Source: Gimesia aquarii
GTDB taxonomy: Bacteria; Planctomycetota; Planctomycetia; Planctomycetales; Planctomycetaceae
DNA length: 64,000 nucleotides
NCBI RefSeq assembly: GCF_007748195.1
Contig: NZ_CP037920.1
Coordinates: 3,039,501-3,103,500 of the forward strand
Direction of reading: 5' to 3'
In this document: positions 1 to 64,000 of the stretch, piece by piece
How the letters are laid out: each line of letters opens with the position of its first letter
How positions within the stretch are numbered: position 1 is the stretch's first letter
Translations under genes and position numbers: made by a program
The notes under the pieces: model-generated
What the model was told of the DNA's origin: nothing
Seen by the model: the letters and a program-made list of their open reading frames with translations, nothing else
The model's database searches: none

Positions 1-1861
1 TTAGAACCGACTGATTTAATTCAGGCTCGTTAATCACAAAATCAATGTGTCGATCTGCCGGATCATGAGCGATGAGTATGAGCGCCGGTTTTTCTATCTT
101 TGGGTACTGTTGTATCATTTTTTGTAGCTGGAAATGTTTTAGCTTTGAAAAAGCCACATTATTAACCACGGTTTCCAACTTCGAAGAAGTCCATAGAGGG
201 GAAATCGATGTCAGATTGGTCAAAACTGCGACCAACAACATAGAGATCCAGAGTAAAAACATCAAAGGCCGACCAATTTGTCTCCAGATTCTAAATAAAG
301 TTTGGGTACTTCGTGCAAAAATCAATGCCCAGAGTGGTCCAGATTCAAACACATAGTGCCAGTGCATAATGCCATCATACCAGTAGGGAATATGAACGAA
401 ATGTAGTGAGATAATTGAGGCAAAAATCATCCACCATCGGCTTGCCTTTCTAATCTCGGTGATTAGAAAAATCAGTCCTGCCAGTCCGAGGGGAATGATT
501 CCGAGGGTCCATTGCAGGCTGGCCAGAAATCGGTTTTGTACATTTTGCACTGCTAATGTTGGAGTCAGGTTTTCAGCCCATTTATCATAGTTTTCTAATA
601 CTTTGGGACCGAGTTTTTGCTCTCCCCGAATCACATTGTTGAACCCATAGACATGGCGGGGGGTATATATATCGGTATAAAGCTGGTAAGGCATTTTCCA
701 ACCACTACCGGTGATGGACTGATTGTAAAAAAATAAGCCGAGCAAACCACAGCTTAATGGAATTGCCAGACCAGTGGTCAATACCCAAGCAGGACGCTTC
801 GTTTTCGAGTCTTGAGATTCTGACTTCGCCGAGTGATCTTTTTTACTGAAACAGGGTTTGATGAGAAGGAGTAGCAGCCAAATTCCAAAGGGGAGTGCAA
901 AGCCTGCCGCCGTCATGGGACGACAAAGCATCGCGAATGTTAAACCGATTCCTGCCAGCGTTGCATCTCGTAGCGTGTAAGTCCGCTGCATTCTTAAAAA
1001 TGACCAAAGGAAAAGAGCAAGGCCAACTAAAGTGGGGTGATGTGCTAAAAGCAGGTTACTGAAGATCGCCATGCCCGGTGAAAGTGCAATCACCAAACCG
1101 GCGAGAAAACCAACTCCATTTCCACCTAATTCTCTACCTGTCCAGAAAATGAAGAACGTAGTCATTGCGCCTGCCAGCCAATGGCCCCAATAGGGATGTC
1201 CCCAGGCGACAAAGGGCGCTAACCAGATTCCGGTTCCTGGAAAATAACGACTGGCCATTTTACCTTCATTCAGTACATGTACTTGATCGAAAAGCTCAGG
1301 CGCATCGGGATGACTCGGAAATGAAGTGCGGCCTTCCAGAAACGTTTTGGCCTGAAACAGGTAGCTGTACTCATCATGATATGCAGGTGGTAGATCACCC
1401 ATTGCGAGCTTGAGTTCGTCATTCACGATGTGAGAGGCTGTCCAGACACTCATGAATAATGAACAGGATGAAACCAACAGACAGAGGCAGATCGCCATGA
1501 AATCCAGTTTTCCTGAAGCTTGTTTTGTTCTGACCCATTCTTTAGAGAGTCTGGGGAGAAGTACCTTTGAGAAAAACTTGAAATTAAAGTAAGGGCGAAT
1601 AAACCAGCAGATGGGACTCAGAAGTAATAGAATAAAATACGGACTGGTATCGACGTTCATTTGTAAAAAGAAACGGGTGAGAAAGGGGAGGTTCTGGTCT
1701 TCGGATTGAACTCGATCCCATTCGTAGGGGCTTAAGAAGCAAAAGAGCAGAACTACAAATAACAGATGGAGCAGGGGAATCCAACGAGAGTGAGATGGTT
1801 GGTCCGGAAGACTTTCATGGTGTGCTTTAGACCTAGATGAAATTGGTTTTTCCGAATCCAT
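1..1861 (-). CDS. GT-C type membrane glycosyltransferase (PMT/ArnT-like), 3' end cut by window
   Basis: The frame is open from an ATG at 1861 to the window edge, about 620 codons, and continues outside. The protein is strongly hydrophobic with many membrane segments; the first follows a short charged N-terminus at about residues 26-45. An acidic motif HDEYSYLFQAKTF lies in a loop, followed by FPGTGIW and repeated aromatic-rich helices. This is the layout of GT39/GT83-like transferases that use polyprenyl-phosphate sugars and act at the periplasmic face of the membrane. Substrate and acceptor cannot be read from the sequence. It is transcribed away from mutS, and the downstream neighbour lies outside the window. 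An O-antigen-ligase-like protein is an alternative, but the early acidic loop favours GT-C. Confidence 0.75.
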   Translation of the reverse strand, partial: MDSEKPISSRSKAHHESLPDQPSHSRWIPLLHLLFVVLLFCFLSPYEWDRVQSEDQNLPFLTRFFLQMNVDTSPYFILLLLSPICWFIRPYFNFKFFSKVLLPRLSKEWVRTKQASGKLDFMAICLCLLVSSCSLFMSVWTASHIVNDELKLAMGDLPPAYHDEYSYLFQAKTFLEGRTSFPSHPDAPELFDQVHVLNEGKMASRYFPGTGIWLAPFVAWGHPYWGHWLAGAMTTFFIFWTGRELGGNGVGFLAGLVIALSPGMAIFSNLLLAHHPTLVGLALFLWSFLRMQRTYTLRDATLAGIGLTFAMLCRPMTAAGFALPFGIWLLLLLIKPCFSKKDHSAKSESQDSKTKRPAWVLTTGLAIPLSCGLLGLFFYNQSITGSGWKMPYQLYTDIYTPRHVYGFNNVIRGEQKLGPKVLENYDKWAENLTPTLAVQNVQNRFLASLQWTLGIIPLGLAGLIFLITEIRKASRWWMIFASIISLHFVHIPYWYDGIMHWHYVFESGPLWALIFARSTQTLFRIWRQIGRPLMFLLWISMLLVAVLTNLTSISPLWTSSKLETVVNNVAFSKLKHFQLQKMIQQYPKIEKPALILIAHDPADRHIDFVINEPELNQSVL

Positions 1862-2002
1862 GAGCCAGTACTAATTTCTGAATGTCTTTATAAATTTCAA
1901 CTCAGCCGGGAATACATTTCGAAGACTGAGAATAGAAATAAAGGACATCGAAGAGAGCTTGATTATTTTCCACAGTATAGCTTTGCAGAGGACTCAAAAG
2001 AA

Positions 2003-2032
2003 AGGGCGTGGTTTTATGTTAAACCACGCCCT
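2003..2032 (-). terminator. Rho-independent terminator of the small secreted protein gene
   Basis: A perfect 12-bp inverted repeat (2003-2014 with 2021-2032) closes a 6-nt loop. On the minus strand it is followed by a T-rich run (TTCTTTTG). It lies 41 bp past the stop of the gene at 2074-2475. Confidence 0.85.
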
Positions 2033-2073
2033 CGTACATGTTTCATCGGCTAGAAAAACGAAGCGATTCGGTA

Positions 2074-2475
2074 TTATTTTTTCACTGTTTTTTTACTGGT
2101 TTCTTTCTTACTGGCAATGTCAGACAGAATTTTATCTAAAATTGATTTTTGTGAAGCTGTCAGAACGGTTTTACATTCTGCTTTCCGTTTTGAATTCAGT
2201 TCAGCAAGTTGCTTTCTAAGACTATCCATCTGGGATTTGTAGTTCGCTTGTATTTTATAGATTTTGTCGCGCTGTTCTTTTGAGAGGTTCAGTTTCCCAT
2301 AGTGAGGTGGAACGCGAACTTTTGATTTCTTACGAGTTGTCTTGGTTTCTTTGGAGGTGGCTTCTGTGGATTTCGTTTCTTTCTTTTGGGCTGGTACTGA
2401 GTCAGCTGTGCAAATGGTCAAAGCAATTCCTGTGAACAAAACGACAATTAAGTTAGTAAGCTTATTGGTGCGCAT
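2074..2475 (-). CDS. small secreted lysine-rich helical protein, function unknown
   Basis: 133 residues. The N-terminus is signal-peptide-like: MRTNK, then a hydrophobic stretch ending near residue 28 (SVPAQ). The mature part is very rich in Lys, Thr and Ser, then forms a helical segment (LSKEQRDKIYKIQANYK) with regular hydrophobic spacing and a Lys-rich tail. The LSKEQRDKI...Q pattern recalls periplasmic Spy/CpxP-like helical proteins, but no LTxxQ repeat pair is clear and I would not assign that family. The start has a good ribosome site (AGAGGG about 6 nt upstream). It stands alone, with its own strong terminator at 2003-2032. Confidence 0.7.
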   Translation of the reverse strand: MRTNKLTNLIVVLFTGIALTICTADSVPAQKKETKSTEATSKETKTTRKKSKVRVPPHYGKLNLSKEQRDKIYKIQANYKSQMDSLRKQLAELNSKRKAECKTVLTASQKSILDKILSDIASKKETSKKTVKK

Positions 2476-2614
2476 AATGGCCCTCTTTAAAAAAAGATTC
2501 TCATGTCAGTAAAAGGCAACGAACACGCCTTTAGAATAAGAATATTTTGTACATATGTGTGTCTGTGATTCAACTGACAGAATGAAATATATTGAAAATT
2601 TGTCAATTATATAT

Positions 2615-5215
2615 TCATTTCAGTTGTTCACGAATTCTGTACAATTCTTCAAGTGCCGCCAGGGGAGTAAGCTCATCGACATTCAAATCTCGGATTTCGT
2701 CGAGCACGGGATGAGGGGTGTTACCAAACAGAGAGAGCTGTTGTTGAGAGGATGTTTTTTGAGGTCGAGGTGGAATGGTTGGCTTTCCACTGGCATCAAT
2801 ATGATCTTTTTCGAGTGTGGAAAGAATTTGATTAGCGCGGTGAATGACTTGTTCTGGTATACCTGCCAGGCGGGCTACATGGATTCCGTAGCTTTTATTC
2901 GCGGAGCCTTCAATAATTTTGTGAAGAAACACAATTTCGCCATCCTGCTCATGTACGGCGACATTCCAGTTACTGGCTTGTTTCAGCGATTGTGTTAATT
3001 CTGTGAGTTCGTGGTAGTGAGTTGCGAACAGCGTACGAGCCTTGATCTGGTCATGTAGATGTTCAGTCATAGACCATGCCAGGGAAATTCCATCATACGT
3101 GCTGGTTCCCCGTCCGATTTCATCCAGGATGACCAGACTGCGTTCAGAAGCGGAATTGAGGATACGTGCCGCTTCTGTCATTTCGACCATAAAGGTACTT
3201 TGCCCTTTACTCAATTCGTCACTGGCTCCCACGCGTGCAAAAATACGGTCCGCAATTCCAATACGGGCTTCACTGGCAGGAATGAATGAGCCAATCTGTG
3301 CCATTAACGTGAGTAGAGCTGCCTGACGGATATAAGTACTCTTTCCTGCCATATTGGGACCAGTAATGATCTGGACGCGTCCATATGGATCGCCGAGCAA
3401 AACATCATTGGGAACAAATTCACCTGTCGGTTGCAGACGGTCGAGTACGGGATGCCGACTCTCTCTGATATCCAGCACTGGTTCTTCCGTGACTTCGGGA
3501 CGGCAATAACCAGCATGAGTGGCAAGGTGTGCTAAACCGAAGAGCACATCAATTTGTGCGAGTACCTCAGCCGTTTTTTGAGTACGTGGTGCTTCTTTGG
3601 CAACACGTTCCCGCAATTCGTCAAACAGTGTTTGTTCCAGCTCTATGGCCCGGTCTTCTGCTTTGAGTACTTTTTCTTCGTACTCTTTCAGTTCAGGCGT
3701 GATATAGCGTTCCTGATTCTTAAGAGTTTGTTTGCGAATATAATGCTCTGGTACTTTAGCAGCATGAGCGGCTGAAACCTCCAGATAATAACCAAAAACT
3801 TTATTATAGCCGACTTTGAGGTTGGGAATGCCGATGCGTTCCGATTCTTCATTACGATAGCTGGCAATCCATTCTTTCCCTCCACGCGATAGCGAGCGGA
3901 GTTCATCCAGTTCTTCGTTAAATCCAGGACAGATTACGCCTCCTTCGTTGAGAGTCAGTGGAGGATCTTCCACAATCATCGATTCAATATCCGCACGCAC
4001 TTCGACACAGAGATCAATTCTGGTTTCAAGTGTTTGGAGCAACTCTGATTTTCTACCGGTAAGTTTCGCTTTCAGTTTAGGCAGTAACGCTAACGTCTGT
4101 GCTAGAAAACTCAAATCACGGGCACTGGCTCTCCCGGTTGCAATGCGCGCGGTGAGTCGTTGTAGATCATAAGTCTTGGCAAGTTCTTCTCTAATATCAT
4201 TAACCAGTACCGGGTTGTGTAAGAGTTCTTCAACAGAGTCGAGTCGTTTCTGAATTTCATTCAAGTTTGTTAATGGGTTCGCAATCCATTCTGTCAGTAA
4301 CCGAGCACCCATCGAAGTGACAGTTTCATCGAGAACCGAAATCAGACTACCTTCTCGTTTCCCTTCACGAATCGTGCGCGTCAATTCCAGGCTACGTCTC
4401 GTCGCTTCATCAATTAATAAACGATCACCGCGTTCATAAGGTTCGATCTGATTGATATGCGGAATCGCACTTTTTTGTGTTTCTTCCACATATTCAAGCA
4501 GAGCACCAGCGGCTGTGATGGAAGGAGATCCCTGCTCGAGATTGAAACCTTCCAGTGTCTTAGTACCAAAGTGTGATAGTAAACGTTTTTCACACACATC
4601 CGCTGCAAATGACCAGGGAGGGCGTTCAGTCAGCATTGTATCGAGGTGCCCTACCGCATTTTGCAGTGCTGAATTTCCTTCCGCAAAAATACATTCTGCC
4701 GGATGGATGCGGGCCAGTTCGTCAATTAAATGTTCTGCTGTCGTGTTCGAAGTCAGGAAACGTCCCGTGGATAGCTCCAGCCAGGCCAGGCCAATACTTG
4801 ATTTTCCGAAGTGAATACTTGCCAGGAAGTTGTTCTCGTGAGGATCGAGTAAGGCGTCGTCAGTCAGTGTGCCCGGAGTGACGACTCGTGTGACTTCGCG
4901 TTTTACCATCCCCTTGGCTTTTTTAGGATCTTCTACCTGATCACAAATAGATGCCCTGTAGCCGGCATGAATTAATTTATAGAGATAATTATCCAGCGAA
5001 TGGTGTGGGAAGCCCGCCATCGGGATGGGATTACTGGAAGATTTATCGCGACTGGTGAGTGTGATTCCCAAAATACGGGCTGCGATCTCGGCATCTTCAT
5101 TAAAGAGTTCGTAGAAATCACCCATGCGAAACAAAAGCAGAGTTCCCGGATTCTGGCGTTTGACTTCCAGATACCGCTCCATCATGGGGGTTAGCTTCTT
5201 GCCTGTTTTAGTCAT
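2615..5215 (-). CDS. mutS: DNA mismatch repair protein MutS
   Basis: 866 residues, the usual length of MutS1. It binds mismatches and small loops in DNA and recruits MutL in an ATP-dependent way. The mismatch-reading Phe-x-Glu is present at residues 34-36 (MGDFYELF), followed by the connector, lever and clamp regions. The C-terminal ABC ATPase has Walker [10 protein letters not shown] near residue 617, then [13 protein letters not shown] and Walker [16 protein letters not shown]. All expected motifs are intact. The start at 5215 is preceded by CAGGA. Its start lies 27 bp after the stop of prs, so the two are probably cotranscribed. No mutL is seen in the window. Confidence 0.97.
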
Positions 5216-5242
5216 GCGTCCTGTTTTTCTCTGACGATTGGT

Positions 5243-6259
5243 TTACTTTTTCGTTCTCTTTTCCGGAAATAGTGTACTGACGCTGGTGCGGTCATGAATG
5301 GATCGAATGGCAGCAGCGAATGAATGAGCCACTGAAATGACCTCCAGATTATCGGGCAGAGGATCAGCTAAGGTTTCAATCGTATTGGTCATGAACATTT
5401 TCTTCAACGGACTATTGCCAATTCGCTCTGCTGCTCCTTTGGATAATACACCGTGTGTGACCGCGGCATAAATATCGTTGGCTCCTTTTTGCTTCAAGGT
5501 CTCAGCCATGCTGATCAAAGTGCGGCCTGTGATTGTGAAGTCATCGACAAGGATCACATTTTTGCCTTCCACTTCACCAATCACTTCCAATACTTCCACG
5601 GTTTCTGAATGGTCTTTGCGGGCTTTATTTCCAATGACGACTGGAACTCCCAGTAGTTTAGCAAAATCTGAAGCTTCTTTGGCAAATCCAACATCGGGGC
5701 TACAAACAACAAGATTTTCGATATTCATTTTTTGAATATGTTCGCCGATGACATGGCGGCCGTAGAGATGATCAACGGGAACGCTGAAAAATCCCTGAAT
5801 TTGTGGACTGTGTAGATCCATGGTCAGCACGCGGTCTGCTCCAGCCACTTCAATTGCGTCAGCGCAGACCCGGGCACGGATTGAAACGCGAGGTTCGTCT
5901 TTCTTGTCTCCTTTTGCATAGCTGAAAAAAGGGATCACAGCGGTAACCTGCTGTGCACTGGCGCGTTTCAGAGCATCGATCCAAAACATGAGCTCAACAA
6001 AATTATCGTTCACCGGATAATGGACGCCTTGAATGAGATAGACGTCGCGCCCTCGAACATTTTCCTTAATACGAACAAAAATATTGCCTTCACTGAACTG
6101 GTGCGCTTCACACGGTGTCAAACGGATGCCCAACTCATCGGCAATGGCTTGCGCAAGGATGGGATTACCGGAACCAGCCATGATGGTCAGATCACCTTGT
6201 GGAGGCTGGAAGGGCTGGACTCGGGGGCCTCTGGAGAGTGGATTCGGAGAATTAGCCAT
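5243..6259 (-). CDS. prs: ribose-phosphate pyrophosphokinase (PRPP synthetase)
   Basis: 338 residues from the ATG at 6259; a TTG five codons upstream is possible but lacks support. It makes phosphoribosyl pyrophosphate from ribose 5-phosphate and ATP for nucleotide, histidine and tryptophan synthesis. Typical signatures are visible: PFFSYAKGDKKDEPR, then the strongly conserved GADRVLTMDLHSPQIQGFF, and the PRPP loop ILVDDFTITGRT (5519-5548). That loop differs from the usual DDMIDTGGT form but keeps the DD and TGxT residues. The stretch SIRARVCAD also departs from the common PISAK version. It precedes mutS by 27 bp on the same strand. Confidence 0.92.
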   Translation of the reverse strand: MANSPNPLSRGPRVQPFQPPQGDLTIMAGSGNPILAQAIADELGIRLTPCEAHQFSEGNIFVRIKENVRGRDVYLIQGVHYPVNDNFVELMFWIDALKRASAQQVTAVIPFFSYAKGDKKDEPRVSIRARVCADAIEVAGADRVLTMDLHSPQIQGFFSVPVDHLYGRHVIGEHIQKMNIENLVVCSPDVGFAKEASDFAKLLGVPVVIGNKARKDHSETVEVLEVIGEVEGKNVILVDDFTITGRTLISMAETLKQKGANDIYAAVTHGVLSKGAAERIGNSPLKKMFMTNTIETLADPLPDNLEVISVAHSFAAAIRSIHDRTSVSTLFPEKRTKK

Positions 6260-6523
6260 TAATAAACAGATCAATCAAACAGGGCAATTTTATGCCGGAA
6301 AACATTACTATTCTTGGGAATTCTGGATTATTTCACTTTACTCCATTCACGAAGAAAAGCAGACTCCATAATATCGATGCTGAATCGCAAAACAAGCGAA
6401 CGCCAGCCAATATCCTGAAGGATGTATCTAAGTGGATTCGCCTTACCCCTATTATTGACACCAAATCGTTTACTTAGGGTTGAATTCAATTTTCAACCTG
6501 CAATTGATGTTGAGATATCTAAA

Positions 6524-7609
6524 ATGACAGAAAGAATTTACAACTTTTCTGCAGGCCCCGCTGCACTTCCTTTGCCCGTTCTGGAACAGGCACAACAAGA
6601 TCTGATTTCACTGGGAGATACGGGAATCGGGGTTCTGGAGCATTCTCACCGGAGTAAAGCATTTCTCGCCGTTTATGAGCAAGCCGAAAGCCTGTGCCGG
6701 GAAATTGCTTCCGTTCCAGATAACTATAAAATTCTGTTTTTGCAGGGAGGGGCTTCGACTCAGTTTTTCATGATCCCCATGAATCTGCTTTCTAAAGATC
6801 AGACAGCCGACTATCTGGTTACCGGTTCCTGGTCCAAGAAGGCCGTCAAAGAAGCCAAACTCTTTGGAAGTGTAAATATCGCCTGTAATAGCGAAGACAA
6901 AAATTTTTCCTATATTCCCTCAGAAGTTGCTTTGAGTGAGCAACCCGCTTATGTGCACTTCACATCAAATAATACGATTTATGGTACCGAGTTCGCATCA
7001 GAACCCGAAGTTCCAGCGGGAGTGCCTTTAGTTTGTGATGCGAGTAGCGATATCTTTTCGCGTCCCATCGACATATCTAAATATGGCATTGTTTACGCCG
7101 GTGCTCAGAAAAACCTGGGACCCAGTGGTATGGCTGTCGTCATCATTCGGGATGATCTCATCGAGCAGGGACCGACCGACATACCAACAATGATGCAGTA
7201 TCGCACTCACTCAGAAGCAGGTTCCATGTTTAACACGCCTCCCACATTCGGGATTTATGTTTTGGGACGTGTCCTGCAATGGTTGAAAGATCAGGGCGGG
7301 TTAGCGGCTATGGGGCAGAAGAATCAGGCCAAAGCGGGTAAGCTATATGATTACCTGGTTCAAAGCCAGCTCTTCAAGCCCACGGCTGCGAAACAGGATC
7401 GCTCCTTAATGAACGTGACATTCGTGACCGGCGATGCCGACCTGGACGCAAAATTCATTGCTCAGGCGACTGCTGCCGGTTTGGATGGCTTGAAAGGTCA
7501 TCGTAGTGTGGGCGGAATGCGTGCCAGTATTTATAACGCATTTCCGGAAGCCGGTATCGACAAGTTACTCTCCATGATGAATGAGTTCGAACAGGAGCAT
7601 GCCTCTTGA
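6524..7609 (+). CDS. serC: phosphoserine aminotransferase
   Basis: 361 residues from ATG 6524, where the protein matches the family start ([16 protein letters not shown]); the open frame extends 34 codons upstream without support. It is a class V PLP aminotransferase that converts 3-phosphohydroxypyruvate and glutamate to phosphoserine. Visible motifs are [31 protein letters not shown], and the PLP lysine in [13 protein letters not shown]. The C-terminus [18 protein letters not shown] is highly conserved. Its TGA overlaps the TTG start of the next gene, so the pair is translationally coupled. Confidence 0.96.
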
Positions 7610-8364
7610 ATCAACCCGAAGTCGATAAAGCACATGCGGATATAGGGCTGGTCTGTGCCTTGCACATGGAGATCCAGCAATTTCTGGATCGTTGTGAGCA
7701 CGTCAAGAAATATACCGGCGGTTCGTATGTCTTTCGGGGAGGCTTTCTGGATCAAGTCAAAGTAGCCGTTGTGCAAACGGGTGTCGGCTTTGCTCGCGCC
7801 CGAGCGGCAACTCAGGCACTGATTGACGCGCATTCGCCTCCCTGGGTCTTATCGGTTGGATTTTCGGGAGCCCTGGACCCTAAAATGAAGGTCGGAGATA
7901 TTGTCGTCGGTACTTCCGTCAGTGACCTGCATGGCCAGGAATTAAAAAACGATGTTCAATTTCCAGAAGACCGGGAGCACGGGCTCTATGTAGGGAAGCT
8001 TATCAATACCGATGCGATCGTTCGTACTGTTGAAGAAAAACTCAGACTTGCCGAACAACATGCAGCGCTCGCAGTCGATCTGGAAAGCCTGGCGGTAGCG
8101 CAGGTCTGCCAGGCTGAGAATAAAGGCTTCATGGCGATTCGCGCGATCAGCGACGATTGCTCTACAGATCTTCCTCCCGAAGTGATTTCAATCCTCGGGG
8201 AAACAGGTGCAGTAAGGGCAGGAGCAGCCGTCGGTGCCATCTTCAAGCGTCCTGAAAGTATTAAGGAAATGTGGAAGATGCGCGGCGATGCCTCAAAGGC
8301 GGCAACTCGTCTGGGGAGTTTCCTGGAAGGCGTGGTGACCCAGCTCTATGAAGCCCGGCATTAA
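7606..8364 (+). CDS. MTA/SAH nucleosidase-like phosphorylase (PNP_UDP_1 family)
   Basis: 252 residues starting at TTG 7606, which shares bases with the serC stop (TTGA). The start is supported because the family's first strand, [16 protein letters not shown], begins soon after. The nucleoside phosphorylase core is seen in [21 protein letters not shown], and the purine/ribose site in [12 protein letters not shown] and [14 protein letters not shown]. The last motif, with its Asp, is typical of 5'-methylthioadenosine/S-adenosylhomocysteine nucleosidases. The related hopanoid-associated phosphorylase HpnG is an alternative, but no hopanoid genes are nearby. The stop overlaps the stop of the convergent DUF1559 gene. 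Confidence 0.78.
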
Positions 8365-9107
8365 TACTCGCCAACCTCTTCGCCACCATCGGGCGTGCTC
8401 AAAGCTTTGAGTATTGAAGGATCAATATCTTCCGACACATAATGAACCCTGCCATCACACAGCAGGATATAATACCCTCCAGTGGACGGCGATTTCTTTT
8501 TGGGGCTGATGATGTTAACTGGTTTTGTCAATGCGGTCGGATCTCCCCACGGTTTGAAGTTTTCGCCGGTTTCGATAGCTAAAATGGTGTTTGAAGACCC
8601 ATCTTGTATCTCTTCAAATTTCATTCTGATATTTGGTTTGAGAACCAATTCGTTTCCTACATAATGGGAAAGGGAGTAGCCTTCTGGAGAAATTTTCGCT
8701 TTTGTTTTGGGATTAAGATATTCAGGAATTTTCTGCTTGAAGACTTCCTGATTTACAGAAGCGTCCCAGGGCTCGTTAAAATGGATCTGTCTATAAAGGT
8801 ATAACTGATCCAAAAAGGGCAGAATCATTGCCTGCCAGCTGTGGTAGGGAGTTTGATTCTTTCCGAGAGTGGCTCCTGGTGGGAGAGAATCATGTGTCTC
8901 GTAATAATTGTGTAGCGCCAACCCAATCTGCTTCATATTGTGCCTGGTAACAGATCTTACTCTTCCTCTCCGCTGAGAAAATGGGTTGTTTGTTAAGAAA
9001 ATCGCAAATCCCAGAACAAGCACAATTAGCAGGATAGTTAACTCAAGAGAATGGTTGCGCTGATTATTTCTGTGATTGTTGCCTTGTGAAGAGTTTTGTA
9101 GTTTCAT
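8361..9107 (-). CDS. DUF1559 protein lacking the usual prepilin N-terminus
   Basis: 248 residues with one membrane segment at about 22-40 followed by a periplasmic DUF1559 domain ([34 protein letters not shown]). DUF1559 proteins are expanded in planctomycetes and normally begin with a type IV prepilin-like signal (GFTLIELLVVIAI). Here the N-terminus is a plain Asn/Arg-rich anchor, so pilin-type processing is unlikely. The second half aligns by eye with the neighbour at 9155-10105 (shared [21 protein letters not shown]), so the two look like tandem paralogues. The cellular role is unknown. Confidence 0.82.
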   Translation of the reverse strand: MKLQNSSQGNNHRNNQRNHSLELTILLIVLVLGFAIFLTNNPFSQRRGRVRSVTRHNMKQIGLALHNYYETHDSLPPGATLGKNQTPYHSWQAMILPFLDQLYLYRQIHFNEPWDASVNQEVFKQKIPEYLNPKTKAKISPEGYSLSHYVGNELVLKPNIRMKFEEIQDGSSNTILAIETGENFKPWGDPTALTKPVNIISPKKKSPSTGGYYILLCDGRVHYVSEDIDPSILKALSTPDGGEEVGEY

Positions 9108-9154
9108 TATGGTTTCAAAAAAGCTATCAAATTGGTATTTTCTTCAATACAATT

Positions 9155-10105
9155 CTAAAACTCTCCTATCGCTTTCCCATCATTGGGGATACTCAAGTTT
9201 TTTAATGTCTCAGGATCAATGTTTTCCGAAACGAAGCGCACACTGCCGTCACCCATGAGGACATGATTGCCTCCTCTGAAAGAGGACTTCTTTCCTTGAC
9301 CCATGATCTCGGTAGGCTTTGCAATCGAAGTCGGGTCGCCCCAGGGCTTGAAGTTTTGGCCTGTCTCGACTGCCAAAATGGTATTCGAAGTGCCATCGGT
9401 CATGTCTCGTATGCCAATGTTTCCGTTTTTCTTCATGACGAGTTCATTGCCGACATAATGGGAAAGACCTAATCCATCAGGTGAAATCTTTTCTTCAATT
9501 GACGGGTTTAAGTATGTGGGAATTTCCTGTTCAAAAATGATTTGGTTGCTGGGATCATCCCAGGCTACGTCAAAATCGATGTCATTATAAAGTGGCGCCT
9601 GATCAACAAAGGGGAGAATAGCAGTTTGCCAACTATGGTAGGGTTTCCCGTCTGCGGTCGCAGTCCCTCCGGGAGGAAATTGTGAAAAAACGTCGTGATA
9701 ATTATGTAGCGCCAGACCAATTTGCTTCATATTATTTTTCGACATAGAACGTCGTGCTGCATCGCGTGCTTGCTGCACCGCTGGTAAGAGTAGGGCCATC
9801 AAAATCAGAATCACCAAAACAAACCCGCCGCCGGCAACAGCAACAACAATCCAAAGTACGGCATTACTTTTTTTAGGTGATGTCGTTTGAGATTGGCTGC
9901 CTTGTTGATAATCATCTTCCTCAAAGTTGCTTCCAAATTCAGGAATTAACCCTGGAATCTGACTTGCGGGAACGAAGTCGTTCTCTTCACCTTCACGAAC
10001 CAGATCGGTCTCTTGAACTTTTCCCTGAGCTGCTAATTCATTTAAGCGCTGAAGTGTTAAGGGGCCAGCGATTTGACTACCACGCTTAACATACCAATTG
10101 GCCAT
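9155..10105 (-). CDS. GYF_2-DUF1559 membrane protein
   Basis: 316 residues. Residues 3-50 form a GYF_2/DUF4339 domain ([14 protein letters not shown]...LVREGEE), probably a peptide-binding module. A low-complexity linker and a membrane helix at about 84-108 follow. Next come the pilin-like [15 protein letters not shown] and a DUF1559 domain ([31 protein letters not shown]). The GYF_2 domain would be cytoplasmic and DUF1559 external. It lies upstream of the shorter paralogue with a 47-bp gap, so the two are likely one transcript. AAAGGAA lies upstream of the start. The function is not established. Confidence 0.85.
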
Positions 10106-10300
10106 GAGGAATTCCTTTACGAGAAATAATGATTCAGTAACCTAGAATACTATAAGGGCTCATTAGAATACAGAGAAACATCTGGGAAGAATGTATATTC
10201 TTCAGATATCTGTTTAGTAGTGAATGAGGTTCGCTCATTAATCTGTTAGTATGAGTCTGTTGGCTATAAAATCTGTTTATCCAATTAAGGAGAACTGCGA

Positions 10301-11104
10301 GTGGCAGCGGAACCTGTGATACGTCCCTGGATTTTATCCGAGACCAATTATGCCCATGTAAAAGAAAACCCCTATGAAGTTGCGGTGTTGCCAATGGGGG
10401 CTACGGAACCGCATAACCTACACCTGCCTTATGGAACTGATACTTATGAAGCAGACGCAATTGGCTCTCGCGTGTGTGAAGCTGCTTATCAACGTGGTGC
10501 GAAAGTGGTCATGTTACCTCCGATTCCTTACGGAACAGAAACCAATCAATCTGAGTTTCCTCTCTCAATGAATGTAAACCCTTCCACGTTAGGACAAATC
10601 ATCGCAGACCTGGTTGATTCACTGGCAAATCATGGCGTACATAAACTGTTGATTCTGAATAGTCATGGTGGAAATGATTTTAAACCGTTATTGCGCGAAC
10701 TGCATGGTTCTACGCCGGTACAAATCTTTCTGGCGGACTGGTTTCGCGGGACTTCCGCCGATGTGAAAGCAGAGCTGTTCGAGAACCCGGATGATCATGC
10801 GGGGGAAATGGAAACCTCACTGGCACTGGCTTATTTTCCACAGTTTGTTTCCCGTGATCCGGAAACAGACGCTTTACATGCTGATGACGGTGCGACCAAC
10901 GCGACGCGATTTGCAGCGGTCAATTCTGGCTGGGTCAGCATTACACGACCCTGGCATTTATTGACTACCAACTCCGGATCGGGCAACCCTCATCAGGCGT
11001 CTGCCGAGAAAGGCGAGAAATTAATGCAGGTGCTTGTCGAGCGGTTATCACAATTTCTGGTCGAACTCTCAGAGGCAAAACTGGATGATCAATTTCCATT
11101 CTAA
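10301..11104 (+). CDS. creatininase-family amidohydrolase
   Basis: 267 residues from a GTG start with a clear AAGGAG 8 nt upstream (10287-10292). Creatininase-fold metal-binding motifs are visible: PMGATEPHNLHLPYGTD, LILNSHGGND, and the later acidic ligand in DDHAGEMETSLAL. The family includes creatinine amidohydrolase, mycofactocin MftE and enzymes for cyclic amides, and many planctomycete members are unassigned. No mycofactocin or creatine genes lie nearby, so the substrate is open. It leads an apparent three-gene operon with the UnbV and TPR genes, overlapping the next by 20 bp. Confidence 0.85.
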   Translation: MAAEPVIRPWILSETNYAHVKENPYEVAVLPMGATEPHNLHLPYGTDTYEADAIGSRVCEAAYQRGAKVVMLPPIPYGTETNQSEFPLSMNVNPSTLGQIIADLVDSLANHGVHKLLILNSHGGNDFKPLLRELHGSTPVQIFLADWFRGTSADVKAELFENPDDHAGEMETSLALAYFPQFVSRDPETDALHADDGATNATRFAAVNSGWVSITRPWHLLTTNSGSGNPHQASAEKGEKLMQVLVERLSQFLVELSEAKLDDQFPF

Positions 11105-12854
11105 TAGTTTCTCGGGGTGTCCATGCCTGAGATCCTGGATATTGGTACTCTGCTTAGGCTCTGTATTTGTAATTGATCAGAGAGCCTGCGTCCGGGCTGA
11201 AGAACAGCACTCTGTTGTTAAATTTCAAGACATTACTAAAAACGCTCAGCTTCAATTTCAGCATCAGTCTCCTGCAACAACAAAACGCCACTTACACTTG
11301 ACGATGGGGTCAGGAGTGGGCTGGCTTGATTATGACAATGATGACTTGCCTGATTTGTACTGTGGGCAAGGCGAGGAGTGGCGAAGATCTAAGAAAAAAA
11401 AGAGTGATGATTCTGCAATCGGATTATCGAACCGTCTGTTTCGTAATCAGGGAAAGAGTCGATTTCAGGACGTAACGACATTTGCAGGCTTAATTTCGAT
11501 CGATTATTCGATGGGGATTGCGGTCGGGGATTATAATCATGATGGCTTTGAAGATCTCTATGTGAGTCAGTTCGGCAGGAATCTTTTATATCAGAACAAT
11601 GGAGATGGTACCTTCTCGAATGTCTCACAAGTGGCGCGTGTGGATGATCCCGGTTATGGTGCCAGTTGTACCTGGGCTGATTTGAACGGTGATGGATTGC
11701 TGGATCTTTATGTCGTCAATTATCTGAAAATTGATCGAGAGAATTATCCTCTTTGCAGCCGAAAGGTTGATGGAAGCCGCGTTTATTTTATTTGTCATCC
11801 GCGTTACGTACGTGGGCAATATGATGTGATCTATCGGAATTTAGGGAATGGTTCTTTTCTGAACGTCTCGAAAAAAGCGGGTTTACATAATGAGCCTGCC
11901 CGCCAGGGACTTGGCGTTTTTGCTGCGGACTTCGACCGCGATGGTGATATGGACGTGTATGTTGCCAATGACTCTGTTGCTAACCAGTTATGGGTGAATA
12001 ATGGTCATGGCGTTTTTACAGATCAGGCTTTAGTAGCAGGTGTGGCGTTCAATCGTGCGGGAGACCGGGAAGCGGGAATGGGTATCGCCGGAGCAGATTA
12101 TAACAACGATGGTCAGCTTGACCTCTATGTAACGAATTATTACGGCGAGACAAATACCTTGTACCGAAATGAAGGGGCTCTTTTTTTTCTGGATGTGACC
12201 GACGAAACCGGCCTGGCAACGCCCAGCCGCATGCGCCTGGGGTTTGGAGCCTCTTTTCTGGATTTGAATAATGATGGATGGGAAGATTTGTTTGTGACGA
12301 ATGGTCACGTTCATGATCGACTGGCTCAACTGGGAAGAAATGAGCCTTACGAACAGGAACCGCAAGTGTTGCTCAATCAAGCAGGACAGTGGTTTCGAAA
12401 TGTGTCTCAGCATGCAGGTCCCTTCTTTCAGAAACAACAGGTGGGGAGAGGCAGTGCCGTTGCAGATTTCAATCGGGATGGATTACCTGATGTTGCGGTC
12501 TCACATTTAAATGGGAAGTTAGTTCTGCTGGAGAATCGTTCTGTGACTCCCAATCAGAGTATTGGTTTGCAGCTCATTGGAACTAGCTCCAACAGAAGTG
12601 CCATTGGTGCCATCATTGAGCTGAGGGTGACGTCCGAAAATCTCACTCGCTATTGCCGGGGTAGCAGCAGTTATCTTTCGGCAGATGAACGTTGGGTCTT
12701 TTTAGGTGTGGGAAAGAATCAAGGTCCCGTTACGGTAAAAGTGACCTGGCCTGAAGGGAAAACGGAAATCTGGTCTGGATTACGACCGGGGAGGCGTTAT
12801 ACATTAATAGAAGGCGCAAGTGATTCTCAGGACCTGTCTCAAATACAGCGGTGA
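11085..12854 (+). CDS. secreted FG-GAP/VCBS beta-propeller protein with ASPIC/UnbV C-terminus
   Basis: 589 residues from ATG 11085, inside the end of the creatininase gene, with AGAGG upstream. A signal peptide follows a short polar N-terminus (hydrophobic SWILVLCLGSVFVI). At least six calcium-loop FG-GAP repeats are visible, such as DYNHDGFEDLYVSQ, DLNGDGLLDLYVVNY, DFDRDGDMDVYVAND, DYNNDGQLDLYVTNY and DLNNDGWEDLFVTNG. The C-terminal 90 residues match ASPIC/UnbV (SSYLSADERWVFLGVG...VTWPEGKTEIW). It is probably exported and adhesive or polymer-binding; no enzyme activity is apparent. Pairing with a TPR gene is common in planctomycetes. Confidence 0.9.
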   Translation: MINFHSNSFSGCPCLRSWILVLCLGSVFVIDQRACVRAEEQHSVVKFQDITKNAQLQFQHQSPATTKRHLHLTMGSGVGWLDYDNDDLPDLYCGQGEEWRRSKKKKSDDSAIGLSNRLFRNQGKSRFQDVTTFAGLISIDYSMGIAVGDYNHDGFEDLYVSQFGRNLLYQNNGDGTFSNVSQVARVDDPGYGASCTWADLNGDGLLDLYVVNYLKIDRENYPLCSRKVDGSRVYFICHPRYVRGQYDVIYRNLGNGSFLNVSKKAGLHNEPARQGLGVFAADFDRDGDMDVYVANDSVANQLWVNNGHGVFTDQALVAGVAFNRAGDREAGMGIAGADYNNDGQLDLYVTNYYGETNTLYRNEGALFFLDVTDETGLATPSRMRLGFGASFLDLNNDGWEDLFVTNGHVHDRLAQLGRNEPYEQEPQVLLNQAGQWFRNVSQHAGPFFQKQQVGRGSAVADFNRDGLPDVAVSHLNGKLVLLENRSVTPNQSIGLQLIGTSSNRSAIGAIIELRVTSENLTRYCRGSSSYLSADERWVFLGVGKNQGPVTVKVTWPEGKTEIWSGLRPGRRYTLIEGASDSQDLSQIQR

Positions 12855-12856
12855 TT

Positions 12857-13969
12857 ATGAAACCTCTGCCGGAACAAGATAAGCTGACCAGGCCATTTCC
12901 TATGCAGAAAAAGAGTGTTCTTTTTTCAAGCAAATCTATCGTGGCTGTTGTCGCTGTCATTGCATTACTGATTTTTTATTTCTACGGCGGAACTGATTCT
13001 TCTCGCTCAAAAAAATCTGGTCACGTAGAATCAATTCAGAAACCTGATAAAGTCAAACAGAATGAATTGATCGCTTATTTAAAACAACATCCCCAAGATG
13101 AGTTCGCACATTTTCAGTTAGGAGAGTTAATCAAGGATCGAGCCCCTTACCAGGCATTGGAGAATTTTTCACATGTGACTCCCATGCATCCCCGTTATTA
13201 CGAAGCCGTCGATGCAATTGCTGAAATTTCGCTGAAGCAGAATCTACCCAAACAAGCAAAAAAAGCGTTGTTAACGCTGGTTCGAAAGTTCCCTCAACAG
13301 AGTCGTTATCAGGATCTGTTAGCGAGGCTGTTACTTGAGGAGCGAGACTATGATCGAGCACTTAAGCATGCCACACGCAGTATCGAACTTGGTGCCAATC
13401 AAGCTGAGAATCATATGTTGGTTGCCAACATTCTACGACAAGCAGGAAGAGCCAGCGAAATGTGTGCCCCCTTGAAACAGGCTCTGTTTTTAGAACCCGA
13501 ATTATTAGAGGCTCATTTAAATCTGGCATATGCAGCACTTTACTCGGGAGATTTGCAGACTGCCGAGCGGGAGGCACTGTGGTGTCTGAAACAGAATCCG
13601 TTATCGAATACCGCGTTACGTTATCTGGCACAAATTGATAGAAGCCGAGGGAATATTCCAGAAGCCCTCTCACATATCGAGCAGGCATTAGTGATTGATC
13701 CCGAGGATTTTGAAAGCCTGTTACTCAAAGCCGATTTGCTGATTTATCAAAGGGCAGGTCAACAGGCATATGACTTATTGAAGCCACTCTATCTAGAGCA
13801 TCAAACCGATAGACGGTACATCACGGCATTGTCACGCGCTGCTGGTTTGATTGGGAATCGTAAAGAAGTTTTGCAGTTGCAAAGACAAAATCAGTTGCTG
13901 ATTAAAGAAGATGATTTAAAACCTTCCACTTTGCAAAGTGAAACCATTGAAGATTCGCAATCTCGTTAG
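12857..13969 (+). CDS. membrane-anchored TPR-repeat protein
   Basis: 370 residues from ATG 12857; a GTG at 12851 overlapping the upstream stop is an equally possible coupled start. One N-terminal membrane segment (about residues 24-40, IVAVVAVIALLIFYFYGG) is followed by roughly eight TPR-like helix pairs (YDRALKHATRSIELGANQAE, LLEAHLNLAYAALYSGDLQ, IPEALSHIEQALVIDPEDFE). It is likely a periplasmic scaffold for the FG-GAP/UnbV partner encoded directly upstream; the partnership is inferred from gene order only. Confidence 0.85.
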   Translation: MKPLPEQDKLTRPFPMQKKSVLFSSKSIVAVVAVIALLIFYFYGGTDSSRSKKSGHVESIQKPDKVKQNELIAYLKQHPQDEFAHFQLGELIKDRAPYQALENFSHVTPMHPRYYEAVDAIAEISLKQNLPKQAKKALLTLVRKFPQQSRYQDLLARLLLEERDYDRALKHATRSIELGANQAENHMLVANILRQAGRASEMCAPLKQALFLEPELLEAHLNLAYAALYSGDLQTAEREALWCLKQNPLSNTALRYLAQIDRSRGNIPEALSHIEQALVIDPEDFESLLLKADLLIYQRAGQQAYDLLKPLYLEHQTDRRYITALSRAAGLIGNRKEVLQLQRQNQLLIKEDDLKPSTLQSETIEDSQSR

Positions 13970-14005
13970 CAAATGAGGAAGCTCATCTTACGAGAGCATA
14001 TTTGA

Positions 14006-14389
14006 TCAACCAGTATTGACCTGAATTCTACGGGGTTCTGCTTTAGGAGCTTTGGGAAGGAAAATACGCAAGACACCATTTGTCAGCTTCGCTTCAATTT
14101 CACTATGCACAATTTCTCCACTGAGAATGAATGATCGCAGATAATTCCCTACTTCATATTCTTGATGTAGTGGTTGTGCTCCTTCAGGAATTTGAGGTTC
14201 CACTTTACCCAGTAATGTGAGCTTGTTGTCCTGAACCTGTAATTCAAGTGAACCGACAGAAACTCCGGGAAGATCAGCATACAGCACAAGACCGGCTTCT
14301 GTTTCATAGATATCAATCGGGGGCGTGAAAACATATTGACCGGGATGAGCCATTTCCCCTCGTTCTTCATTACTGTCTTGTCGATTCAT
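14006..14389 (-). CDS. small heat shock protein, Hsp20/alpha-crystallin family (second of tandem pair)
   Basis: 127 residues with a complete alpha-crystallin domain: [18 protein letters not shown] at the start, then LTLLGKV, ending in ANGVL-type [20 protein letters not shown]. The C-terminal I-x-V anchor (RIQVN) is present. It is an ATP-independent holdase that forms oligomers with unfolding proteins. It starts 16 bp after the stop of the other Hsp20 gene, so they form an operon. The N-terminal arm is shorter than in its partner, which could favour mixed oligomers. Confidence 0.92.
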
Positions 14390-14405
14390 GTTATCATCTC
14401 TCGAT

Positions 14406-14861
14406 CTATTCCCCAGAGCTCACAGGAATTTGGCGGGGTTGCTCTTCTTCGAGCTTGGGTAGATGGATTTTAAGGACCCCTTCGTTAAATTCTGCTGAAA
14501 GATGTTCTTCAGAAATTCGATCAGGAATGCTGATAGATCGCTGCCATTCTCCAAAGGTTCGTTCCTGACGGCGGAAGCGTTCTTCTGAGATCTCTCCATC
14601 GGCAATCTCAGGAGGATTACGATGGCCTTTCAGAGTGAGCACACTGTTTGCAATCGTCAATTCCAGGTCTTCTGCCAGCATTCCGGGGAGTTCTGCGGTG
14701 ATGAGATATTCGTGAGCCAGTTCAAAAATATTGACCGCAGGATATTGTCGGGGCATACGGATCCCTTGAACTGAGAATTCGACCCCCTGAACCAGACGGT
14801 CTACTTCTCGCTCCAAATCTCTGAGCGGGTTCCAAGATTGCTCCCAACGAAAAATTGGCAT
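14406..14861 (-). CDS. small heat shock protein, Hsp20 family (first of tandem pair)
   Basis: 151 residues from ATG 14861 ([19 protein letters not shown]); a TTG two codons upstream is less likely. The N-terminal arm MPIFRWE...[12 protein letters not shown] is typical of bacterial class A Hsp20. The alpha-crystallin domain spans about residues 45-140 ([37 protein letters not shown]). The C-terminal IPVSSG carries the I-x-V motif. No CIRCE element (TTAGCACTC-N9-GAGTGCTAA) is visible in the 260 bp upstream, so HrcA control is not supported. Confidence 0.93.
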
Positions 14862-15124
14862 TTCCAAACATCCTAAAACTAAAAAAACGAGTCTTTGGTG
14901 ATTCTAGAATAAGCAAAGGTCATACCATTGAGGATGAGATCACTCAAATCAAAAATCGATGTTGTAAGTATCTGTAATAGAATATTTTATCGTTGACAGA
15001 CACAGAAAAGTCCAGATTGAATTTTGAACGAAATGTCATTTTGGCAAGTCAATAGAGTGGATTTATGCAGTACTGAATGTGTCATAATGGCAGCTTTTCT
15101 GTTTGCTAGTGAGAGGAAAGAGAC

Positions 15125-15358
15125 TTATTCCCATTGAACCGGCTGAATCACACCTGTCGCCAGCAGCGCACCAAATACGATTCCGGTGAGAAAGATAGTG
15201 CGTAACACCCAGATCGCGCGTGCCGGCCCAAACCATTCTGTAAGACGCTGCCCCTTTCGTGTATGAGCCAGAAACCATTGTTCTTTGATCAAACCGAACA
15301 ACGAGAAAATCAGAACAGCTCCACCGATGAGGGCATTCTCAGAAATGTGAAATGGCAT
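15125..15358 (-). CDS. small two-helix membrane protein coupled to MFS gene
   Basis: 77 residues with two membrane helices (about 9-24, LIGGAVLIFSLFGLI; about 50-70, RTIFLTGIVFGALLATGVI). Its ATG overlaps the stop of the upstream transporter gene as TAATG, so it is translated by coupling. I do not recognise a family. The tight coupling suggests a subunit or assembly factor of the transporter, but that is inference from position alone. Confidence 0.7.
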   Translation of the reverse strand: MPFHISENALIGGAVLIFSLFGLIKEQWFLAHTRKGQRLTEWFGPARAIWVLRTIFLTGIVFGALLATGVIQPVQWE

Positions 15359-16752
15359 TAGGTCGTTTCTTCAGTCTGAGTCAAAGGAGTTGCAGAATGG
15401 ACTTTGGGGAAGAAAGCCCAGAACAGTAACGTCGCTAAGAGGGCAATGGCGGCACTGCTCAACCAGATACCAGGCCAGTCTCGAAATAAATTAATCACAT
15501 CGCCGTCTAAGTTTTTTTGAGTGAAAGCCAGGACTCCAGATTCTGATTGAACATTCATTTGTGATCGGATTAACGTGCCTTTTCCTGTTGAAGTGAAAAA
15601 GTCCCCGATTTTTCCACTGATGAATCCACCTGCAAACATTCCTAAACTAAACACAAACGTTCCGAAGAACGTTTGCATACTCCCTCGAACATCGAGAGGA
15701 GCCACTTTATCGACATAAATATAAGCGGCGGCCAGAAAGCAACCAAAACAGAGCCCATGCATGGCCTGTCCCAGGCAGGTGAGCGAGAGAACGAGGGCAA
15801 AAGAGTTCTCGATTGTCGAGGCGTAGGCAAAAATGACTGATCTCATCAAATACGATAAGAGGCCAACCAGCATTACAGTCTTGAATCCAAATTTTTTGAG
15901 AGCAAATCCGAGTCCCGCCATCACCAGCACTTCAAAGACTTGACCGATGGAACTGATTCTCTGCTCCCAGGCACCCTGCACCTGTCCCAACCCCAACATT
16001 GCCTTCAAGAACGGGGCGTTCCATTGGAAGTAAAATTTATGCACGATGGAGATAATAAATGTGACGAGTACAAGCACTAGAAAGTGACGCAGTTTCAGCA
16101 TCTTGAGAACTTTCCCCGGAGCCAGATCTTTTTTATCACTTTTGACCGGAGGAGTATGGGGAAGCGTGAGACAATAGAGGGCCATTATAATTCCTGCGAC
16201 ACCTGCCATCGCCAATACAATTCCTCGCCCGGTATTCAGTTCCTGACCTTTGAGATTTGCCAGAAATACTCCTTCCGCGACCCAAGCGGGGACGACAAAA
16301 CCGATCGTCCCCCATAAGCGAATCATGGGGAATTCTTTTTCGCGGTCTTTCAAATGCTGAAATGTGAGTGAATTGGTCAACATCATCGTCGGAATATAGA
16401 GCACCGAATAGAGTACTCCTAAAATGACGACAGGCCAGAAACTATGCTGCACAAACAGGACCAGCATGAGGATCCCACCAGAAAAATGACAGAACGAGAG
16501 CACTCGTTCTGTCGAGTAATGGCGGTCGACAATCTGTCCAAAAATAAAGGGGGCTACTAAAGGTCCCACAGCCAATGCGGAGCCAAACACTCCAATCTGC
16601 CAGGCTGAAAAGCCGAGCGCATCAATCAGATACAATGTGATGATGGGTAAATAACATCCTTGAACAAAGTACTGAAGAAACATCATCAGATAAAGACGCA
16701 TCTTGAGAAGTTTATCTGTACTTTGTGTAGCCGGGCTGTCGATTGCGGTCAT
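15358..16752 (-). CDS. MFS transporter, nucleoside:H+ symporter-like
   Basis: 464 residues with about 12 membrane helices. The opening MRLYLMMFLQYFVQGCYLPI and the following ALGFSAWQIGVFGSALAVGP resemble the nucleoside:H+ symporter group (NupG/XapB-like), and RLWGTIGFVVPAW matches that group's third-helix region. A periplasmic insert of about 40 residues precedes the last helices. The substrate could be nucleosides or sugars; nothing nearby decides it. The stop overlaps the start of the 77-residue membrane protein gene. Confidence 0.8.
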   Translation of the reverse strand: MTAIDSPATQSTDKLLKMRLYLMMFLQYFVQGCYLPIITLYLIDALGFSAWQIGVFGSALAVGPLVAPFIFGQIVDRHYSTERVLSFCHFSGGILMLVLFVQHSFWPVVILGVLYSVLYIPTMMLTNSLTFQHLKDREKEFPMIRLWGTIGFVVPAWVAEGVFLANLKGQELNTGRGIVLAMAGVAGIIMALYCLTLPHTPPVKSDKKDLAPGKVLKMLKLRHFLVLVLVTFIISIVHKFYFQWNAPFLKAMLGLGQVQGAWEQRISSIGQVFEVLVMAGLGFALKKFGFKTVMLVGLLSYLMRSVIFAYASTIENSFALVLSLTCLGQAMHGLCFGCFLAAAYIYVDKVAPLDVRGSMQTFFGTFVFSLGMFAGGFISGKIGDFFTSTGKGTLIRSQMNVQSESGVLAFTQKNLDGDVINLFRDWPGIWLSSAAIALLATLLFWAFFPKVHSATPLTQTEETT

Positions 16753-16817
16753 CCTGATGTGGCCCTGAACAAAAAAGTGGAGAGAGTGATTTAAAACTCA
16801 ATTGAAGTCAAACAGAT

Positions 16818-17828
16818 TTATTTTTCAATCACCCAGATGTTTCTGAAACGAACCGGATTCGAGTGATTTTGCAGAAATAGTGGACCTGCAATCGCTTCGT
16901 CTTTATTAGTGCCCCCCGGTGTGGGGCCATCGATTTCGCGATTATCATGAATGGTGACTCCATTGTGTTTGACTGTGATTTTCGCTTTGTCTGTCTTGTT
17001 ACCCTCTTTGTCGTATTTAGCTGCCTGGAAGTCAATATCATATGTCTGCCAGGCGAGTGGCGGAAAACACATATTCACACTGGGAGCACCCACTTTATAA
17101 ATCCCCCCGCATTCGTTGTCTTTACCTTCCAGGCCGAAGGAATCCAGAATTTGGACCTCATAACGTCCTAATACATAGCAGCCACTGTTGCTTCTGCCTT
17201 GACCGCGTGCCTGAGGCATGAATGGTAACTGAAACTCCAAATGGAGATGGCCATCTTTAAATTTCTGTTTGCTGGTGACACCCTCTTTTAAAAGTCCGTC
17301 TTTTGTGATTTTACCATTAGTGAAATTTTTGACGGTTTCTTTCGCCCGATTTGAATCGAACAAAACCTTGGCATTGGCAGGTGCTTTTTTACCGAGTGTA
17401 GGGCTCTTTCGATGTACTTTCTTGAGGGTTCCTACCTGATTTCCTTCCGCATCGAAGATGGTGATTTTACCATCTTCCAGATCTCCACGGCCTTGCTCAG
17501 ATTTGAATGTAATCGCATTACCTGTTTTTTCACCTTTTGTGGTGACTTTTTCTTGCTGATTCCAGCCATCACCGGGTAAGCCTCCCGGATAACCGACAGC
17601 CTGAAACGCCCCATCACCTAACGCGATAACCTGGACACCGTATTTCAGTGGTTCATTACTGTCTTCCCCTAAAATTCCCGAGTACTCTCCCTGAATCTGG
17701 AAGTCGGGGCCTGCCTTTTCAACACTGGTTGCCGCCCATTTGGGAGACTTGGAATCGGCATCACTGTCATGAGTAAGAACGAAAAGCAGAGAGCAGACTA
17801 TCAGAGCGCAGAGAGGGAATTGCTTCAT
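16818..17828 (-). CDS. secreted DUF1080 (3-keto-disaccharide hydrolase-like) protein
   Basis: 336 residues from ATG 17828, which has GGAG upstream and opens a signal peptide (MKQFPLCALIVCSLLFVLTH). The open frame runs 35 codons further up without a leader-like sequence. The second half is a DUF1080 concanavalin-like domain: FKDGHLHLEFQLPF, SNSGCYVLGRYEVQILDSFG, GGIYKVGAP, ending PVRFRNIWVIEK. Characterised relatives bind or hydrolyse 3-keto-glycosides. The first half (residues 30-150) carries an unassigned beta-rich region. It is likely periplasmic and involved in polysaccharide use. Confidence 0.88.
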   Translation of the reverse strand: MKQFPLCALIVCSLLFVLTHDSDADSKSPKWAATSVEKAGPDFQIQGEYSGILGEDSNEPLKYGVQVIALGDGAFQAVGYPGGLPGDGWNQQEKVTTKGEKTGNAITFKSEQGRGDLEDGKITIFDAEGNQVGTLKKVHRKSPTLGKKAPANAKVLFDSNRAKETVKNFTNGKITKDGLLKEGVTSKQKFKDGHLHLEFQLPFMPQARGQGRSNSGCYVLGRYEVQILDSFGLEGKDNECGGIYKVGAPSVNMCFPPLAWQTYDIDFQAAKYDKEGNKTDKAKITVKHNGVTIHDNREIDGPTPGGTNKDEAIAGPLFLQNHSNPVRFRNIWVIEK

Positions 17829-18193
17829 TGTATTTCTCCAAGGATCGTATTTGCTGTAAGGTTGTGGATCAGTAGAAAACTGACTTGAAATCGAATGTGA
17901 CAAGTCGTTATGACTTGCGAGATTTAGTTTCATTGTGCGAATCGATACTCAGAGATGCAAGTACATCGGCTAAGGTTTCTTATACTGTACGGTACGTGTG
18001 TGTATTGGTTTCTGATAAAACTTGTGATGGTAAGGTGTTAAAAAATTTTGTAAGATGGTATGTAGAAACGTATGAATAAAAGACGAGAGAGGGTACGGGC
18101 TGTCATAGCGATGCCGGATATCAGACTATCATTGAGGATGTCGGCCCCTTTTATTGATTGATTTAGAGCATTGGTTAACAGCGGAAGAGCTTT
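17829..18193 (+). other. 365-bp divergent intergenic region
   Basis: This region separates the leftward DUF1080 gene from the rightward TPR gene. It should hold both promoters. I see no gene, terminator or strong inverted repeat; an AT-rich patch lies at 18035-18050. Confidence 0.6.
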
Positions 18194-19594
18194 ATGACAT
18201 CTGACAAAAACAAAAAAATTGCGGCAGATTGCTGGCGAAGGGGCAACGAAGCCTTGGCCAAAGAAAATTGGGATTATTCCATTGATATGTTTACTACTGC
18301 TGTAAAGCTGGAACCCGAAGCGCTTCTCTATCGGCAGACCAAACGTGGCGCTGAGCGTAAAAAATATGGCGATAACAATTCCGGTTCAAAAATGGGAGTC
18401 CTAAAAATCACCGGATTGAAGACGAAGATCAAAAACTCGCGCCGTAAAAAAGATTGGGTCTCAGTCGATCAGTATGCAGAAGAAGGCCTGTCAATTAACC
18501 CCTGGGATCCTGGTTTAAATGCGGAAATGGCTGAGGCCTGTAAGAATCTGGGTTATGAAGATTCTGCCATTTTCGGATATAAAATGGCCATTGAAAATGA
18601 TAAGACAAACAAAGGTTATTACACCGACTTGGGACTGTTATTAGAAGAGAAGGGCGAGTTCAAACAGGCCAGAGAATGCTGGGAGATGGCATTGAAACTG
18701 GATCCTGTCGATGGGGATGCCCGTTCCAAAGTAACTGCTTTGATGGCTACAGAGACCAGGGTACGAGGAGGTTATGAGGGCGCTGAGAACTCAAGTGGTG
18801 CGAAGAAGGGGCAGTCTGCCTATGATGAAGGACGGGCGACACGCGAACAGAGACAGCAGGCCCAAAAGGGAAACGCACCAGATGGCCCGGGACAGTCGCT
18901 CGAAGCAGACCTCCAGCGTGCTATTCGAAAAGAACCTGAAAATAAAGACCATTATTTAAGAATGGCTGATTTTTATCGACGTGAAGGAAAATTACCGGAA
19001 GCAAAGGAAAATTATGAAAAAGCCTTTGAGCTTTCCGGGAAAGACGCCAACATCGGAGAACAGATTGAAGATATCGAGCTTGAAAAGTTGAGAGAACAAC
19101 TGGTCAAAGCAAGAGAACAATTTAATGCAGACCGCGAAAATGCGGAAGCGAAGAAGCAGTTGACCTTGATCAGTAAAGCGCTAATCAAGCGAGAAATCGA
19201 TGTCATGTCCAGACGGGTCGAACGTTACCCAGCCGATTTGAGGATTAAATTCGAGTTGGCCCAACGCTTTATTCGACTGAAAAAATGGGGGCAGGCGATT
19301 TCATTACTGCAACAGTCAGTGAAAGATACACGAATCAGTTCCGAGGCTTTGGTGGCGTTAGGGAAATGTTTCTACGCAGAAAAGAAAAAAGAGCTTGCCA
19401 AACGTCAGTTTGAGAAGGCACTGCCTTCTCTTTCTCCAGATGACAAACCCGATATTTATAAAGAAGCACACTATCTGCTAGGTCGCTTATATCAAGAATC
19501 GGGTGAGAAAGACAAAGCAGCCGATCACTATAGCGAGATTTTAGCCGTCGATTACGATTACAAAGATGTCAAAGATCGGTTGGAAGGTCTTTAA
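18194..19594 (+). CDS. TPR-repeat cytoplasmic protein
   Basis: 466 residues without signal peptide or membrane helix. TPR-like units occur at the start (ADCWRRGNEALAKENWDYSI), middle (YYTDLGLLLEEKGEFKQARE; YLRMADFYRREGKLPEAKEN) and end (EAHYLLGRLYQESGEKDKAA). A charged low-complexity linker of about 45 residues (Gly/Ala/Gln/Arg) separates two repeat blocks, and a long charged helix (LEKLREQLVKAREQFNADRE) lies before the last block. Very high Lys content suggests a scaffold or nucleic-acid-associated protein. It sits 198 bp before rpsT on the same strand. No specific function is assigned. Confidence 0.82.
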   Translation: MTSDKNKKIAADCWRRGNEALAKENWDYSIDMFTTAVKLEPEALLYRQTKRGAERKKYGDNNSGSKMGVLKITGLKTKIKNSRRKKDWVSVDQYAEEGLSINPWDPGLNAEMAEACKNLGYEDSAIFGYKMAIENDKTNKGYYTDLGLLLEEKGEFKQARECWEMALKLDPVDGDARSKVTALMATETRVRGGYEGAENSSGAKKGQSAYDEGRATREQRQQAQKGNAPDGPGQSLEADLQRAIRKEPENKDHYLRMADFYRREGKLPEAKENYEKAFELSGKDANIGEQIEDIELEKLREQLVKAREQFNADRENAEAKKQLTLISKALIKREIDVMSRRVERYPADLRIKFELAQRFIRLKKWGQAISLLQQSVKDTRISSEALVALGKCFYAEKKKELAKRQFEKALPSLSPDDKPDIYKEAHYLLGRLYQESGEKDKAADHYSEILAVDYDYKDVKDRLEGL

Positions 19595-19792
19595 TCAGGA
19601 AGAGTTAGAATGTTCGGTCGCATTCCATTTTTCCTGAAAAAAGCTCTTTTTCGCAGCACAAAATGGCTGGAATAACGACTTAGAGGTTGTTAAGCTTCTA
19701 CTCTGCCTGAGATTTTTAGCGGCGACTGTCTTCGTTGATGGTGGTCAGTGTAAGTCATAAACAGTTACTCAGAAATTATTTAAGTCAAACAA

Positions 19793-20062
19793 ATGCCAAA
19801 TTCCAATAGTGCAAAAAGATCATTAAGAAAAAGCGAAACTCGTCGTCTTCGAAACCGTTCCAGCCGTTCGGAATTAAGATCCGCTATTAAAAACGCTCGC
19901 ACTGCGATTGCAGGAGATGACTCTCAGGCTGTGGTGAAAGCCTTACAAACAGCAACCAAAAAAATTGATCAGGCTGCTGCGAAAGGCATCATCCATAAAA
20001 ATGCGGCCGCTCGTACGAAATCACGACTGGCAAAATCTGCGAATAAAGCAACTGCTGAATAA
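19793..20062 (+). CDS. rpsT: 30S ribosomal protein S20
   Basis: 89 residues, very rich in Lys and Arg, with the S20 start MPNSNSAKRSLRKSETRRLRN and the helical pattern SRSELRSAIKNARTAI. The end is GIIHKNAAARTKSRLAKSAN, which is diagnostic for bS20. It binds 16S rRNA early in 30S assembly. It stands alone, as is common. A stem-loop follows at 20088-20133. Confidence 0.96.
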   Translation: MPNSNSAKRSLRKSETRRLRNRSSRSELRSAIKNARTAIAGDDSQAVVKALQTATKKIDQAAAKGIIHKNAAARTKSRLAKSANKATAE

Positions 20063-20087
20063 ACGGCAAATTGTTAAATCAATAATG

Positions 20088-20133
20088 GCCCCTCGTAGTC
20101 GATTCTGTTTTCACAGGATTCTTTACGTGGGGC
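20088..20133 (+). terminator. stem-loop after rpsT, terminator-like
   Basis: Arms 20088-20097 and 20124-20133 pair with one T-T mismatch (GCCCCTCGTA with TACGTGGGGC) and enclose a 26-nt loop. No U-run follows, so it may be an mRNA 3' end structure rather than a classical terminator. Confidence 0.4.
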
Positions 20134-20158
20134 TTAAGTTATAAATGGTCATATATTT

Positions 20159-20968
20159 TCACGAGTGCATGACAAACCCACCATCGACATTAATCGTTTG
20201 TCCTGTCACTTGAGAGGCACGATCTGAGCTGAGAAAAACGATCATATTGGCGATATCTTCTTTCGTCTGCCAGCGCTGTAGCGGGACCAGTTGTTTGATT
20301 TTTTCTCCTGCCCATTGCTCATAGGTTTTCTGGTTCTCTTTGGATTGACGATCATTCCAAGCCTGCCACACCGATTGATTCAAGGGAGTCTGTACCATTC
20401 CGGGACAAACGGAATTCACACGAATCCCATACCCGGCTAAATCCTTAGCCATACATTGTGCAAAGTTAATGTTGGCGGCTTTGGAAGCACTATAAGGGGG
20501 ATCGGTTTGTGAACCGATTTGACCTGCGATCGAACTGATAAATGTCATACTTCCCCTGCCAGCCTGTTGCATAACGGGGGCTAATGTATGGGCAATATGC
20601 ACCATGCCTTGCATGTTGACTTCAAACACACGTGGCCAGTCAGAGGGTTCCAAATTCGTGAACGGAAAACCGAACTTTCTTGAGCCGATTGCAGCTGCAT
20701 GTACCAGGTGATCGATTTGAGAAGCGCGATTCAGTGTCTGTTGAGTGATTTCCTGGACTGCCGTCAAGTCTGTAATGTCGACTTGAAACCCCAGCACAGT
20801 TTGTCCGGTCTCATCACTCAATTGATCGGCAATCAACTCGGCCTGATCGGTCTGGTCCCAAAGAATGGGTTGAGCTCCTTCTTCGATGAACGTACGCGCT
20901 GTTACCAGACCGATGCCACTTGCTCCGCCCGTAATCACGACAGTGGCACCTGACAAATTGAGATCCAT
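20159..20968 (-). CDS. short-chain dehydrogenase/reductase
   Basis: 269 residues, a classical SDR. The cofactor motif TGGASGIG is near residue 13, with VDITDL as the Asp site. The catalytic Ser lies in TFISSIAG and the Tyr-x-x-x-Lys in PPYSASKAANINFAQ. The end, VFLSSDRASQVTGQTINVDGGFVM, is typical of sugar-alcohol and 3-oxoacyl-ACP-reductase-like members. The substrate cannot be named. It lies divergent from the TIM-barrel gene and convergent with rpsT. Confidence 0.9.
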   Translation of the reverse strand: MDLNLSGATVVITGGASGIGLVTARTFIEEGAQPILWDQTDQAELIADQLSDETGQTVLGFQVDITDLTAVQEITQQTLNRASQIDHLVHAAAIGSRKFGFPFTNLEPSDWPRVFEVNMQGMVHIAHTLAPVMQQAGRGSMTFISSIAGQIGSQTDPPYSASKAANINFAQCMAKDLAGYGIRVNSVCPGMVQTPLNQSVWQAWNDRQSKENQKTYEQWAGEKIKQLVPLQRWQTKEDIANMIVFLSSDRASQVTGQTINVDGGFVMHS

Positions 20969-21114
20969 TTCTGATTATATCCTGATCTGTAAGAGAAGTA
21001 TTTGGAATCGAGGTGTCCCCATTCTGATCGATGGCTTTTCCTGCTGCAAGTCGATTGCTATCTTAATACATGAGGAAACAGGAGCAGATGCGCAGTAGAA
21101 GGGAAACAAACGCC

Positions 21115-21936
21115 ATGAGACTTGGAATGATAAACTCTGCCTGGGCACAAGCAGGCCGAGATACCGTCTGGGGCTTAGAAAAGACAAAAGCGCTTGGATT
21201 TGACTGTGTCGATATTTTTATCGATCCACTTGATGCTGATGTCCGTGAACGAAAACTGGTCAAAGATACGTGCGATCGGCTCGATCTGCCGATTGTCTCA
21301 GTGTGTTGTGTGGCAGTGGGATTAATCGACTTCAATCCAAGTGTGCAACGTTTTCATTTCCAAAGGGTAAAAGCTTATCTCGATTTGTGTTACGAGTACG
21401 AGGCCCAAAATCTACTGCTGGTGCTGGGAGAATACATCTGGAACCGGGAAGTGATACCGCCGGAAGAACAATGGAAACAGGGAGTCGTGCAATGCCGGTC
21501 GCTTGCTACATATGCGGATTCTCTGGGATTAAAAATCGCTCTCGAACTGGAACCGTTTCCGCTTTCATTATTGAACGACGTCGATTCAATGGTTCGTTTT
21601 GTGGATGAGGTGAATCATCCTGCGTTAAAAGCCAACATTGATATTTCCCATTTGGTATTAGCGAACGTGAAACCAGAAGAATTGAGGAAATTACAGGGGA
21701 AAGCGATCCACGTTCATATTTCTGACTGTGACGGTAAAGTACACGGCGATTTGCCTCCGGGGCGGGGAGTGGTTCCTTTCGAACCTTATCTGGATGAAAT
21801 CAAAAAATTGAACATTGAGGGGGCGATTTCGCTGGAATTGGAATATTCTCCTGATCCCGACAAAATTGAGGAATGGGTCCAGGAAGCCTATGAATCGACC
21901 AACGCTTTGCTGCAAAAGACAGGTTTGAGGGGTTAA
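21115..21936 (+). CDS. sugar phosphate isomerase/epimerase (AP endonuclease 2-like TIM barrel)
   Basis: 273 residues from ATG 21115, with AAGGGAA upstream and the barrel starting at once (MRLGMINSAWAQAG). The metal-binding residues expected for xylose-isomerase-like TIM barrels are visible: the Glu of ALELEPFP, Asp and His of ANIDISHLV, HVHISDCDGKVHGD, and the final Glu of SLELEYSPD. Family members isomerise keto-sugars or act in inositol catabolism. The neighbouring SDR could supply a keto-sugar, but this is inference. It is followed by sat on the same strand after 162 bp. Confidence 0.86.
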   Translation: MRLGMINSAWAQAGRDTVWGLEKTKALGFDCVDIFIDPLDADVRERKLVKDTCDRLDLPIVSVCCVAVGLIDFNPSVQRFHFQRVKAYLDLCYEYEAQNLLLVLGEYIWNREVIPPEEQWKQGVVQCRSLATYADSLGLKIALELEPFPLSLLNDVDSMVRFVDEVNHPALKANIDISHLVLANVKPEELRKLQGKAIHVHISDCDGKVHGDLPPGRGVVPFEPYLDEIKKLNIEGAISLELEYSPDPDKIEEWVQEAYESTNALLQKTGLRG

Positions 21937-22098
21937 AACCGCAGAAAACGACCTGAAACCAGAGAGTTTTTTGATTTCGTCGAATCCGTGTGCCAGTTGC
22001 TTGAAGTTTTCAATCTGTTTCCCTAATTTCGCTGATAGAAACGCCCAGTGGTTGGCGTTGATTCTGTGAACCTTTTGTACATATTGAGAATTCAAACA

Positions 22099-23358
22099 AT
22101 GGCTGATCTGATTGCCCCTCATGGTGGATTGAGTGAACCTGTCTGTTGTACTGTTTCTGCTGAGGAAATTGATAGCTTCAAAGCCGAAGCCGCAACGCTT
22201 CCTAAAGTCCCTGTTTCTGCAGCTGATTTATCAACCGTCTACCGTTTGGGAGATGGTACATTGAGCCCCTTAACGGGACCAATGGGTGAAGAAGTTTATA
22301 ACCGTGTCCTCGATGAAGCGTGCATCGAAGTGAATGGTAAGCAGTATGCATGGACGATTCCTTTGGCTTTGCCTGTCACTTCGGAATTAGCAGGTACACT
22401 TTCCAGTGGGCAAAAAGTCGCGTTAACAAATCCCGCAGGGGATATCGTTGCCACTTTGGATATTACGGATGTCTATGAGTGGGACAAGCCCAAATATCTG
22501 AAGAGTGTATATCAGACCGAACGCACCGATCATCCAGGCGCGGCGATGGTCCTCGAAGGCGATGCTGACAACTCTCACCTCATTGGTGGAGAGATTCGCG
22601 TTTTACCACAACCCAAAAATAGTGCATTCGGAAAATATGTGCTCACGCCCCGTGAAGTACGTGCTCTGATTGCCGATAAAGGCTGGGATGCTGTAGTCGC
22701 ATTTCAAACTCGTAACCCTCTGCACCGTGCTCACGAATACGCTCTGGTTTACGGTTTGGAAACTTTGTTGCGACAAGGCAAAAACGCAGGTGCGGTTTTG
22801 AATCCACTCATCGGTGAAACCAAAAGTGACGATGTGAGTGCCGAAATTCGGATGGAGACTTATGAAAAACTGATCGAGAATCGGGAACTCGGGGACGGTG
22901 ACAGTGATCCTGAATTGTGGGGACCACGCGATGACAATCCTCCAGATCGGGTTTTATTGCTCGGCCTGGATATCAAAATGTTCTACGGCGGTCCTAAAGA
23001 AGCCGTCATGCATGGCATCTACCGCCAGAACATGGGATACACCAACATCGTCATTGGTCGTAAGCATGCCGATGCTCCCTACGCTGATGGAACCGCCATC
23101 TGGGGCGACTTCGATGCCCAGGAGATCTTCAATAATCTGGCGGGTGAATTGTTGATTGAACCTGTTAACGTTGGCTTTGCTGCCTTTTATGAATCATTGG
23201 GGCGTGTTGACCTGATGGAAAACCACTCGGAAGAAAAGCCAGTTTTCATTTCCGGAAAACAGGTGCGAGCGACCCTCCAGGAAGGCGAAATGGTCGACCC
23301 ACGCATCATGCGGGAAAGTACTTCAAAAATTCTATCTGAAGCAATGAAAGTATCCTGA
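22099..23358 (+). CDS. sat: sulfate adenylyltransferase (ATP sulfurylase)
   Basis: 419 residues from ATG 22099 ([15 protein letters not shown]), the usual family start; the open frame extends 17 codons upstream. It makes adenosine 5'-phosphosulfate from ATP and sulfate. An N-terminal PUA-like domain is followed by the nucleotide-binding [17 protein letters not shown] and [12 protein letters not shown]. Next come [20 protein letters not shown] and the GRKHADAPY region near the C-terminus. No fused APS kinase domain and no cysC, cysH or apr genes are present here, so APS use is encoded elsewhere. A strong terminator follows. Confidence 0.95.
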
Positions 23359-23387
23359 TAGCAGTTCAGGCGACTTATTAATCAACT

Positions 23388-23423
23388 AACGGTAGACAGA
23401 AGTCATTTCTGTCTGCCGTTTTT
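23388..23423 (+). terminator. terminator of sat
   Basis: Arms 23388-23401 and 23407-23420 pair over 14 positions with one mismatch and a 5-nt loop (GTCAT). The stem is followed by a T-run to 23423. It lies 30 bp past the sat stop, facing the convergent sulfatase gene. Confidence 0.85.
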
Positions 23424-23476
23424 CATTTCTGAAATCAATTCTGCTTAAAAGTGCAACATTAGATTCGGATTGTCGA

Positions 23477-24952
23477 CTAATCGGGAACGACTGCCCCTTT
23501 CCAGTTCTTTTTGAGTTGTCTGGAAAGCTGGCTGATAACGGTTTTCTGATCTGGTTGATTTGCGATATTACTGTTTTCAGCAGAGTCATGTTTGTGATCA
23601 TAAAGTTCACGGCCCACGATTTTTCCTGATTTGCGTTCCCGCCATTCGGTGTATCGATATCGGTCTGTCTTCATTGAGTAACCCATCATAGAACCGCGTG
23701 GATACTGGCTGAACGCAGCTGGTTTCCAGCGACGATTGGGATTCTCCAACAGCGGCTTGAAACTGGTTCCTTCCAGGTGGTCGGGCAGAGGAATCCCGGC
23801 TAATTCACAGAGTGTGGGATAGATATCCACAAATTCGACCAGAGCACGGCTTGTTTTACCGCTTGCTTGCATTTGCGGAGCACGGATGATTAAGGGAACC
23901 CGGGTATCCAGTTCAAAGTTAGTGTGCTTGCACCAGCCGGCATGTTCACCCAGTTTCCAACCATGATCGCCCCAGAGAATCACAATTGTATTGTCATCCA
24001 GTTCCAAACGTTTTAATTCATCAAGGATTTTTCCGACATTCGCATCGGTAAAGCTCACACTGGCATAATAACCATGGCGCAGTTTCAAAGCTTGTTCCTC
24101 GGTCAGATCGCCTTTCCGGGGAATATCGGAATAGTTACGGAGTTCTCCCCAATTCGTAGACGCCCACTTAGGAGCGTCTTTCGGGAGAAAGGGGTTATCA
24201 GCCAGTTTGATCTCAGACCGATCGTAAAGATCCCAGTATTTTTGAGGAGCGACAAATGGTAGATGCGGTTTTAGAAAACCGACTGCCAGAAAGAAGGGTT
24301 TCTGATGTTGTTTCTGTCGTTGAAGTGTTTTTACAGCCTGTTCCGCAATTGCTCCATCCCGATAAAGATGATCGGGGACATCAGCCATTTCTGTCGCCGG
24401 GCCCCGTGTCAAACGTGAGCGTTTTTTTCGACTCATTTTTTTGAGATTGAGCCCTTTCGTTTTGGCTCTGATAGCAGCTTGTGTTTCCGGTAGCTGATAC
24501 CCTTTGGCTTTGACCTTTAGATATCGATCCCAGGAGGGATCATCATTCAAACTCCCATGATAAATTTTCCCCATGCCGACCGAGTGGTATCCATGTTTCA
24601 TAAATTGTTGTGTCAGTGTGATGACATCGGGAACCGTTTTTCGAAAATGCGTCTCGAGATCGTAAACCTTTGTCGAATCGGGACGCAGCCCTGTCATCAG
24701 GCTGGTGCGCGAAGGAGAACAGACTGCCTGCTGGCAGTAAGCTCGTTCAAACAACAGTCCACTCGCCGCCAACCGATCGATGTTGGGACTCTTGATATGA
24801 GCGGCGCCATAGCAGCCCAGTTCTGGACGTAAATCGTCAACGGCGATGAACAGCACATTGGGTTTTTCGGAAGCGACGGAAATTGAAGAAGCAAAGCATC
24901 CAGAAAAAATGACAAGACAGAAGATGATTAAAAGTCGAAGTCGAACGGCCAT
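23477..24952 (-). CDS. secreted sulfatase, iduronate-2-sulfatase type
   Basis: 491 residues with a hydrophobic N-terminal signal (LLIIFCLVIFSGC); the FSGC could be a lipobox. Metal ligands lie in FIAVDDLRPELGCYG. The formylglycine precursor is Cys78 in QQAVCSPSRTSLMTG, the CxPxR form processed by formylglycine-generating enzyme. Later motifs GDHGWKLGEHAGW and KHTNFELDTRVPL match iduronate-2-sulfatase/choline-sulfatase-like members. It probably removes sulfate from algal or animal polysaccharides in the periplasm or outside. Planctomycetes carry many such genes. It converges with sat. Confidence 0.93.
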   Translation of the reverse strand: MAVRLRLLIIFCLVIFSGCFASSISVASEKPNVLFIAVDDLRPELGCYGAAHIKSPNIDRLAASGLLFERAYCQQAVCSPSRTSLMTGLRPDSTKVYDLETHFRKTVPDVITLTQQFMKHGYHSVGMGKIYHGSLNDDPSWDRYLKVKAKGYQLPETQAAIRAKTKGLNLKKMSRKKRSRLTRGPATEMADVPDHLYRDGAIAEQAVKTLQRQKQHQKPFFLAVGFLKPHLPFVAPQKYWDLYDRSEIKLADNPFLPKDAPKWASTNWGELRNYSDIPRKGDLTEEQALKLRHGYYASVSFTDANVGKILDELKRLELDDNTIVILWGDHGWKLGEHAGWCKHTNFELDTRVPLIIRAPQMQASGKTSRALVEFVDIYPTLCELAGIPLPDHLEGTSFKPLLENPNRRWKPAAFSQYPRGSMMGYSMKTDRYRYTEWRERKSGKIVGRELYDHKHDSAENSNIANQPDQKTVISQLSRQLKKNWKGAVVPD

Positions 24953-25244
24953 GTATGTCTTTCTTTAAAATTGATGCGGATGAGATTAGATTAATGAATC
25001 ATTCGGATGGTATCTCTAATATCTATCAGCTTGAGGGGAAATACAATCGGATAAGGCTGTTTCTGAACCATTTTTGTTTTCTTTTACACTTTGGAAAATA
25101 TCAAGTTTATTAAATGGTTCCCATGTAACAAACTGAAGGTATCTGCCCTTCTGATCGGACAGTGACAACTGTTGCTTTGCACCATTTCACTGTTCGTTTT
25201 GTACTTGACTTCCACATGCCCATTTCGATACTCCCTGTTTATGT

Positions 25245-25258
25245 CTCGCGCGCGCGAG
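25245..25258. repeat. 14-bp perfect palindrome of alternating CG
   Basis: CTCGCGCGCGCGAG reads identically on both strands. The (CG)5 core can adopt Z-DNA or serve as a dimer-protein site; no function is shown. Confidence 0.6.
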
Positions 25259-25686
25259 GAGAAAAAATCGGATAACTGGACAATGTGAATAAAGGTGGTT
25301 TATGCACTACAAAAACGTGCTTTTTTTCCAACTTTTCACCTGAAGAATGGGAACCGGTTCTCTCTGTCTCGTATGGAATTGCTCCTTTTGAGCACCCTGT
25401 CCGACTTCTTAAGTTATTCCAAACCTCAATTTCATACCACATCTGAGACAATAATGCGCAAAAGTTTCTCTTGAACCTTGTCTGACATCCTGCATGATAG
25501 GGACCGTTCAAAAAAGGGGAGCTTCTGTATTTTATCAGATTCACAAACATGACAACGCTTACCTCTCAGCCTGAAACAAGCAATAGCACGAATCAGCAAG
25601 TATCATAGGCAATAGCGCCAGACAACCCTAACTGAAAATCAGCCACATCTAAAAATACATCAGTAAGACCAGAAGCTTTAATACCG

Positions 25687-25712
25687 TTCGTGGATTTCGT
25701 GTTTTTCGTGGT
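25687..25712 (+). repeat. short direct repeat, three TTCGTG units
   Basis: TTCGTG occurs three times at spacings of 9 and 9 bp (25687, 25696, 25705), within the gap before the oxidoreductase gene. It may be part of a dispersed genomic repeat, which cannot be tested inside one window. Confidence 0.45.
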
Positions 25713-25925
25713 AGTATGACTTCAGGTTGATTTGAAACGATCCCATTCTGAAATTCCAGTGAGCGACAGCACTCAAGATTGCTGTAATTCGTACGACAAA
25801 ATCAGATCCAATCCAAAGTCGACATGCTCAATTGTTTTAGGGTGGCAATTAATAACGAAACAAGGTTTAATAAAGTCATATTCTGAGTCAACTCAAAAAA
25901 CGGTAGCAAACCAAAGTGAGCGTTC

Positions 25926-27248
25926 ATGAATTCATCGAATCAAATCACACGGCGCACAATGTTGCAAAAGGCGGCACTGAGCGCAGCCGGAATATGGGTT
26001 GCAGGGAATTCAACTCAGGCGGAAAGTCGTTCTGCGAACGAAAAACTGAATATTGCCTGCATTGGCCTCGGTAATCAGGGAAATGCCAACCTGGGGTTAG
26101 TTTCCAGTCAGAATATTGTGGCACTCTGTGATGTCGATGATGCCCGCACAGCGAAGTATGCCGCTCAATATCCGAAAGCGAAAACATTTGCCGACTTTCG
26201 TCTGATGTTGGACAAGCTGGAGAAGGAAATCGACGCTGTTGTCGTTACGACTCCCAACCATTCCCATGCGACAATCGCCATCAATGCCATGCGACGTGGC
26301 AAGCATTGCTATTGCGAAAAACCACTGGCGCATTCAATTCATGAAGTACGCGAAATGAATCGTGTGGCAAATGAAGAAAATGTCGTCACGCAAATGGGAA
26401 CACAGAATCATGCCGGCGAAAATTATCGTCGAACGGTGGAACTGATTCAGTCAGGTGCCATTGGTGGTGTCAAGCAGGTTCATGTCTGGTTTGGACGACC
26501 CGGAGGCTGGCGACGTTATAAACGCGTCGTTGACCGCCCCCAAGAATCACAGCCGATTCCGAAGACCCTGAATTGGGATTTGTGGGTGGGGCCTGCTCCC
26601 ATGCAGAATTTTCACCCCTGTTACCATCCCCACGACTGGCACTACTGGTGGGACTTTGGAAATGGCACACTCGGAAACATGGGCTGTCATTATATGGATT
26701 TAATTTTCTGGTCTCTCAACCTCAAATATCCAACGACAGTTGAGACGAAGGGACCACAACTGCATCCCGATTCAACACCATTCTGGCTCGATTGTCATTG
26801 GCAATTTCCCGCACGTGAATCCATGCCACCCGTTGAAGTCGTCTGGTATCATGGGCGCAATACGCCACAACCGGTGTTGGACCTGGGAGGACCCTCATGG
26901 GCAGCGGGGATTTTGTTTGTGGGTGAAAAGGGGATGCTGGCCGCAGATTACAATAAACGTATTCTGTTGCCCGAAGAAAAATTTGTTGGCTTCAAACCGC
27001 CTGAAAAAACGATCCCCGACGCGATTGGTAACCAGCGGATGGAGTGGTACGAAGCCTGTAAGGGGAATGGAAAAACGCTCTGTCACTTCGATTACGCGGC
27101 TCCCTTGACCGAAACGATCCTTCTGGGAAATCTGGCGTTTCGAGTCGGCCAGAAAATTGAATGGGATGCAGAAAAAATGGATGCTTCCAACACAACCGCA
27201 GCAGCACAATACGTTCAACGAGAATATCGCACAGGCTGGACACTCTAA
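25926..27248 (+). CDS. Gfo/Idh/MocA-family oxidoreductase, Tat-exported
   Basis: 440 residues. The N-terminus has a twin-arginine signal (TRRTMLQKAALSAAGIWVAG). The NAD(P)-binding Rossmann motif IACIGLGNQGNANL starts at about residue 44, and the conserved CEKPLAHSIHEV follows. The C-terminal alpha/beta domain carries GTLGNMGCHYMDLIFW with the likely catalytic His. Family members oxidise, reduce or epimerise sugars, and Tat export with bound cofactor is common in planctomycetes. The next gene begins 1 bp after its stop, so the pair is coupled. Confidence 0.92.
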   Translation: MNSSNQITRRTMLQKAALSAAGIWVAGNSTQAESRSANEKLNIACIGLGNQGNANLGLVSSQNIVALCDVDDARTAKYAAQYPKAKTFADFRLMLDKLEKEIDAVVVTTPNHSHATIAINAMRRGKHCYCEKPLAHSIHEVREMNRVANEENVVTQMGTQNHAGENYRRTVELIQSGAIGGVKQVHVWFGRPGGWRRYKRVVDRPQESQPIPKTLNWDLWVGPAPMQNFHPCYHPHDWHYWWDFGNGTLGNMGCHYMDLIFWSLNLKYPTTVETKGPQLHPDSTPFWLDCHWQFPARESMPPVEVVWYHGRNTPQPVLDLGGPSWAAGILFVGEKGMLAADYNKRILLPEEKFVGFKPPEKTIPDAIGNQRMEWYEACKGNGKTLCHFDYAAPLTETILLGNLAFRVGQKIEWDAEKMDASNTTAAAQYVQREYRTGWTL

Positions 27249-27249
27249 A

Positions 27250-28515
27250 ATGACGAGTAACAACATGAAAACTCAGCTTTTGAATTTCAGGCAAAAATTG
27301 ATTATCACTTGCGCTGCAATTCTGTTTTTTATTGAAGGTGTTTCCACTTTGCAGGCGGGACCTGCTTTGCTCCTCGAAGTATCTGCTGGGAAACAGGCGA
27401 GACAAAACTGTGTTGTGTCAATTCCAGTACCAAAACTGTTGGAAAATCAACCGGATCTGACACTCTTTCGAGTCGATACGGGAACCGAAATACCCGTTCA
27501 AATCGGTTTGACAGGAGAACAGCGAGAACTGGTGTGGATTTTACGTGAACAATTGCCAGCGGGATCGAAACGAAAGTATCGTCTGCTTGCAGGACCGCGG
27601 GAGAGAGAACAAACGTCAGGAGTGACGGTGGAGGATGATGGAAAACATTTGAACGTGAAAGTCGATGGCAAGCCCGTACTGACATACAATCACGCCGTGG
27701 TTAAAGCACCCAAACGAGATCAGGCTTATTATGACAAGAGCGGGTACATTCACCCCTTATATACCCCCTCCGGCAAAGTGATTACCGATGACTTCAATCC
27801 CAACCACGCGCATCAACACGGAATCATGTTTTCGTGGCGGAAAATTTTGTTTGAGGGGAGAGAGAATAATGGCTGGGATCAGAAGTCGCAGTTAGGCAAA
27901 GTCGAGCATAATCAGATCAACTCTTTCACAGGCGGGCCTGTGTTTGGTTCGTTTACAACGACCATTGATCATATCGATCTGACGAAAAAAACAGGTCCGG
28001 TGACGATGTTGAAAGAAACGTGGCAGGTTCGAGTGTTTGCTTTGAAAGATCACTTTCTGTTTGATATTAATTCAGTACAGAATTGTGCAACCGGCAAACC
28101 GGTTACCATACAGAAAGTCCACTATGGGGGGATGACGATCCGCGGTCTTGCAGACTGGCATGAGAATCATCAATACGATTATCTCACCAGCGAAGGCAAA
28201 AACAAAACAAACGGAAATCAATCCCGTCCACACTGGGTGGAAATGTATGGCCCCCTGGGTGCTGAAACGGCTGGTGTGACGATTTTAAGTCACCCGGGGA
28301 ACTTCCGATTCCCTCAGCCGGTAAGATTGCATCCCAGTATGCCTTATTTTTGTTTTGCTGTCGCAGCCGTGGATGCATTTACGATTGAGCCGGGAAAGCC
28401 ATACGTTTCACGTTATCGTTACTATGTGCATGATGGAAAACCGAGTGCAAAACGAGATCAGCACTTGTGGGAAGACTATGCACACCCACCGACAGTCAAA
28501 ATCGTTTCAGAATAA
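27250..28515 (+). CDS. secreted DUF6807 (PmoA-like) protein
   Basis: 421 residues from ATG 27250, one base after the oxidoreductase stop; ATG 27265 is an alternative. A signal peptide is present (KLIITCAAILFFIEGVSTLQA). The core contains PNHAHQHGIMFSWRKILFEG and HWVEMYGPLG with several His residues, as in DUF6807 proteins. These are annotated 'methane oxygenase PmoA' by history only; nothing here supports methane oxidation. The common pairing with Gfo/Idh/MocA proteins suggests a role in extracytoplasmic sugar conversion, which is inference. Confidence 0.8.
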   Translation: MTSNNMKTQLLNFRQKLIITCAAILFFIEGVSTLQAGPALLLEVSAGKQARQNCVVSIPVPKLLENQPDLTLFRVDTGTEIPVQIGLTGEQRELVWILREQLPAGSKRKYRLLAGPREREQTSGVTVEDDGKHLNVKVDGKPVLTYNHAVVKAPKRDQAYYDKSGYIHPLYTPSGKVITDDFNPNHAHQHGIMFSWRKILFEGRENNGWDQKSQLGKVEHNQINSFTGGPVFGSFTTTIDHIDLTKKTGPVTMLKETWQVRVFALKDHFLFDINSVQNCATGKPVTIQKVHYGGMTIRGLADWHENHQYDYLTSEGKNKTNGNQSRPHWVEMYGPLGAETAGVTILSHPGNFRFPQPVRLHPSMPYFCFAVAAVDAFTIEPGKPYVSRYRYYVHDGKPSAKRDQHLWEDYAHPPTVKIVSE

Positions 28516-28537
28516 CGCTTGAATTAAAGCCTGACGA

Positions 28538-29203
28538 CTATTTGATTGATTCAATCATCTTTACGATTTCTTCTTCGTTATATTCGTCAGCTTGAATCTG
28601 TAGCATTATGAAGGCAGGACCACCTTTACCAGGGAAAACTCCTGTGACCTGATGAAACTTCGTTTTATCTTGATCGGTTCCCTCAGCAAAGGTGAAATTG
28701 AGTTTTTTGCCTTTAATCATGAATTCGCGTGTCTCTTCCTTTGTGATATCGAGCTGGCGTTGATTCTGATTTTGATTTTGATTATTCAGGCTATCGCGGA
28801 ACTCTTTCTCCATATCAATCATGCCATCGTCGGGGACAGAGAGACTCATTAGGATCAAGACCCCTTGTTTGGATACAGGCTCGTACATGGCCATTTTCAT
28901 GCCTTTGCCAACGACGCTAAACGTGACACCTGCCATGGGTTTGAAGGTCTCAGGAATCGTAATTTCTGTGATTTCATTTTGGATGGTGATGATCTCTGCT
29001 TTTTTCTCCGTCACCTTCATTTTGATGTCCATGTTTCTGGCAGCATAGAACAGACCACCACAACATAGTAACAGGCATAGAGAACCAGCACCAAGAATGA
29101 TTAATAAGACCTTAACCCCCTTGCTCATCCCCGGCTTGGGCTGAGCTGAGAATTCGTCTGGTTGTGAGTCATTGTCTTCGGAGTAAAAGTTATCGTTTGA
29201 CAT
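28538..29203 (-). CDS. single-pass membrane protein, function unknown
   Basis: 221 residues. The acidic N-terminal 28 residues (SEDNDSQPDEFSAQ) are followed by one membrane helix at about 31-52 (VLLIILGAGSLCLLLCCGG) and a periplasmic domain of about 165 residues. That domain has a beta-rich pattern (ITIPETFKPMAGVTFSVVGK; LNFTFAEGTD; FPGKGGPAFIMLQIQAD) and an Asn-Gln run (NNQNQNQNQRQ). I do not recognise the family. It converges with the DUF6807 gene. Confidence 0.75.
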   Translation of the reverse strand: MSNDNFYSEDNDSQPDEFSAQPKPGMSKGVKVLLIILGAGSLCLLLCCGGLFYAARNMDIKMKVTEKKAEIITIQNEITEITIPETFKPMAGVTFSVVGKGMKMAMYEPVSKQGVLILMSLSVPDDGMIDMEKEFRDSLNNQNQNQNQRQLDITKEETREFMIKGKKLNFTFAEGTDQDKTKFHQVTGVFPGKGGPAFIMLQIQADEYNEEEIVKMIESIK

Positions 29204-29378
29204 CAGTGGTTATGGCCTTTCCCAAGCGTGCAGATCATTTTGAGTATTCAGAATGCTACTTACTCATCAGTCGTGAGTGGAGTACACATCGAGAATCTCT
29301 AACAGAACAGAGCAAGTTTATAAAGAATCACTTGAAGAAACGAGCGAAATTCAAAAGTGGATCATAAAAAATTGAGAA

Positions 29379-30668
29379 TTATGACCAATCTTCTTCCTGC
29401 TGTGCGGCCCTTTGGCGTTCTTCTTCACGCCATTGCTTTTGCAGTTTCCGCCTTTCGCGTTTGCTTAGTCCTTTTAACAGTTCCGGATCATGTCCTGAGT
29501 CGACGCGGATGTTCTTTTTCTGAACCTTTGATTTTTGTTTTCCAGCTGGTTGGGTTTGAACGGTTTTTTGGGACGAACGCGGAGCTGATTTTTTCTCTGG
29601 GGGAGTAGTGGTCACCTCATTGACAGCCTCAGGAGTTGGCGTGGGCTTGCTGCGCGACGCACGTTTCACCGGTCGAGAAGGCTTTGGATCAGGAGAAGCT
29701 GCTTTTGTTTCTTCTTCTTCGATTTTTTTAAGGGATTGTTTTTCTTTCTGTCTGAATGCTTTCGCAACGCACTTGGCTTTGCGTTTAATACGTCGACGAT
29801 GCAGATAATTGGCAAACAGCTGTCTGGATCGTGAGGGAACCTTTTCTGGAAGATCGATTGATCGGTAGAGCAGGTGGTGCGTATGTAAGATGAGGCTGGT
29901 GAATAAGCTCCAATGTGCAAAAAAGAGCAGACCTGCCCCGATCTGAAGATGGTGTGCTTCCCAGGGGATTAAATTTCCCGTCAGCGTCAACGTCAGACTG
30001 GCTACGTAAGCAGCCACCGCAATAATCGTAAAATTCAGGCCTGCACGGTCTCCCCGCATTTCAAGATAAGCCATCAGCGAAACACTCAAGCCGATACATA
30101 ATGCAGGAATCAGCCAGGCCAGAAGTTGAGTATGTGGTCCCCAATCAAACAGCCTCAATTCAATGACGCTTGATGCCCAGACGTGATGTAATTGAGTTGT
30201 GGTGCAAACTGCGAACAAAAAGATTCCTGCGGCAACCCACTTCCACAGACGGTGTCTTCCTGAAAAATCATGTAGACTTTGCGTACGAAGTGACCCAATC
30301 AAGAGCGAAAGCTGGCCTGATACAAAAAGGAGAGCTCCGGTCAGATACACAGGAAGAGGGCTGTGTTCGAGTGACAGAAATTCAGACAGAGCAGATCCGG
30401 AAGCAGAAAATTGAGGACGATAAATATCAGCGGCAATGAAACCGGAAAAACACAAAAAAACTGGCAAGTAATACAGAGAGAGTTTCCACCGTTTGGGGAA
30501 GATCAATGTACGTAAAGGAAACTGGCCTGCTGCAAAGCGATGTGTTCGCGCAATGTTGTGTGATGTAGATTCATCACTCGAGTCATTGAGAGACTCTGAA
30601 GATTCCGACGCTAATCTTCGGCGTCGGCGTTCATCCATGGATCGGGAGCCAGCAAATCCTGTAGACAT
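29379..30668 (-). CDS. polytopic membrane protein with long basic C-terminal tail, unknown
   Basis: 429 residues. An Arg/Ser-rich N-terminal 65 residues precedes about seven membrane helices (residues ~65-275), then a cytoplasmic tail of about 150 residues rich in Lys, Arg, Glu and Pro. The tail ends in LSKRERRKLQKQWREEER, which looks like a charged helix. No enzyme motif is seen. Histidines occur in helices (LHHVWASS, HTHHLL), which might hint at cofactor binding but are not diagnostic. No family is recognised. Confidence 0.75.
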   Translation of the reverse strand: MSTGFAGSRSMDERRRRRLASESSESLNDSSDESTSHNIARTHRFAAGQFPLRTLIFPKRWKLSLYYLPVFLCFSGFIAADIYRPQFSASGSALSEFLSLEHSPLPVYLTGALLFVSGQLSLLIGSLRTQSLHDFSGRHRLWKWVAAGIFLFAVCTTTQLHHVWASSVIELRLFDWGPHTQLLAWLIPALCIGLSVSLMAYLEMRGDRAGLNFTIIAVAAYVASLTLTLTGNLIPWEAHHLQIGAGLLFFAHWSLFTSLILHTHHLLYRSIDLPEKVPSRSRQLFANYLHRRRIKRKAKCVAKAFRQKEKQSLKKIEEEETKAASPDPKPSRPVKRASRSKPTPTPEAVNEVTTTPPEKKSAPRSSQKTVQTQPAGKQKSKVQKKNIRVDSGHDPELLKGLSKRERRKLQKQWREEERQRAAQQEEDWS

Positions 30669-31160
30669 TGAAACTCTGTTTGATCCTTCAACCAGATCTT
30701 TGTCGTCAATTTTATCTTACGGAAAATGATAGGGAAGAACGATTTTCCGATCTCAGTATCCATACTGAGGTGAATTTCCAATGTGACTTTATAAAAAAGG
30801 CACCTTATTCTTTTCTCATCGGTAGGGAGCGAATTCCCACACGAGTCAGGATCTGTATTTTGCTTGGTCAGAGGGAAGGCATGTTTGTTGTGTTTGCTGC
30901 ATTTGGATTAACTCATAACCATTCTATGATTCTTAATCTCAACCTAAAATTTCTATCTATCTTAAACTGTCTAATTTGTTGCTGGTTTTTATCCTTATAA
31001 TTACAAGGTTAAACTGTTGTCAGTGTTGCTAACGTTTTTATTATAAATGGTTTAGGGTTATTTCAGCTTCGGACGGTGGGTGAGTCCTCTTCGAGTGCTG
31101 CAATGTCTATAATAGGGATTTAAAACGGGCCTCTACGAATTCAAATTAATGGAGTGTTAC
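30669..31160 (+). other. 492-bp divergent intergenic region
   Basis: Lies between two divergent genes of unknown function. A TATAAT at 31108-31113 is a possible -10 box for the rightward gene, but the matching -35 region is poor. No gene or terminator is seen. Confidence 0.5.
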
Positions 31161-32885
31161 ATGTCTGTGAAATGGAATCTGTTTCTCGCAATCATTTCAA
31201 TCTTGTTTCCGGTGACGATACTTTCCGCAGCAGAGATTCCGGAATCGGCAATCTCTTCTGATGCCAGCATTGTGATTAGGCTTAAAGATCCCAAGGCGAC
31301 GTCGCAAAAAGTAGCCAGTTTAATCAATCAGGTCGATGAAAATCTCTCGGGAGTCGTCGGTTTAAACTTGCGAACCATTTTGGGACGTTCGATTTCTAAC
31401 CCGAATCTTGCAGGAGTCGATACCACACGCGACATGTGTGTTGGGGTGTTTCTAAGTCAATCAAAACAACCAGGATTTCTCTATGCAGTTCCTGTTGCTA
31501 ATAAGAATGCATTCAAAGAGGCGCTAGGTGAGAAGTATCATAGCGCCACACATGAAAACTGGCTGCTTTATAGCAGCGATCAGGCCCTTGTCGATCAGGC
31601 TATGGCGTTGATCAAAGATGGTCAGCAAAACTTTCAGACTCATATGAGCCCGCGATCACGTGATTTCTTTGCCAAAGGGGATTTATCGCTCTATATCAAT
31701 TCGGGAAAGTTAGTACAGATTTACCAGCCTCAATTGGAACAGGCTGGTCAGAAGGTGGATGTCACTCTCAATCGACTTTCCGAAACAGTGAATACAGCGC
31801 CGGGGGTGAATATGAAGCCAATCATGTCGCTCTATTCGGCAGTGGCTAAAGGGGCGTTACAAGCGGTTCAAGATTCGAAAAGTTACACCACTGCACTCAA
31901 CCTGGGAAGTGATGGTCTCGGACTGGAGAGCTTGTTTGAAGTCAAAGAAAATTCGAAGACGGATCAACTCTTTCAAAAGAATCCCCCACAGAAATTTGAA
32001 GAGTTAGGGAAATTTCCTGCCAATCAGTTGGCGTATTTTGCGGGTGCGGGAAATACAGAGGCACTCATCACATGGGGGATGAATTTCACCGCTCAGATGT
32101 TTGATGGATCAAAACCAAACGCCGAAGCCAAGACGAAATTTGAGGAGATCGTCAAAGAAATTCACAAACTGAAATTTGGTAGCTATTACTTCTCTTTTGA
32201 ACTGGGCAAACTTTCGGATGGGGTTCTGAACGCGTATGCGATTTCCGAAGTAGAACCTTCGCAAAAGATGCGGGACTATACGCGAGAAATGATGTCACTC
32301 ATGCAGAATATTTCGATACCCGGGCTGAAGCAGCAGATTACATTTTCACCTGATGAGCAGCAGATCGGCGATGAAGCGGTTGATTTAACTGTGATCAAAC
32401 AAGAAGTGGATCCCGAATCTGACCCATTACAGATTCAGAAACGGATGCTGGAGGTACTCTATGGTTCGGAGGGCATTACGAATCGTATGGCGTATCCCAA
32501 AGGGAAAGTGCTGCAGGTGATGGGAGCAAATGCTTCTATGCAAAAATTCCTGGACGCACTCAATGCATCAGACGCTTCTAAGCAGATCTCGCAAAATCAA
32601 CCAACGTTTAAGCACGCCCGTGCTGAAGGGCTCAGCAAGGCAAATATCTTAGCCATGGTTGATTTGCCGATGGGGATTGCAAAAGGCTATAACATTTTCG
32701 CGGAAAGTCGTCAGAAAGCAGGGCCGTTTACTGTGGAGTTAATGAAGCAACAGGGGATTTCAACCTCATATTTGACTTTCAGCTTATCCACCGGAAAACA
32801 GTCCATGGAGACCAAAACCTATATTCCGGTTCAGAATTTGAAGAGTGGATTCAAAATATTTACACTCATTTCGACGCAAAGATAG
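31161..32885 (+). CDS. secreted protein, function unknown (DUF3352-like architecture)
   Basis: 574 residues from ATG 31161. GGAG at 31151-31154 is placed correctly for it, and the ATG at 31149 overlaps that site. A signal peptide is present (WNLFLAIISILFPVTILSAAE). The mature protein is a mixed alpha/beta sequence with repeated patterns such as SDASIVIRLKDPKATSQKVASL and YSSDQALVDQAMALIKDG. These recall large secreted DUF3352-like proteins of planctomycetes and cyanobacteria; I am not certain. No catalytic motif stands out. It is followed by a long gene-poor stretch before the sigma gene. Confidence 0.75.
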   Translation: MSVKWNLFLAIISILFPVTILSAAEIPESAISSDASIVIRLKDPKATSQKVASLINQVDENLSGVVGLNLRTILGRSISNPNLAGVDTTRDMCVGVFLSQSKQPGFLYAVPVANKNAFKEALGEKYHSATHENWLLYSSDQALVDQAMALIKDGQQNFQTHMSPRSRDFFAKGDLSLYINSGKLVQIYQPQLEQAGQKVDVTLNRLSETVNTAPGVNMKPIMSLYSAVAKGALQAVQDSKSYTTALNLGSDGLGLESLFEVKENSKTDQLFQKNPPQKFEELGKFPANQLAYFAGAGNTEALITWGMNFTAQMFDGSKPNAEAKTKFEEIVKEIHKLKFGSYYFSFELGKLSDGVLNAYAISEVEPSQKMRDYTREMMSLMQNISIPGLKQQITFSPDEQQIGDEAVDLTVIKQEVDPESDPLQIQKRMLEVLYGSEGITNRMAYPKGKVLQVMGANASMQKFLDALNASDASKQISQNQPTFKHARAEGLSKANILAMVDLPMGIAKGYNIFAESRQKAGPFTVELMKQQGISTSYLTFSLSTGKQSMETKTYIPVQNLKSGFKIFTLISTQR

Positions 32886-33263
32886 AAGTTGCTATTCGAA
32901 TATTATGAAAATCACTGAAAATAGGTTCCAATTGATTGTTTGTGATTGTCAGTGTGTTAAGTCATATTCTATAATAGACTTACGTTGATTTTTCTTTAGG
33001 TGAATTCACCTGGATTAACCGATTTAATACGTGAAATCTTAAAACTTCTCTTGAAATAATCAACATTTTACCGAAAACTGTCAAAGATATGCGAACCAAA
33101 CCCAGATTAGGTTTGTCTAGCTGGTATGGAGAGATTCTTTGTCTGTGAGGTAGAGAATCTTAAAATCATTTTTTGTAAACGGAGTGGATCCGTTTTTCTT
33201 ACGAGGCCCAGAGCCTCACTTTTTTTAGTCTCTTTCTCTGCGGTTTAACGCAGGAGGTGCCTG
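32886..33263 (+). other. 378-bp gene-free stretch with two terminator-like hairpins
   Basis: Contains a hairpin with arms 33132-33138/33154-33160 followed by a T-rich tract (ATCATTTTTTG). A second hairpin at 33203-33217 is listed separately. No coding frame is supported before the strong ribosome site at 33252-33259. Confidence 0.55.
33203..33226 (+). terminator. rho-independent terminator or attenuator ahead of the sigma locus
   Basis: GAGGC (33203-33207) pairs with GCCTC (33213-33217) around a 5-nt loop, followed by AC and seven T. It lies 318 bp past the upstream gene and 38 bp before a short reading frame. It may end the upstream transcript or attenuate the downstream one. Confidence 0.65.
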
Positions 33264-33557
33264 ATGATTTTTTCTAAACAGAATCGTCGTTTCGTCGTCA
33301 AAGCAATTAACAACAACGCGTGTGTGAAAACATCTGTTGTCGTGAAAGCCATTGATGCCGTCCGTGCCGCCCTCCTAACAGATTCGTTAAGCCCTCTAGG
33401 TAGAGAACGATTTTCGGAATCCGGTGGTATGCCGGGGACCCCGTCGATGAGCTGGCATTGTTGTTATCAACATCAGCAAACATCGATGCATCTGCTTTAT
33501 CAACTGATGATGCGGATGACGGGTACCAAGACCACCATAACCGGAACTGCTTCTTAA
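33264..33557 (+). CDS. short reading frame with very strong ribosome site, possible leader or frameshifted gene
   Basis: 97 codons. AGGAGGTG at 33252-33259 lies 4 nt before the ATG, one of the two best such sites seen in the window, so translation of at least the first part is likely. The first 40 residues (FSKQNRRFVVKAINNNACVK) look plausible. The rest (MSWHCCYQHQQ...) looks like a wrong frame. A protein-like sequence appears instead in another frame of the same strand from about 33400 (AGDPVDELALLLSTSANID), ending about 33630. A frameshift, programmed or degenerative, or a leader peptide for the sigma gene would explain this. Confidence 0.3.
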   Translation: MIFSKQNRRFVVKAINNNACVKTSVVVKAIDAVRAALLTDSLSPLGRERFSESGGMPGTPSMSWHCCYQHQQTSMHLLYQLMMRMTGTKTTITGTAS

Positions 33558-33828
33558 GCAGCTCCAGTTCCCTGCTTTTTAGCAGAAAATCGTTTACTCA
33601 AAGTGTTTGGTTAAAGCCTGATCAAAGTTTTAACTGAACCGCCATGTTTGATGGCGAGAGCTCCAAATGAGTCTCCTGTATGACTGGCAGAAAGATTTTG
33701 TCTCTTTCTCTGGTTCCATAAGCTGGCTCGACGGAACGTCGGTTCTCACTCAGAACATGATGAGCACAAGCACTTTGAACAGCCTTGAATTTAAAGTCCT
33801 TGATCCAGGATAGAGAAGAGATATTACA

Positions 33829-34380
33829 ATGGAAGATTCACAGTTAGTACAATTAGTTTTAGCTGCTCAGGGTGGTGACCGAGACGCATTCGGTTCGCTT
33901 GTTGTTCAATTTGAGTCGACTGTATACGCAATTGTCATGAAGCGATTGCGAAACCACGCTGAGGCAAGTGAAGTCACACAGGATGTATTCATTCAGGCCA
34001 TGCGGAAGCTGTCTCAGTTGAATGCACCTGAGCGATTTGGTGGATGGTTGCGGCAGATTGCCGTTCGGATGTCAATCAACCGTGCTGTTCGTCGGCCTAA
34101 CGAGTGCATTCAGAGTCCAGACACATTTGTTGTTCTGGATGATGAACCAGAAAACCCGTTAGACAAGTTGCTGGAAAGCGAACGGGCTACCGAATTGCGA
34201 GGACGCCTGGAACAGCTGGGTGAAGTTGACCGTGAAACGCTGATATCGTTCTACTTCAAAGGACAGTCCTTGAAGGAAATGAGTCACGAATTTGATCGGC
34301 CTATTGGAACGATTAAGCGTCGACTGCACACGGCACGAAACCGTCTGCGAGAAGCGTTGTTAGATTTGCAGTCGGTATGA
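33829..34380 (+). CDS. ECF-type RNA polymerase sigma factor
   Basis: 183 residues. Region 2 spans about residues 10-90 (DAFGSLVVQFESTVYAIV; EVTQDVFIQAMRKLSQL; PERFGGWLRQIAVR). Region 4 spans about 125-178 (LGEVDRETLISFYFKGQSLKEM; GTIKRRLHTARNRLREAL). There is no regulatory extension. No anti-sigma gene (zinc-finger or membrane type) is adjacent, which is common among planctomycete ECF groups. The gene follows a long leader with hairpins and ends in a strong stem-loop. Its regulon is unknown. Confidence 0.93.
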   Translation: MEDSQLVQLVLAAQGGDRDAFGSLVVQFESTVYAIVMKRLRNHAEASEVTQDVFIQAMRKLSQLNAPERFGGWLRQIAVRMSINRAVRRPNECIQSPDTFVVLDDEPENPLDKLLESERATELRGRLEQLGEVDRETLISFYFKGQSLKEMSHEFDRPIGTIKRRLHTARNRLREALLDLQSV

Positions 34381-34404
34381 ATACCTGATTTTGTTAAGAC
34401 GCCG

Positions 34405-34434
34405 CAGCCTGCGGGATGAGAATCCTGCAGGCTG
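34405..34434 (+). terminator. stem-loop terminator of the ECF sigma gene
   Basis: CAGCCTGC (34405-34412) pairs perfectly with GCAGGCTG (34427-34434), extended inward by partial pairing. The U-run is weak, but a second small hairpin (GAGAC/GTCTC) follows within 30 bp. The convergent maf gene ends at 34486. Confidence 0.65.
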
Positions 34435-34485
34435 TGTGTATTTCTGAGACGAGATATTTTAGTCTCGATTCCATGATGAGCTGAT

Positions 34486-35061
34486 TCAGGGCAGTGTGAC
34501 TCCGGCTTTGATCAAGAGAGAAGTTAACGCGATTAACGGGATGCCTGTAATCGCCGAATGGTCTGTGGAGTCGATTTCTTCAAAAAGTGTGATTCCCAGG
34601 CTTTCCAGCTTATAAGAGCCGGCACAATTCAGAGGCTGATCAAATTCCACATATCGTTCAATGGCTCCCTGGTCCAGCGATCGCATCTTAAGTTTTGTCT
34701 GATCGAGGTGAGTTTCAATCAAATCAGGCCCCAGAACAGCGATCGCGGTGATGAGAGTGTGGGTTTTACCCTGCATCGACATCAATTGCTGTACCGCATG
34801 TTCTTTAGTTCCCGGTTTCCCCAAGATGGTATTTTCAAACGAAACGAGTTGATCAGCGCCGATGACGATGGCATCCGGATTCTGTTGAAAAACCTGTTTC
34901 GCCTTTTCCAGAGCGAGAACCTCGGCCAAATTTTCAGGAGAAAAGCCCGCTTCTTTCAGAACTGACTCATCCACCTGAGGATCCTGAGCTTCGAACTCCA
35001 GTCCCAGTCGCCGTAATTGCTCAGCCCGATAAGGGGATGTACTCGCCAGAATGAGTTTCAT
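34486..35061 (-). CDS. maf: Maf-family nucleotide pyrophosphatase
   Basis: 191 residues from ATG 35061 (MKLILASTSPYRAEQLRRLG), the standard family start; the frame runs upstream into truB. Maf enzymes hydrolyse dTTP/UTP or modified nucleotides to monophosphates to keep the pool clean. Conserved motifs are ASTSPYRAEQLRRL, DPQVDES, VIGADQLVSFENTILGKPG and the C-terminal IDSTDHSAITGIPL. It lies 19 bp downstream of truB and ends a pyrG-truB-maf operon. The exact substrate group cannot be set by eye. Confidence 0.92.
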   Translation of the reverse strand: MKLILASTSPYRAEQLRRLGLEFEAQDPQVDESVLKEAGFSPENLAEVLALEKAKQVFQQNPDAIVIGADQLVSFENTILGKPGTKEHAVQQLMSMQGKTHTLITAIAVLGPDLIETHLDQTKLKMRSLDQGAIERYVEFDQPLNCAGSYKLESLGITLFEEIDSTDHSAITGIPLIALTSLLIKAGVTLP

Positions 35062-35080
35062 AAGAGGCCTCATGATGCCA

Positions 35081-36007
35081 CTATTTAGAATGTTGATAAT
35101 AGACTTGCCTGGGAGCCAACTGATTGGTATCGCGCTTCCATTCAGCAATCGCAACGAGTGTGCCTGCGGAAGTCACGACGGCAATCTCATGTTGATCACC
35201 AGCTTTGGAGAGTCGATCAGGATCGCATTCGATGACACGACCATGGCAGAGATCATCAAGCTCCCGGTGATTGCATCGATAATGTTGTAAATGTTTAACA
35301 GCTCGTTCCGCAGGCTGAAGTTGGGCGACAATCGATTCCAGAGTCATTGAATCATCGAGTTGCATTGCCGATTCCAGTTTAAAATCGCCAATCCGTGTAC
35401 GAACCAGGGATGTCATCACCGCTCCACATTTAAGTTGTTCTCCCAGATCACGGCCAAGGGAACGAATATAAGTTCCCGAGCCGCACACAATTCGCAACTG
35501 AAAACGAGGAAACTCAAACGCCGTTAATTCAATTTGATAGATTTCGACTGTACGAGGTTTGATCTCAAAAGATTTCCCGCGTCGTGCCAGATCATAGGCC
35601 CGCTGACCGTTGATATGCACCGCGGAAAATTGTGGCGGGACCTGTTCGATCTGTCCTTGAAAAGCAGGCAAACAACGTTCCAGTTGTTCGCGTGTGATGG
35701 TTGGGCAATCAGTTGTTTCGGTGACATTTCCGGAAATATCATCTGTGTCGCTTCGTTTCCCTAAGATAAATTCCCCAAGGTATTCTTTGGGTTGATCTTG
35801 AACGAAACGAATGAGACGTGTTGCAGATCCAATGCAAACCATCAGGACCCCGATGGCCAAGGGGTCGAGTGTGCCAGCGTGTCCGATCTTCAGGGGACGG
35901 ACGAGCTTCTGAATCTGGTTCACAACCTGACGTGAAGTCATGCCTTGCGGTTTGTGAACATTCAATAGGCCTGATAAGTTCAGATCGACAGCTTTATTGG
36001 AACTCAT
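35081..36007 (-). CDS. truB: tRNA pseudouridine(55) synthase TruB
   Basis: 308 residues if started at ATG 36007 (MSSNKAVDLNLSGLLNVHKP); ATG 36055 would add 16 residues. It makes pseudouridine-55 in the T-loop of tRNAs. The catalytic Asp lies in KIGHAGTLDPLAIGVL. Other conserved stretches are KEYLGEFILGKRSDTDD, RAYDLARRGKSFE and GSGTYIRSLGRDLGE. A C-terminal extension of about 60 residues includes a PUA-like region. It sits between pyrG and maf on the same strand. Confidence 0.94.
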   Translation of the reverse strand: MSSNKAVDLNLSGLLNVHKPQGMTSRQVVNQIQKLVRPLKIGHAGTLDPLAIGVLMVCIGSATRLIRFVQDQPKEYLGEFILGKRSDTDDISGNVTETTDCPTITREQLERCLPAFQGQIEQVPPQFSAVHINGQRAYDLARRGKSFEIKPRTVEIYQIELTAFEFPRFQLRIVCGSGTYIRSLGRDLGEQLKCGAVMTSLVRTRIGDFKLESAMQLDDSMTLESIVAQLQPAERAVKHLQHYRCNHRELDDLCHGRVIECDPDRLSKAGDQHEIAVVTSAGTLVAIAEWKRDTNQLAPRQVYYQHSK

Positions 36008-36069
36008 TGGGGAATGTTTCCCGTGCAAGTTGTATGTGAAAACACATACTTTCAATCATCATTCACCAA

Positions 36070-37719
<1,650 letters not shown>

Positions 37720-37943
37720 TTAAGTTCTAATTTATCAGTACCTATGATATTCAATCGATCCTGTTTTTGCACGCTTCAAGTGTTCGATTCAAATAGAAGC
37801 ATTGATGAATTTAAGGTCTTTTCGTTCTCTGTATACTTGTCTGATCGCTCAAGACTATAATTTGGCTTTTTTTGTTTAAGGATAGTGATCTGAACACGTT
37901 AAGGTTGAAGCTATTTGTATTCTGCTTTTACTCAAATCAGACT

Positions 37944-38699
37944 TTATGAATGTTCTGCGCGATAACGGATTACAAATTGAGCATAATCTTCTGGAGTATC
38001 AATGCCAACTGAAGGGTGTGCTACTTGAGCAACTTGAATCCGAGCGCCTGTCTCCAGGGCGCGTAATTGTTCTAACTTTTCCAACTGCTCAAGTGGGGTC
38101 GCCGGTATTTTCGTTAAATCCAGCAAAAACGGTCTTCGGTAAGCGTAGATACCCAAGTGCAATAACCAGGGGCTTTGCTCAGGCAGCAATGTTTCAGGTA
38201 CAACATCTCTCGTAAACGGTATGGGTAGGCGACTAAAGTACATTGCAGAGCCATCCTGACGGCAGACCACTTTCGTACAAGAGCGATCCTGTAGTTGTTC
38301 GACGTTTCGAATGGGAGTTGCCAACGTCGCCATTTCAGCGTCCGGAGTTTGTATTAGTAACTCGATCAACTGGTCAATGAACTCAGCTGAGATTTCAGGT
38401 TCATCTCCCTGGATATTTACCAGGATCTCTGCATCTAACAGTTCTTTGAGGGCTACTTCCGCGATCCGGTCGGTACCACTGGGATGTTCACCGGTTAAGC
38501 ATGCTTTCCCTCCAAAACCATGAACTGCTTCTAATATTTCCAGGCTGTCGGTGGCCACAATGAGTCGGTCTAACTTTTCCGATCGTGCCGCCGCCTCCCA
38601 CGTGTGCTGAATTAATGTCTGACCAGTTTCATTCAGTAATAATTTTCTGGGAAGTCGGGAAGATTGCAGTCTGGCTGGAATCACGCCGCACACTTGCAT
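37944..38699 (-). CDS. kdsB: 3-deoxy-manno-octulosonate cytidylyltransferase
   Basis: 251 residues from ATG 38699, which has AGGAGGTG five bases upstream. It activates Kdo as CMP-Kdo for lipid A core assembly. Motifs are VIPARLQSSRLPRKLL at the start, VATDSLEI, GTDRIAEVA, and VNIQGDEPEISAEFID, with PLEQLEKLEQLRALE near the end. Its presence supports a Kdo-containing lipopolysaccharide in this planctomycete. CTP for the reaction comes from PyrG, encoded by the next gene downstream on the same strand. Confidence 0.95.
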   Translation of the reverse strand: MQVCGVIPARLQSSRLPRKLLLNETGQTLIQHTWEAAARSEKLDRLIVATDSLEILEAVHGFGGKACLTGEHPSGTDRIAEVALKELLDAEILVNIQGDEPEISAEFIDQLIELLIQTPDAEMATLATPIRNVEQLQDRSCTKVVCRQDGSAMYFSRLPIPFTRDVVPETLLPEQSPWLLHLGIYAYRRPFLLDLTKIPATPLEQLEKLEQLRALETGARIQVAQVAHPSVGIDTPEDYAQFVIRYRAEHS

Positions 38700-38952
38700 G
38701 GGAACACCTCCTGTGTTTCTTAATGAACGGCTCATTTTAATGAATAATCGCTCAACCCAATTTATCAATTTTCAGCTCGAATCTTCAAGAGGGGTAGAGG
38801 CAAAACTCCAGCATTCTCTCAAGTAATCTCTATCTCAGCAGTTACCAGAGGTATTCTGGAGAAGGATGGTCTTGGACAGGATCTTAAGTTTTGATATGGT
38901 TTGCCGCTGATGGACTAGATTTCTTTTTATTCAATAAGGGCAGGGTTCTCAA

Positions 38953-39447
38953 ATGGAGTATGGGTTCTTGGGCTATCGTTCGACATTTATGTTGGACTTT
39001 GTGGTATCAGCACTAATTTTGATCGTACCGTTATTATTATTCAGTCTCTATTCAGTCAAAATCAAACGCAATTTTGCACTGCATAAGAAGCTTCAGATTC
39101 TGCTGGGAGCTGTCTTGCTGGTTGCAGTTGCCGCATTTGAAGTTGATGTGCAGATCATGCATGGTGGCTGGGAAAACATTGTCAATCAGCGCGAAACCCC
39201 ACTAACTCCGGAACAATTCAATTACGTTCGAAATGTGCTCTATGTTCACCTGGTTTTTGCAGTGACAACTCCGTTGTTCTGGGCAACGACTCTGTTTCTC
39301 GCTTTAAGACGCATTCCTAATCCACCGGCTCCTTGTGCACACAGCAGCCTACACAAAAAGCTGGGTTGGATTTCTACGATCGATATTACGCTGACTTCAT
39401 TGACCGGCTTGTTTTGGTATTACACAGCATTTGTCAGCAGCGTCTGA
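38953..39447 (+). CDS. DUF420 membrane protein
   Basis: 164 residues with four membrane helices (about 13-33, 49-66, 95-118, 140-160). Histidines in HKKLQILLG and the later SSLHKKLGW match the DUF420 layout, where they may bind heme or metal. DUF420 genes often sit near cytochrome oxidase assembly genes; none are here. AAGGG precedes the ATG. It points away from kdsB and converges with the response regulator gene. Confidence 0.8.
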   Translation: MEYGFLGYRSTFMLDFVVSALILIVPLLLFSLYSVKIKRNFALHKKLQILLGAVLLVAVAAFEVDVQIMHGGWENIVNQRETPLTPEQFNYVRNVLYVHLVFAVTTPLFWATTLFLALRRIPNPPAPCAHSSLHKKLGWISTIDITLTSLTGLFWYYTAFVSSV

Positions 39448-39468
39448 AAATGATCTAAAACAGTAAGA

Positions 39469-39903
39469 TCAGGATTTCTTTCGAGAGCGTGTGAGTGGTC
39501 CTTTAGGAGGCTTTTCCGGCTCATCGCTGTTTTTATCTTTAGCCAGCACACGGGCAATGGCTTCCAGAAACACATCCATTGCGAATGGCTTTCTGAGGTA
39601 GTCATCAACTCCCAGCATTTCCGCATACGCTTTGTGCCTGCCTCCTTCGTTGGCAGTAATCATGATGACTTTGGGAGGGGAAGGGAGTGATTTCAATGAT
39701 TCGAGAACCGGGAACCCACCCATTTTCGGCATCATCATATCAGTAATGACGAGATCCGGATTTGCTGTTTGGGCGAGTTTTTGCCCTTCCATCCCATTAG
39801 GGGCCACAACAATATTATAACCGGCTGATTTAATCACTCCACTCAGGGTGGTTGAAATCTCTCGGTCATCTTCAATCAATAGAATTGTATAATCAGTCGA
39901 CAT
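39469..39903 (-). CDS. single-domain response regulator (CheY-like)
   Basis: 144 residues: one receiver domain and a short basic tail. Acidic pocket residues Glu11, Asp12, Asp13 (LLIEDDREI), phosphoacceptor Asp55 ([13 protein letters not shown]), Thr83 (MITANEG) and Lys105 (DYLRKPFAM) are all present, so it should be phosphorylatable. There is no output domain, and no histidine kinase gene in the window, so its partner is encoded elsewhere. The Lys/Pro-rich tail ([15 protein letters not shown]) is unusual for a bare CheY. Confidence 0.93.
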
Positions 39904-40111
39904 AGTTCTCTTTATTCCCCGGAGAAACTAGTTGTTTCTCCCAACTCCTGTTTTCAAAGTGACTCTTCGTCACATACGTTCGACATTCCTGTCCTTGGGT
40001 ATATGGTATGCCCCGATCAAGCGATTCTCAAGGCAGTGATATAAAACTGTTTTGATTCTGCCTCTCTGAATCATTGCTAAGTACGATTATACCACTAGGA
40101 TCGTAGAATCT

Positions 40112-40771
40112 TCATTTTTTTTTCGCCTGATTGACAAATGCTTCAACCATCACTTGGCTCTTGATTCCTGGGGCACTTTCGACACCACTGGCAGTATCAA
40201 CGCCAAAAGGAGTCACAGTTTGAATGGCTTCATGAACGTTTTCTGGAGTCAGTCCCCCCGCCAGAATCAAGGCAGGCCATTCATCATATAGGTAATTTTC
40301 CTTTATCATTTCCCAGGGAACAAGCTGTCCCGTTCCCCCATAGGCCTGAGGTGAATAAGCGTCGATTAAGATGTAATCCGGACGTTTACTATATTGGTCA
40401 CACTTGGTCAGAAAATCAGACAGGTGATTTAAGTCAGGATCCTGTGTTCGGAAGGCCCAAATGATTTCAATGTCTGGAAAATGTTGAGATAACTCTGCCA
40501 GGAATTCAGGAGGTTCGTCGCCGTGAAGTTGTACCATGTGCGGAGAGAGTTCCCGGCAGATGGATATCACTTCGGATAAAGTGTGCTTCACGAACAAACC
40601 GACCAGTGAGATACCTTTGTGAGACAGAGCTGCTTTGATTTCATGTGCCGTTGATAGCTCAATCGAACGTGGCGAAGGGGCATAGAAATTAAGACCCAGT
40701 GCGGATGCACCCAGATCCGCGATCATCTGAGCAGTTTCAACGTCTTGGATCCCACAAATTTTAACCCACAT
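40112..40771 (-). CDS. trpF: phosphoribosylanthranilate isomerase
   Basis: 219 residues from ATG 40771 (MWVKICGIQDVETAQ); a GTG four codons upstream is possible. It catalyses the Amadori rearrangement in tryptophan synthesis. Conserved motifs are VKICGI with the catalytic Cys, GLNFYAPSPRSI, VQLHGDEPPEF, and LILAGGLTPENVHEAI near the end. The catalytic Asp lies in LIDAYSPQAYGGTGQ, where the usual phosphate-binding GGTG is intact. No other trp genes are nearby; trp genes are often scattered in this phylum. Confidence 0.94.
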   Translation of the reverse strand: MWVKICGIQDVETAQMIADLGASALGLNFYAPSPRSIELSTAHEIKAALSHKGISLVGLFVKHTLSEVISICRELSPHMVQLHGDEPPEFLAELSQHFPDIEIIWAFRTQDPDLNHLSDFLTKCDQYSKRPDYILIDAYSPQAYGGTGQLVPWEMIKENYLYDEWPALILAGGLTPENVHEAIQTVTPFGVDTASGVESAPGIKSQVMVEAFVNQAKKK

Positions 40772-40936
40772 TTGATTGAACACTTTTTGTTAGAAAATGA
40801 CATCACACGCTGATCATGCATCTGATGATTGACATTCATTGATCTATTCAAGAAAACATAAACTTCACTTGATAAGAAATTCGAAGCGAGGAATATCCAA
40901 TTCGTACATAATAATTAATTATATACGGCTTGAGTA

Positions 40937-42118
40937 TTAAGGGGTAGGTGGCATTGGGAGGAATTTAATGCAGACTGGTTTGGGAACATTGATTTCCTGG
41001 TTTGTCCTTTTTAGTAATCCTGTCTCTAAGTCAATCTTAAAAACAACGACATTGTTGGTATTTTGATTTGCAACCAGTAAGTAATTTCCCGTAGGGTCTA
41101 TTTTGAAATTACGTGGAATCGTTCCACCCGTCGGTTCAAAACCGATTGATGTCAGTTTCCCCGTTTGTTGATTAATCTTGTAGATGGCGAGGGTGTTTGG
41201 GCCTCGATTGGAACCATAGAGAAATTTGCCGGAAGGATGTACCTGGACTTCTGCTGTTGAGTTTCCTTTCAAGTTCGTTCCCTCCGGTACGGTTGAGATC
41301 GTTTGAATTTCCTGAAAGGAACCCTGCTTTGCATCATAGTCCATGGCAGTAATGGTGAGGTTTAATTCATTGATCACATAACCCCATTTACCATTTGGAT
41401 GGAACGTGAAATGACGTGGCCCTGCGCCGGGTTTCATAGCAATCCCCGGAGGGGAGTTGGGTTTCAGCGAACCATCGGACGCGTTGAAGCGGTAAACAAG
41501 TAGTTGGTCGATTCCCAGGTCTGCCACTACGGCATGTCGATTTTGTTGATCCAGATTAATCGAATGTGCGTGAGGCGCTGTTTGTCGCGCTGTATTCACG
41601 CTGGAACCCGTATGTTGAACAAACGAAGCGCTCTTGCTCAGTTTTCCATTCTTTTGAATGGGTAACGAACAGATATTCCCCCCAGTATAATTGGCAATCA
41701 GGACATATTTACCCGTTGCATCGACAACGAGATGGCAGGGGGCCGCGCCTTGGGAAGATTCCTGATTGAGGAAGTTGAGTTTTCCTGTCTTCGCATCAAT
41801 GGCAAAAGCACTGACAGCTCCTGATTTTTTACCCTGGTAATCTCCAATCTCGTTCACGGCGTAAAGATAGTTTCGACTCGGGTGAATGGACAGAAAAGAA
41901 GGGTTTTCGACGTTGTCCGTGATGCCCACGTGTGACAGTTTGCCACTGGCACCATCCAGACGAAGCTGGTAAATTCCCTGACTCTCACTGCCGCGAGTAT
42001 AGGTGCCTACATAGACCCAGAAGCTTTCAGCAGCAGAGACCGTGTGACTTTGAAAAGGAGACAAGAAGGTACTTAGCATGAAACCAAGACTCAGCAGTGC
42101 TTTTTTTAGTATCGACAT
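40937..42118 (-). CDS. secreted lactonase-family beta-propeller (6-phosphogluconolactonase-like)
   Basis: 393 residues with a signal peptide (LLSLGFMLSTFLSPFQSHTVSA). The seven-bladed propeller of the Pgl lactonase family is seen in FWVYVGTYTRGSESQGIYQ and repeated blades such as NPSFLSIHPSRNYLYAVNE, GKYVLIANYTGGNI and HFTFHPNGKWGYVINE. Cytoplasmic YbhE-type members hydrolyse 6-phosphogluconolactone. The signal peptide here implies a periplasmic lactone or polymer substrate, so the enzyme name should be treated with care. Confidence 0.88.
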   Translation of the reverse strand: MSILKKALLSLGFMLSTFLSPFQSHTVSAAESFWVYVGTYTRGSESQGIYQLRLDGASGKLSHVGITDNVENPSFLSIHPSRNYLYAVNEIGDYQGKKSGAVSAFAIDAKTGKLNFLNQESSQGAAPCHLVVDATGKYVLIANYTGGNICSLPIQKNGKLSKSASFVQHTGSSVNTARQTAPHAHSINLDQQNRHAVVADLGIDQLLVYRFNASDGSLKPNSPPGIAMKPGAGPRHFTFHPNGKWGYVINELNLTITAMDYDAKQGSFQEIQTISTVPEGTNLKGNSTAEVQVHPSGKFLYGSNRGPNTLAIYKINQQTGKLTSIGFEPTGGTIPRNFKIDPTGNYLLVANQNTNNVVVFKIDLETGLLKRTNQEINVPKPVCIKFLPMPPTP

Positions 42119-42302
42119 GGGAAACTCTAGAAATAGTAATCAATGGGAATCAGAGTGCAATCTTGATCGGGTACAATACGCCCCGTCTCATTTATTTGAC
42201 TCAAATTCTACAGGAAATGCAATGGTTCGTTTCTACTCGGATCCAAAATACCAAGTATGCCGATCCTGTGATTTCTGATCTGCAGAGATTATACTTGCAG
42301 TC

Positions 42303-43646
42303 ATGTTAAAACGGATTACTTTGCATAATTTTATGAGCCATTCCCATACCGTGATCGATCTGTCGGCTGGTTTGACCGTGCTGACGGGACCGAATAATTG
42401 CGGTAAGTCCGCCTTTGTGACTGCGCTGCAAATTCTTGCTGAGAATACGTCTGGCGATTTTATGGTCAGGCATGGTGAGAAAGAGTGTCGGGTGATCGTC
42501 GAAACGGATGATGAGCATACCATCGAATGGAAGCGCAAAAAGAAAACGGTCAGTTATTGCGTTGATGGTGAAGACTTTCATCGGTTAAGAAATGACGTTC
42601 CCGATAAACTGCGTTCACTACTAAGGCTCTCGAAAGTCAAGTCGGGTGATAGTGATCAGTTCGACGTCCATTTTGGCGAGCAAAAATCACCGATCTTTTT
42701 ATTAAATGACCGTGGCAGTCGGGCTGCCCGCTTCTTCGCGTCGTCTTCCGATGCCTCAGTTTTGATCGAGATGCAGAAATTACATCGCAGTAAGGTCAAG
42801 TCTGCACAACAGGAATTCCAGCGCCTGCAAACTGAGTCAAAGCAAATCAACGCAATTCTGGAAGCTCTGGCTCCGGTTCCCACTCTTGAATCGAAATTGG
42901 AAGCATTAGAAACGACATACGAGAGTTTGCAATCGGAGAACCAGCAGATTCAACGATTGGAAGCTTTGATTCAAGATTTAGAGGCTTCATCTCAGACTGT
43001 GACGAATTTGCGGAAAACAGTCACTGCGTTAAATGAGCTACCGGTAGAATTAACACAAAAAAATGAAAAACCATTAGAATCATTGATTCGGCGATCAGTC
43101 GCCGTAAAGCAGCAAGTGGAGCTGACCCATCTTAATGTATCGGTAATGGCAACGTTAAATGAACCTCCTGAATTGGAAGAGGTGACTGTTCTGGATTCAC
43201 TCATCTATGATATTGAGGTTCAACAACAGCGATCTGATCGAGACAATTTAACAGTAGAGTGTCTGAAGGCGTTAAGTGATCCTCCCCAGTTGGTTGAGTC
43301 AGGTCGATTACAGACGACAATTGAGAACTTGATATTGGCGGAGGAGAGGGTACGCGTCGATCAGATTGAATTTATGATTCTGGAAAAGTGCAGCTCTCCG
43401 CCAGAACTCGCAGATTTAGACAAAATCGAACAATTCTATCGGCAATGGGAAGAGGCGTCATCTCAATTTGACTCCAGGCAGCAGAACTACCATGTCTGTG
43501 AGAAGGAGTATGAACTGATTCGTGCTGAAATGGTGAATTGGGTGAAAGAAAATCCGACCTGTCCCACCTGTGGAGCAGAAATGGACCCGGAGCAGTTCAT
43601 CCAGTCAGCAGAGGTGGGACTGAAAGGGCACACACATGGAACATGA
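42303..43646 (+). CDS. N-terminal half of a split Rad50/SbcC-like ATPase, with CxxC end
   Basis: 447 residues. The start is a Rad50/RecF/SMC-type ATPase lobe: LKRITLHNFMSHSHTVIDL and Walker A GPNNCGKSA at residues 29-37, with a Q-loop-like Gln127 in FGEQKSPIF. A long coiled region (about 155-410) follows, interrupted by PP motifs at about 39-42-residue spacing. It ends in a zinc-hook-like CPTCG (Cys420, Cys423) 24 residues before the stop. No signature motif or Walker B is present, so it cannot be a complete ATPase. The missing half is encoded at 44908-45600. The stop lies 11 bp inside the next gene. Confidence 0.85.
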   Translation: MLKRITLHNFMSHSHTVIDLSAGLTVLTGPNNCGKSAFVTALQILAENTSGDFMVRHGEKECRVIVETDDEHTIEWKRKKKTVSYCVDGEDFHRLRNDVPDKLRSLLRLSKVKSGDSDQFDVHFGEQKSPIFLLNDRGSRAARFFASSSDASVLIEMQKLHRSKVKSAQQEFQRLQTESKQINAILEALAPVPTLESKLEALETTYESLQSENQQIQRLEALIQDLEASSQTVTNLRKTVTALNELPVELTQKNEKPLESLIRRSVAVKQQVELTHLNVSVMATLNEPPELEEVTVLDSLIYDIEVQQQRSDRDNLTVECLKALSDPPQLVESGRLQTTIENLILAEERVRVDQIEFMILEKCSSPPELADLDKIEQFYRQWEEASSQFDSRQQNYHVCEKEYELIRAEMVNWVKENPTCPTCGAEMDPEQFIQSAEVGLKGHTHGT

Positions 43647-44586
43647 GTCATACCGTGGTGTGCTGTTGATTGGCGACCCGCATATTGAAGGGCGAGTTCC
43701 CGGCTTTCGCAAAGATGACTATCCACAAGTCGTACTGGAGAAACTAAGCTGGTGTCTGAAAACAGCAAAAGAGCAAATGCTATTGCCTGTGATTTTGGGG
43801 GATCTGTTTCATGTACCTCGCGACAATCAAAACTGGTTGCTTTGTCAGCTAATGACACTTTTTGATCCCCCCGTCTATGGGATTTATGGAAATCATGACT
43901 GTCGAGAGAACCAGCTCACAGAACACGACACACTCAGTATCTTGGTAGAAGCGGGCAAGTATCGTCTTCTTTCAGAAGAAACTCCCTGGCAGGGGACCAT
44001 GCAGGGCCGCAAGGTGATCGTCGGGGGTACGTCCTGGGGGAAGAAGTTACCTAAATCTGTGGATTTCGAGAGTGAAGATCTTTCACCTTTGATCATTTGG
44101 GTCACGCATCACGATTTGATTGTGCCCGGTTATGAGGAGCAGGGGCATTTTAAGCCTTTTGAAATGGCTGGCGTCGATTATGTGATCAATGGTCACATTC
44201 ACCGTTCGCTGGCAGATGTGAAAAAAGGGCAGACCACCTGGGTCACACCCGGGAACATCATTCGCAGATCGCGCAGCGATGCTTCACGGGCTCATGTTCC
44301 CTCTGTACTGAAGCTGGAAGTGACAGACAATGGCTGGGAATGTACTGTAATCGAAGTACCACATCAGCCTTTTGATGAAGTTTTCTTTGAAGAAGTCATC
44401 GAAGAATCAGAATCGGGAGTGCCCTCTGCCTTTATTTCCGGTTTGGCGGAATTACAATCGAGAAGAACGGATACGGGGGCCGGTTTGCAGTTCTTCCTGG
44501 AAAAGAATCTGGAACAGTTCAATTCAACAGTTGCAGATGAGATACAAAAATTAGCAAGTGAGGTATCCAGTCATGTCAACGAGTAA
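43636..44586 (+). CDS. Mre11/SbcD-like metallophosphoesterase
   Basis: 316 residues. Calcineurin-like phosphoesterase motifs occur in order: GDPHIEG (13-19), GDLFH (55-59), GNHD (85-88), THHD, and GHIHR. These give the two-metal centre of Mre11/SbcD nucleases. The C-terminal ~90 residues are acidic and could form the Rad50-binding segment. It overlaps the preceding ATPase gene by 11 bp and the following coiled-coil gene by 14 bp, which strongly indicates coupled translation and a complex. Nuclease activity is inferred from the motifs. Confidence 0.88.
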   Translation: MEHESYRGVLLIGDPHIEGRVPGFRKDDYPQVVLEKLSWCLKTAKEQMLLPVILGDLFHVPRDNQNWLLCQLMTLFDPPVYGIYGNHDCRENQLTEHDTLSILVEAGKYRLLSEETPWQGTMQGRKVIVGGTSWGKKLPKSVDFESEDLSPLIIWVTHHDLIVPGYEEQGHFKPFEMAGVDYVINGHIHRSLADVKKGQTTWVTPGNIIRRSRSDASRAHVPSVLKLEVTDNGWECTVIEVPHQPFDEVFFEEVIEESESGVPSAFISGLAELQSRRTDTGAGLQFFLEKNLEQFNSTVADEIQKLASEVSSHVNE

Positions 44587-44878
44587 TCAAAGTCCTGTAC
44601 CTGATATCGAAACATTGACGGCACAGTTCCAAAAGTTAAACAAACGTAAAATCGAATCCGAGCGCGATTTGGTGAATGCTGAAAAACATCTGAATGATCT
44701 CAAACAGCAGGCGCAGGATGAATACGGGACTGATCATCTCGATGAATTGAAGGAAAAACTGGAACAGATAAAGACCGAAAATGAACGCAAACGGGCTGAG
44801 TACCATCAAACTCTTGAGCAAATCGAAACCGAATTAACCAAAATTGAAACCGAACATCAAGCGACTGATGCATCCTGA
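44573..44878 (+). CDS. small coiled-coil protein of the split Rad50/Mre11 set
   Basis: 101 residues from ATG 44573 (GAGG 9 nt upstream), overlapping the phosphoesterase gene by 14 bp. Nearly the whole protein is predicted helix with heptad-like charge alternation (LTAQFQKLNKRKIESERDLV; LEQIKTENERKRAEYHQTL). It has no Cys and no enzyme motif. It may pair with the coil of the split ATPase or tether the C-terminal lobe. No family is recognised. Confidence 0.75.
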   Translation: MSTSNQSPVPDIETLTAQFQKLNKRKIESERDLVNAEKHLNDLKQQAQDEYGTDHLDELKEKLEQIKTENERKRAEYHQTLEQIETELTKIETEHQATDAS

Positions 44879-44907
44879 CGATTTTCTATTGGAATCACTC
44901 TGAAGTT

Positions 44908-45600
44908 ATGACCGAAACATTTTCCAGTTCGGAATCCTCCAACTCCCAACAGGAGTTGCGTTCCCCCAAAGCATTGCAGCGTCGATGTTGGGAACTGGAT
45001 GCGGTCCGTAAACAGAAATTCAAAGAAGCAGCACAACTCTCCGATCAAATGCAGGAAACAGAGCAATACCTTGCGATTTCTGAGGAGGTGACTGAAGCCT
45101 TGGAAACGCTGAGTTCAAAACTCTTTGAGCAACAATTGGCTTTAATACAGGAAAAGCTGACGATTGCCCTCCAGGAAGTGTTGGAACAACCTTTGAAGCT
45201 AAACGCTGTTGCAGAATGGAAACGTAACGGAGCCAGTGTTGAATTTCAGATCGAGCGCGATGGCAACTTGGAAGACATTATCAGGGGGCAGGGGGGCTCG
45301 GTTGCGAATATCCTGTCGGTTGGTTTACGGATGTTTGCCTTAATGACACTGGATGAGTCAGAACACAGGCGGGTACTGGTGCTGGATGAGCAGGATTGCT
45401 GGCTTCGACCAGATCTAGTGCCCCGTCTGGTGAAAATTATTCACGAAGCAGGAGAGGCGCTCGGTTTTCAAATTATTATGATCAGTCACCATGATCCCAC
45501 GATGTTTGAACGTTACGCAGATTGCATTTACCAGTTTACCCCTTCTGCAGAGGGGGTTCAGGTTCAACGTATTGAAACCGATTGGCAAATGAGTGACTGA
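44908..45600 (+). CDS. C-terminal half of a split Rad50/SbcC-like ATPase
   Basis: 230 residues. Residues ~20-90 form a coiled coil. These are followed by a degenerate ABC signature (RGQGGSVANILSVGLRMFA, 126-144) and Walker B plus catalytic Glu (RVLVLDEQD, 155-163). The switch His is in MISHHDP (near 194). There is no Walker A. Together with the 42303-43646 product it would rebuild one complete Rad50-type head, or two heads in a 2+2 assembly. It starts 29 bp after the small coiled-coil gene. Confidence 0.85.
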   Translation: MTETFSSSESSNSQQELRSPKALQRRCWELDAVRKQKFKEAAQLSDQMQETEQYLAISEEVTEALETLSSKLFEQQLALIQEKLTIALQEVLEQPLKLNAVAEWKRNGASVEFQIERDGNLEDIIRGQGGSVANILSVGLRMFALMTLDESEHRRVLVLDEQDCWLRPDLVPRLVKIIHEAGEALGFQIIMISHHDPTMFERYADCIYQFTPSAEGVQVQRIETDWQMSD

Positions 45601-45650
45601 ATTAAGTAAACTCTTTCGCTGACATTTTGCTGAAGGGCAGAGAAGATTCA

Positions 45651-47042
45651 ATGGCACAGACGAAATACAAGACGAGCCCGGTATCAACAACTAAAATGCC
45701 TGCCGGAATTCCCTATATTGTGGGGAACGAAGCAGCTGAGCGATTCAGTTTTTACGGCATGCGGGGAATTTTGGTTGTCTTTATGACCAAATACATTCTC
45801 AATGCCAGTGGTGAGCCAGACTATATGTCAAAAGGTGATGCGTCTGCTATCTTTCACCTCTTCGTTGCTGCTGCTTATTTTTTTCCGCTGTTGGGGTCGC
45901 TACTCTCAGATGTGCTCTGGGGAAAATATAAAACCATTTTGGTGCTTTCCATTGTTTATTGTCTCGGCCATCTGGCTTTGGCCATCGATGTGACTCGGAC
46001 CGGGCTTTACCTGGGCCTGATTCTGATTTCGATTGGTGCCGGTGGGATTAAACCCTGTGTTTCAGCACATGTCGGAGACCAGTTTGGTAATGGGAACAAG
46101 CATTTACTCAGTAAAGTGTTTGGCTGGTTTTATCTGGCCATTAATCTGGGAGCCTTCTTTTCCTCTCTGCTCATTCCTGAAGTCTTAAGAACCTATGGTC
46201 CGCATTATGCATTCGGAGTTCCAGGACTGTTGATGTTCATCGCCACAATTTTGTTCTGGATGGGGCGTAATAAATTTGTTCATATTCCTCCGTCCGGCTG
46301 GGAAAAGTTTCGAAAAGAGACGTTCGGCAAAGAGGGTTTACAGGCCTTACTCAATCTATCGGTACTTTATTATGTTTTCCTACCTGTATTCTGGGCATTA
46401 TTCGATCAGACGGGATCTTCCTGGGTGTTGCAGGGGTTGCAGATGAATTCATCTGAGTTTGCAGGATTTGAACTGACAGCCGCTAAAGTCCAGGCATTCA
46501 ATCCGCTTTTCATTCTTATTTTAGTACCGACGTTTTCTTACGTCGTTTATCCAATGATTGATAAAGTTTTCCCACTGACTCCCCTGCGAAAAATATCCAT
46601 TGGATTCTTTTTAGCGGCTGCCTCGTTTGCCATCAGCGCTCTCATTCAGATTCAAATTGATGCAAATCCGACAAACCCTCCACACCTTCTCTGGCAGGCA
46701 GTACCTTATTTAGTGCTGACGGCAGGTGAAGTGATGGTTTCCATCACCTGTTTGGAGTTTTCGTATACACAGGCTCCAAAATCGATGAAATCATTTATTA
46801 TGTCGCTCTATTTTCTCTCAGTGACAGTTGGGAATTTACTGACAGCGGGCGTGAATAAATTCAATATAATTGATAAAGAGATTTCCTATCTGGAAGGGGC
46901 CGACTATTTCTGGTTCTTTTCAGGTATTATGTTTGTGGCGGCTGTTTTGTTTATCTTTGTGGCAAAACACTACCGTGGTAAGACCTATATTCAGGGTGAT
47001 GAATCCGACACATCGCTGGCTCAGGAAGAAGGGGTTCAATAA
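45651..47042 (+). CDS. POT/PTR-family proton-dependent peptide transporter
   Basis: 463 residues from ATG 45651, with GAGAAG upstream. It has 12-14 membrane helices. The proton-coupling ExxER motif lies in GNEAAERFSFYGMRGILVVF in the first helix. ISIGAGGIKPCVSAHVGDQF is the PTR2 signature 1 region, and FGWFYLAINLGAFFSS the second. It imports di- and tripeptides with protons. It follows the split-ATPase set after 50 bp, but the function is unrelated. Confidence 0.93.
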   Translation: MAQTKYKTSPVSTTKMPAGIPYIVGNEAAERFSFYGMRGILVVFMTKYILNASGEPDYMSKGDASAIFHLFVAAAYFFPLLGSLLSDVLWGKYKTILVLSIVYCLGHLALAIDVTRTGLYLGLILISIGAGGIKPCVSAHVGDQFGNGNKHLLSKVFGWFYLAINLGAFFSSLLIPEVLRTYGPHYAFGVPGLLMFIATILFWMGRNKFVHIPPSGWEKFRKETFGKEGLQALLNLSVLYYVFLPVFWALFDQTGSSWVLQGLQMNSSEFAGFELTAAKVQAFNPLFILILVPTFSYVVYPMIDKVFPLTPLRKISIGFFLAAASFAISALIQIQIDANPTNPPHLLWQAVPYLVLTAGEVMVSITCLEFSYTQAPKSMKSFIMSLYFLSVTVGNLLTAGVNKFNIIDKEISYLEGADYFWFFSGIMFVAAVLFIFVAKHYRGKTYIQGDESDTSLAQEEGVQ

Positions 47043-47179
47043 GCTTTTACAAATCTATTGCAAGAAGCTTTTCTTTACGCTCAATTTTGTTATGATTTGT
47101 TCAATGCAGTGAGTGACTGCTGGGGCAATCGAGTTAAATAGTACTTTAAAATTTATGTAGTTTAAGCAAGGAATGAAAA

Positions 47180-47821
47180 ATGCGTTTCTCTCAGACGTTT
47201 CAGGTAATGGTTTGCGGTATCGGGTTGGTATTGTTTGTGGGTTGTGCAGCGAAAGATGACACACGAACTTTTGATGCTAAGGATTCAGAGGCGTCTGCAG
47301 AAGCAGAGCACGATCATGGACATGATCATGGTCCCAACGGCGGTCATCTTCTGGAGGTAGGCGAAGAGCAATATCATGTCGAAGTGATGTTTGACAATGA
47401 AGGTCGAACATTGACAGCATTTATTCTGGGACCCGATGCCAAAACACCGTTTCCGATTGAAGTGGAAACCATCGATTTCGATATGGAAGTGGGTGACAAA
47501 GAGCATGAGATTCCACTCGCTGCCAAACCGTTAGAAGGTGAAAAAGAAGGCAAGTCATCACGCTTCGTCGCAGAAGGGAAAGCCATCCCGGATTCGATCA
47601 AAGCGGAATCCGATTTGAATGGTCACTTCCATCTGGATATTGGCGAAGATCACTTTCACGTTGATCTGAAGCATGGAGACCATGATCATGATGGACATGA
47701 CCACGATGATCACAAAGATCACGACCATGATAAAGAACACGCTGATGATAAAGACAAAAAAGCAGATGCTGAAAAAGAAGAAACCAAAAAGGATGAAGCA
47801 AAAGCAGACGATAAGAAATAA
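47180..47821 (+). CDS. His/Asp-rich lipoprotein, probable metal binding
   Basis: 213 residues. The signal ends in a lipobox (LFVGC, Cys22). The mature N-terminus carries HDHGHDHGPNGGHLLEVG. A central beta domain of about 100 residues follows (EVMFDNEGRTLTAFILGPDA; SDLNGHFHLDIGEDHFHVDL). The tail has a dense His-Asp run (DHDHDGHDHDDHKDHDHD), then Lys/Asp/Glu repeats. Such His clusters bind Zn, Ni or Cu. It has its own terminator. Function beyond metal binding is unknown. Confidence 0.82.
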   Translation: MRFSQTFQVMVCGIGLVLFVGCAAKDDTRTFDAKDSEASAEAEHDHGHDHGPNGGHLLEVGEEQYHVEVMFDNEGRTLTAFILGPDAKTPFPIEVETIDFDMEVGDKEHEIPLAAKPLEGEKEGKSSRFVAEGKAIPDSIKAESDLNGHFHLDIGEDHFHVDLKHGDHDHDGHDHDDHKDHDHDKEHADDKDKKADAEKEETKKDEAKADDKK

Positions 47822-47848
47822 GCTTGCTGCTTTTACCTGACTGAAAAA

Positions 47849-47880
47849 AAACTCCCCTGCTTCTTTGAGCAGGGGAGTTT
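47849..47880. terminator. bidirectional rho-independent terminator
   Basis: AAACTCCCCTGCT (47849-47861) pairs with AGCAGGGGAGTTT (47868-47880), loop TCTTTG. It has an A-run before and a T-run after, so it can end both the His-rich lipoprotein gene and the opposing GAF-HlyD gene (stop at 47912). Confidence 0.9.
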
Positions 47881-47911
47881 TATTTTCTCTTTGCGGTTTT
47901 ATTATCTGTTT

Positions 47912-49933
47912 TTATAGCCAGAAGAAGCGGCGGCAGGTTTCTACGACATCGCCAAAGAGAACATAGAACAGACTGCGTTGCCCGCAATCAATTTTAGCGC
48001 TGACTTCCGCTCCAATGCGTAACGAAGGCAATTTTTCTTTTTCAAATGTCGCATAGGTTTCCACAATACTACCAGTTTCTTCGGATTGATTAACACGTGT
48101 CGAAATCTCAGTCACTTCGCCTTCATAGCTTAACTCATTCGAAGTGGCCAGTATAAATTCCACGGGCAAATCGATGTCTCCTTTTCGATCCATCGCTTTG
48201 AAAATATGCCCCATTCGCTTTTCTTCCACATCAAGTTCCAGTTGCCAGGGACCCGTGTCGTCCATAATTTCCAGGAGTAATTCACCCCGTTGAACAGGAC
48301 GGTCTTTTAAAAGTTGTTCAATTTGAAATGTGGTAACCACACCGTCAATGGGGGCTTTGACATTCAATTTATCAAGGCGGCCCTCTAGAATCTCAAGGTG
48401 TTTTTTGAGTCCAAAGATTTGTGTTCGTAATTCATTTGATTTACCTCGTAACTCAATAATATCTTTGTTTGGCCGTTTGTCATTTCCTGCTTGAAGATTT
48501 GCGACAGTAGCTTGCAATTGTAATGCTAAACCTCTGAGTTCGTTTTTTACACCCAGTACTTCTGCTTTTAATTCGTCATTTCGGATTTCTACCAGCAGAT
48601 CTCCTTTTTTCACACGCTGACCACTTTCAACATGAATGTCAACCACTTCGCCTTCCCAGTTGGTAAACACTTCGCGTTGGATGGTGGGCATCAATCTGCC
48701 ATCACAACTAACACGGTAATCATAGGGAACTAAAGCGAGTGTGATTCCGACAGCAATGAGGACTGCAAGAATGATCAGAGTTTTTACTAGGGTTTTCCCA
48801 CGTAAGGCAGCAAAGCAACGGCCGATGAACCTCCAGAACGGCATCAGGAAGATGCTTTCGTAACTGCGTGAGTTCGCGATACCAGTGGCAATATGGCCCG
48901 ATAATAATTCTGCATGATTTTCTAAATGTGGCCTTGGTTGACTATCGGTAATCTGTTCGACGATCAGCCCACCAATCAGCTTTTTCGGTACGTCACTTTT
49001 GCGACCACCCAAAGCCTCTTCATCATGTTTAATCATTTTGTCAGGCTCAAAGAGTGGTACGATCATAATCATACGGGTCCCACTTTCCTGCAGGTAATCT
49101 GCCAGTGGTTCCTCAATTTGAGGTGGAATTGCATCCACAGATCCTGAATAAATAAAGGTCTCTCGCATGGAAAGCACTTTATTGGAGAGATTGGAAAGCA
49201 GTCGCACAGTGTTAGCGCGTTTGTTTACTTTATCCTGACCATTGATGGCAGTAATAACAGTTTTTTTACCGTACTGCATGGCGAGACTCACCCGGTCTGC
49301 ATTCAGCAGTTGCCTGCCATCATTAACAACCGTAGCGCCCACTTCTGATAAATTCAGGCTGCGATGAAGTTGCAACACAAACTGGTCGACTTCTTCCCAC
49401 ACTTCCAGTGAAGCATCGGTTTTACTGGCCTTTTCGTGTTCTGCCAGATAGTGCGATGCATAACCGGACATTTGCTCCACAAATTGCAAATACCCAGGAT
49501 GAGCCTGTTTGGGGGAATTCGGGCGTTGGAAGATCTCAATCACGCCAACCGGCTTTTTCCGGATGGATAAAGCCGCGACGACAATCAGGTTATCTGTGGG
49601 TAAATGGACGTCGGTATCACCATCGGCGGTAAAAATGCGTGCTTCTGCGGTGGATAAGACATCAGACAATAATCGCTGATTCTTGAGAATTGCTTCTGGC
49701 TCTTCATAAAAACCAGTGTCAGCCAAATTGACTTCACTTTTGATCGCAAGCCGACCACTCTCATCAATTAACCAGGCGGCACCCGCTGTTGCTCCGAGGC
49801 CGGCAACAACCCTGCGGAGAAACTCACGGAAAAATGTTTCCGGTGCCACATTTGAATGAGCGAACTCTTCAATTTCCCGTGCGATACGAACTACACGTTC
49901 ACGGGTCTGGCTAGGTGATTGAGTGCTTGTCAT
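47912..49933 (-). CDS. GAF-GAF-TM-HlyD fusion, membrane fusion protein with sensory N-terminus
   Basis: 673 residues. Two GAF-like domains occupy about 25-165 and 190-355 (GATAGAAWLIDESG; VVNDGRQLLNADRVSLAMQY). One membrane helix at 383-403 follows, then a periplasmic HlyD part. The barrel-sandwich halves are VFTNWEGEVVDIHVESGQRVKKGD (about 422-445) and KLNVKAPIDGVV (about 523-533), separated by a coiled coil. The GAF part would be cytoplasmic and the adaptor part periplasmic. This is an unusual sensor-adaptor combination. It is divergent from the HlyD and M50-HlyD genes across a 681-bp gap. Confidence 0.85.
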   Translation of the reverse strand: MTSTQSPSQTRERVVRIAREIEEFAHSNVAPETFFREFLRRVVAGLGATAGAAWLIDESGRLAIKSEVNLADTGFYEEPEAILKNQRLLSDVLSTAEARIFTADGDTDVHLPTDNLIVVAALSIRKKPVGVIEIFQRPNSPKQAHPGYLQFVEQMSGYASHYLAEHEKASKTDASLEVWEEVDQFVLQLHRSLNLSEVGATVVNDGRQLLNADRVSLAMQYGKKTVITAINGQDKVNKRANTVRLLSNLSNKVLSMRETFIYSGSVDAIPPQIEEPLADYLQESGTRMIMIVPLFEPDKMIKHDEEALGGRKSDVPKKLIGGLIVEQITDSQPRPHLENHAELLSGHIATGIANSRSYESIFLMPFWRFIGRCFAALRGKTLVKTLIILAVLIAVGITLALVPYDYRVSCDGRLMPTIQREVFTNWEGEVVDIHVESGQRVKKGDLLVEIRNDELKAEVLGVKNELRGLALQLQATVANLQAGNDKRPNKDIIELRGKSNELRTQIFGLKKHLEILEGRLDKLNVKAPIDGVVTTFQIEQLLKDRPVQRGELLLEIMDDTGPWQLELDVEEKRMGHIFKAMDRKGDIDLPVEFILATSNELSYEGEVTEISTRVNQSEETGSIVETYATFEKEKLPSLRIGAEVSAKIDCGQRSLFYVLFGDVVETCRRFFWL

Positions 49934-50614
49934 CGAGATTGATTACCTGTTAGTTATTTCTTTTAGTATCAATTCTTATACTTCTTAAGAAGCAAAGTCT
50001 TCTGAAATTTATACGGTACAAAAGACAGAATATATAGTTTTAGATGTCTCTTCTCACAATTTTTCATGATATGGACAATCTTACATAAGCAGATTTTATT
50101 CGGAAACGGGACTGTTTGCAAAATCCCATTTCCTTGTATCCCCCATTTTTCCCCTATGTTGCGTAAAGGAAACGGAAGATTTGCCTAACCCTTTCAACAG
50201 CAAAGAATCGTATAAAAGGTCTCTTTTGATAAGAGACGCTCAAATATTTAAAGTATAACATGCGTATAAAGGAAACAGACCATAATTTGAAACCTGACAG
50301 CTACTTACATCGAGTCAGATGATAAAGAAGCGAATGAATTCCGTCTGCAAATTGCAGGAATGGGTGACTTGTGACGTTTGTGTCATTCATAGAGACAAGG
50401 TGTCCCGCCTCAACCAGGCGTTAGGTTCCGATCCAACCCTGAAAATTCACAATAGCATCATGAAAAATCGCTTGTCAGTGGGGGGCGAGAGACGTTAGAT
50501 ATATGGCTCAGAAGTGTCTATATTTATATATGCTGGAGCATATTGACATAGAAATCATAAATGGAAGTATTGAGACCTTTCCGAACTACTTGGATCCATC
50601 TTGAGGATGAAGTG
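49934..50614 (+). other. 681-bp divergent intergenic region of the HlyD locus
   Basis: Separates the GAF-HlyD gene from the HlyD and M50-HlyD genes and must hold promoters for both. A perfect 7-bp hairpin (GTCTCTT 50219-50225 with AAGAGAC 50231-50237) lacks a U-run and might be an operator. No small precursor-peptide gene with a ribosome site is evident. Confidence 0.55.
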
Positions 50615-51562
50615 ATGAAGTTAAACTTAGCGAAAACCTTTTGCTGTGCGATACTGTTAATTGGGACAAGTTGGATCTTGACCGAAAGCAGCTCGAATGC
50701 AGGTGAACAACCGCAGGAGAAATCGGATTCAGCAGCACCTGTTTCTGCCATTACGATCAATGAATGCCGCATTAAGCTAATTGATCGTGTTATTTTAGGT
50801 AGTGATCGTCCCGGTGTTCTGGATTACGTAGAGCCCAGTGAAGGAGAAAAGGTCAAAAAGGGTCAGGAAATTGCCGCGTTAAAAACAGAATCACTTAAAG
50901 CGGCACGTAAGACAGCCGAAACGCGTGCCTCGAATGATATTGAGATTCGTTATTCCAAAAAAGCCAGAGATACTTCTTATGTAGAGCTGGAAATCAATCT
51001 GGATATCAACAAACGAGTGCCTGGTACCATTACACCACTGGATATCAAGCGTTTGGAACTCAATGCCGAAAAAAGCGATTTACAAATCGAACAAGCTGAG
51101 ATGGAATTCCAGATGAATAAATTGCAGCTTGAAGAAATCGACGCTCAGCTCAAAGAAACTAAGATAATTGCACCCTTTGATGGGGTTGTGACCAAAAAAT
51201 TCCGTTCTACTGGCGAAGTCGTTCGTCATGGAGATGAGGTATTAGAGCTAGTCAGCACGAAACGGGTCAAAGTTGAAGGTTATGTAAACATTCAAGATAC
51301 CTGGAAGTTTCATGAGGGGACTCCGGTTGAAGTGGAAGTGGATATTCCCGGAATCCGTTTACCCATCGAAGATCGAAAATATCATGGAAAAATTACGTTT
51401 ATTGATGTCGAAGTTGAGCCCATTCATGGAAAGTCCATTAAAGTTTGGGCGGAAGTGGAAAATCCGGATAATGTTCTGAAAGCCGGATATATGGCAACGA
51501 TGAAGATCCTACCCGACAAGTCAAACAGCAAAGTGGCTCAGGAAACATCGGTTAAAAAATAA
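50615..51562 (+). CDS. HlyD/RND-type periplasmic adaptor subunit
   Basis: 315 residues from ATG 50615 with GAGG upstream. A signal peptide is present (LAKTFCCAILLIGTSWILT). The barrel-sandwich hybrid is split as usual: VLDYVEPSEGEKVKKGQEIAAL and IAPFDGVVTKKFRSTGEVVRHGDE, separated by a helical hairpin of about 80 residues. A beta-barrel region follows (VKVEGYVNIQDTWKF). There is no inner-membrane anchor other than the signal. It precedes the M50-HlyD gene by 65 bp on the same strand, so the two are probably cotranscribed. Confidence 0.87.
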   Translation: MKLNLAKTFCCAILLIGTSWILTESSSNAGEQPQEKSDSAAPVSAITINECRIKLIDRVILGSDRPGVLDYVEPSEGEKVKKGQEIAALKTESLKAARKTAETRASNDIEIRYSKKARDTSYVELEINLDINKRVPGTITPLDIKRLELNAEKSDLQIEQAEMEFQMNKLQLEEIDAQLKETKIIAPFDGVVTKKFRSTGEVVRHGDEVLELVSTKRVKVEGYVNIQDTWKFHEGTPVEVEVDIPGIRLPIEDRKYHGKITFIDVEVEPIHGKSIKVWAEVENPDNVLKAGYMATMKILPDKSNSKVAQETSVKK

Positions 51563-51627
51563 TCATCACATTTGAAGCTGATTAACACCAAAGAACTTCA
51601 CTTTACTGTTAAAGACCTTTTCTACTC

Positions 51628-53850
51628 ATGAGTACTTTAAGCGAATCCATGACATCCTCAACGGAACGACCTATTCCGTTAAGCGTGCGCGATGATTTGA
51701 TCGGCAAATGGATTCATTATAAAGGTCTCGGCTATTGGGTCATCAAAGATCCGGTTTCATTGAAGTACACAAGATTGCATCCGGAGCAATACTACATATT
51801 GAATTTGTTAAATGGAGAACTCAGCCCCGAAGAAATCAAAGACGAAGTCCATCGGCAGTTTCCGACCTTGTTACTTTCCATTTCAGAGATACAGCAATTA
51901 ATTGCGGACTTATATCGAAAAGGCCTGCTGACCAGCGGACGTCCCGGTCAGGGGGTCACACTGATCAAACAGCACCGGGAAGAACGTAAGAAGAAGATCT
52001 TTTCCACACTTAAAAGTATGCTTTATCTCAGGCTGCCTGGTTGGGATCCGGAAACTTCATTGCAGAAGTTATATCCTTACGTGCAATGGATGTGGCGCCC
52101 CTGGGCAACGACAATGTTTGCTTTATTAATTGTTTCATCCTGGATTCTGATCGGTGTTCAGTTCGAAGTCTTTCGTAGCAAATTACCCGAATTTCAACAG
52201 TTTTTCGGGTGGCCTAACCTGATTTATATGTGGTTTGTGCTGGGGGCAGCTAAAGTCGTTCATGAATTTGGCCACGGCTTATCCTGCAAGCATTATGGCG
52301 GTGAATGCCATGGTATGGGGATTATGTTTTTAGTGTTTAGTCCTTGCCTGTACTGTGATGTCTCCGATTCCTGGATGTTGAGAAACAAATGGAAGCGGAT
52401 CATTATCGGTGGCGCGGGAATGTATATTGAAGTGATCATGTCCGCGATTGCTGTTTGGGTGTGGTGGTTCACAAAGCCAGGTTTGCTGAATCATTTGGCG
52501 TTAAACCTGTTTTTTGTATCGACGGTTACCACCGTGATATTCAATGCCAATCCATTGATGCGATTCGATGGTTACTACATGATGAGCGATTTTCTGGAAA
52601 TACCTAATTTAAGGCAAAAAGCAGATAAGCATCTTCGTGATACATTTGCCTGGTATTGCCTGGGAATTGAATCTCAGCGTGATCCTTTCATGCCGGAGAC
52701 AGGAAAGTTTGGATTTATATTATTCGCGATTGCATCCGCTTTCTATCGCTGGTTTGTGATGTTTGGGATTACGCTTTTCCTGTATACTGTTTTAAAACCA
52801 TACGATTTACAAAGTATTGGAGTGACATTGGCCGTCATTTCCATCGTGACATTTATTGGTGGCATCTTTCACAACATCTATAAAATTATTAGAGCACCGA
52901 GGACCGAACCCATGAATTACTACAAAGTCACAGCGACTCTCACCGTCACTGCTGCTGTGATTCTTGGAATTCTTTTAATTCCAGTCCCCATGCATTTTGA
53001 AGCACCCTTTATCTTAGAAGGGTATGGAGTAAAGCATGTCTTTACGACGGAAACCGGTCGGTTAGACCGAGTCTATGTCGAACCCGGACAAACCGTAGAA
53101 AAGGGACAATTATTGGCAAGCATTGTGAATCTCGAAAAACAAGATGAACTTTACAAACTAAAGGTAGATCGAAAAGTCCAAGAAGGAGAAGTCCGTAAAT
53201 ATTTAGCACTAGATGATCTGGCCGGAGTCAAGGTTTCCAAAGAAAGGCTGGCTTCAACTGAGGAAAGAATTGCTGAAGTTGAGGAGCAATTACGAAATAT
53301 GAAAGTGGTGGCACCCATCAGTGGAACAGTGGTTGCCCCTGCCAGCCGGCCAGAGCCGAAATTGTCCGATTCCAAAAAACAGTTATCTGGTTGGTTTGGT
53401 ACTCCTCTTGATGCGAAAAATGCCAATTGCTACCTGGAGAAGCAGACTCACATGCTGAGTATCGCTCCTGAATCGCGTTTCCAGGCGGTATTATATATCG
53501 ATCAGGAATACCGAAATGATTTTAAATTGAATCAGAGTGTTGAACTCAAACTAGAACATTTACCCGAAAAAACCTACATCTCAAGTATTGAGCGGGTTGC
53601 TCATGGACACAAGGATTTTATTCCGCCCACGCTCTCTAATAAAATGGGGGGAGAAGTTCCAACAGTCACAGATAAAGAAGGGCGGGAAAAATTAACCAGT
53701 ACAGCGTATGAAGCGATTGTTCCCCTTGAGGAAGACGTAAAGTTGTTTCGAGCGAACATGCGCGGTAAAGCGCGTTTTGAAGTGACTCAGTTAACCACCG
53801 GTCAATGGTTATGGCGCTACTTCCGAAAAACATTTCACTTCCGGCTCTGA
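51628..53850 (+). CDS. PqqD-like/M50 site-2 protease/HlyD fusion protein
   Basis: 740 residues. Residues ~15-105 form a PqqD-like winged-helix module (WVIKDPVSLKYTRLHPEQYY). Membrane segments follow, with zinc motif HEFGH at 212-216 and the second metal site in NPLMRFDGYY (about 308-317). These are the M50 site-2 protease ligands. Further helices lead to a HlyD-like periplasmic part from about 460 (GRLDRVYVEPGQTVEKGQLL; KVVAPISGTVVAP). PqqD-like domains bind leader peptides, so the protein may cut and export a peptide. That role is inferred from domain content only. Confidence 0.88.
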   Translation: MSTLSESMTSSTERPIPLSVRDDLIGKWIHYKGLGYWVIKDPVSLKYTRLHPEQYYILNLLNGELSPEEIKDEVHRQFPTLLLSISEIQQLIADLYRKGLLTSGRPGQGVTLIKQHREERKKKIFSTLKSMLYLRLPGWDPETSLQKLYPYVQWMWRPWATTMFALLIVSSWILIGVQFEVFRSKLPEFQQFFGWPNLIYMWFVLGAAKVVHEFGHGLSCKHYGGECHGMGIMFLVFSPCLYCDVSDSWMLRNKWKRIIIGGAGMYIEVIMSAIAVWVWWFTKPGLLNHLALNLFFVSTVTTVIFNANPLMRFDGYYMMSDFLEIPNLRQKADKHLRDTFAWYCLGIESQRDPFMPETGKFGFILFAIASAFYRWFVMFGITLFLYTVLKPYDLQSIGVTLAVISIVTFIGGIFHNIYKIIRAPRTEPMNYYKVTATLTVTAAVILGILLIPVPMHFEAPFILEGYGVKHVFTTETGRLDRVYVEPGQTVEKGQLLASIVNLEKQDELYKLKVDRKVQEGEVRKYLALDDLAGVKVSKERLASTEERIAEVEEQLRNMKVVAPISGTVVAPASRPEPKLSDSKKQLSGWFGTPLDAKNANCYLEKQTHMLSIAPESRFQAVLYIDQEYRNDFKLNQSVELKLEHLPEKTYISSIERVAHGHKDFIPPTLSNKMGGEVPTVTDKEGREKLTSTAYEAIVPLEEDVKLFRANMRGKARFEVTQLTTGQWLWRYFRKTFHFRL

Positions 53851-53904
53851 TTTTCGTTCTCAACCTGCTTCAGATCGTTTATCAAAGTCGCAATCAGGCA
53901 CAGT

Positions 53905-55254
53905 ATGACCAATATCCTTTCCGAAGCTGTCAAACTACTGCAGGCCAATCAGGCAAAAAAAGCAGAAAACCTTTTAAGTACTTACTATCCAGCAAATTTA
54001 AATAATGCGCAATTCCTACATTTATATGGACTGGCGGCTTCAGATTCCGGGGACTATCAGTCCGGTATCGAACGGGTGAAAAAAGCGATTGCTTTGAACC
54101 CGAATATTGCTGAGTTTCATCATAATCTTGCAGCCATCTATCGGCTTGTAGGGGAATTCAACCTGTCAGAGCAACATTATCTGACAGCGTTGCAAATAAA
54201 ACCTGATTATGCAGAGGCTTATTTCAATTATTCTGCCGCCAAAAAGTTTACCAAAGATGATCCGATTGTTCCCATTCTCGAACAACAATTGTCACGATCT
54301 GATCTTTCCGATGAAGACCGTTGTTTTTTGGGATTTGCTGCTGGCAATATTTTCAATGATATCAAGGACTATGATAAAGCATTTTCTTATTATGAGGTGG
54401 GAAATCGTTCCAAAAATGCTCGTTTCGATATTAACCAGTTCCGGAAGGAAATAGATCAACTCATTTCCGTCTTTTCTGCCAGGTTCATCCAGCAAAGTGC
54501 TGCATGGGGATCTGCCAGCCAGGTCCCCGTCTTTATCTTGGGAATGCCCAGGACGGGAACAACACTGGTGGAGCAGATCTTGTCCAGTCATCCTGGGGTT
54601 CATGGAGCAGGGGAGTTGCCCGATATCGCGAGCATTGCGGGAACAATGAGACAACATGCGACTCAGAAATCAAATTTTCCGGAATGTGTAACACATCTCC
54701 CTGATAATATCTTTTCAGGATTTGCAGATGCCTATCTGCGCCGTTTGCGGACGTTCGACCAGTCGGCTGTGAGGATAATCAATAAGATGCCTCCTAACTT
54801 TTTGTATCTCGGACTGATTACGATCATGTTTCCTGAAGCAAAGGTCATCCATTGCCAGAGACATCCACTTGATACTTGCCTCTCCTGCTATTTTCAACGT
54901 TTTCGCAGAGGGCATGACTATTCTTTCAATTTGAAGCACTTAGGACTTTATTACCGGGAATACGAACGATTAATGGAACATTGGCGAAACGTACTGCCGA
55001 TGAAACCTTATGAGTTACACTATTCTGAACTGGTAGCCAATCAAGAAGCGCAGAGCAGGAGCTTAATCGATTTTATTGATGTTTCCTGGGATGAGCGTTG
55101 TCTGAATTTCCAGGAAAATAATCGGCCAGTGACAACCGCAAGTAATTTACAAGTCCGCCGTCCCATGAATCAGTCAGGTTTAGATCGCTGGAAAAACTAT
55201 GATCGTCATCTCGGAGCCCTTCGAGAAGCCTTGGGTATTTCTGAATCCGAATGA
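53905..55254 (+). CDS. TPR-sulfotransferase (PAPS-dependent)
   Basis: 449 residues. An N-terminal TPR block (FLHLYGLAASDSGDYQSGIE; AEFHHNLAAIYRLVGEFNL) covers about 1-160. The sulfotransferase domain follows, with the 5'-phosphosulfate loop ILGMPRTGTTLVEQILSSHP (about 210-230). The 3'-phosphate motif is HCQRHPLDTCLSCYFQRF. The arrangement is the common TPR/sulfotransferase type found widely in bacteria. The acceptor is unknown. It starts 54 bp after the M50-HlyD gene, so it could modify an exported product. Confidence 0.9.
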   Translation: MTNILSEAVKLLQANQAKKAENLLSTYYPANLNNAQFLHLYGLAASDSGDYQSGIERVKKAIALNPNIAEFHHNLAAIYRLVGEFNLSEQHYLTALQIKPDYAEAYFNYSAAKKFTKDDPIVPILEQQLSRSDLSDEDRCFLGFAAGNIFNDIKDYDKAFSYYEVGNRSKNARFDINQFRKEIDQLISVFSARFIQQSAAWGSASQVPVFILGMPRTGTTLVEQILSSHPGVHGAGELPDIASIAGTMRQHATQKSNFPECVTHLPDNIFSGFADAYLRRLRTFDQSAVRIINKMPPNFLYLGLITIMFPEAKVIHCQRHPLDTCLSCYFQRFRRGHDYSFNLKHLGLYYREYERLMEHWRNVLPMKPYELHYSELVANQEAQSRSLIDFIDVSWDERCLNFQENNRPVTTASNLQVRRPMNQSGLDRWKNYDRHLGALREALGISESE

Positions 55255-55290
55255 ATGAAGTCCATTCTCAAATTTGTGAGTGGATTCATT
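55254..55290. terminator. stem-loop between two convergent genes, overlapping both stops
   Basis: Arms 55254-55270 and about 55276-55290 pair over about 15 positions with mismatches and a bulge (AATGAAGTCCATTCTCA with TGAGTGGATTCATT). It covers the end of the sulfotransferase stop and the last bases of the HEAT gene. T-runs are short, so termination strength is uncertain. Confidence 0.5.
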
Positions 55291-56626
55291 ATTGAAGAAT
55301 GGGAACAATACCCGTTTGGTTTTGAGTCGATGCCCACCAGAGGCGCCACAATCGTTCATTGTAGCCAAAATTTTGTTTACTAATCTTTTGGAGTGCCAGC
55401 AAAATGGCTTCGTTCTGGTGAGAATATTTTACAGATACCGTTCGCATTCGAATCTTTGGTTGTTGAGAAGGCAATACAATCACACCGTTAGGATAACGAC
55501 CCGCTAATAGTCCTGCTTCAATATCAGGCGGTAGCACGACTCCTGAGTTTCCAAATGTACCATTCGTATTGTAACTGTAAGTCGAAGTTGCATCGGGAAC
55601 CCTGACTCGATACGTATGCTTGGTAATTAATGCAGAAATCAGATCCGGGATCACAGATTGATCTCCAATTGCTTCCAGGCCATTTCCGGCTCGTTGCACG
55701 ATGACATTTGATTTATTTTTTAAAGCTTGAATGAAATAAGCAATTGCTTTAGTCGCGTCTCGTTTTGTGAGTGCTTCTAGTGCAGCGGTTCGAATTACCT
55801 GACTCGGATCGGTAAGTACTAATTCAGCGAGGGGACGTAACGGCTTGTCACCAGAGATTTGAGTTAGAGTGGAAACGAGCAGGGATCGAATGGCGATGCT
55901 CTTATGCTTACCCATCAGCCGGGCCAGGCCAGCCACAGCATAAGGGTCTGAGACACCTTGAATCTTTCTTAATCCCACTTGCTGTCTTAAAAGATCATTG
56001 CCGTTAGTCCAGGCCAGCCAGAGCTTGATTTTCTTAATCCATTCACGTTCTTTCTCCAGATCCGCTTCATTCTTTTCCAGTAATTCCAGTTCCGCAGAAG
56101 AAACATAACGCCCTTTGTATTTGATATAACCATTGCTTCGCATGACCTCATCACGGGTTGTCCATTCGCCATTCCGTTTTGTGTATCCCAGTGAGGCACG
56201 TGCTTTCGCATGATCAGGGTCGAGACGGATGATCTGTTCCATTTCTTGATTTCGCTGTGCACGCAGATGTTTTTGCGAACACCACTCAGCAAGTTTAAGG
56301 TGTGCTTCAACGGTGTCTTCAATATTTTTAGACTTTGTCTCATATTCTTCGATGACGAGGGGGCGATTCGTGATAAATTCAATGTGTTGGGCATCGATAC
56401 GGATTGAGCCCCCCGAAAGAGTTTTCATTATACGAGTTTCTTTTGACGCCGTTTTTGTTGAGGGGACAATTTTTCCTCGTATTTCACCACCATTTTTTAG
56501 CTTGATTAAATCTGCCGATACTTTGGCTCGTGAAGGGGCAGCCAGAATGATCAATGTGTATAAAATCAGACTGATGGAGACATTGATGTGAGAGAATTGA
56601 AATGGTTGTGTGATTTTAGTTCTCAT
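55289..56626 (-). CDS. secreted HEAT-repeat protein with TPR-like region
   Basis: 445 residues from ATG 56626 (MRTKITQPFQFSHIN), followed by a hydrophobic signal (ISLILYTLIILAAPSRA). Residues ~60-200 carry a small beta domain (KLKNGGEIRGKIVPS) and a TPR-like helical part (EDTVEAHLKLAEWCSQKHL; IIRLDPDHAKARASLG). HEAT-like repeats follow (IRSLLVSTLTQISGDKPLRP; VIRTAALEALTKRD; VVQRAGNGLEAIGDQSVIPD). The C-terminus ends with KQNFGYNERLWRLWWA, a pattern often seen in planctomycete HEAT proteins. It is probably a periplasmic scaffold; the function is unknown. Confidence 0.8.
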   Translation of the reverse strand: MRTKITQPFQFSHINVSISLILYTLIILAAPSRAKVSADLIKLKNGGEIRGKIVPSTKTASKETRIMKTLSGGSIRIDAQHIEFITNRPLVIEEYETKSKNIEDTVEAHLKLAEWCSQKHLRAQRNQEMEQIIRLDPDHAKARASLGYTKRNGEWTTRDEVMRSNGYIKYKGRYVSSAELELLEKNEADLEKEREWIKKIKLWLAWTNGNDLLRQQVGLRKIQGVSDPYAVAGLARLMGKHKSIAIRSLLVSTLTQISGDKPLRPLAELVLTDPSQVIRTAALEALTKRDATKAIAYFIQALKNKSNVIVQRAGNGLEAIGDQSVIPDLISALITKHTYRVRVPDATSTYSYNTNGTFGNSGVVLPPDIEAGLLAGRYPNGVIVLPSQQPKIRMRTVSVKYSHQNEAILLALQKISKQNFGYNERLWRLWWASTQNQTGIVPILQ

Positions 56627-57154
56627 ACCAGTCCACTTTACGAATTTGATGGTATTCGAATTCTTTTTCTGACTCAAAAAGACGTTGCAAGATTCAAATT
56701 GAGCCTGTCTGAACCTGTTTTTATTGTAGACCTACAAACTGGGTTTGAATAGTTCTTTAAATCGGCCTGTTCTGTTTTACTGGTGAATCAAAGACCGATT
56801 TTTTCGCTCCAGAGAGAGTACATACAAACTGAATTATAGAAATAATCCGTTTGAGACTCCAATAAAATCAGGAATGTCATGAAAATGTTCAGTTCTCATC
56901 GTGAATATTCTTGAAATCCAACCCAAACAAAGCTGGATTCCTATTTGGTAGGGTGGGTAGAATGGGGGTTGTAAAACAAGGTTCTATCGAGAGAATCGAT
57001 GATCCGAGTCTGTTTTCAAACACAGTTTTCGCTGACAGTCTTCCAGTGATGTAGACTTCAAAAGAAGTGATTTCGTATTGATTTCAATCACTCAGGTTGT
57101 TTCCTTTCATCTATCAAAATCTGTTTCCCTTATCATAATTGAAAAGACGGCAAT
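56627..57154 (+). other. 528-bp divergent intergenic region
   Basis: Separates the leftward HEAT-repeat gene from the rightward PQQ-like gene. It must contain both promoters. I see no gene, RNA or strong terminator. Confidence 0.55.
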
Positions 57155-58432
57155 ATGTCTGGTTGGAAGAAATTGGTTTCTGGTTTTCTGACGTTGTTTC
57201 TGATGGTCTCGTTGACTGATTGTCTTCAGGCACAAAGACTCAATGAATCTTCAGTAGGCATCTCTCTACTTTCAAATCGGCAACTGGTTCAATACGATTT
57301 GGATCGTGTCTGGTGGGGGCAAGCCACAGTTGACGCTTCACGAGATCGAATTGTTCATTTGTCATTGGATGAAATCAATTTATACGCGCTTGCGAGTTCC
57401 GGGATTATTACTGCGTTCGACAATGAAACAGGAAAAAAACTATGGGCAACGCAACTGGGGAGAGGTGATGCAATTACTTATCCTCCCGTTTCAAATTCGA
57501 AGTATGTTTTTATTACCGTTGGAATGAAATTGTATTCAATCAACAGATTAAATGGTGAGATTGACTGGGAATTGCAACTTCCAAACTCGGCTTCGACCAG
57601 CCCTACAGTCGATGAAGATTCGATCTATGTTGGGACATTGAAGGGGCGCATGTTTGCCTGGGATTTGAAAAAGCTGGATGAGTTGAGTAGTGAATCCAAG
57701 TTACCTGCCTGGCGCGACGGTGCCATTCGCTGGACCTATCAGACAGGAGCAGCAATTAGAACACCTCCCATTGTAACAAATCGCACATTGATTTTTGCGA
57801 GCCAGGACGGATCACTCTATTCTGTGACTCTGACTGACCGCCAATTGGCATTTCAGTTTGAGACAGACGCTCCCATCTCCGCGAATTTGGCCGAATTTGG
57901 AAACAGTGTTTTTCTCGCTTCAGAAGACCAGAATTTGTACTGTCTGAATTTGTTAAATGGAATTGTACGCTGGCGAATTCGTACTTCTTTTCCACTACGT
58001 AAACCAGTCACCGTTTTAGACAATGAAGTTTATCTTTCATCAAACAAGAACGGGCTTTTTCAGCTCTCGGCAACATCAGGTCAGGAAAAATGGTGGCAAC
58101 CGTTGGGATCGACTTTTGTTTCCATGTCACCGACACGTGTTTATGCGTCTGATAAACTTGGAAATTTACTGATTCTTTCCCGTAATGATGGTGCCGTGCT
58201 TTCTGCAGTTCCCCTCAGAAAGTTCCAGGTGAAATTGATGAATGAACGGACAGATCGTATTTTCTGTTCTTCAGAATCTGGTTTAATTATGTGTCTGAAA
58301 CAGAGTGACCTTCCATTTCCTATCCGTTTCAAACACCAGGATCGCTATCCCATTCTGCCTGAAATGACTCCGGAGCCAGAGACAACGGATTCTCAGACGA
58401 CAGACGCAGTGAATGAAAATGCCAATCAGTAA
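57155..58432 (+). CDS. secreted PQQ-like beta-propeller protein
   Basis: 425 residues. A hydrophobic N-terminus (LVSGFLTLFLMVSLTDCLQA) is probably a signal or lipoprotein anchor, although the Cys23 context is not a canonical lipobox. The propeller blades are of PQQ_2/BamB type: GIITAFDNETGKKLWATQL, MKLYSINRLNGEIDWELQLP, DSIYVGTLKGRMFAWDLKK, and NLYCLNLLNGIVRWRIRT. No PQQ-binding enzyme motif is seen, so it is more likely a structural or assembly propeller. A hairpin overlaps its stop codon. Confidence 0.88.
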   Translation: MSGWKKLVSGFLTLFLMVSLTDCLQAQRLNESSVGISLLSNRQLVQYDLDRVWWGQATVDASRDRIVHLSLDEINLYALASSGIITAFDNETGKKLWATQLGRGDAITYPPVSNSKYVFITVGMKLYSINRLNGEIDWELQLPNSASTSPTVDEDSIYVGTLKGRMFAWDLKKLDELSSESKLPAWRDGAIRWTYQTGAAIRTPPIVTNRTLIFASQDGSLYSVTLTDRQLAFQFETDAPISANLAEFGNSVFLASEDQNLYCLNLLNGIVRWRIRTSFPLRKPVTVLDNEVYLSSNKNGLFQLSATSGQEKWWQPLGSTFVSMSPTRVYASDKLGNLLILSRNDGAVLSAVPLRKFQVKLMNERTDRIFCSSESGLIMCLKQSDLPFPIRFKHQDRYPILPEMTPEPETTDSQTTDAVNENANQ

Positions 58433-58450
58433 AGTGTGTTTTCACTTTAC
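58429..58450 (+). terminator. hairpin overlapping the stop of the PQQ-like gene
   Basis: GTAAAGTG (58429-58436) pairs perfectly with CACTTTAC (58443-58450), loop TGTTTT. There is no U-run. A competing pairing (AGTGTGTTTT with AAAACACT) is possible. It may be a 3' protective stem or a weak terminator. Confidence 0.35.
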
Positions 58451-58628
58451 AAAACACTGGTTCCACCAAGGTTTGTTTTCTGCTCACTGAGTGGCTAAAC
58501 TGACTGCTTGTTAAGTGTTTGGCAGCTTGATTTGTCGATTCTCACATCTGCCTGCACTCGGGGAATATCTTTACCAGGCAGGGAAGTTGTCGCTTTTCTG
58601 CATTCTCAGGCGATTGATTAAGAAACAA

Positions 58629-60212
58629 ATGAGTAATTCGCATCCGCGTCGTGCATTAGTGAGTGTCAGTGATAAGTCAGACCTGGACGTTTTTGTCAAA
58701 GGTCTTGCTGAATTGGGATTTGAATTTGTATCAACGGGGGGAACCCGCCGCTATTTGGAAGAGCAGGGAGTCAATGTGATTGACATCTCTGAATATACAG
58801 GCTTTCCCGAAATCATGAATGGACGCGTCAAGACACTTCACCCGAAAGTGCATGGTGCGATTCTAGGTAGACCTGACTTAGCCGGTGATGCTGAAGCTAT
58901 CAAGGAATTTGAAATCGTTCCTTTTGAGTTAGTCATCTGTAATCTCTATCCTTTCGAAGAGACAATTGCCAAACCTGACGTCTCTTTATCGGAAGCAATC
59001 GAGCAAATTGATATTGGTGGTCCCAGTATGGTCCGTTCTGCTGCGAAAAATCATGCTTACATTGGGATTGTCACGTCACAGGCACAGTATCATCGTGTAT
59101 TAGAAGCAATACAGGCAGGACCGTTGACTCCCGAGTTTCGGCTTGAACTTTCCGCAGCCGCATTCGAAATGACCGCCTGTTACGACCGTGCGGTTGCCAA
59201 TTATATGGCTTCCGTGCTGCCTTCAGAACAAGATGAAGATTCACGATTTGCCTCGCAAATGAGTATCAATCTTGTACGTCGAAATCAATTACGTTATGGC
59301 GAAAACCCTCATCAAAGTGCTGCATTTTATGTAGAGAAAGCGCCTCCTGCGGCAAGTGTCGCGTTGGCTGAGCAGCTAAATGGAAAAGAACTCTCTTATA
59401 ATAATTTTCTGGATCTGGATGCGGCTTTACAAATCGCAAGTGATTTTGAAAAACCGGCAGCGGTAGTAATTAAGCATACCAATCCCTGTGGTTGTGCAAC
59501 CGCCGATTTGCTGGGAGAGGCGTTCGAAAAAGCGTATGCCGGTGATCCCGTCAGTGCCTTTGGTTCTATTATGAGTTTTAATCGCCCCATTGATCGAGAG
59601 ACGGCGGAAAAATTATGTGAGCCGAACCGCTTCATAGAAGCTATTATTGCACCCGATTATGATCCAGAGGCATTTGAACTGCTGACTACTAAGCCTAAGT
59701 GGAAAAAAAATGTGCGGTTGATGAAATGCCCGTTGCCGGAATCGCCTGCTTGTGCCAGTCTTGATTATCGCAGGGTCTCGGGAGGTTTACTGGTTCAGGA
59801 GAAAGATGAACTGCGCGATGACACTTCAGGTTGGAAAGTTGTCACAAAACGCGAACCAACGGCTCAAGAAGTAAACGATTTGTCATTCGGCTGGATTGTG
59901 TGCCGACATGTAAAGTCAAATGCCATCGTCTTGGCGAAGGACGAAATGCTGATTGGTGCTGGTGCAGGTCAGATGAGCCGTCTCGATTCATCTTATATTG
60001 CTGCTTACAAAGCCGGTGAGCGAAGCCAGGGGGCAATTGTTGCTTCTGATGCCTTCTTCCCGTTTCGCGACGGAGTGGATGAAGCGGCTAAAGCTGGTGT
60101 GACTGCCATCATTCAACCCGGAGGTTCAGTGCGGGATGAAGAAGTAATTGAAGCCTGTAATGAGCACCAGATCGCGATGATCTTCACTGGTCGCCGACAT
60201 TTTAAACATTAA
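58629..60212 (+). CDS. purH: bifunctional AICAR formyltransferase/IMP cyclohydrolase
   Basis: 527 residues from ATG 58629 (MSNSHPRRALVSVSDKSDL), the family start; the open frame extends 38 codons upstream without support. It catalyses the last two steps of IMP synthesis. The N-terminal MGS-like cyclohydrolase domain has FVSTGGTRRYLEEQGV and GFPEIMNGRVKTLHPKVHG. The C-terminal formyltransferase domain has LRYGENPHQSAAFY, the active-site VIKHTNPCGCA, and VSAFGSIMSFNRPID. The end VRDEEVIEACNEHQIAMIFT is conserved. A bidirectional terminator follows. Confidence 0.96.
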   Translation: MSNSHPRRALVSVSDKSDLDVFVKGLAELGFEFVSTGGTRRYLEEQGVNVIDISEYTGFPEIMNGRVKTLHPKVHGAILGRPDLAGDAEAIKEFEIVPFELVICNLYPFEETIAKPDVSLSEAIEQIDIGGPSMVRSAAKNHAYIGIVTSQAQYHRVLEAIQAGPLTPEFRLELSAAAFEMTACYDRAVANYMASVLPSEQDEDSRFASQMSINLVRRNQLRYGENPHQSAAFYVEKAPPAASVALAEQLNGKELSYNNFLDLDAALQIASDFEKPAAVVIKHTNPCGCATADLLGEAFEKAYAGDPVSAFGSIMSFNRPIDRETAEKLCEPNRFIEAIIAPDYDPEAFELLTTKPKWKKNVRLMKCPLPESPACASLDYRRVSGGLLVQEKDELRDDTSGWKVVTKREPTAQEVNDLSFGWIVCRHVKSNAIVLAKDEMLIGAGAGQMSRLDSSYIAAYKAGERSQGAIVASDAFFPFRDGVDEAAKAGVTAIIQPGGSVRDEEVIEACNEHQIAMIFTGRRHFKH

Positions 60213-60237
60213 TTGTTCAATCACTTTGCATGAAATA

Positions 60238-60276
60238 AAAGGAGCCTTCCCCAACAGGAAAGGCTCCTTTTTTATC
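60238..60276. terminator. bidirectional terminator between purH and the porin gene
   Basis: AAAGGAGCCTT (60238-60248) pairs with AAGGCTCCTTT (60260-60270), followed by a T-run. On the other strand the stem is followed by TTTTATTT. It serves purH (+) and the porin gene (-). Confidence 0.9.
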
Positions 60277-60299
60277 ACATTTTGATTCCACTGCTGATA

Positions 60300-61751
60300 T
60301 TAGAAGACGAGAATGACGTCTGTACCAACTGTGAACTGGCTGTCTTTGGTTCCCCCATCTGAAGTGGTCCAAGGATCAGCGCCATCTGCCCAGTCCCAAC
60401 GAATTTCAGGACGAACGCGGATGCAGGAATTCAACTTATAATTCAAACCAGCGGTAATTTCGTAATAGCTTGTTCCTGGATTACCCAGCTGAGTACCGTT
60501 GTGGTCTCTCCACCATTCAGCACGGATACCAGCTTGAGCACACTCACTCATTTCATAGAACAAGTACTGGTTGATACCATAGGCTTCCGCATCCTGACCA
60601 GGATCGTTGATGTCTCCATTACGGTAGAACATGTGGTCGTGTTGGAACACGTAATTCAGATTGTCAGTCAGTTTTTGTTGAGCAACAATACTGAAGACAG
60701 TCAGGTTAGATGTTCCACCGAAAGCGTCATTTTCACTACCTGTGCTGAGAGCGAAAGCAACAGAAGTGTCTTCGCTATCACTGGTCCAGGTTACTGAACC
60801 CAGGAAGCTCCACTCATTGTTTTGATTTTCAAAATCATCCCAACCGGTAGTGATACCACCTGTCAGAGCAACATTGTCACTCAAATCGGTACTGGCTAAG
60901 GCACCAGTGTGAGTAAATGGCTCATCATACTGCATGGTATAAGCATGTGAGTAGAAGAAGTTATCGGGAGCGGGAACGACTTCGTATCCAATGACGGTAT
61001 AGAAGTGACCAACGTTTACAGTCAGACCGTTTCCAACAGGTGCATAGAATGATGCATACAACTGTGGCATTGCCAGTCCGATTTGGTTCGCGGTAGCAAT
61101 GTCGTTGTCAGACCATGTACCATCGAAGTTCGGAGTATTATTAGGACCACCGAATACAGCGGTATCAGCGGCATCAGAACCGACGAGCAGGTCAACACGG
61201 CCACCCCAACCGAAGCAGTCTTCGTTGGCTGCGGCGTCTTTTTCTAAGACAAAGTAGAGCTGGTTCAACATGAATTGGCTATCAGCCTGGTTGAATCCAA
61301 CACCGGGTGTGTTCAAGTCGTTAGAAGGACGGTTACCATTGAAGGTAATACCGAATTCTAACCAACCACTTAGACTCCAGCCGTTGTCTTCCAGAAAGTT
61401 ACCGCAACCATCACAGTCATCAAACAGTCGAGTCAGACGACCACTGCAGCAATCACCATCATCAGATGATTCTTCTTCGCCACAGCAGGTGTTGGGGTCT
61501 GTGCAACTATTCGGATCTGTACATGTTTTGGGGGCACAGCATTCTGCTGTTAAACGATCCAGTTCAGCGGCAAGCTTATCACCGGCTTCTTCATACACTT
61601 TCGTGCAGCAAGCATTTGGCTGAGATGGTGTGCAAGCTGGGGCACAGTTACCATCACCACCAAATGCTGGCGATACTGCCATCAGACCAAGCCCACTTAA
61701 AAGGAGCCCAGTCAGCCTGGCTTTTCTAGTAATTTCATTCAGTTTTTGCAT
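60300..61751 (-). CDS. outer-membrane beta-barrel porin (BBP2/OmpL-like) with Cys-rich N-terminus
   Basis: 483 residues. AGGAG precedes the ATG. A signal peptide is present (LLLSGLGLMAVSPAFG). Residues 36-116 carry 14 Cys in pairs (CAPAC, ACC, ECC, TCC, DCC). The rest alternates hydrophobic and polar residues in beta-strand fashion (GWLEFGITFNGNRP; QLYFVLEK; LYASFYAPVGNGLTVNVGHFY). It ends with a strand and terminal Phe (TVGTDVILVF), as outer-membrane proteins do. It probably allows passage of small solutes. The Cys-rich domain is exposed or disulfide-bonded, by inference. Confidence 0.78.
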   Translation of the reverse strand: MQKLNEITRKARLTGLLLSGLGLMAVSPAFGGDGNCAPACTPSQPNACCTKVYEEAGDKLAAELDRLTAECCAPKTCTDPNSCTDPNTCCGEEESSDDGDCCSGRLTRLFDDCDGCGNFLEDNGWSLSGWLEFGITFNGNRPSNDLNTPGVGFNQADSQFMLNQLYFVLEKDAAANEDCFGWGGRVDLLVGSDAADTAVFGGPNNTPNFDGTWSDNDIATANQIGLAMPQLYASFYAPVGNGLTVNVGHFYTVIGYEVVPAPDNFFYSHAYTMQYDEPFTHTGALASTDLSDNVALTGGITTGWDDFENQNNEWSFLGSVTWTSDSEDTSVAFALSTGSENDAFGGTSNLTVFSIVAQQKLTDNLNYVFQHDHMFYRNGDINDPGQDAEAYGINQYLFYEMSECAQAGIRAEWWRDHNGTQLGNPGTSYYEITAGLNYKLNSCIRVRPEIRWDWADGADPWTTSDGGTKDSQFTVGTDVILVF

Positions 61752-62168
61752 ATTTTAACTCCTGAGTGCACTTATGAGGTGCCTGGTCTCCGTACCGTCA
61801 ATCGGGAAGGCGCATAAGCTTTCAAAAACATCATGTGAAAGCGAAACCGACGGTGAAATTAGTTTTTCCATCGTTAGAACTAGGCGACCTGGAATGGTCG
61901 CTAAATTGAGCGCTAATGCAACGATGGTTCTAACTCGGAATATCGGAACTATTACTATTCACTTTGACCAAAAGAATTAGCGTAAGCAAAGGCTGTATAA
62001 TCAGGAGGGGTTTGCCTAGTTATCTAAATACTCATAGCAGAATATCTTACCAAATACCTAATATTATTAAATTTGCATAAGTTTTAAGCACTTGCGAGAA
62101 CATAAATTACGATGTCGAAAAGAAGTGTTTTAATAGAAACGAATTAGGCTACGCGTAGTTTCACAGCA
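61752..62168 (-). other. 417-bp upstream region of the porin gene
   Basis: Lies between ftsY (stop at 62169) and the porin start. It contains no gene but holds a structured segment with overlapping inverted repeats and a hairpin (61868-61934), likely in the 5' leader of the porin mRNA. Confidence 0.6.
61868..61934 (-). promoter_or_regulatory. candidate structured leader RNA upstream of the porin gene
   Basis: Two overlapping inverted repeats can form competing long-range stems: CCATCGTT (61868-61875) with AACGATGG (61920-61927), and GTTAGAAC (61873-61880) with GTTCTAAC (61927-61934). Inside lies a perfect 6-bp hairpin (GCGACC 61884-61889 with GGTCGC 61896-61901). The competing outer stems suggest a conformational switch. 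The function is not shown. Confidence 0.4.
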
Positions 62169-63107
62169 CTATTCAAATAGCGCGTCTACGAACCCCTGTG
62201 AGTTAAACAGTTCCAAGTCGTCAATTTGTTCGCCAACACCGACATACTTAACGGGTATACCCATCTTCTGACGAATCGCGACGGTCACTCCACCACGCGC
62301 GGTTCCATCTAATTTTGCTAAAATTAGTCCGGAACATTCAATTGCTTTCGTGAAATGCTCTGCCTGACTCACTCCATTTTGTCCCGTGGTCGCATCCAGA
62401 ACCAGCAGACTTTCGTGTGGTGCCTCGGGGACTTTTTTACTGATGACACGTTTAATCTTTTCCAGTTCTTCCATCAGATTCGCATGGGTTTGTAATCGAC
62501 CTGCAGTATCAATAATCAGGTAGTCTGCTCCAGTTTCTAATGCACTTTCGCAGCCTGAATACGCGACACTCGCAGGATCGGTGCCATCAGGACGTGTCAC
62601 AATTTCGCAACCTAATCGGTTGGCCCACATAGTCAATTGTTCTACAGCGGCCGCCCGAAATGTGTCTCCCGCAGCTAATACAACGGTTTTGTTCTGTTTG
62701 AGCAGTAAGTTAGCCAGTTTGGCGATCGATGTCGTTTTTCCGACACCGTTCACGCCTGCGACCAGGATCACTGTCAAACCGTTCGGATTCTTATTGAGCG
62801 GAGACAAGGGGTCTGCGATATCCCATTTTGTATCGCCTTCCCCTTCGAGCAATGATCTCAGTTTCTCTTTGACTGTTTCTTCGATTTCGTCCAGAATGAC
62901 GGTGCGGCCACCATGCTTTTTGCGGATCTCTTCACAAATTGCAGAAGCAGAAGTGACTCCCATGTCTGTTTTAATCAGGCGTGCTTCAAATTCTTCGATT
63001 TTCTGATCATCGAGAATCTCACCTGCTTTGAATAAGTCGCGAACATCTGTTCGCATGACTTCTTTTGTTTTTTGTAATCCACGTTTTAAGCGGTCAAACA
63101 GACCCAT
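62169..63107 (-). CDS. ftsY: signal recognition particle receptor FtsY
   Basis: 312 residues, an NG-domain-only FtsY without the long acidic A domain. The N domain begins MGLFDRLKRGLQKTKEV. GTPase motifs are G1 AGVNGVGKTTSIAKLA, the insertion motif DTFRAAAVEQL, G3 IIDTAGRLQTH, and G4/G5 LAKLDGTARGG with KYVGVGEQIDDL. It docks SRP-ribosome complexes at the inner membrane. Membrane contact probably uses the N-terminal amphipathic helix. It is downstream of the rhamnulokinase gene on the same strand, 128 bp apart. Confidence 0.95.
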   Translation of the reverse strand: MGLFDRLKRGLQKTKEVMRTDVRDLFKAGEILDDQKIEEFEARLIKTDMGVTSASAICEEIRKKHGGRTVILDEIEETVKEKLRSLLEGEGDTKWDIADPLSPLNKNPNGLTVILVAGVNGVGKTTSIAKLANLLLKQNKTVVLAAGDTFRAAAVEQLTMWANRLGCEIVTRPDGTDPASVAYSGCESALETGADYLIIDTAGRLQTHANLMEELEKIKRVISKKVPEAPHESLLVLDATTGQNGVSQAEHFTKAIECSGLILAKLDGTARGGVTVAIRQKMGIPVKYVGVGEQIDDLELFNSQGFVDALFE

Positions 63108-63235
63108 TTTCCTACTCTCTGATATTTATATTGGATAATTCTGAATTCAATGATTAAAAAGTCCTGGACCGGATAATATAGTGTTCTGGTACAGACGACA
63201 AGTAGCCCAAAGCGGGGAGTCGGGCCTTTCATTGA

Positions 63236-64000
63236 TTAGGGAGCCGATTGTGAAAGATCGTCAAAGCGTTGAACCGCCTGATTCCAAATTTCACTGTCTT
63301 GTGGTTCATATCTGTTGGTTTCAGTAGAATTCAAGACAATTTCACGGATTTCGGCCAACGAACTCACTGAACCTGCAGCTCTGGCTTGTACCAATACATT
63401 CCCCAAACCTGTGGCTTCCACGGGACCTGTGATCACTGGGACTTGACACGAATTGGCTGTGAATTGATTCAAGAGCTCATTTTTCGTACCGCCTCCTACA
63501 ATATGGATCACTTCGATAGAAGTGCCCGTCAGTTCTTCAAGCCAACCAAGGACTTTTCGATACTTCAAAGCAAGGCTTTCCAAGGCACAGCGAATAAATT
63601 GGCCTTCGGTTTCCGGAATCGGTTGTTTGGTTTCTTCGCAATAATTTTTGATCGCATCCAGCATGTCATCAGGGCTGAGAAACCTTGGATCATCAGGATC
63701 GACCAGAGATCGAAAAGCGTCAGCTGCAGCCGCTGCGTTTGCCAGTTCTGAGTAGTCCAGAGTTTTACCACGGCGTTCATAGGCGCGCCGGCATTCTTGA
63801 ACCAGCCAGAGTCCCATAATATTTTTTAATAATCGATAGGTTCCGTCGACCCCACCTTCATTAGTAAAGTTCAATTCAAACGCACGCTGACCGAGTACTG
63901 CAGAATTAACTTCGACCCCCATTAAAGACCAGGTTCCAGAACTGATATAAGCCCAGTCTGCTGTTCCGGTATGGGAAGTGGGAATTGCGGCAACAGCCGA
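63236..64000 (-). CDS. rhaB: rhamnulokinase (FGGY kinase), 5' end cut by window
   Basis: The frame is open from 63236 to the window edge (254 residues of the C-terminal part). The motif [20 protein letters not shown] near the edge, followed by [20 protein letters not shown], is diagnostic for rhamnulokinase, which phosphorylates L-rhamnulose at C1. The later nucleotide-binding [21 protein letters not shown] and the terminal [18 protein letters not shown] are typical of FGGY kinases. Start and N-terminal domain are outside. An internal ATG at 63922 is not the real start. Confidence 0.93.

Follow-up and report, generated by a model that had tools for sequence, protein, structure and literature searches.

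A normal Rad50 or SbcC is one chain whose two arms are joined at the hook, a helix-loop-helix of its partner Mre11 binds the root of the Rad50 coil, gp46 of phage T4 is a single chain, and the signature of this ATPase class has the consensus LSGG. P. furiosus Rad50 heads have been crystallised with the lobes as separate chains (1f2u, 1ii8), which we take to be laboratory constructs. In the available part of Yoshida et al. 2011 (PMC3175470), T4 gp46/gp47 is a phage Rad50/Mre11 pair of recombination-dependent replication with a gp46 coil shorter than the cellular ones, and Mre11/Rad50 fusion proteins are described from plasmids and viruses, including one from Bacillus phage 0305phi8-36 that showed no trace of an ATPase segment of SbcC. 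A paper on the Bacillus phage (PMC6375668) nowhere uses the terms SbcC, ATPase or metallophosph- in its text.

Here we describe a four-gene set of Gimesia aquarii, located in a window of 64,000 nucleotides (the whole stretch of DNA analysed). As in E. coli SbcCD and P. furiosus Mre11-Rad50, there is a Walker A N-lobe, a C-lobe bearing Walker B and switch His, a CxxC hook and an adjacent Mre11-type nuclease; unlike in those systems, the chain breaks at the hook, 39-residue units make up the arm and a gene for a small coil is added. The single chain with two antiparallel, hook-joined arms is absent here, and the ATPase is split, unlike gp46. The set resembles the reported fusions in that genes of the same pair are rearranged and occur on plasmids and in viruses, whereas those fusions, as far as the part of the source consulted goes, join nuclease to ATPase (PMC3175470) and in the present case it is the ATPase that is split or permuted. 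The hook-split, four-part arrangement is most likely a variant of Mre11-Rad50. Among the titles and abstract openings of open-access papers listed, none described a Rad50 that is permuted or split at the hook, which is weak evidence of absence, and we found no mutant or DNA-damage data on the set.

Composition of the four-gene set

The original prediction placed Walker A and a CxxC in a first protein that breaks off directly after the CxxC, a degenerate signature, Walker B and switch His in a fourth, and a phosphoesterase and a 101-residue coil between them, with gene overlaps of 11 and 14 bp followed by a 29-bp gap. All of these assignments were borne out (Table 1). The proteins P1, P2, P3 and P4 have 447, 316, 101 and 230 aa, P3 being counted from an ATG (the ORF list begins it at a GTG, giving 106 aa). 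The set is flanked by trpF/lactonase on one side and a POT transporter on the other, and in a promoter/terminator scan the number of sites was not above that in shuffles.

Table 1. Features of the four-gene set, in positions of the window
Feature	Position	Strand	Evidence
P1: Rad50/SbcC-like N-lobe, arm, C-terminal CxxC hook	42303..43646	+	Pfam and PDB profile search
Walker A GPNNCGKS, P1 aa 29-36	42387..42410	+	G29, G34, K35, S36 in 44/44 rows
P1 arm with 39-residue repeat units, aa 151-419	42753..43559	+	self-similarity, AF2 helices
CPTC hook, P1 aa 420-423	43560..43571	+	C420 and C423 in 44/44 rows
P2: Mre11/SbcD-like phosphoesterase	43636..44586	+	Metallophos above cut-off, conserved motif residues
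P3: small coil, probably helical hairpin around YGTD	44573..44878	+	conserved family, hhalign
P4: Rad50 C-lobe (predicted) preceded by 73-residue helix	44908..45600	+	AF2, Foldseek
Signature-like GQGGS, P4 aa 127-131	45286..45300	+	G127, G129, G130, S131 in 81/81 rows; Q128 in 75/81
Walker B LVLDE, P4 aa 157-161	45376..45390	+	L159, D160, E161 in 81/81 rows; L157 in 79/81, V158 in 70/81
Switch His, P4 aa 194-195	45487..45492	+	H194 and H195 in 81/81 rows

Judged by its matches, P1 appears to be a Rad50-type N-lobe with Walker A, SMC heads matching about equally well: Pfam AAA_15/AAA_23 were above cut-off, a PDB profile search gave the Rad50 N-lobe at 1.5e-8 and SMC6 heads at 1.7e-8, and SMC heads were also matched in the fold search. 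The last part of P1 matched the Rad50 hooks 6zff (3.8e-5) and 1l8d (7e-4), consistent with a CxxC zinc hook at the arm tip, and 24 residues follow the last hook cysteine. Q127 is kept together with the Walker A residues and both hook cysteines in every row of an alignment of the window sequence with 43 of the 50 fetched sequences; among the seven left out, the CxxC is missing from two (L104 and L113) and present in the other five. The arm is, unexpectedly, made of 39-residue units, odd or even in number. In the window sequence alone self-similarity peaks at 39 residues (z 6.7), and helices in the AF2 model begin at 256, 295, 334 and 372, the packing of the arm being weakly defined (pTM 0.32). 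The arms of E. coli SbcC have no such repeat (highest z 2.6).

P2, with the motifs GDPH, GDLF, GNHD, THH and GHIH, is a putative Mre11-type nuclease with conserved metal ligands. Pfam Metallophos was above cut-off, all six PDB sequences matched in a profile search at E up to 0.01 are Mre11/SbcD, and eight motif residues are invariant in 46/46 cellular rows (the window sequence and 45 of 61 fetched sequences); its C-terminal stretch is conserved as well. P3 also forms a conserved family. A PDB profile search with P3 returned chance-like coil matches only (best 0.024), and its hhalign match to the phage coil is modest (E 6.6e-5, probability 64; unrelated coil control 0.13).

For P4, in which Walker B and switch His are present, the AF2 model (pLDDT 86) suggests a Rad50 C-lobe. 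The top three Foldseek matches were the P. furiosus Rad50 C-lobe chains 9a9j_B, 1ii8_B and 1f2u_B (E 1e-8 to 1.1e-7), from structures that hold C-lobe and N-lobe as separate chains (1f2u_B, 1f2u_A); such two-chain heads are thus among the best structural matches, although the split in the present set occurs in nature and is conserved. Because the PDB sequence match is weak (best 0.0028, an SMC), the Rad50 reading of P4 rests on its fold, and in fold searches SMC heads match nearly as well. The signature retains Gly-Gly with the Ser of LSGG replaced by Gln, so that ATP-driven head pairing may differ. S193 of the SHH motif (aa 193-195) is, like the two histidines, present in 81/81 rows. Since their residues are invariant across aligned relatives, the motifs of P1, P2 and P4 stand above chance. 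Against the nearest congener, dN/dS was 0.122 for P1, 0.085 for P2, 0.032 for P3 and 0.071 for P4.

Occurrence in cellular genomes

Among 80 related P4 loci, 60 carry P1, P2, P3 and P4 as separate ORFs in this order, as expected for the single gene cluster that had been proposed; 10 lie near a contig end and 10 have P4 alone. An earlier reading of 26 loci gave the same split in 21, the other five being cut, having P4 alone or giving weak matches. A scan of the 80 loci with exact motifs of this family, which distant fused forms could escape, gave no ORF with matches to P1 and P4 together, and neither at this locus nor in the 80 loci was an Mre11 domain joined to a Rad50 domain in a single protein. 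Unsplit homologues were thus lacking among close relatives in these loci, and the 11 plasmid fusions described below are swapped, not canonical.

In a 288-genome sample of the phylum, strong matches to P4 (E below 1e-80) and to P2 (E below 1e-100) occur in one and the same group of 10; of the other 278, 274 lack any match to the two proteins at E up to 0.001, and four have one weak match to either. For 12 genomes with P4 apart or near a contig end, P2 was found elsewhere in 10, and these short P2 loci include P1 in nine cases and P3 in seven. Within the genus the set seems to be vertically kept, since its neighbours are the same in 10/10 congeneric loci.

The Gimesia aquarii genome has no SbcD above cut-off, its best TIGR00619 match (26.1 bits; cut-off 77.65) lying elsewhere, and its sole SbcC_Walker_B match falls in a Wadjet-like protein. 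NCBIfam SbcC/SbcD equivalogs are absent from the 25 matches of P1 and from those of P2 at E up to 1. SbcD above cut-off occurs in 0/25 family genomes with strong P4 versus 17/125 other family genomes. These counts are no more than suggestive, but the set may serve its planctomycete hosts as their main Mre11-Rad50.

Plasmid and phage versions

On proteobacterial megaplasmids, P4 and P1 form one chain in swapped order in all 11 loci read (among 21 records). This permuted chain, of which Bosea has an example, runs C-lobe, N-lobe, arm and C-terminal hook, leaving the hook end open, and likewise does not have two antiparallel, hook-joined arms. That the halves are fused here suggests that P1 and P4 work together. 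P2 lies 3′ of the fusion in 11/11 loci and a P3-like ORF precedes it in 9/11. The small coil had been proposed as a connector of the two arms; a mere connector is unsupported, because the P3-like ORF persists in loci that already have P1 and P4 in one chain. Pairing of P3 with the entire P1 arm was rejected too, their lengths being uncorrelated (rho -0.06, 67 loci). The correlation of P1 arm length with a rough P4 pre-lobe length (rho -0.39, p 0.003, 55 loci) is given no weight. A clear peak at 39 residues is missing from five plasmid arms (85 at z 4.9, 37 at z 3.2). A rooted P4 tree has weak support (35 for the cellular and 68 for the plasmid group) with a single long branch as outgroup, and was not used for the order of events.

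Viral contigs retrieved with the Bacillus phage C-half carry all four parts, in another order, in 27/27 loci; scans of viral contigs with cellular P4 and with the permuted plasmid proteins gave no relative. In Bacillus phage vB_BboS-125 the set lies in a replication-recombination block, adjoining a Holliday junction resolvase, a UvsW-like helicase, a primase and a polymerase, and in a huge phage it is near ORFs that we read as RuvC-, RecA- and thymidylate-synthase-like. The arm unit is 47 residues in the Bacillus-phage-like set, and the single arm of the huge phage has a weak peak at 44 (z 3.9). The fetched stretch of phage Magritte contains only the C-half and a weak coil match, and that of phage Tunturi_5 only the C-half. 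The best phage family matches were phrog_16465 'exonuclease' for P1 (1.1e-20) and phrog_15167 'ATPase' for P4 (2.9e-7), PHROG descriptions that make no mention of halves of one ATPase.

Assembly, role and alternatives

The split multi-chain Rad50-Mre11 set first proposed agrees with the sequence families and with the split order in 60/80 loci, and we consider that it probably forms a hook-split Mre11-Rad50 (SbcCD)-type complex for DNA-end processing and tethering. Two heads, each built from a P1 N-lobe and a P4 C-lobe, would jointly bind ATP and grip the DNA, with two P2 nucleases at their base. The P1 arm would be a row of 39-residue helical units ending in the CxxC, which could pair with that of another P1 via zinc, within or between complexes, and so tether DNA ends. 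P4 contributes just a short helix, able to pair with the first part of the P1 arm, and a return arm of matching length is absent. P3 would form a hairpin subunit of its own and most likely brace the junction of head and arm. In cells the complex may process and tether DNA ends that are broken or blocked, as well as stalled forks. Phages and plasmids may use it for recombination-linked replication, a role like that described for T4 gp46/gp47 in the part of the paper available (PMC3175470).

A tethering or chromosome-organising machine that works more like SMC or RecN, and in which P2 would be chiefly structural, is unlikely in our view. SMC heads are matched by both P4 and P1 in fold searches, and P2-like ORFs lack GNHD in 5/11 plasmid loci while the ATPase is kept, so that nuclease activity is not required everywhere. 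The P2 motif residues are nevertheless invariant in all cellular rows, the hook part of P1 matches Rad50 hooks, and no SMC hinge domain is among the Pfam matches of P1 at E up to 1. SMC proteins without CxxC, as presented in the accessible part of PMC12153180, differ from a hook-split Rad50.

Defence, the other role originally suggested, received no specific support, and we regard an SMC-like anti-phage or anti-plasmid system (Lamassu, Wadjet or methylation-associated), with P1/P4 sensing foreign DNA and P2 cutting, as quite improbable. SMC-like complexes do act in bacterial immunity (PMC10586767, as far as the portion consulted goes), P1 has 82 PADLOC matches at E up to 1, AriA being the best (6e-14), and mad3 matches both P1 (7.8e-8) and P4, as the best match of the latter (3.5e-7). 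The matches listed (the best 25 of 82 for P1), however, span unrelated systems sharing the ATPase fold, P2 matches no PADLOC model, and no single PADLOC system had several of its components specifically matched. The constant neighbours in the congeneric loci are housekeeping-like, and the set is itself present in phages and on megaplasmids; in one annotated phage it belongs to the replication-recombination block. A local gene break or a decaying, functionless Rad50 operon, to which the usual single-chain Rad50 might point, is hardly credible given the same split in 21/26 and 60/80 loci, dN/dS of 0.03–0.12 and invariant motif residues.

Returning to the hook-split Mre11-Rad50 complex, we see about an even chance that the set represents a separate Rad50 lineage open at the hook, in which the return arm was lost, the unit arm stands by itself with its reach set by unit copy number, P3 became a fixed fourth subunit, and the directly joined lobes of the megaplasmids are a natural circular permutation. 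How the arms and hook of Rad50 inform the heads is, to our knowledge, an open question in the field. If the lineage is as described, it would show that the Rad50 machine can work without a single chain closing the coiled-coil loop. The set offers natural variants, namely an arm cut at the hook, one-chain halves in swapped order and arms differing by whole 39-residue units, and comparing them would ask whether the closed double arm is needed, what effect arm length has and what the extra coil replaces.

Gene identities and genomic setting

The original prediction placed a compact set of four genes here, and the open reading frames (ORFs) of the window bear this out: the first three overlap by 11 and 14 bp, and 29 bp separate the third from the fourth. 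We refer to the Rad50/SbcC-like N-lobe with its arm and C-terminal CxxC hook as P1, the Mre11/SbcD-like phosphoesterase as P2, the small coiled-coil protein (101 aa) as P3 and the Rad50 C-lobe half as P4.

Positions and motifs of the four genes in the window
Gene	Position	Strand	Features
P1	42303-43646	+	Walker A, aa 29-36; CPTC, aa 420-423
P2	43636-44586	+	Motifs GDPH, GDLF, GNHD, THH, GHIH
P3	44573-44878	+	Alignment suggests two helices flanking a conserved YGTD
P4	44908-45600	+	Motifs GQGGS, LVLDE, SHH

The CPTC motif lies 24 residues short of the end of P1. Pfam families were matched above their cut-offs by P1 (AAA_15/AAA_23) and P2 (Metallophos), and by neither P3 nor P4. In profile searches of the PDB, P1 (44 rows) matched the Rad50 N-lobe at 1.5e-8, followed by SMC6 heads at 1.7e-8, and its last part matched the solved Rad50 hook (6zff, 3.8e-5; 1l8d, 7e-4). 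For P2, the six PDB sequences found at E<=0.01 were Mre11 or SbcD without exception (best 3.7e-4); the sequence match of P4 was weak (best 0.0028), and P3 had no convincing solved relative. The P1 model (pLDDT 79, pTM 0.32) consists of an N-lobe and a chain of helices, with fold matches to Smc5/6, Rad50, SMC, RecF and RecN. The P4 model (pLDDT 86) has a helix at residues 20-92 and then a C-lobe, its top three structural matches being C-lobe chains of P. furiosus Rad50.

Motif residues are identical across all 46 rows for P2 and all 44 for P1, the latter alignment comprising the window sequence and 43 of 50 fetched sequences; CxxC is absent from two of the seven left out. The 81 rows of P4 are likewise uniform at these positions, apart from the signature Gln (kept in 75), Q162 (80) and two hydrophobic residues of Walker B (79 and 70). 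Against the nearest congener, dN/dS was 0.122 for P1, 0.085 for P2, 0.032 for P3 and 0.071 for P4. One P1 relative lacking CxxC (L113:3356-5617) has the arm, then a putative membrane-span-like stretch and then another domain, reading as if an anchor had taken the place of the hook; CxxC is likewise absent from the P1 relative of locus L104.

Five neighbouring genes (trpF, a lactonase-like gene, a POT transporter and two more) accompany the set in 10/10 congeneric loci; 14 loci from beyond the genus, short ones among them, yielded none of the five. Downstream of the transporter, window 47180-47821 encodes a small, possibly metal-binding protein whose long tail is rich in His and Asp; it is matched in 10/10 congeneric loci. 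Besides P1, the Gimesia aquarii genome has nine AAA_23 places, of which three were read: one is an SMC with hinge, and from their domain make-up we take the other two to be YhaN-like and Wadjet-like. The Wadjet-like protein adjoins DUF3375 and holds the genome's only SbcC_Walker_B match. SbcD (TIGR00619) gave nothing over its cut-off in this genome; it exceeds the cut-off in 17 of 150 family genomes and in none of the 25 with strong P4, an exclusion that is only suggestive because the expected overlap is below three and the genomes are related.

Distribution of the split form in cellular genomes

The split of Rad50 is old and widespread. Of 26 related loci compared by tblastn, 21 show the gene order P1-P2-P3-P4; P1 identity drops as low as about 33%, or 24% in a single locus truncated at a contig end. 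Among the remaining five, L044 and L045 extend past the contig end, only P4 is present in L052, and L056 and L058 give weak matches only. Scanning genome contigs with P4 turned up 124 relatives, and 80 of them were retained. All four parts, again in the order P1-P2-P3-P4, lie on one strand as separate ORFs in 60 of these loci; in 10, P4 is no more than 4.5 kb away from a contig end, and in another 10 it stands alone despite more upstream room. Three near-end loci (L125, L129, L137) may also have P4 alone, because neither P3 nor P2 was found in the available 2.5-3.3 kb. No ORF in the 80 loci matched P1 and P4 together; the scan depends on exact matches to the motifs of the family and may therefore overlook distant or fused forms. 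Among 12 searched genomes with a lone or near-end P4, 10 have P2 elsewhere, and these separate short loci include P1 in nine cases and P3 in seven.

Host titles of the P4 relatives name Planctomycetota and the Desulfobacterales and relatives, including the isolate Desulfacinum infernum, as well as bins, whose names may be wrong, called Poribacteria, Sumerlaeia, Parachlamydiaceae, Clostridiales, Bacillota and Spirochaetes. Across 288 genomes of the phylum, where scoring covered no more than the top 10 or 7 candidates per genome, the same 10 have P4 (E <1e-80) and P2 (E <1e-100); four of the others show a weak match, to P4 in three and to P2 in one, and the remaining 274 match neither.

Permuted fusions and phage versions

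A tblastn search of plasmids with P4 gave 21 records of 0.25-1.3 Mb, all from Proteobacteria. In each of the 11 loci read in detail, a single ORF carries P4 first and then P1, with Walker A mid-chain and CxxC 10-61 residues from the C-terminal end; for the other 10 records, the sole evidence is a tblastn match covering both halves of the permuted ATPase of a Bosea plasmid. Since P4 precedes P1 in the fused chain, the halves meet at the head, leaving the hook end open. A P2-like ORF follows in 11/11 loci and a P3-like ORF precedes in 9/11, the two lacking it both being from Alteromonas (in one, a small upstream ORF scores 8.6 bits to P3). GNHD is present in 6/11 of the P2-like ORFs; it is missing from those of L194, L196, L204, L205 and L206, on Pseudomonas and Alteromonas plasmids, which suggests from sequence that nuclease activity has been lost there. 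On the Bosea plasmid pANAM02, ligD, annotated as a non-homologous end-joining ligase (L203:677-1678), lies close to the permuted set.

In Bacillus phage vB_BboS-125 the N-half is gp32 (471 aa), where just a few residues follow a terminal CPLC; gp34 (78 aa) is the coil and gp35 (211 aa) the C-half. Genes nearby encode a Holliday junction resolvase, a UvsW-like helicase, thymidylate synthase, primase and DNA polymerase. Scanning viral contigs with gp35 gave 27 loci, many near-identical, all with N-half, coil, C-half and a downstream P2-like ORF (31-60 bits to the P2 profile), an order that differs from cellular sets. Phage and cellular profiles matched at 1.5e-35 for P1, 3e-19 for P2, 3e-14 for P4 and 6.6e-5 for P3, against 0.13 for an unrelated coil as control for P3. 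In a 485-kb uncultured phage record, ORFs resembling P1, P2 and P4 lie together with a weak match to the coil inside 9 kb; the fetched stretches contained a C-half and a coil match (8.2e-5) in phage Magritte, and a C-half alone in phage Tunturi_5. The P2-like (SbcD-like) ORF of vB_BboS-125 (L061:8100-9215; NC_048735.1, about 22285-23400) has no CDS of its own in the annotation, where only gp36 overlaps its start. An AP2-domain gene (L061:6398-6970) lies between the N-half and coil genes and has a relative in 7/27 viral loci.

Arm units and working model

Arm length, measured from where the N-lobe motif ends up to the hook, was taken for 67 P1 sequences, eight being a second copy from the same contig; L054 (cut), L104 and L113 (no hook), and L094 and L136 (motif missed) were dropped. 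Fifty-six arms fall within 3 residues of 191 + 39n (191, 230, 269, 308, 347, 386, 503). The other 11 measure 226, 316 (three), 340, 355 (five) and 381, with 316 and 355 likewise differing by 39, and 39 was the best-fitting period for the distinct lengths (periods 25-60 scanned). Against shuffled controls, 47 arms show self-similarity maxima at 39 (z 33.7) and 78 (z 27.9), and 19 phage arms at 47 (z 27.0) and 94 (z 18.7), z values that kinship inflates. The window's P1 arm by itself gives 39 at z 6.7, whereas E. coli SbcC arms give nothing above z 2.6; five permuted plasmid arms showed no clear 39. Unit number is odd or even, and P3 length has no relation to P1 arm length (rho -0.06), so a returning arm seemingly does not match the P1 arm unit for unit.

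Searches of an open-access paper library, including passages of PMC3175470, PMC12153180, PMC6375668 and PMC7326373, found no description of a hook-split or permuted Rad50. Fusion, co-occurrence and fold support a joint P1/P4 head, and we infer the place of P3, the zinc pairing and the activity. P1 and P4 would form heads that bind ATP and DNA; the ATP step may differ, given the changed signature residue. P2 would be the cutting component, P3 would brace the assembly, and the open-ended arm would tether via its hook.
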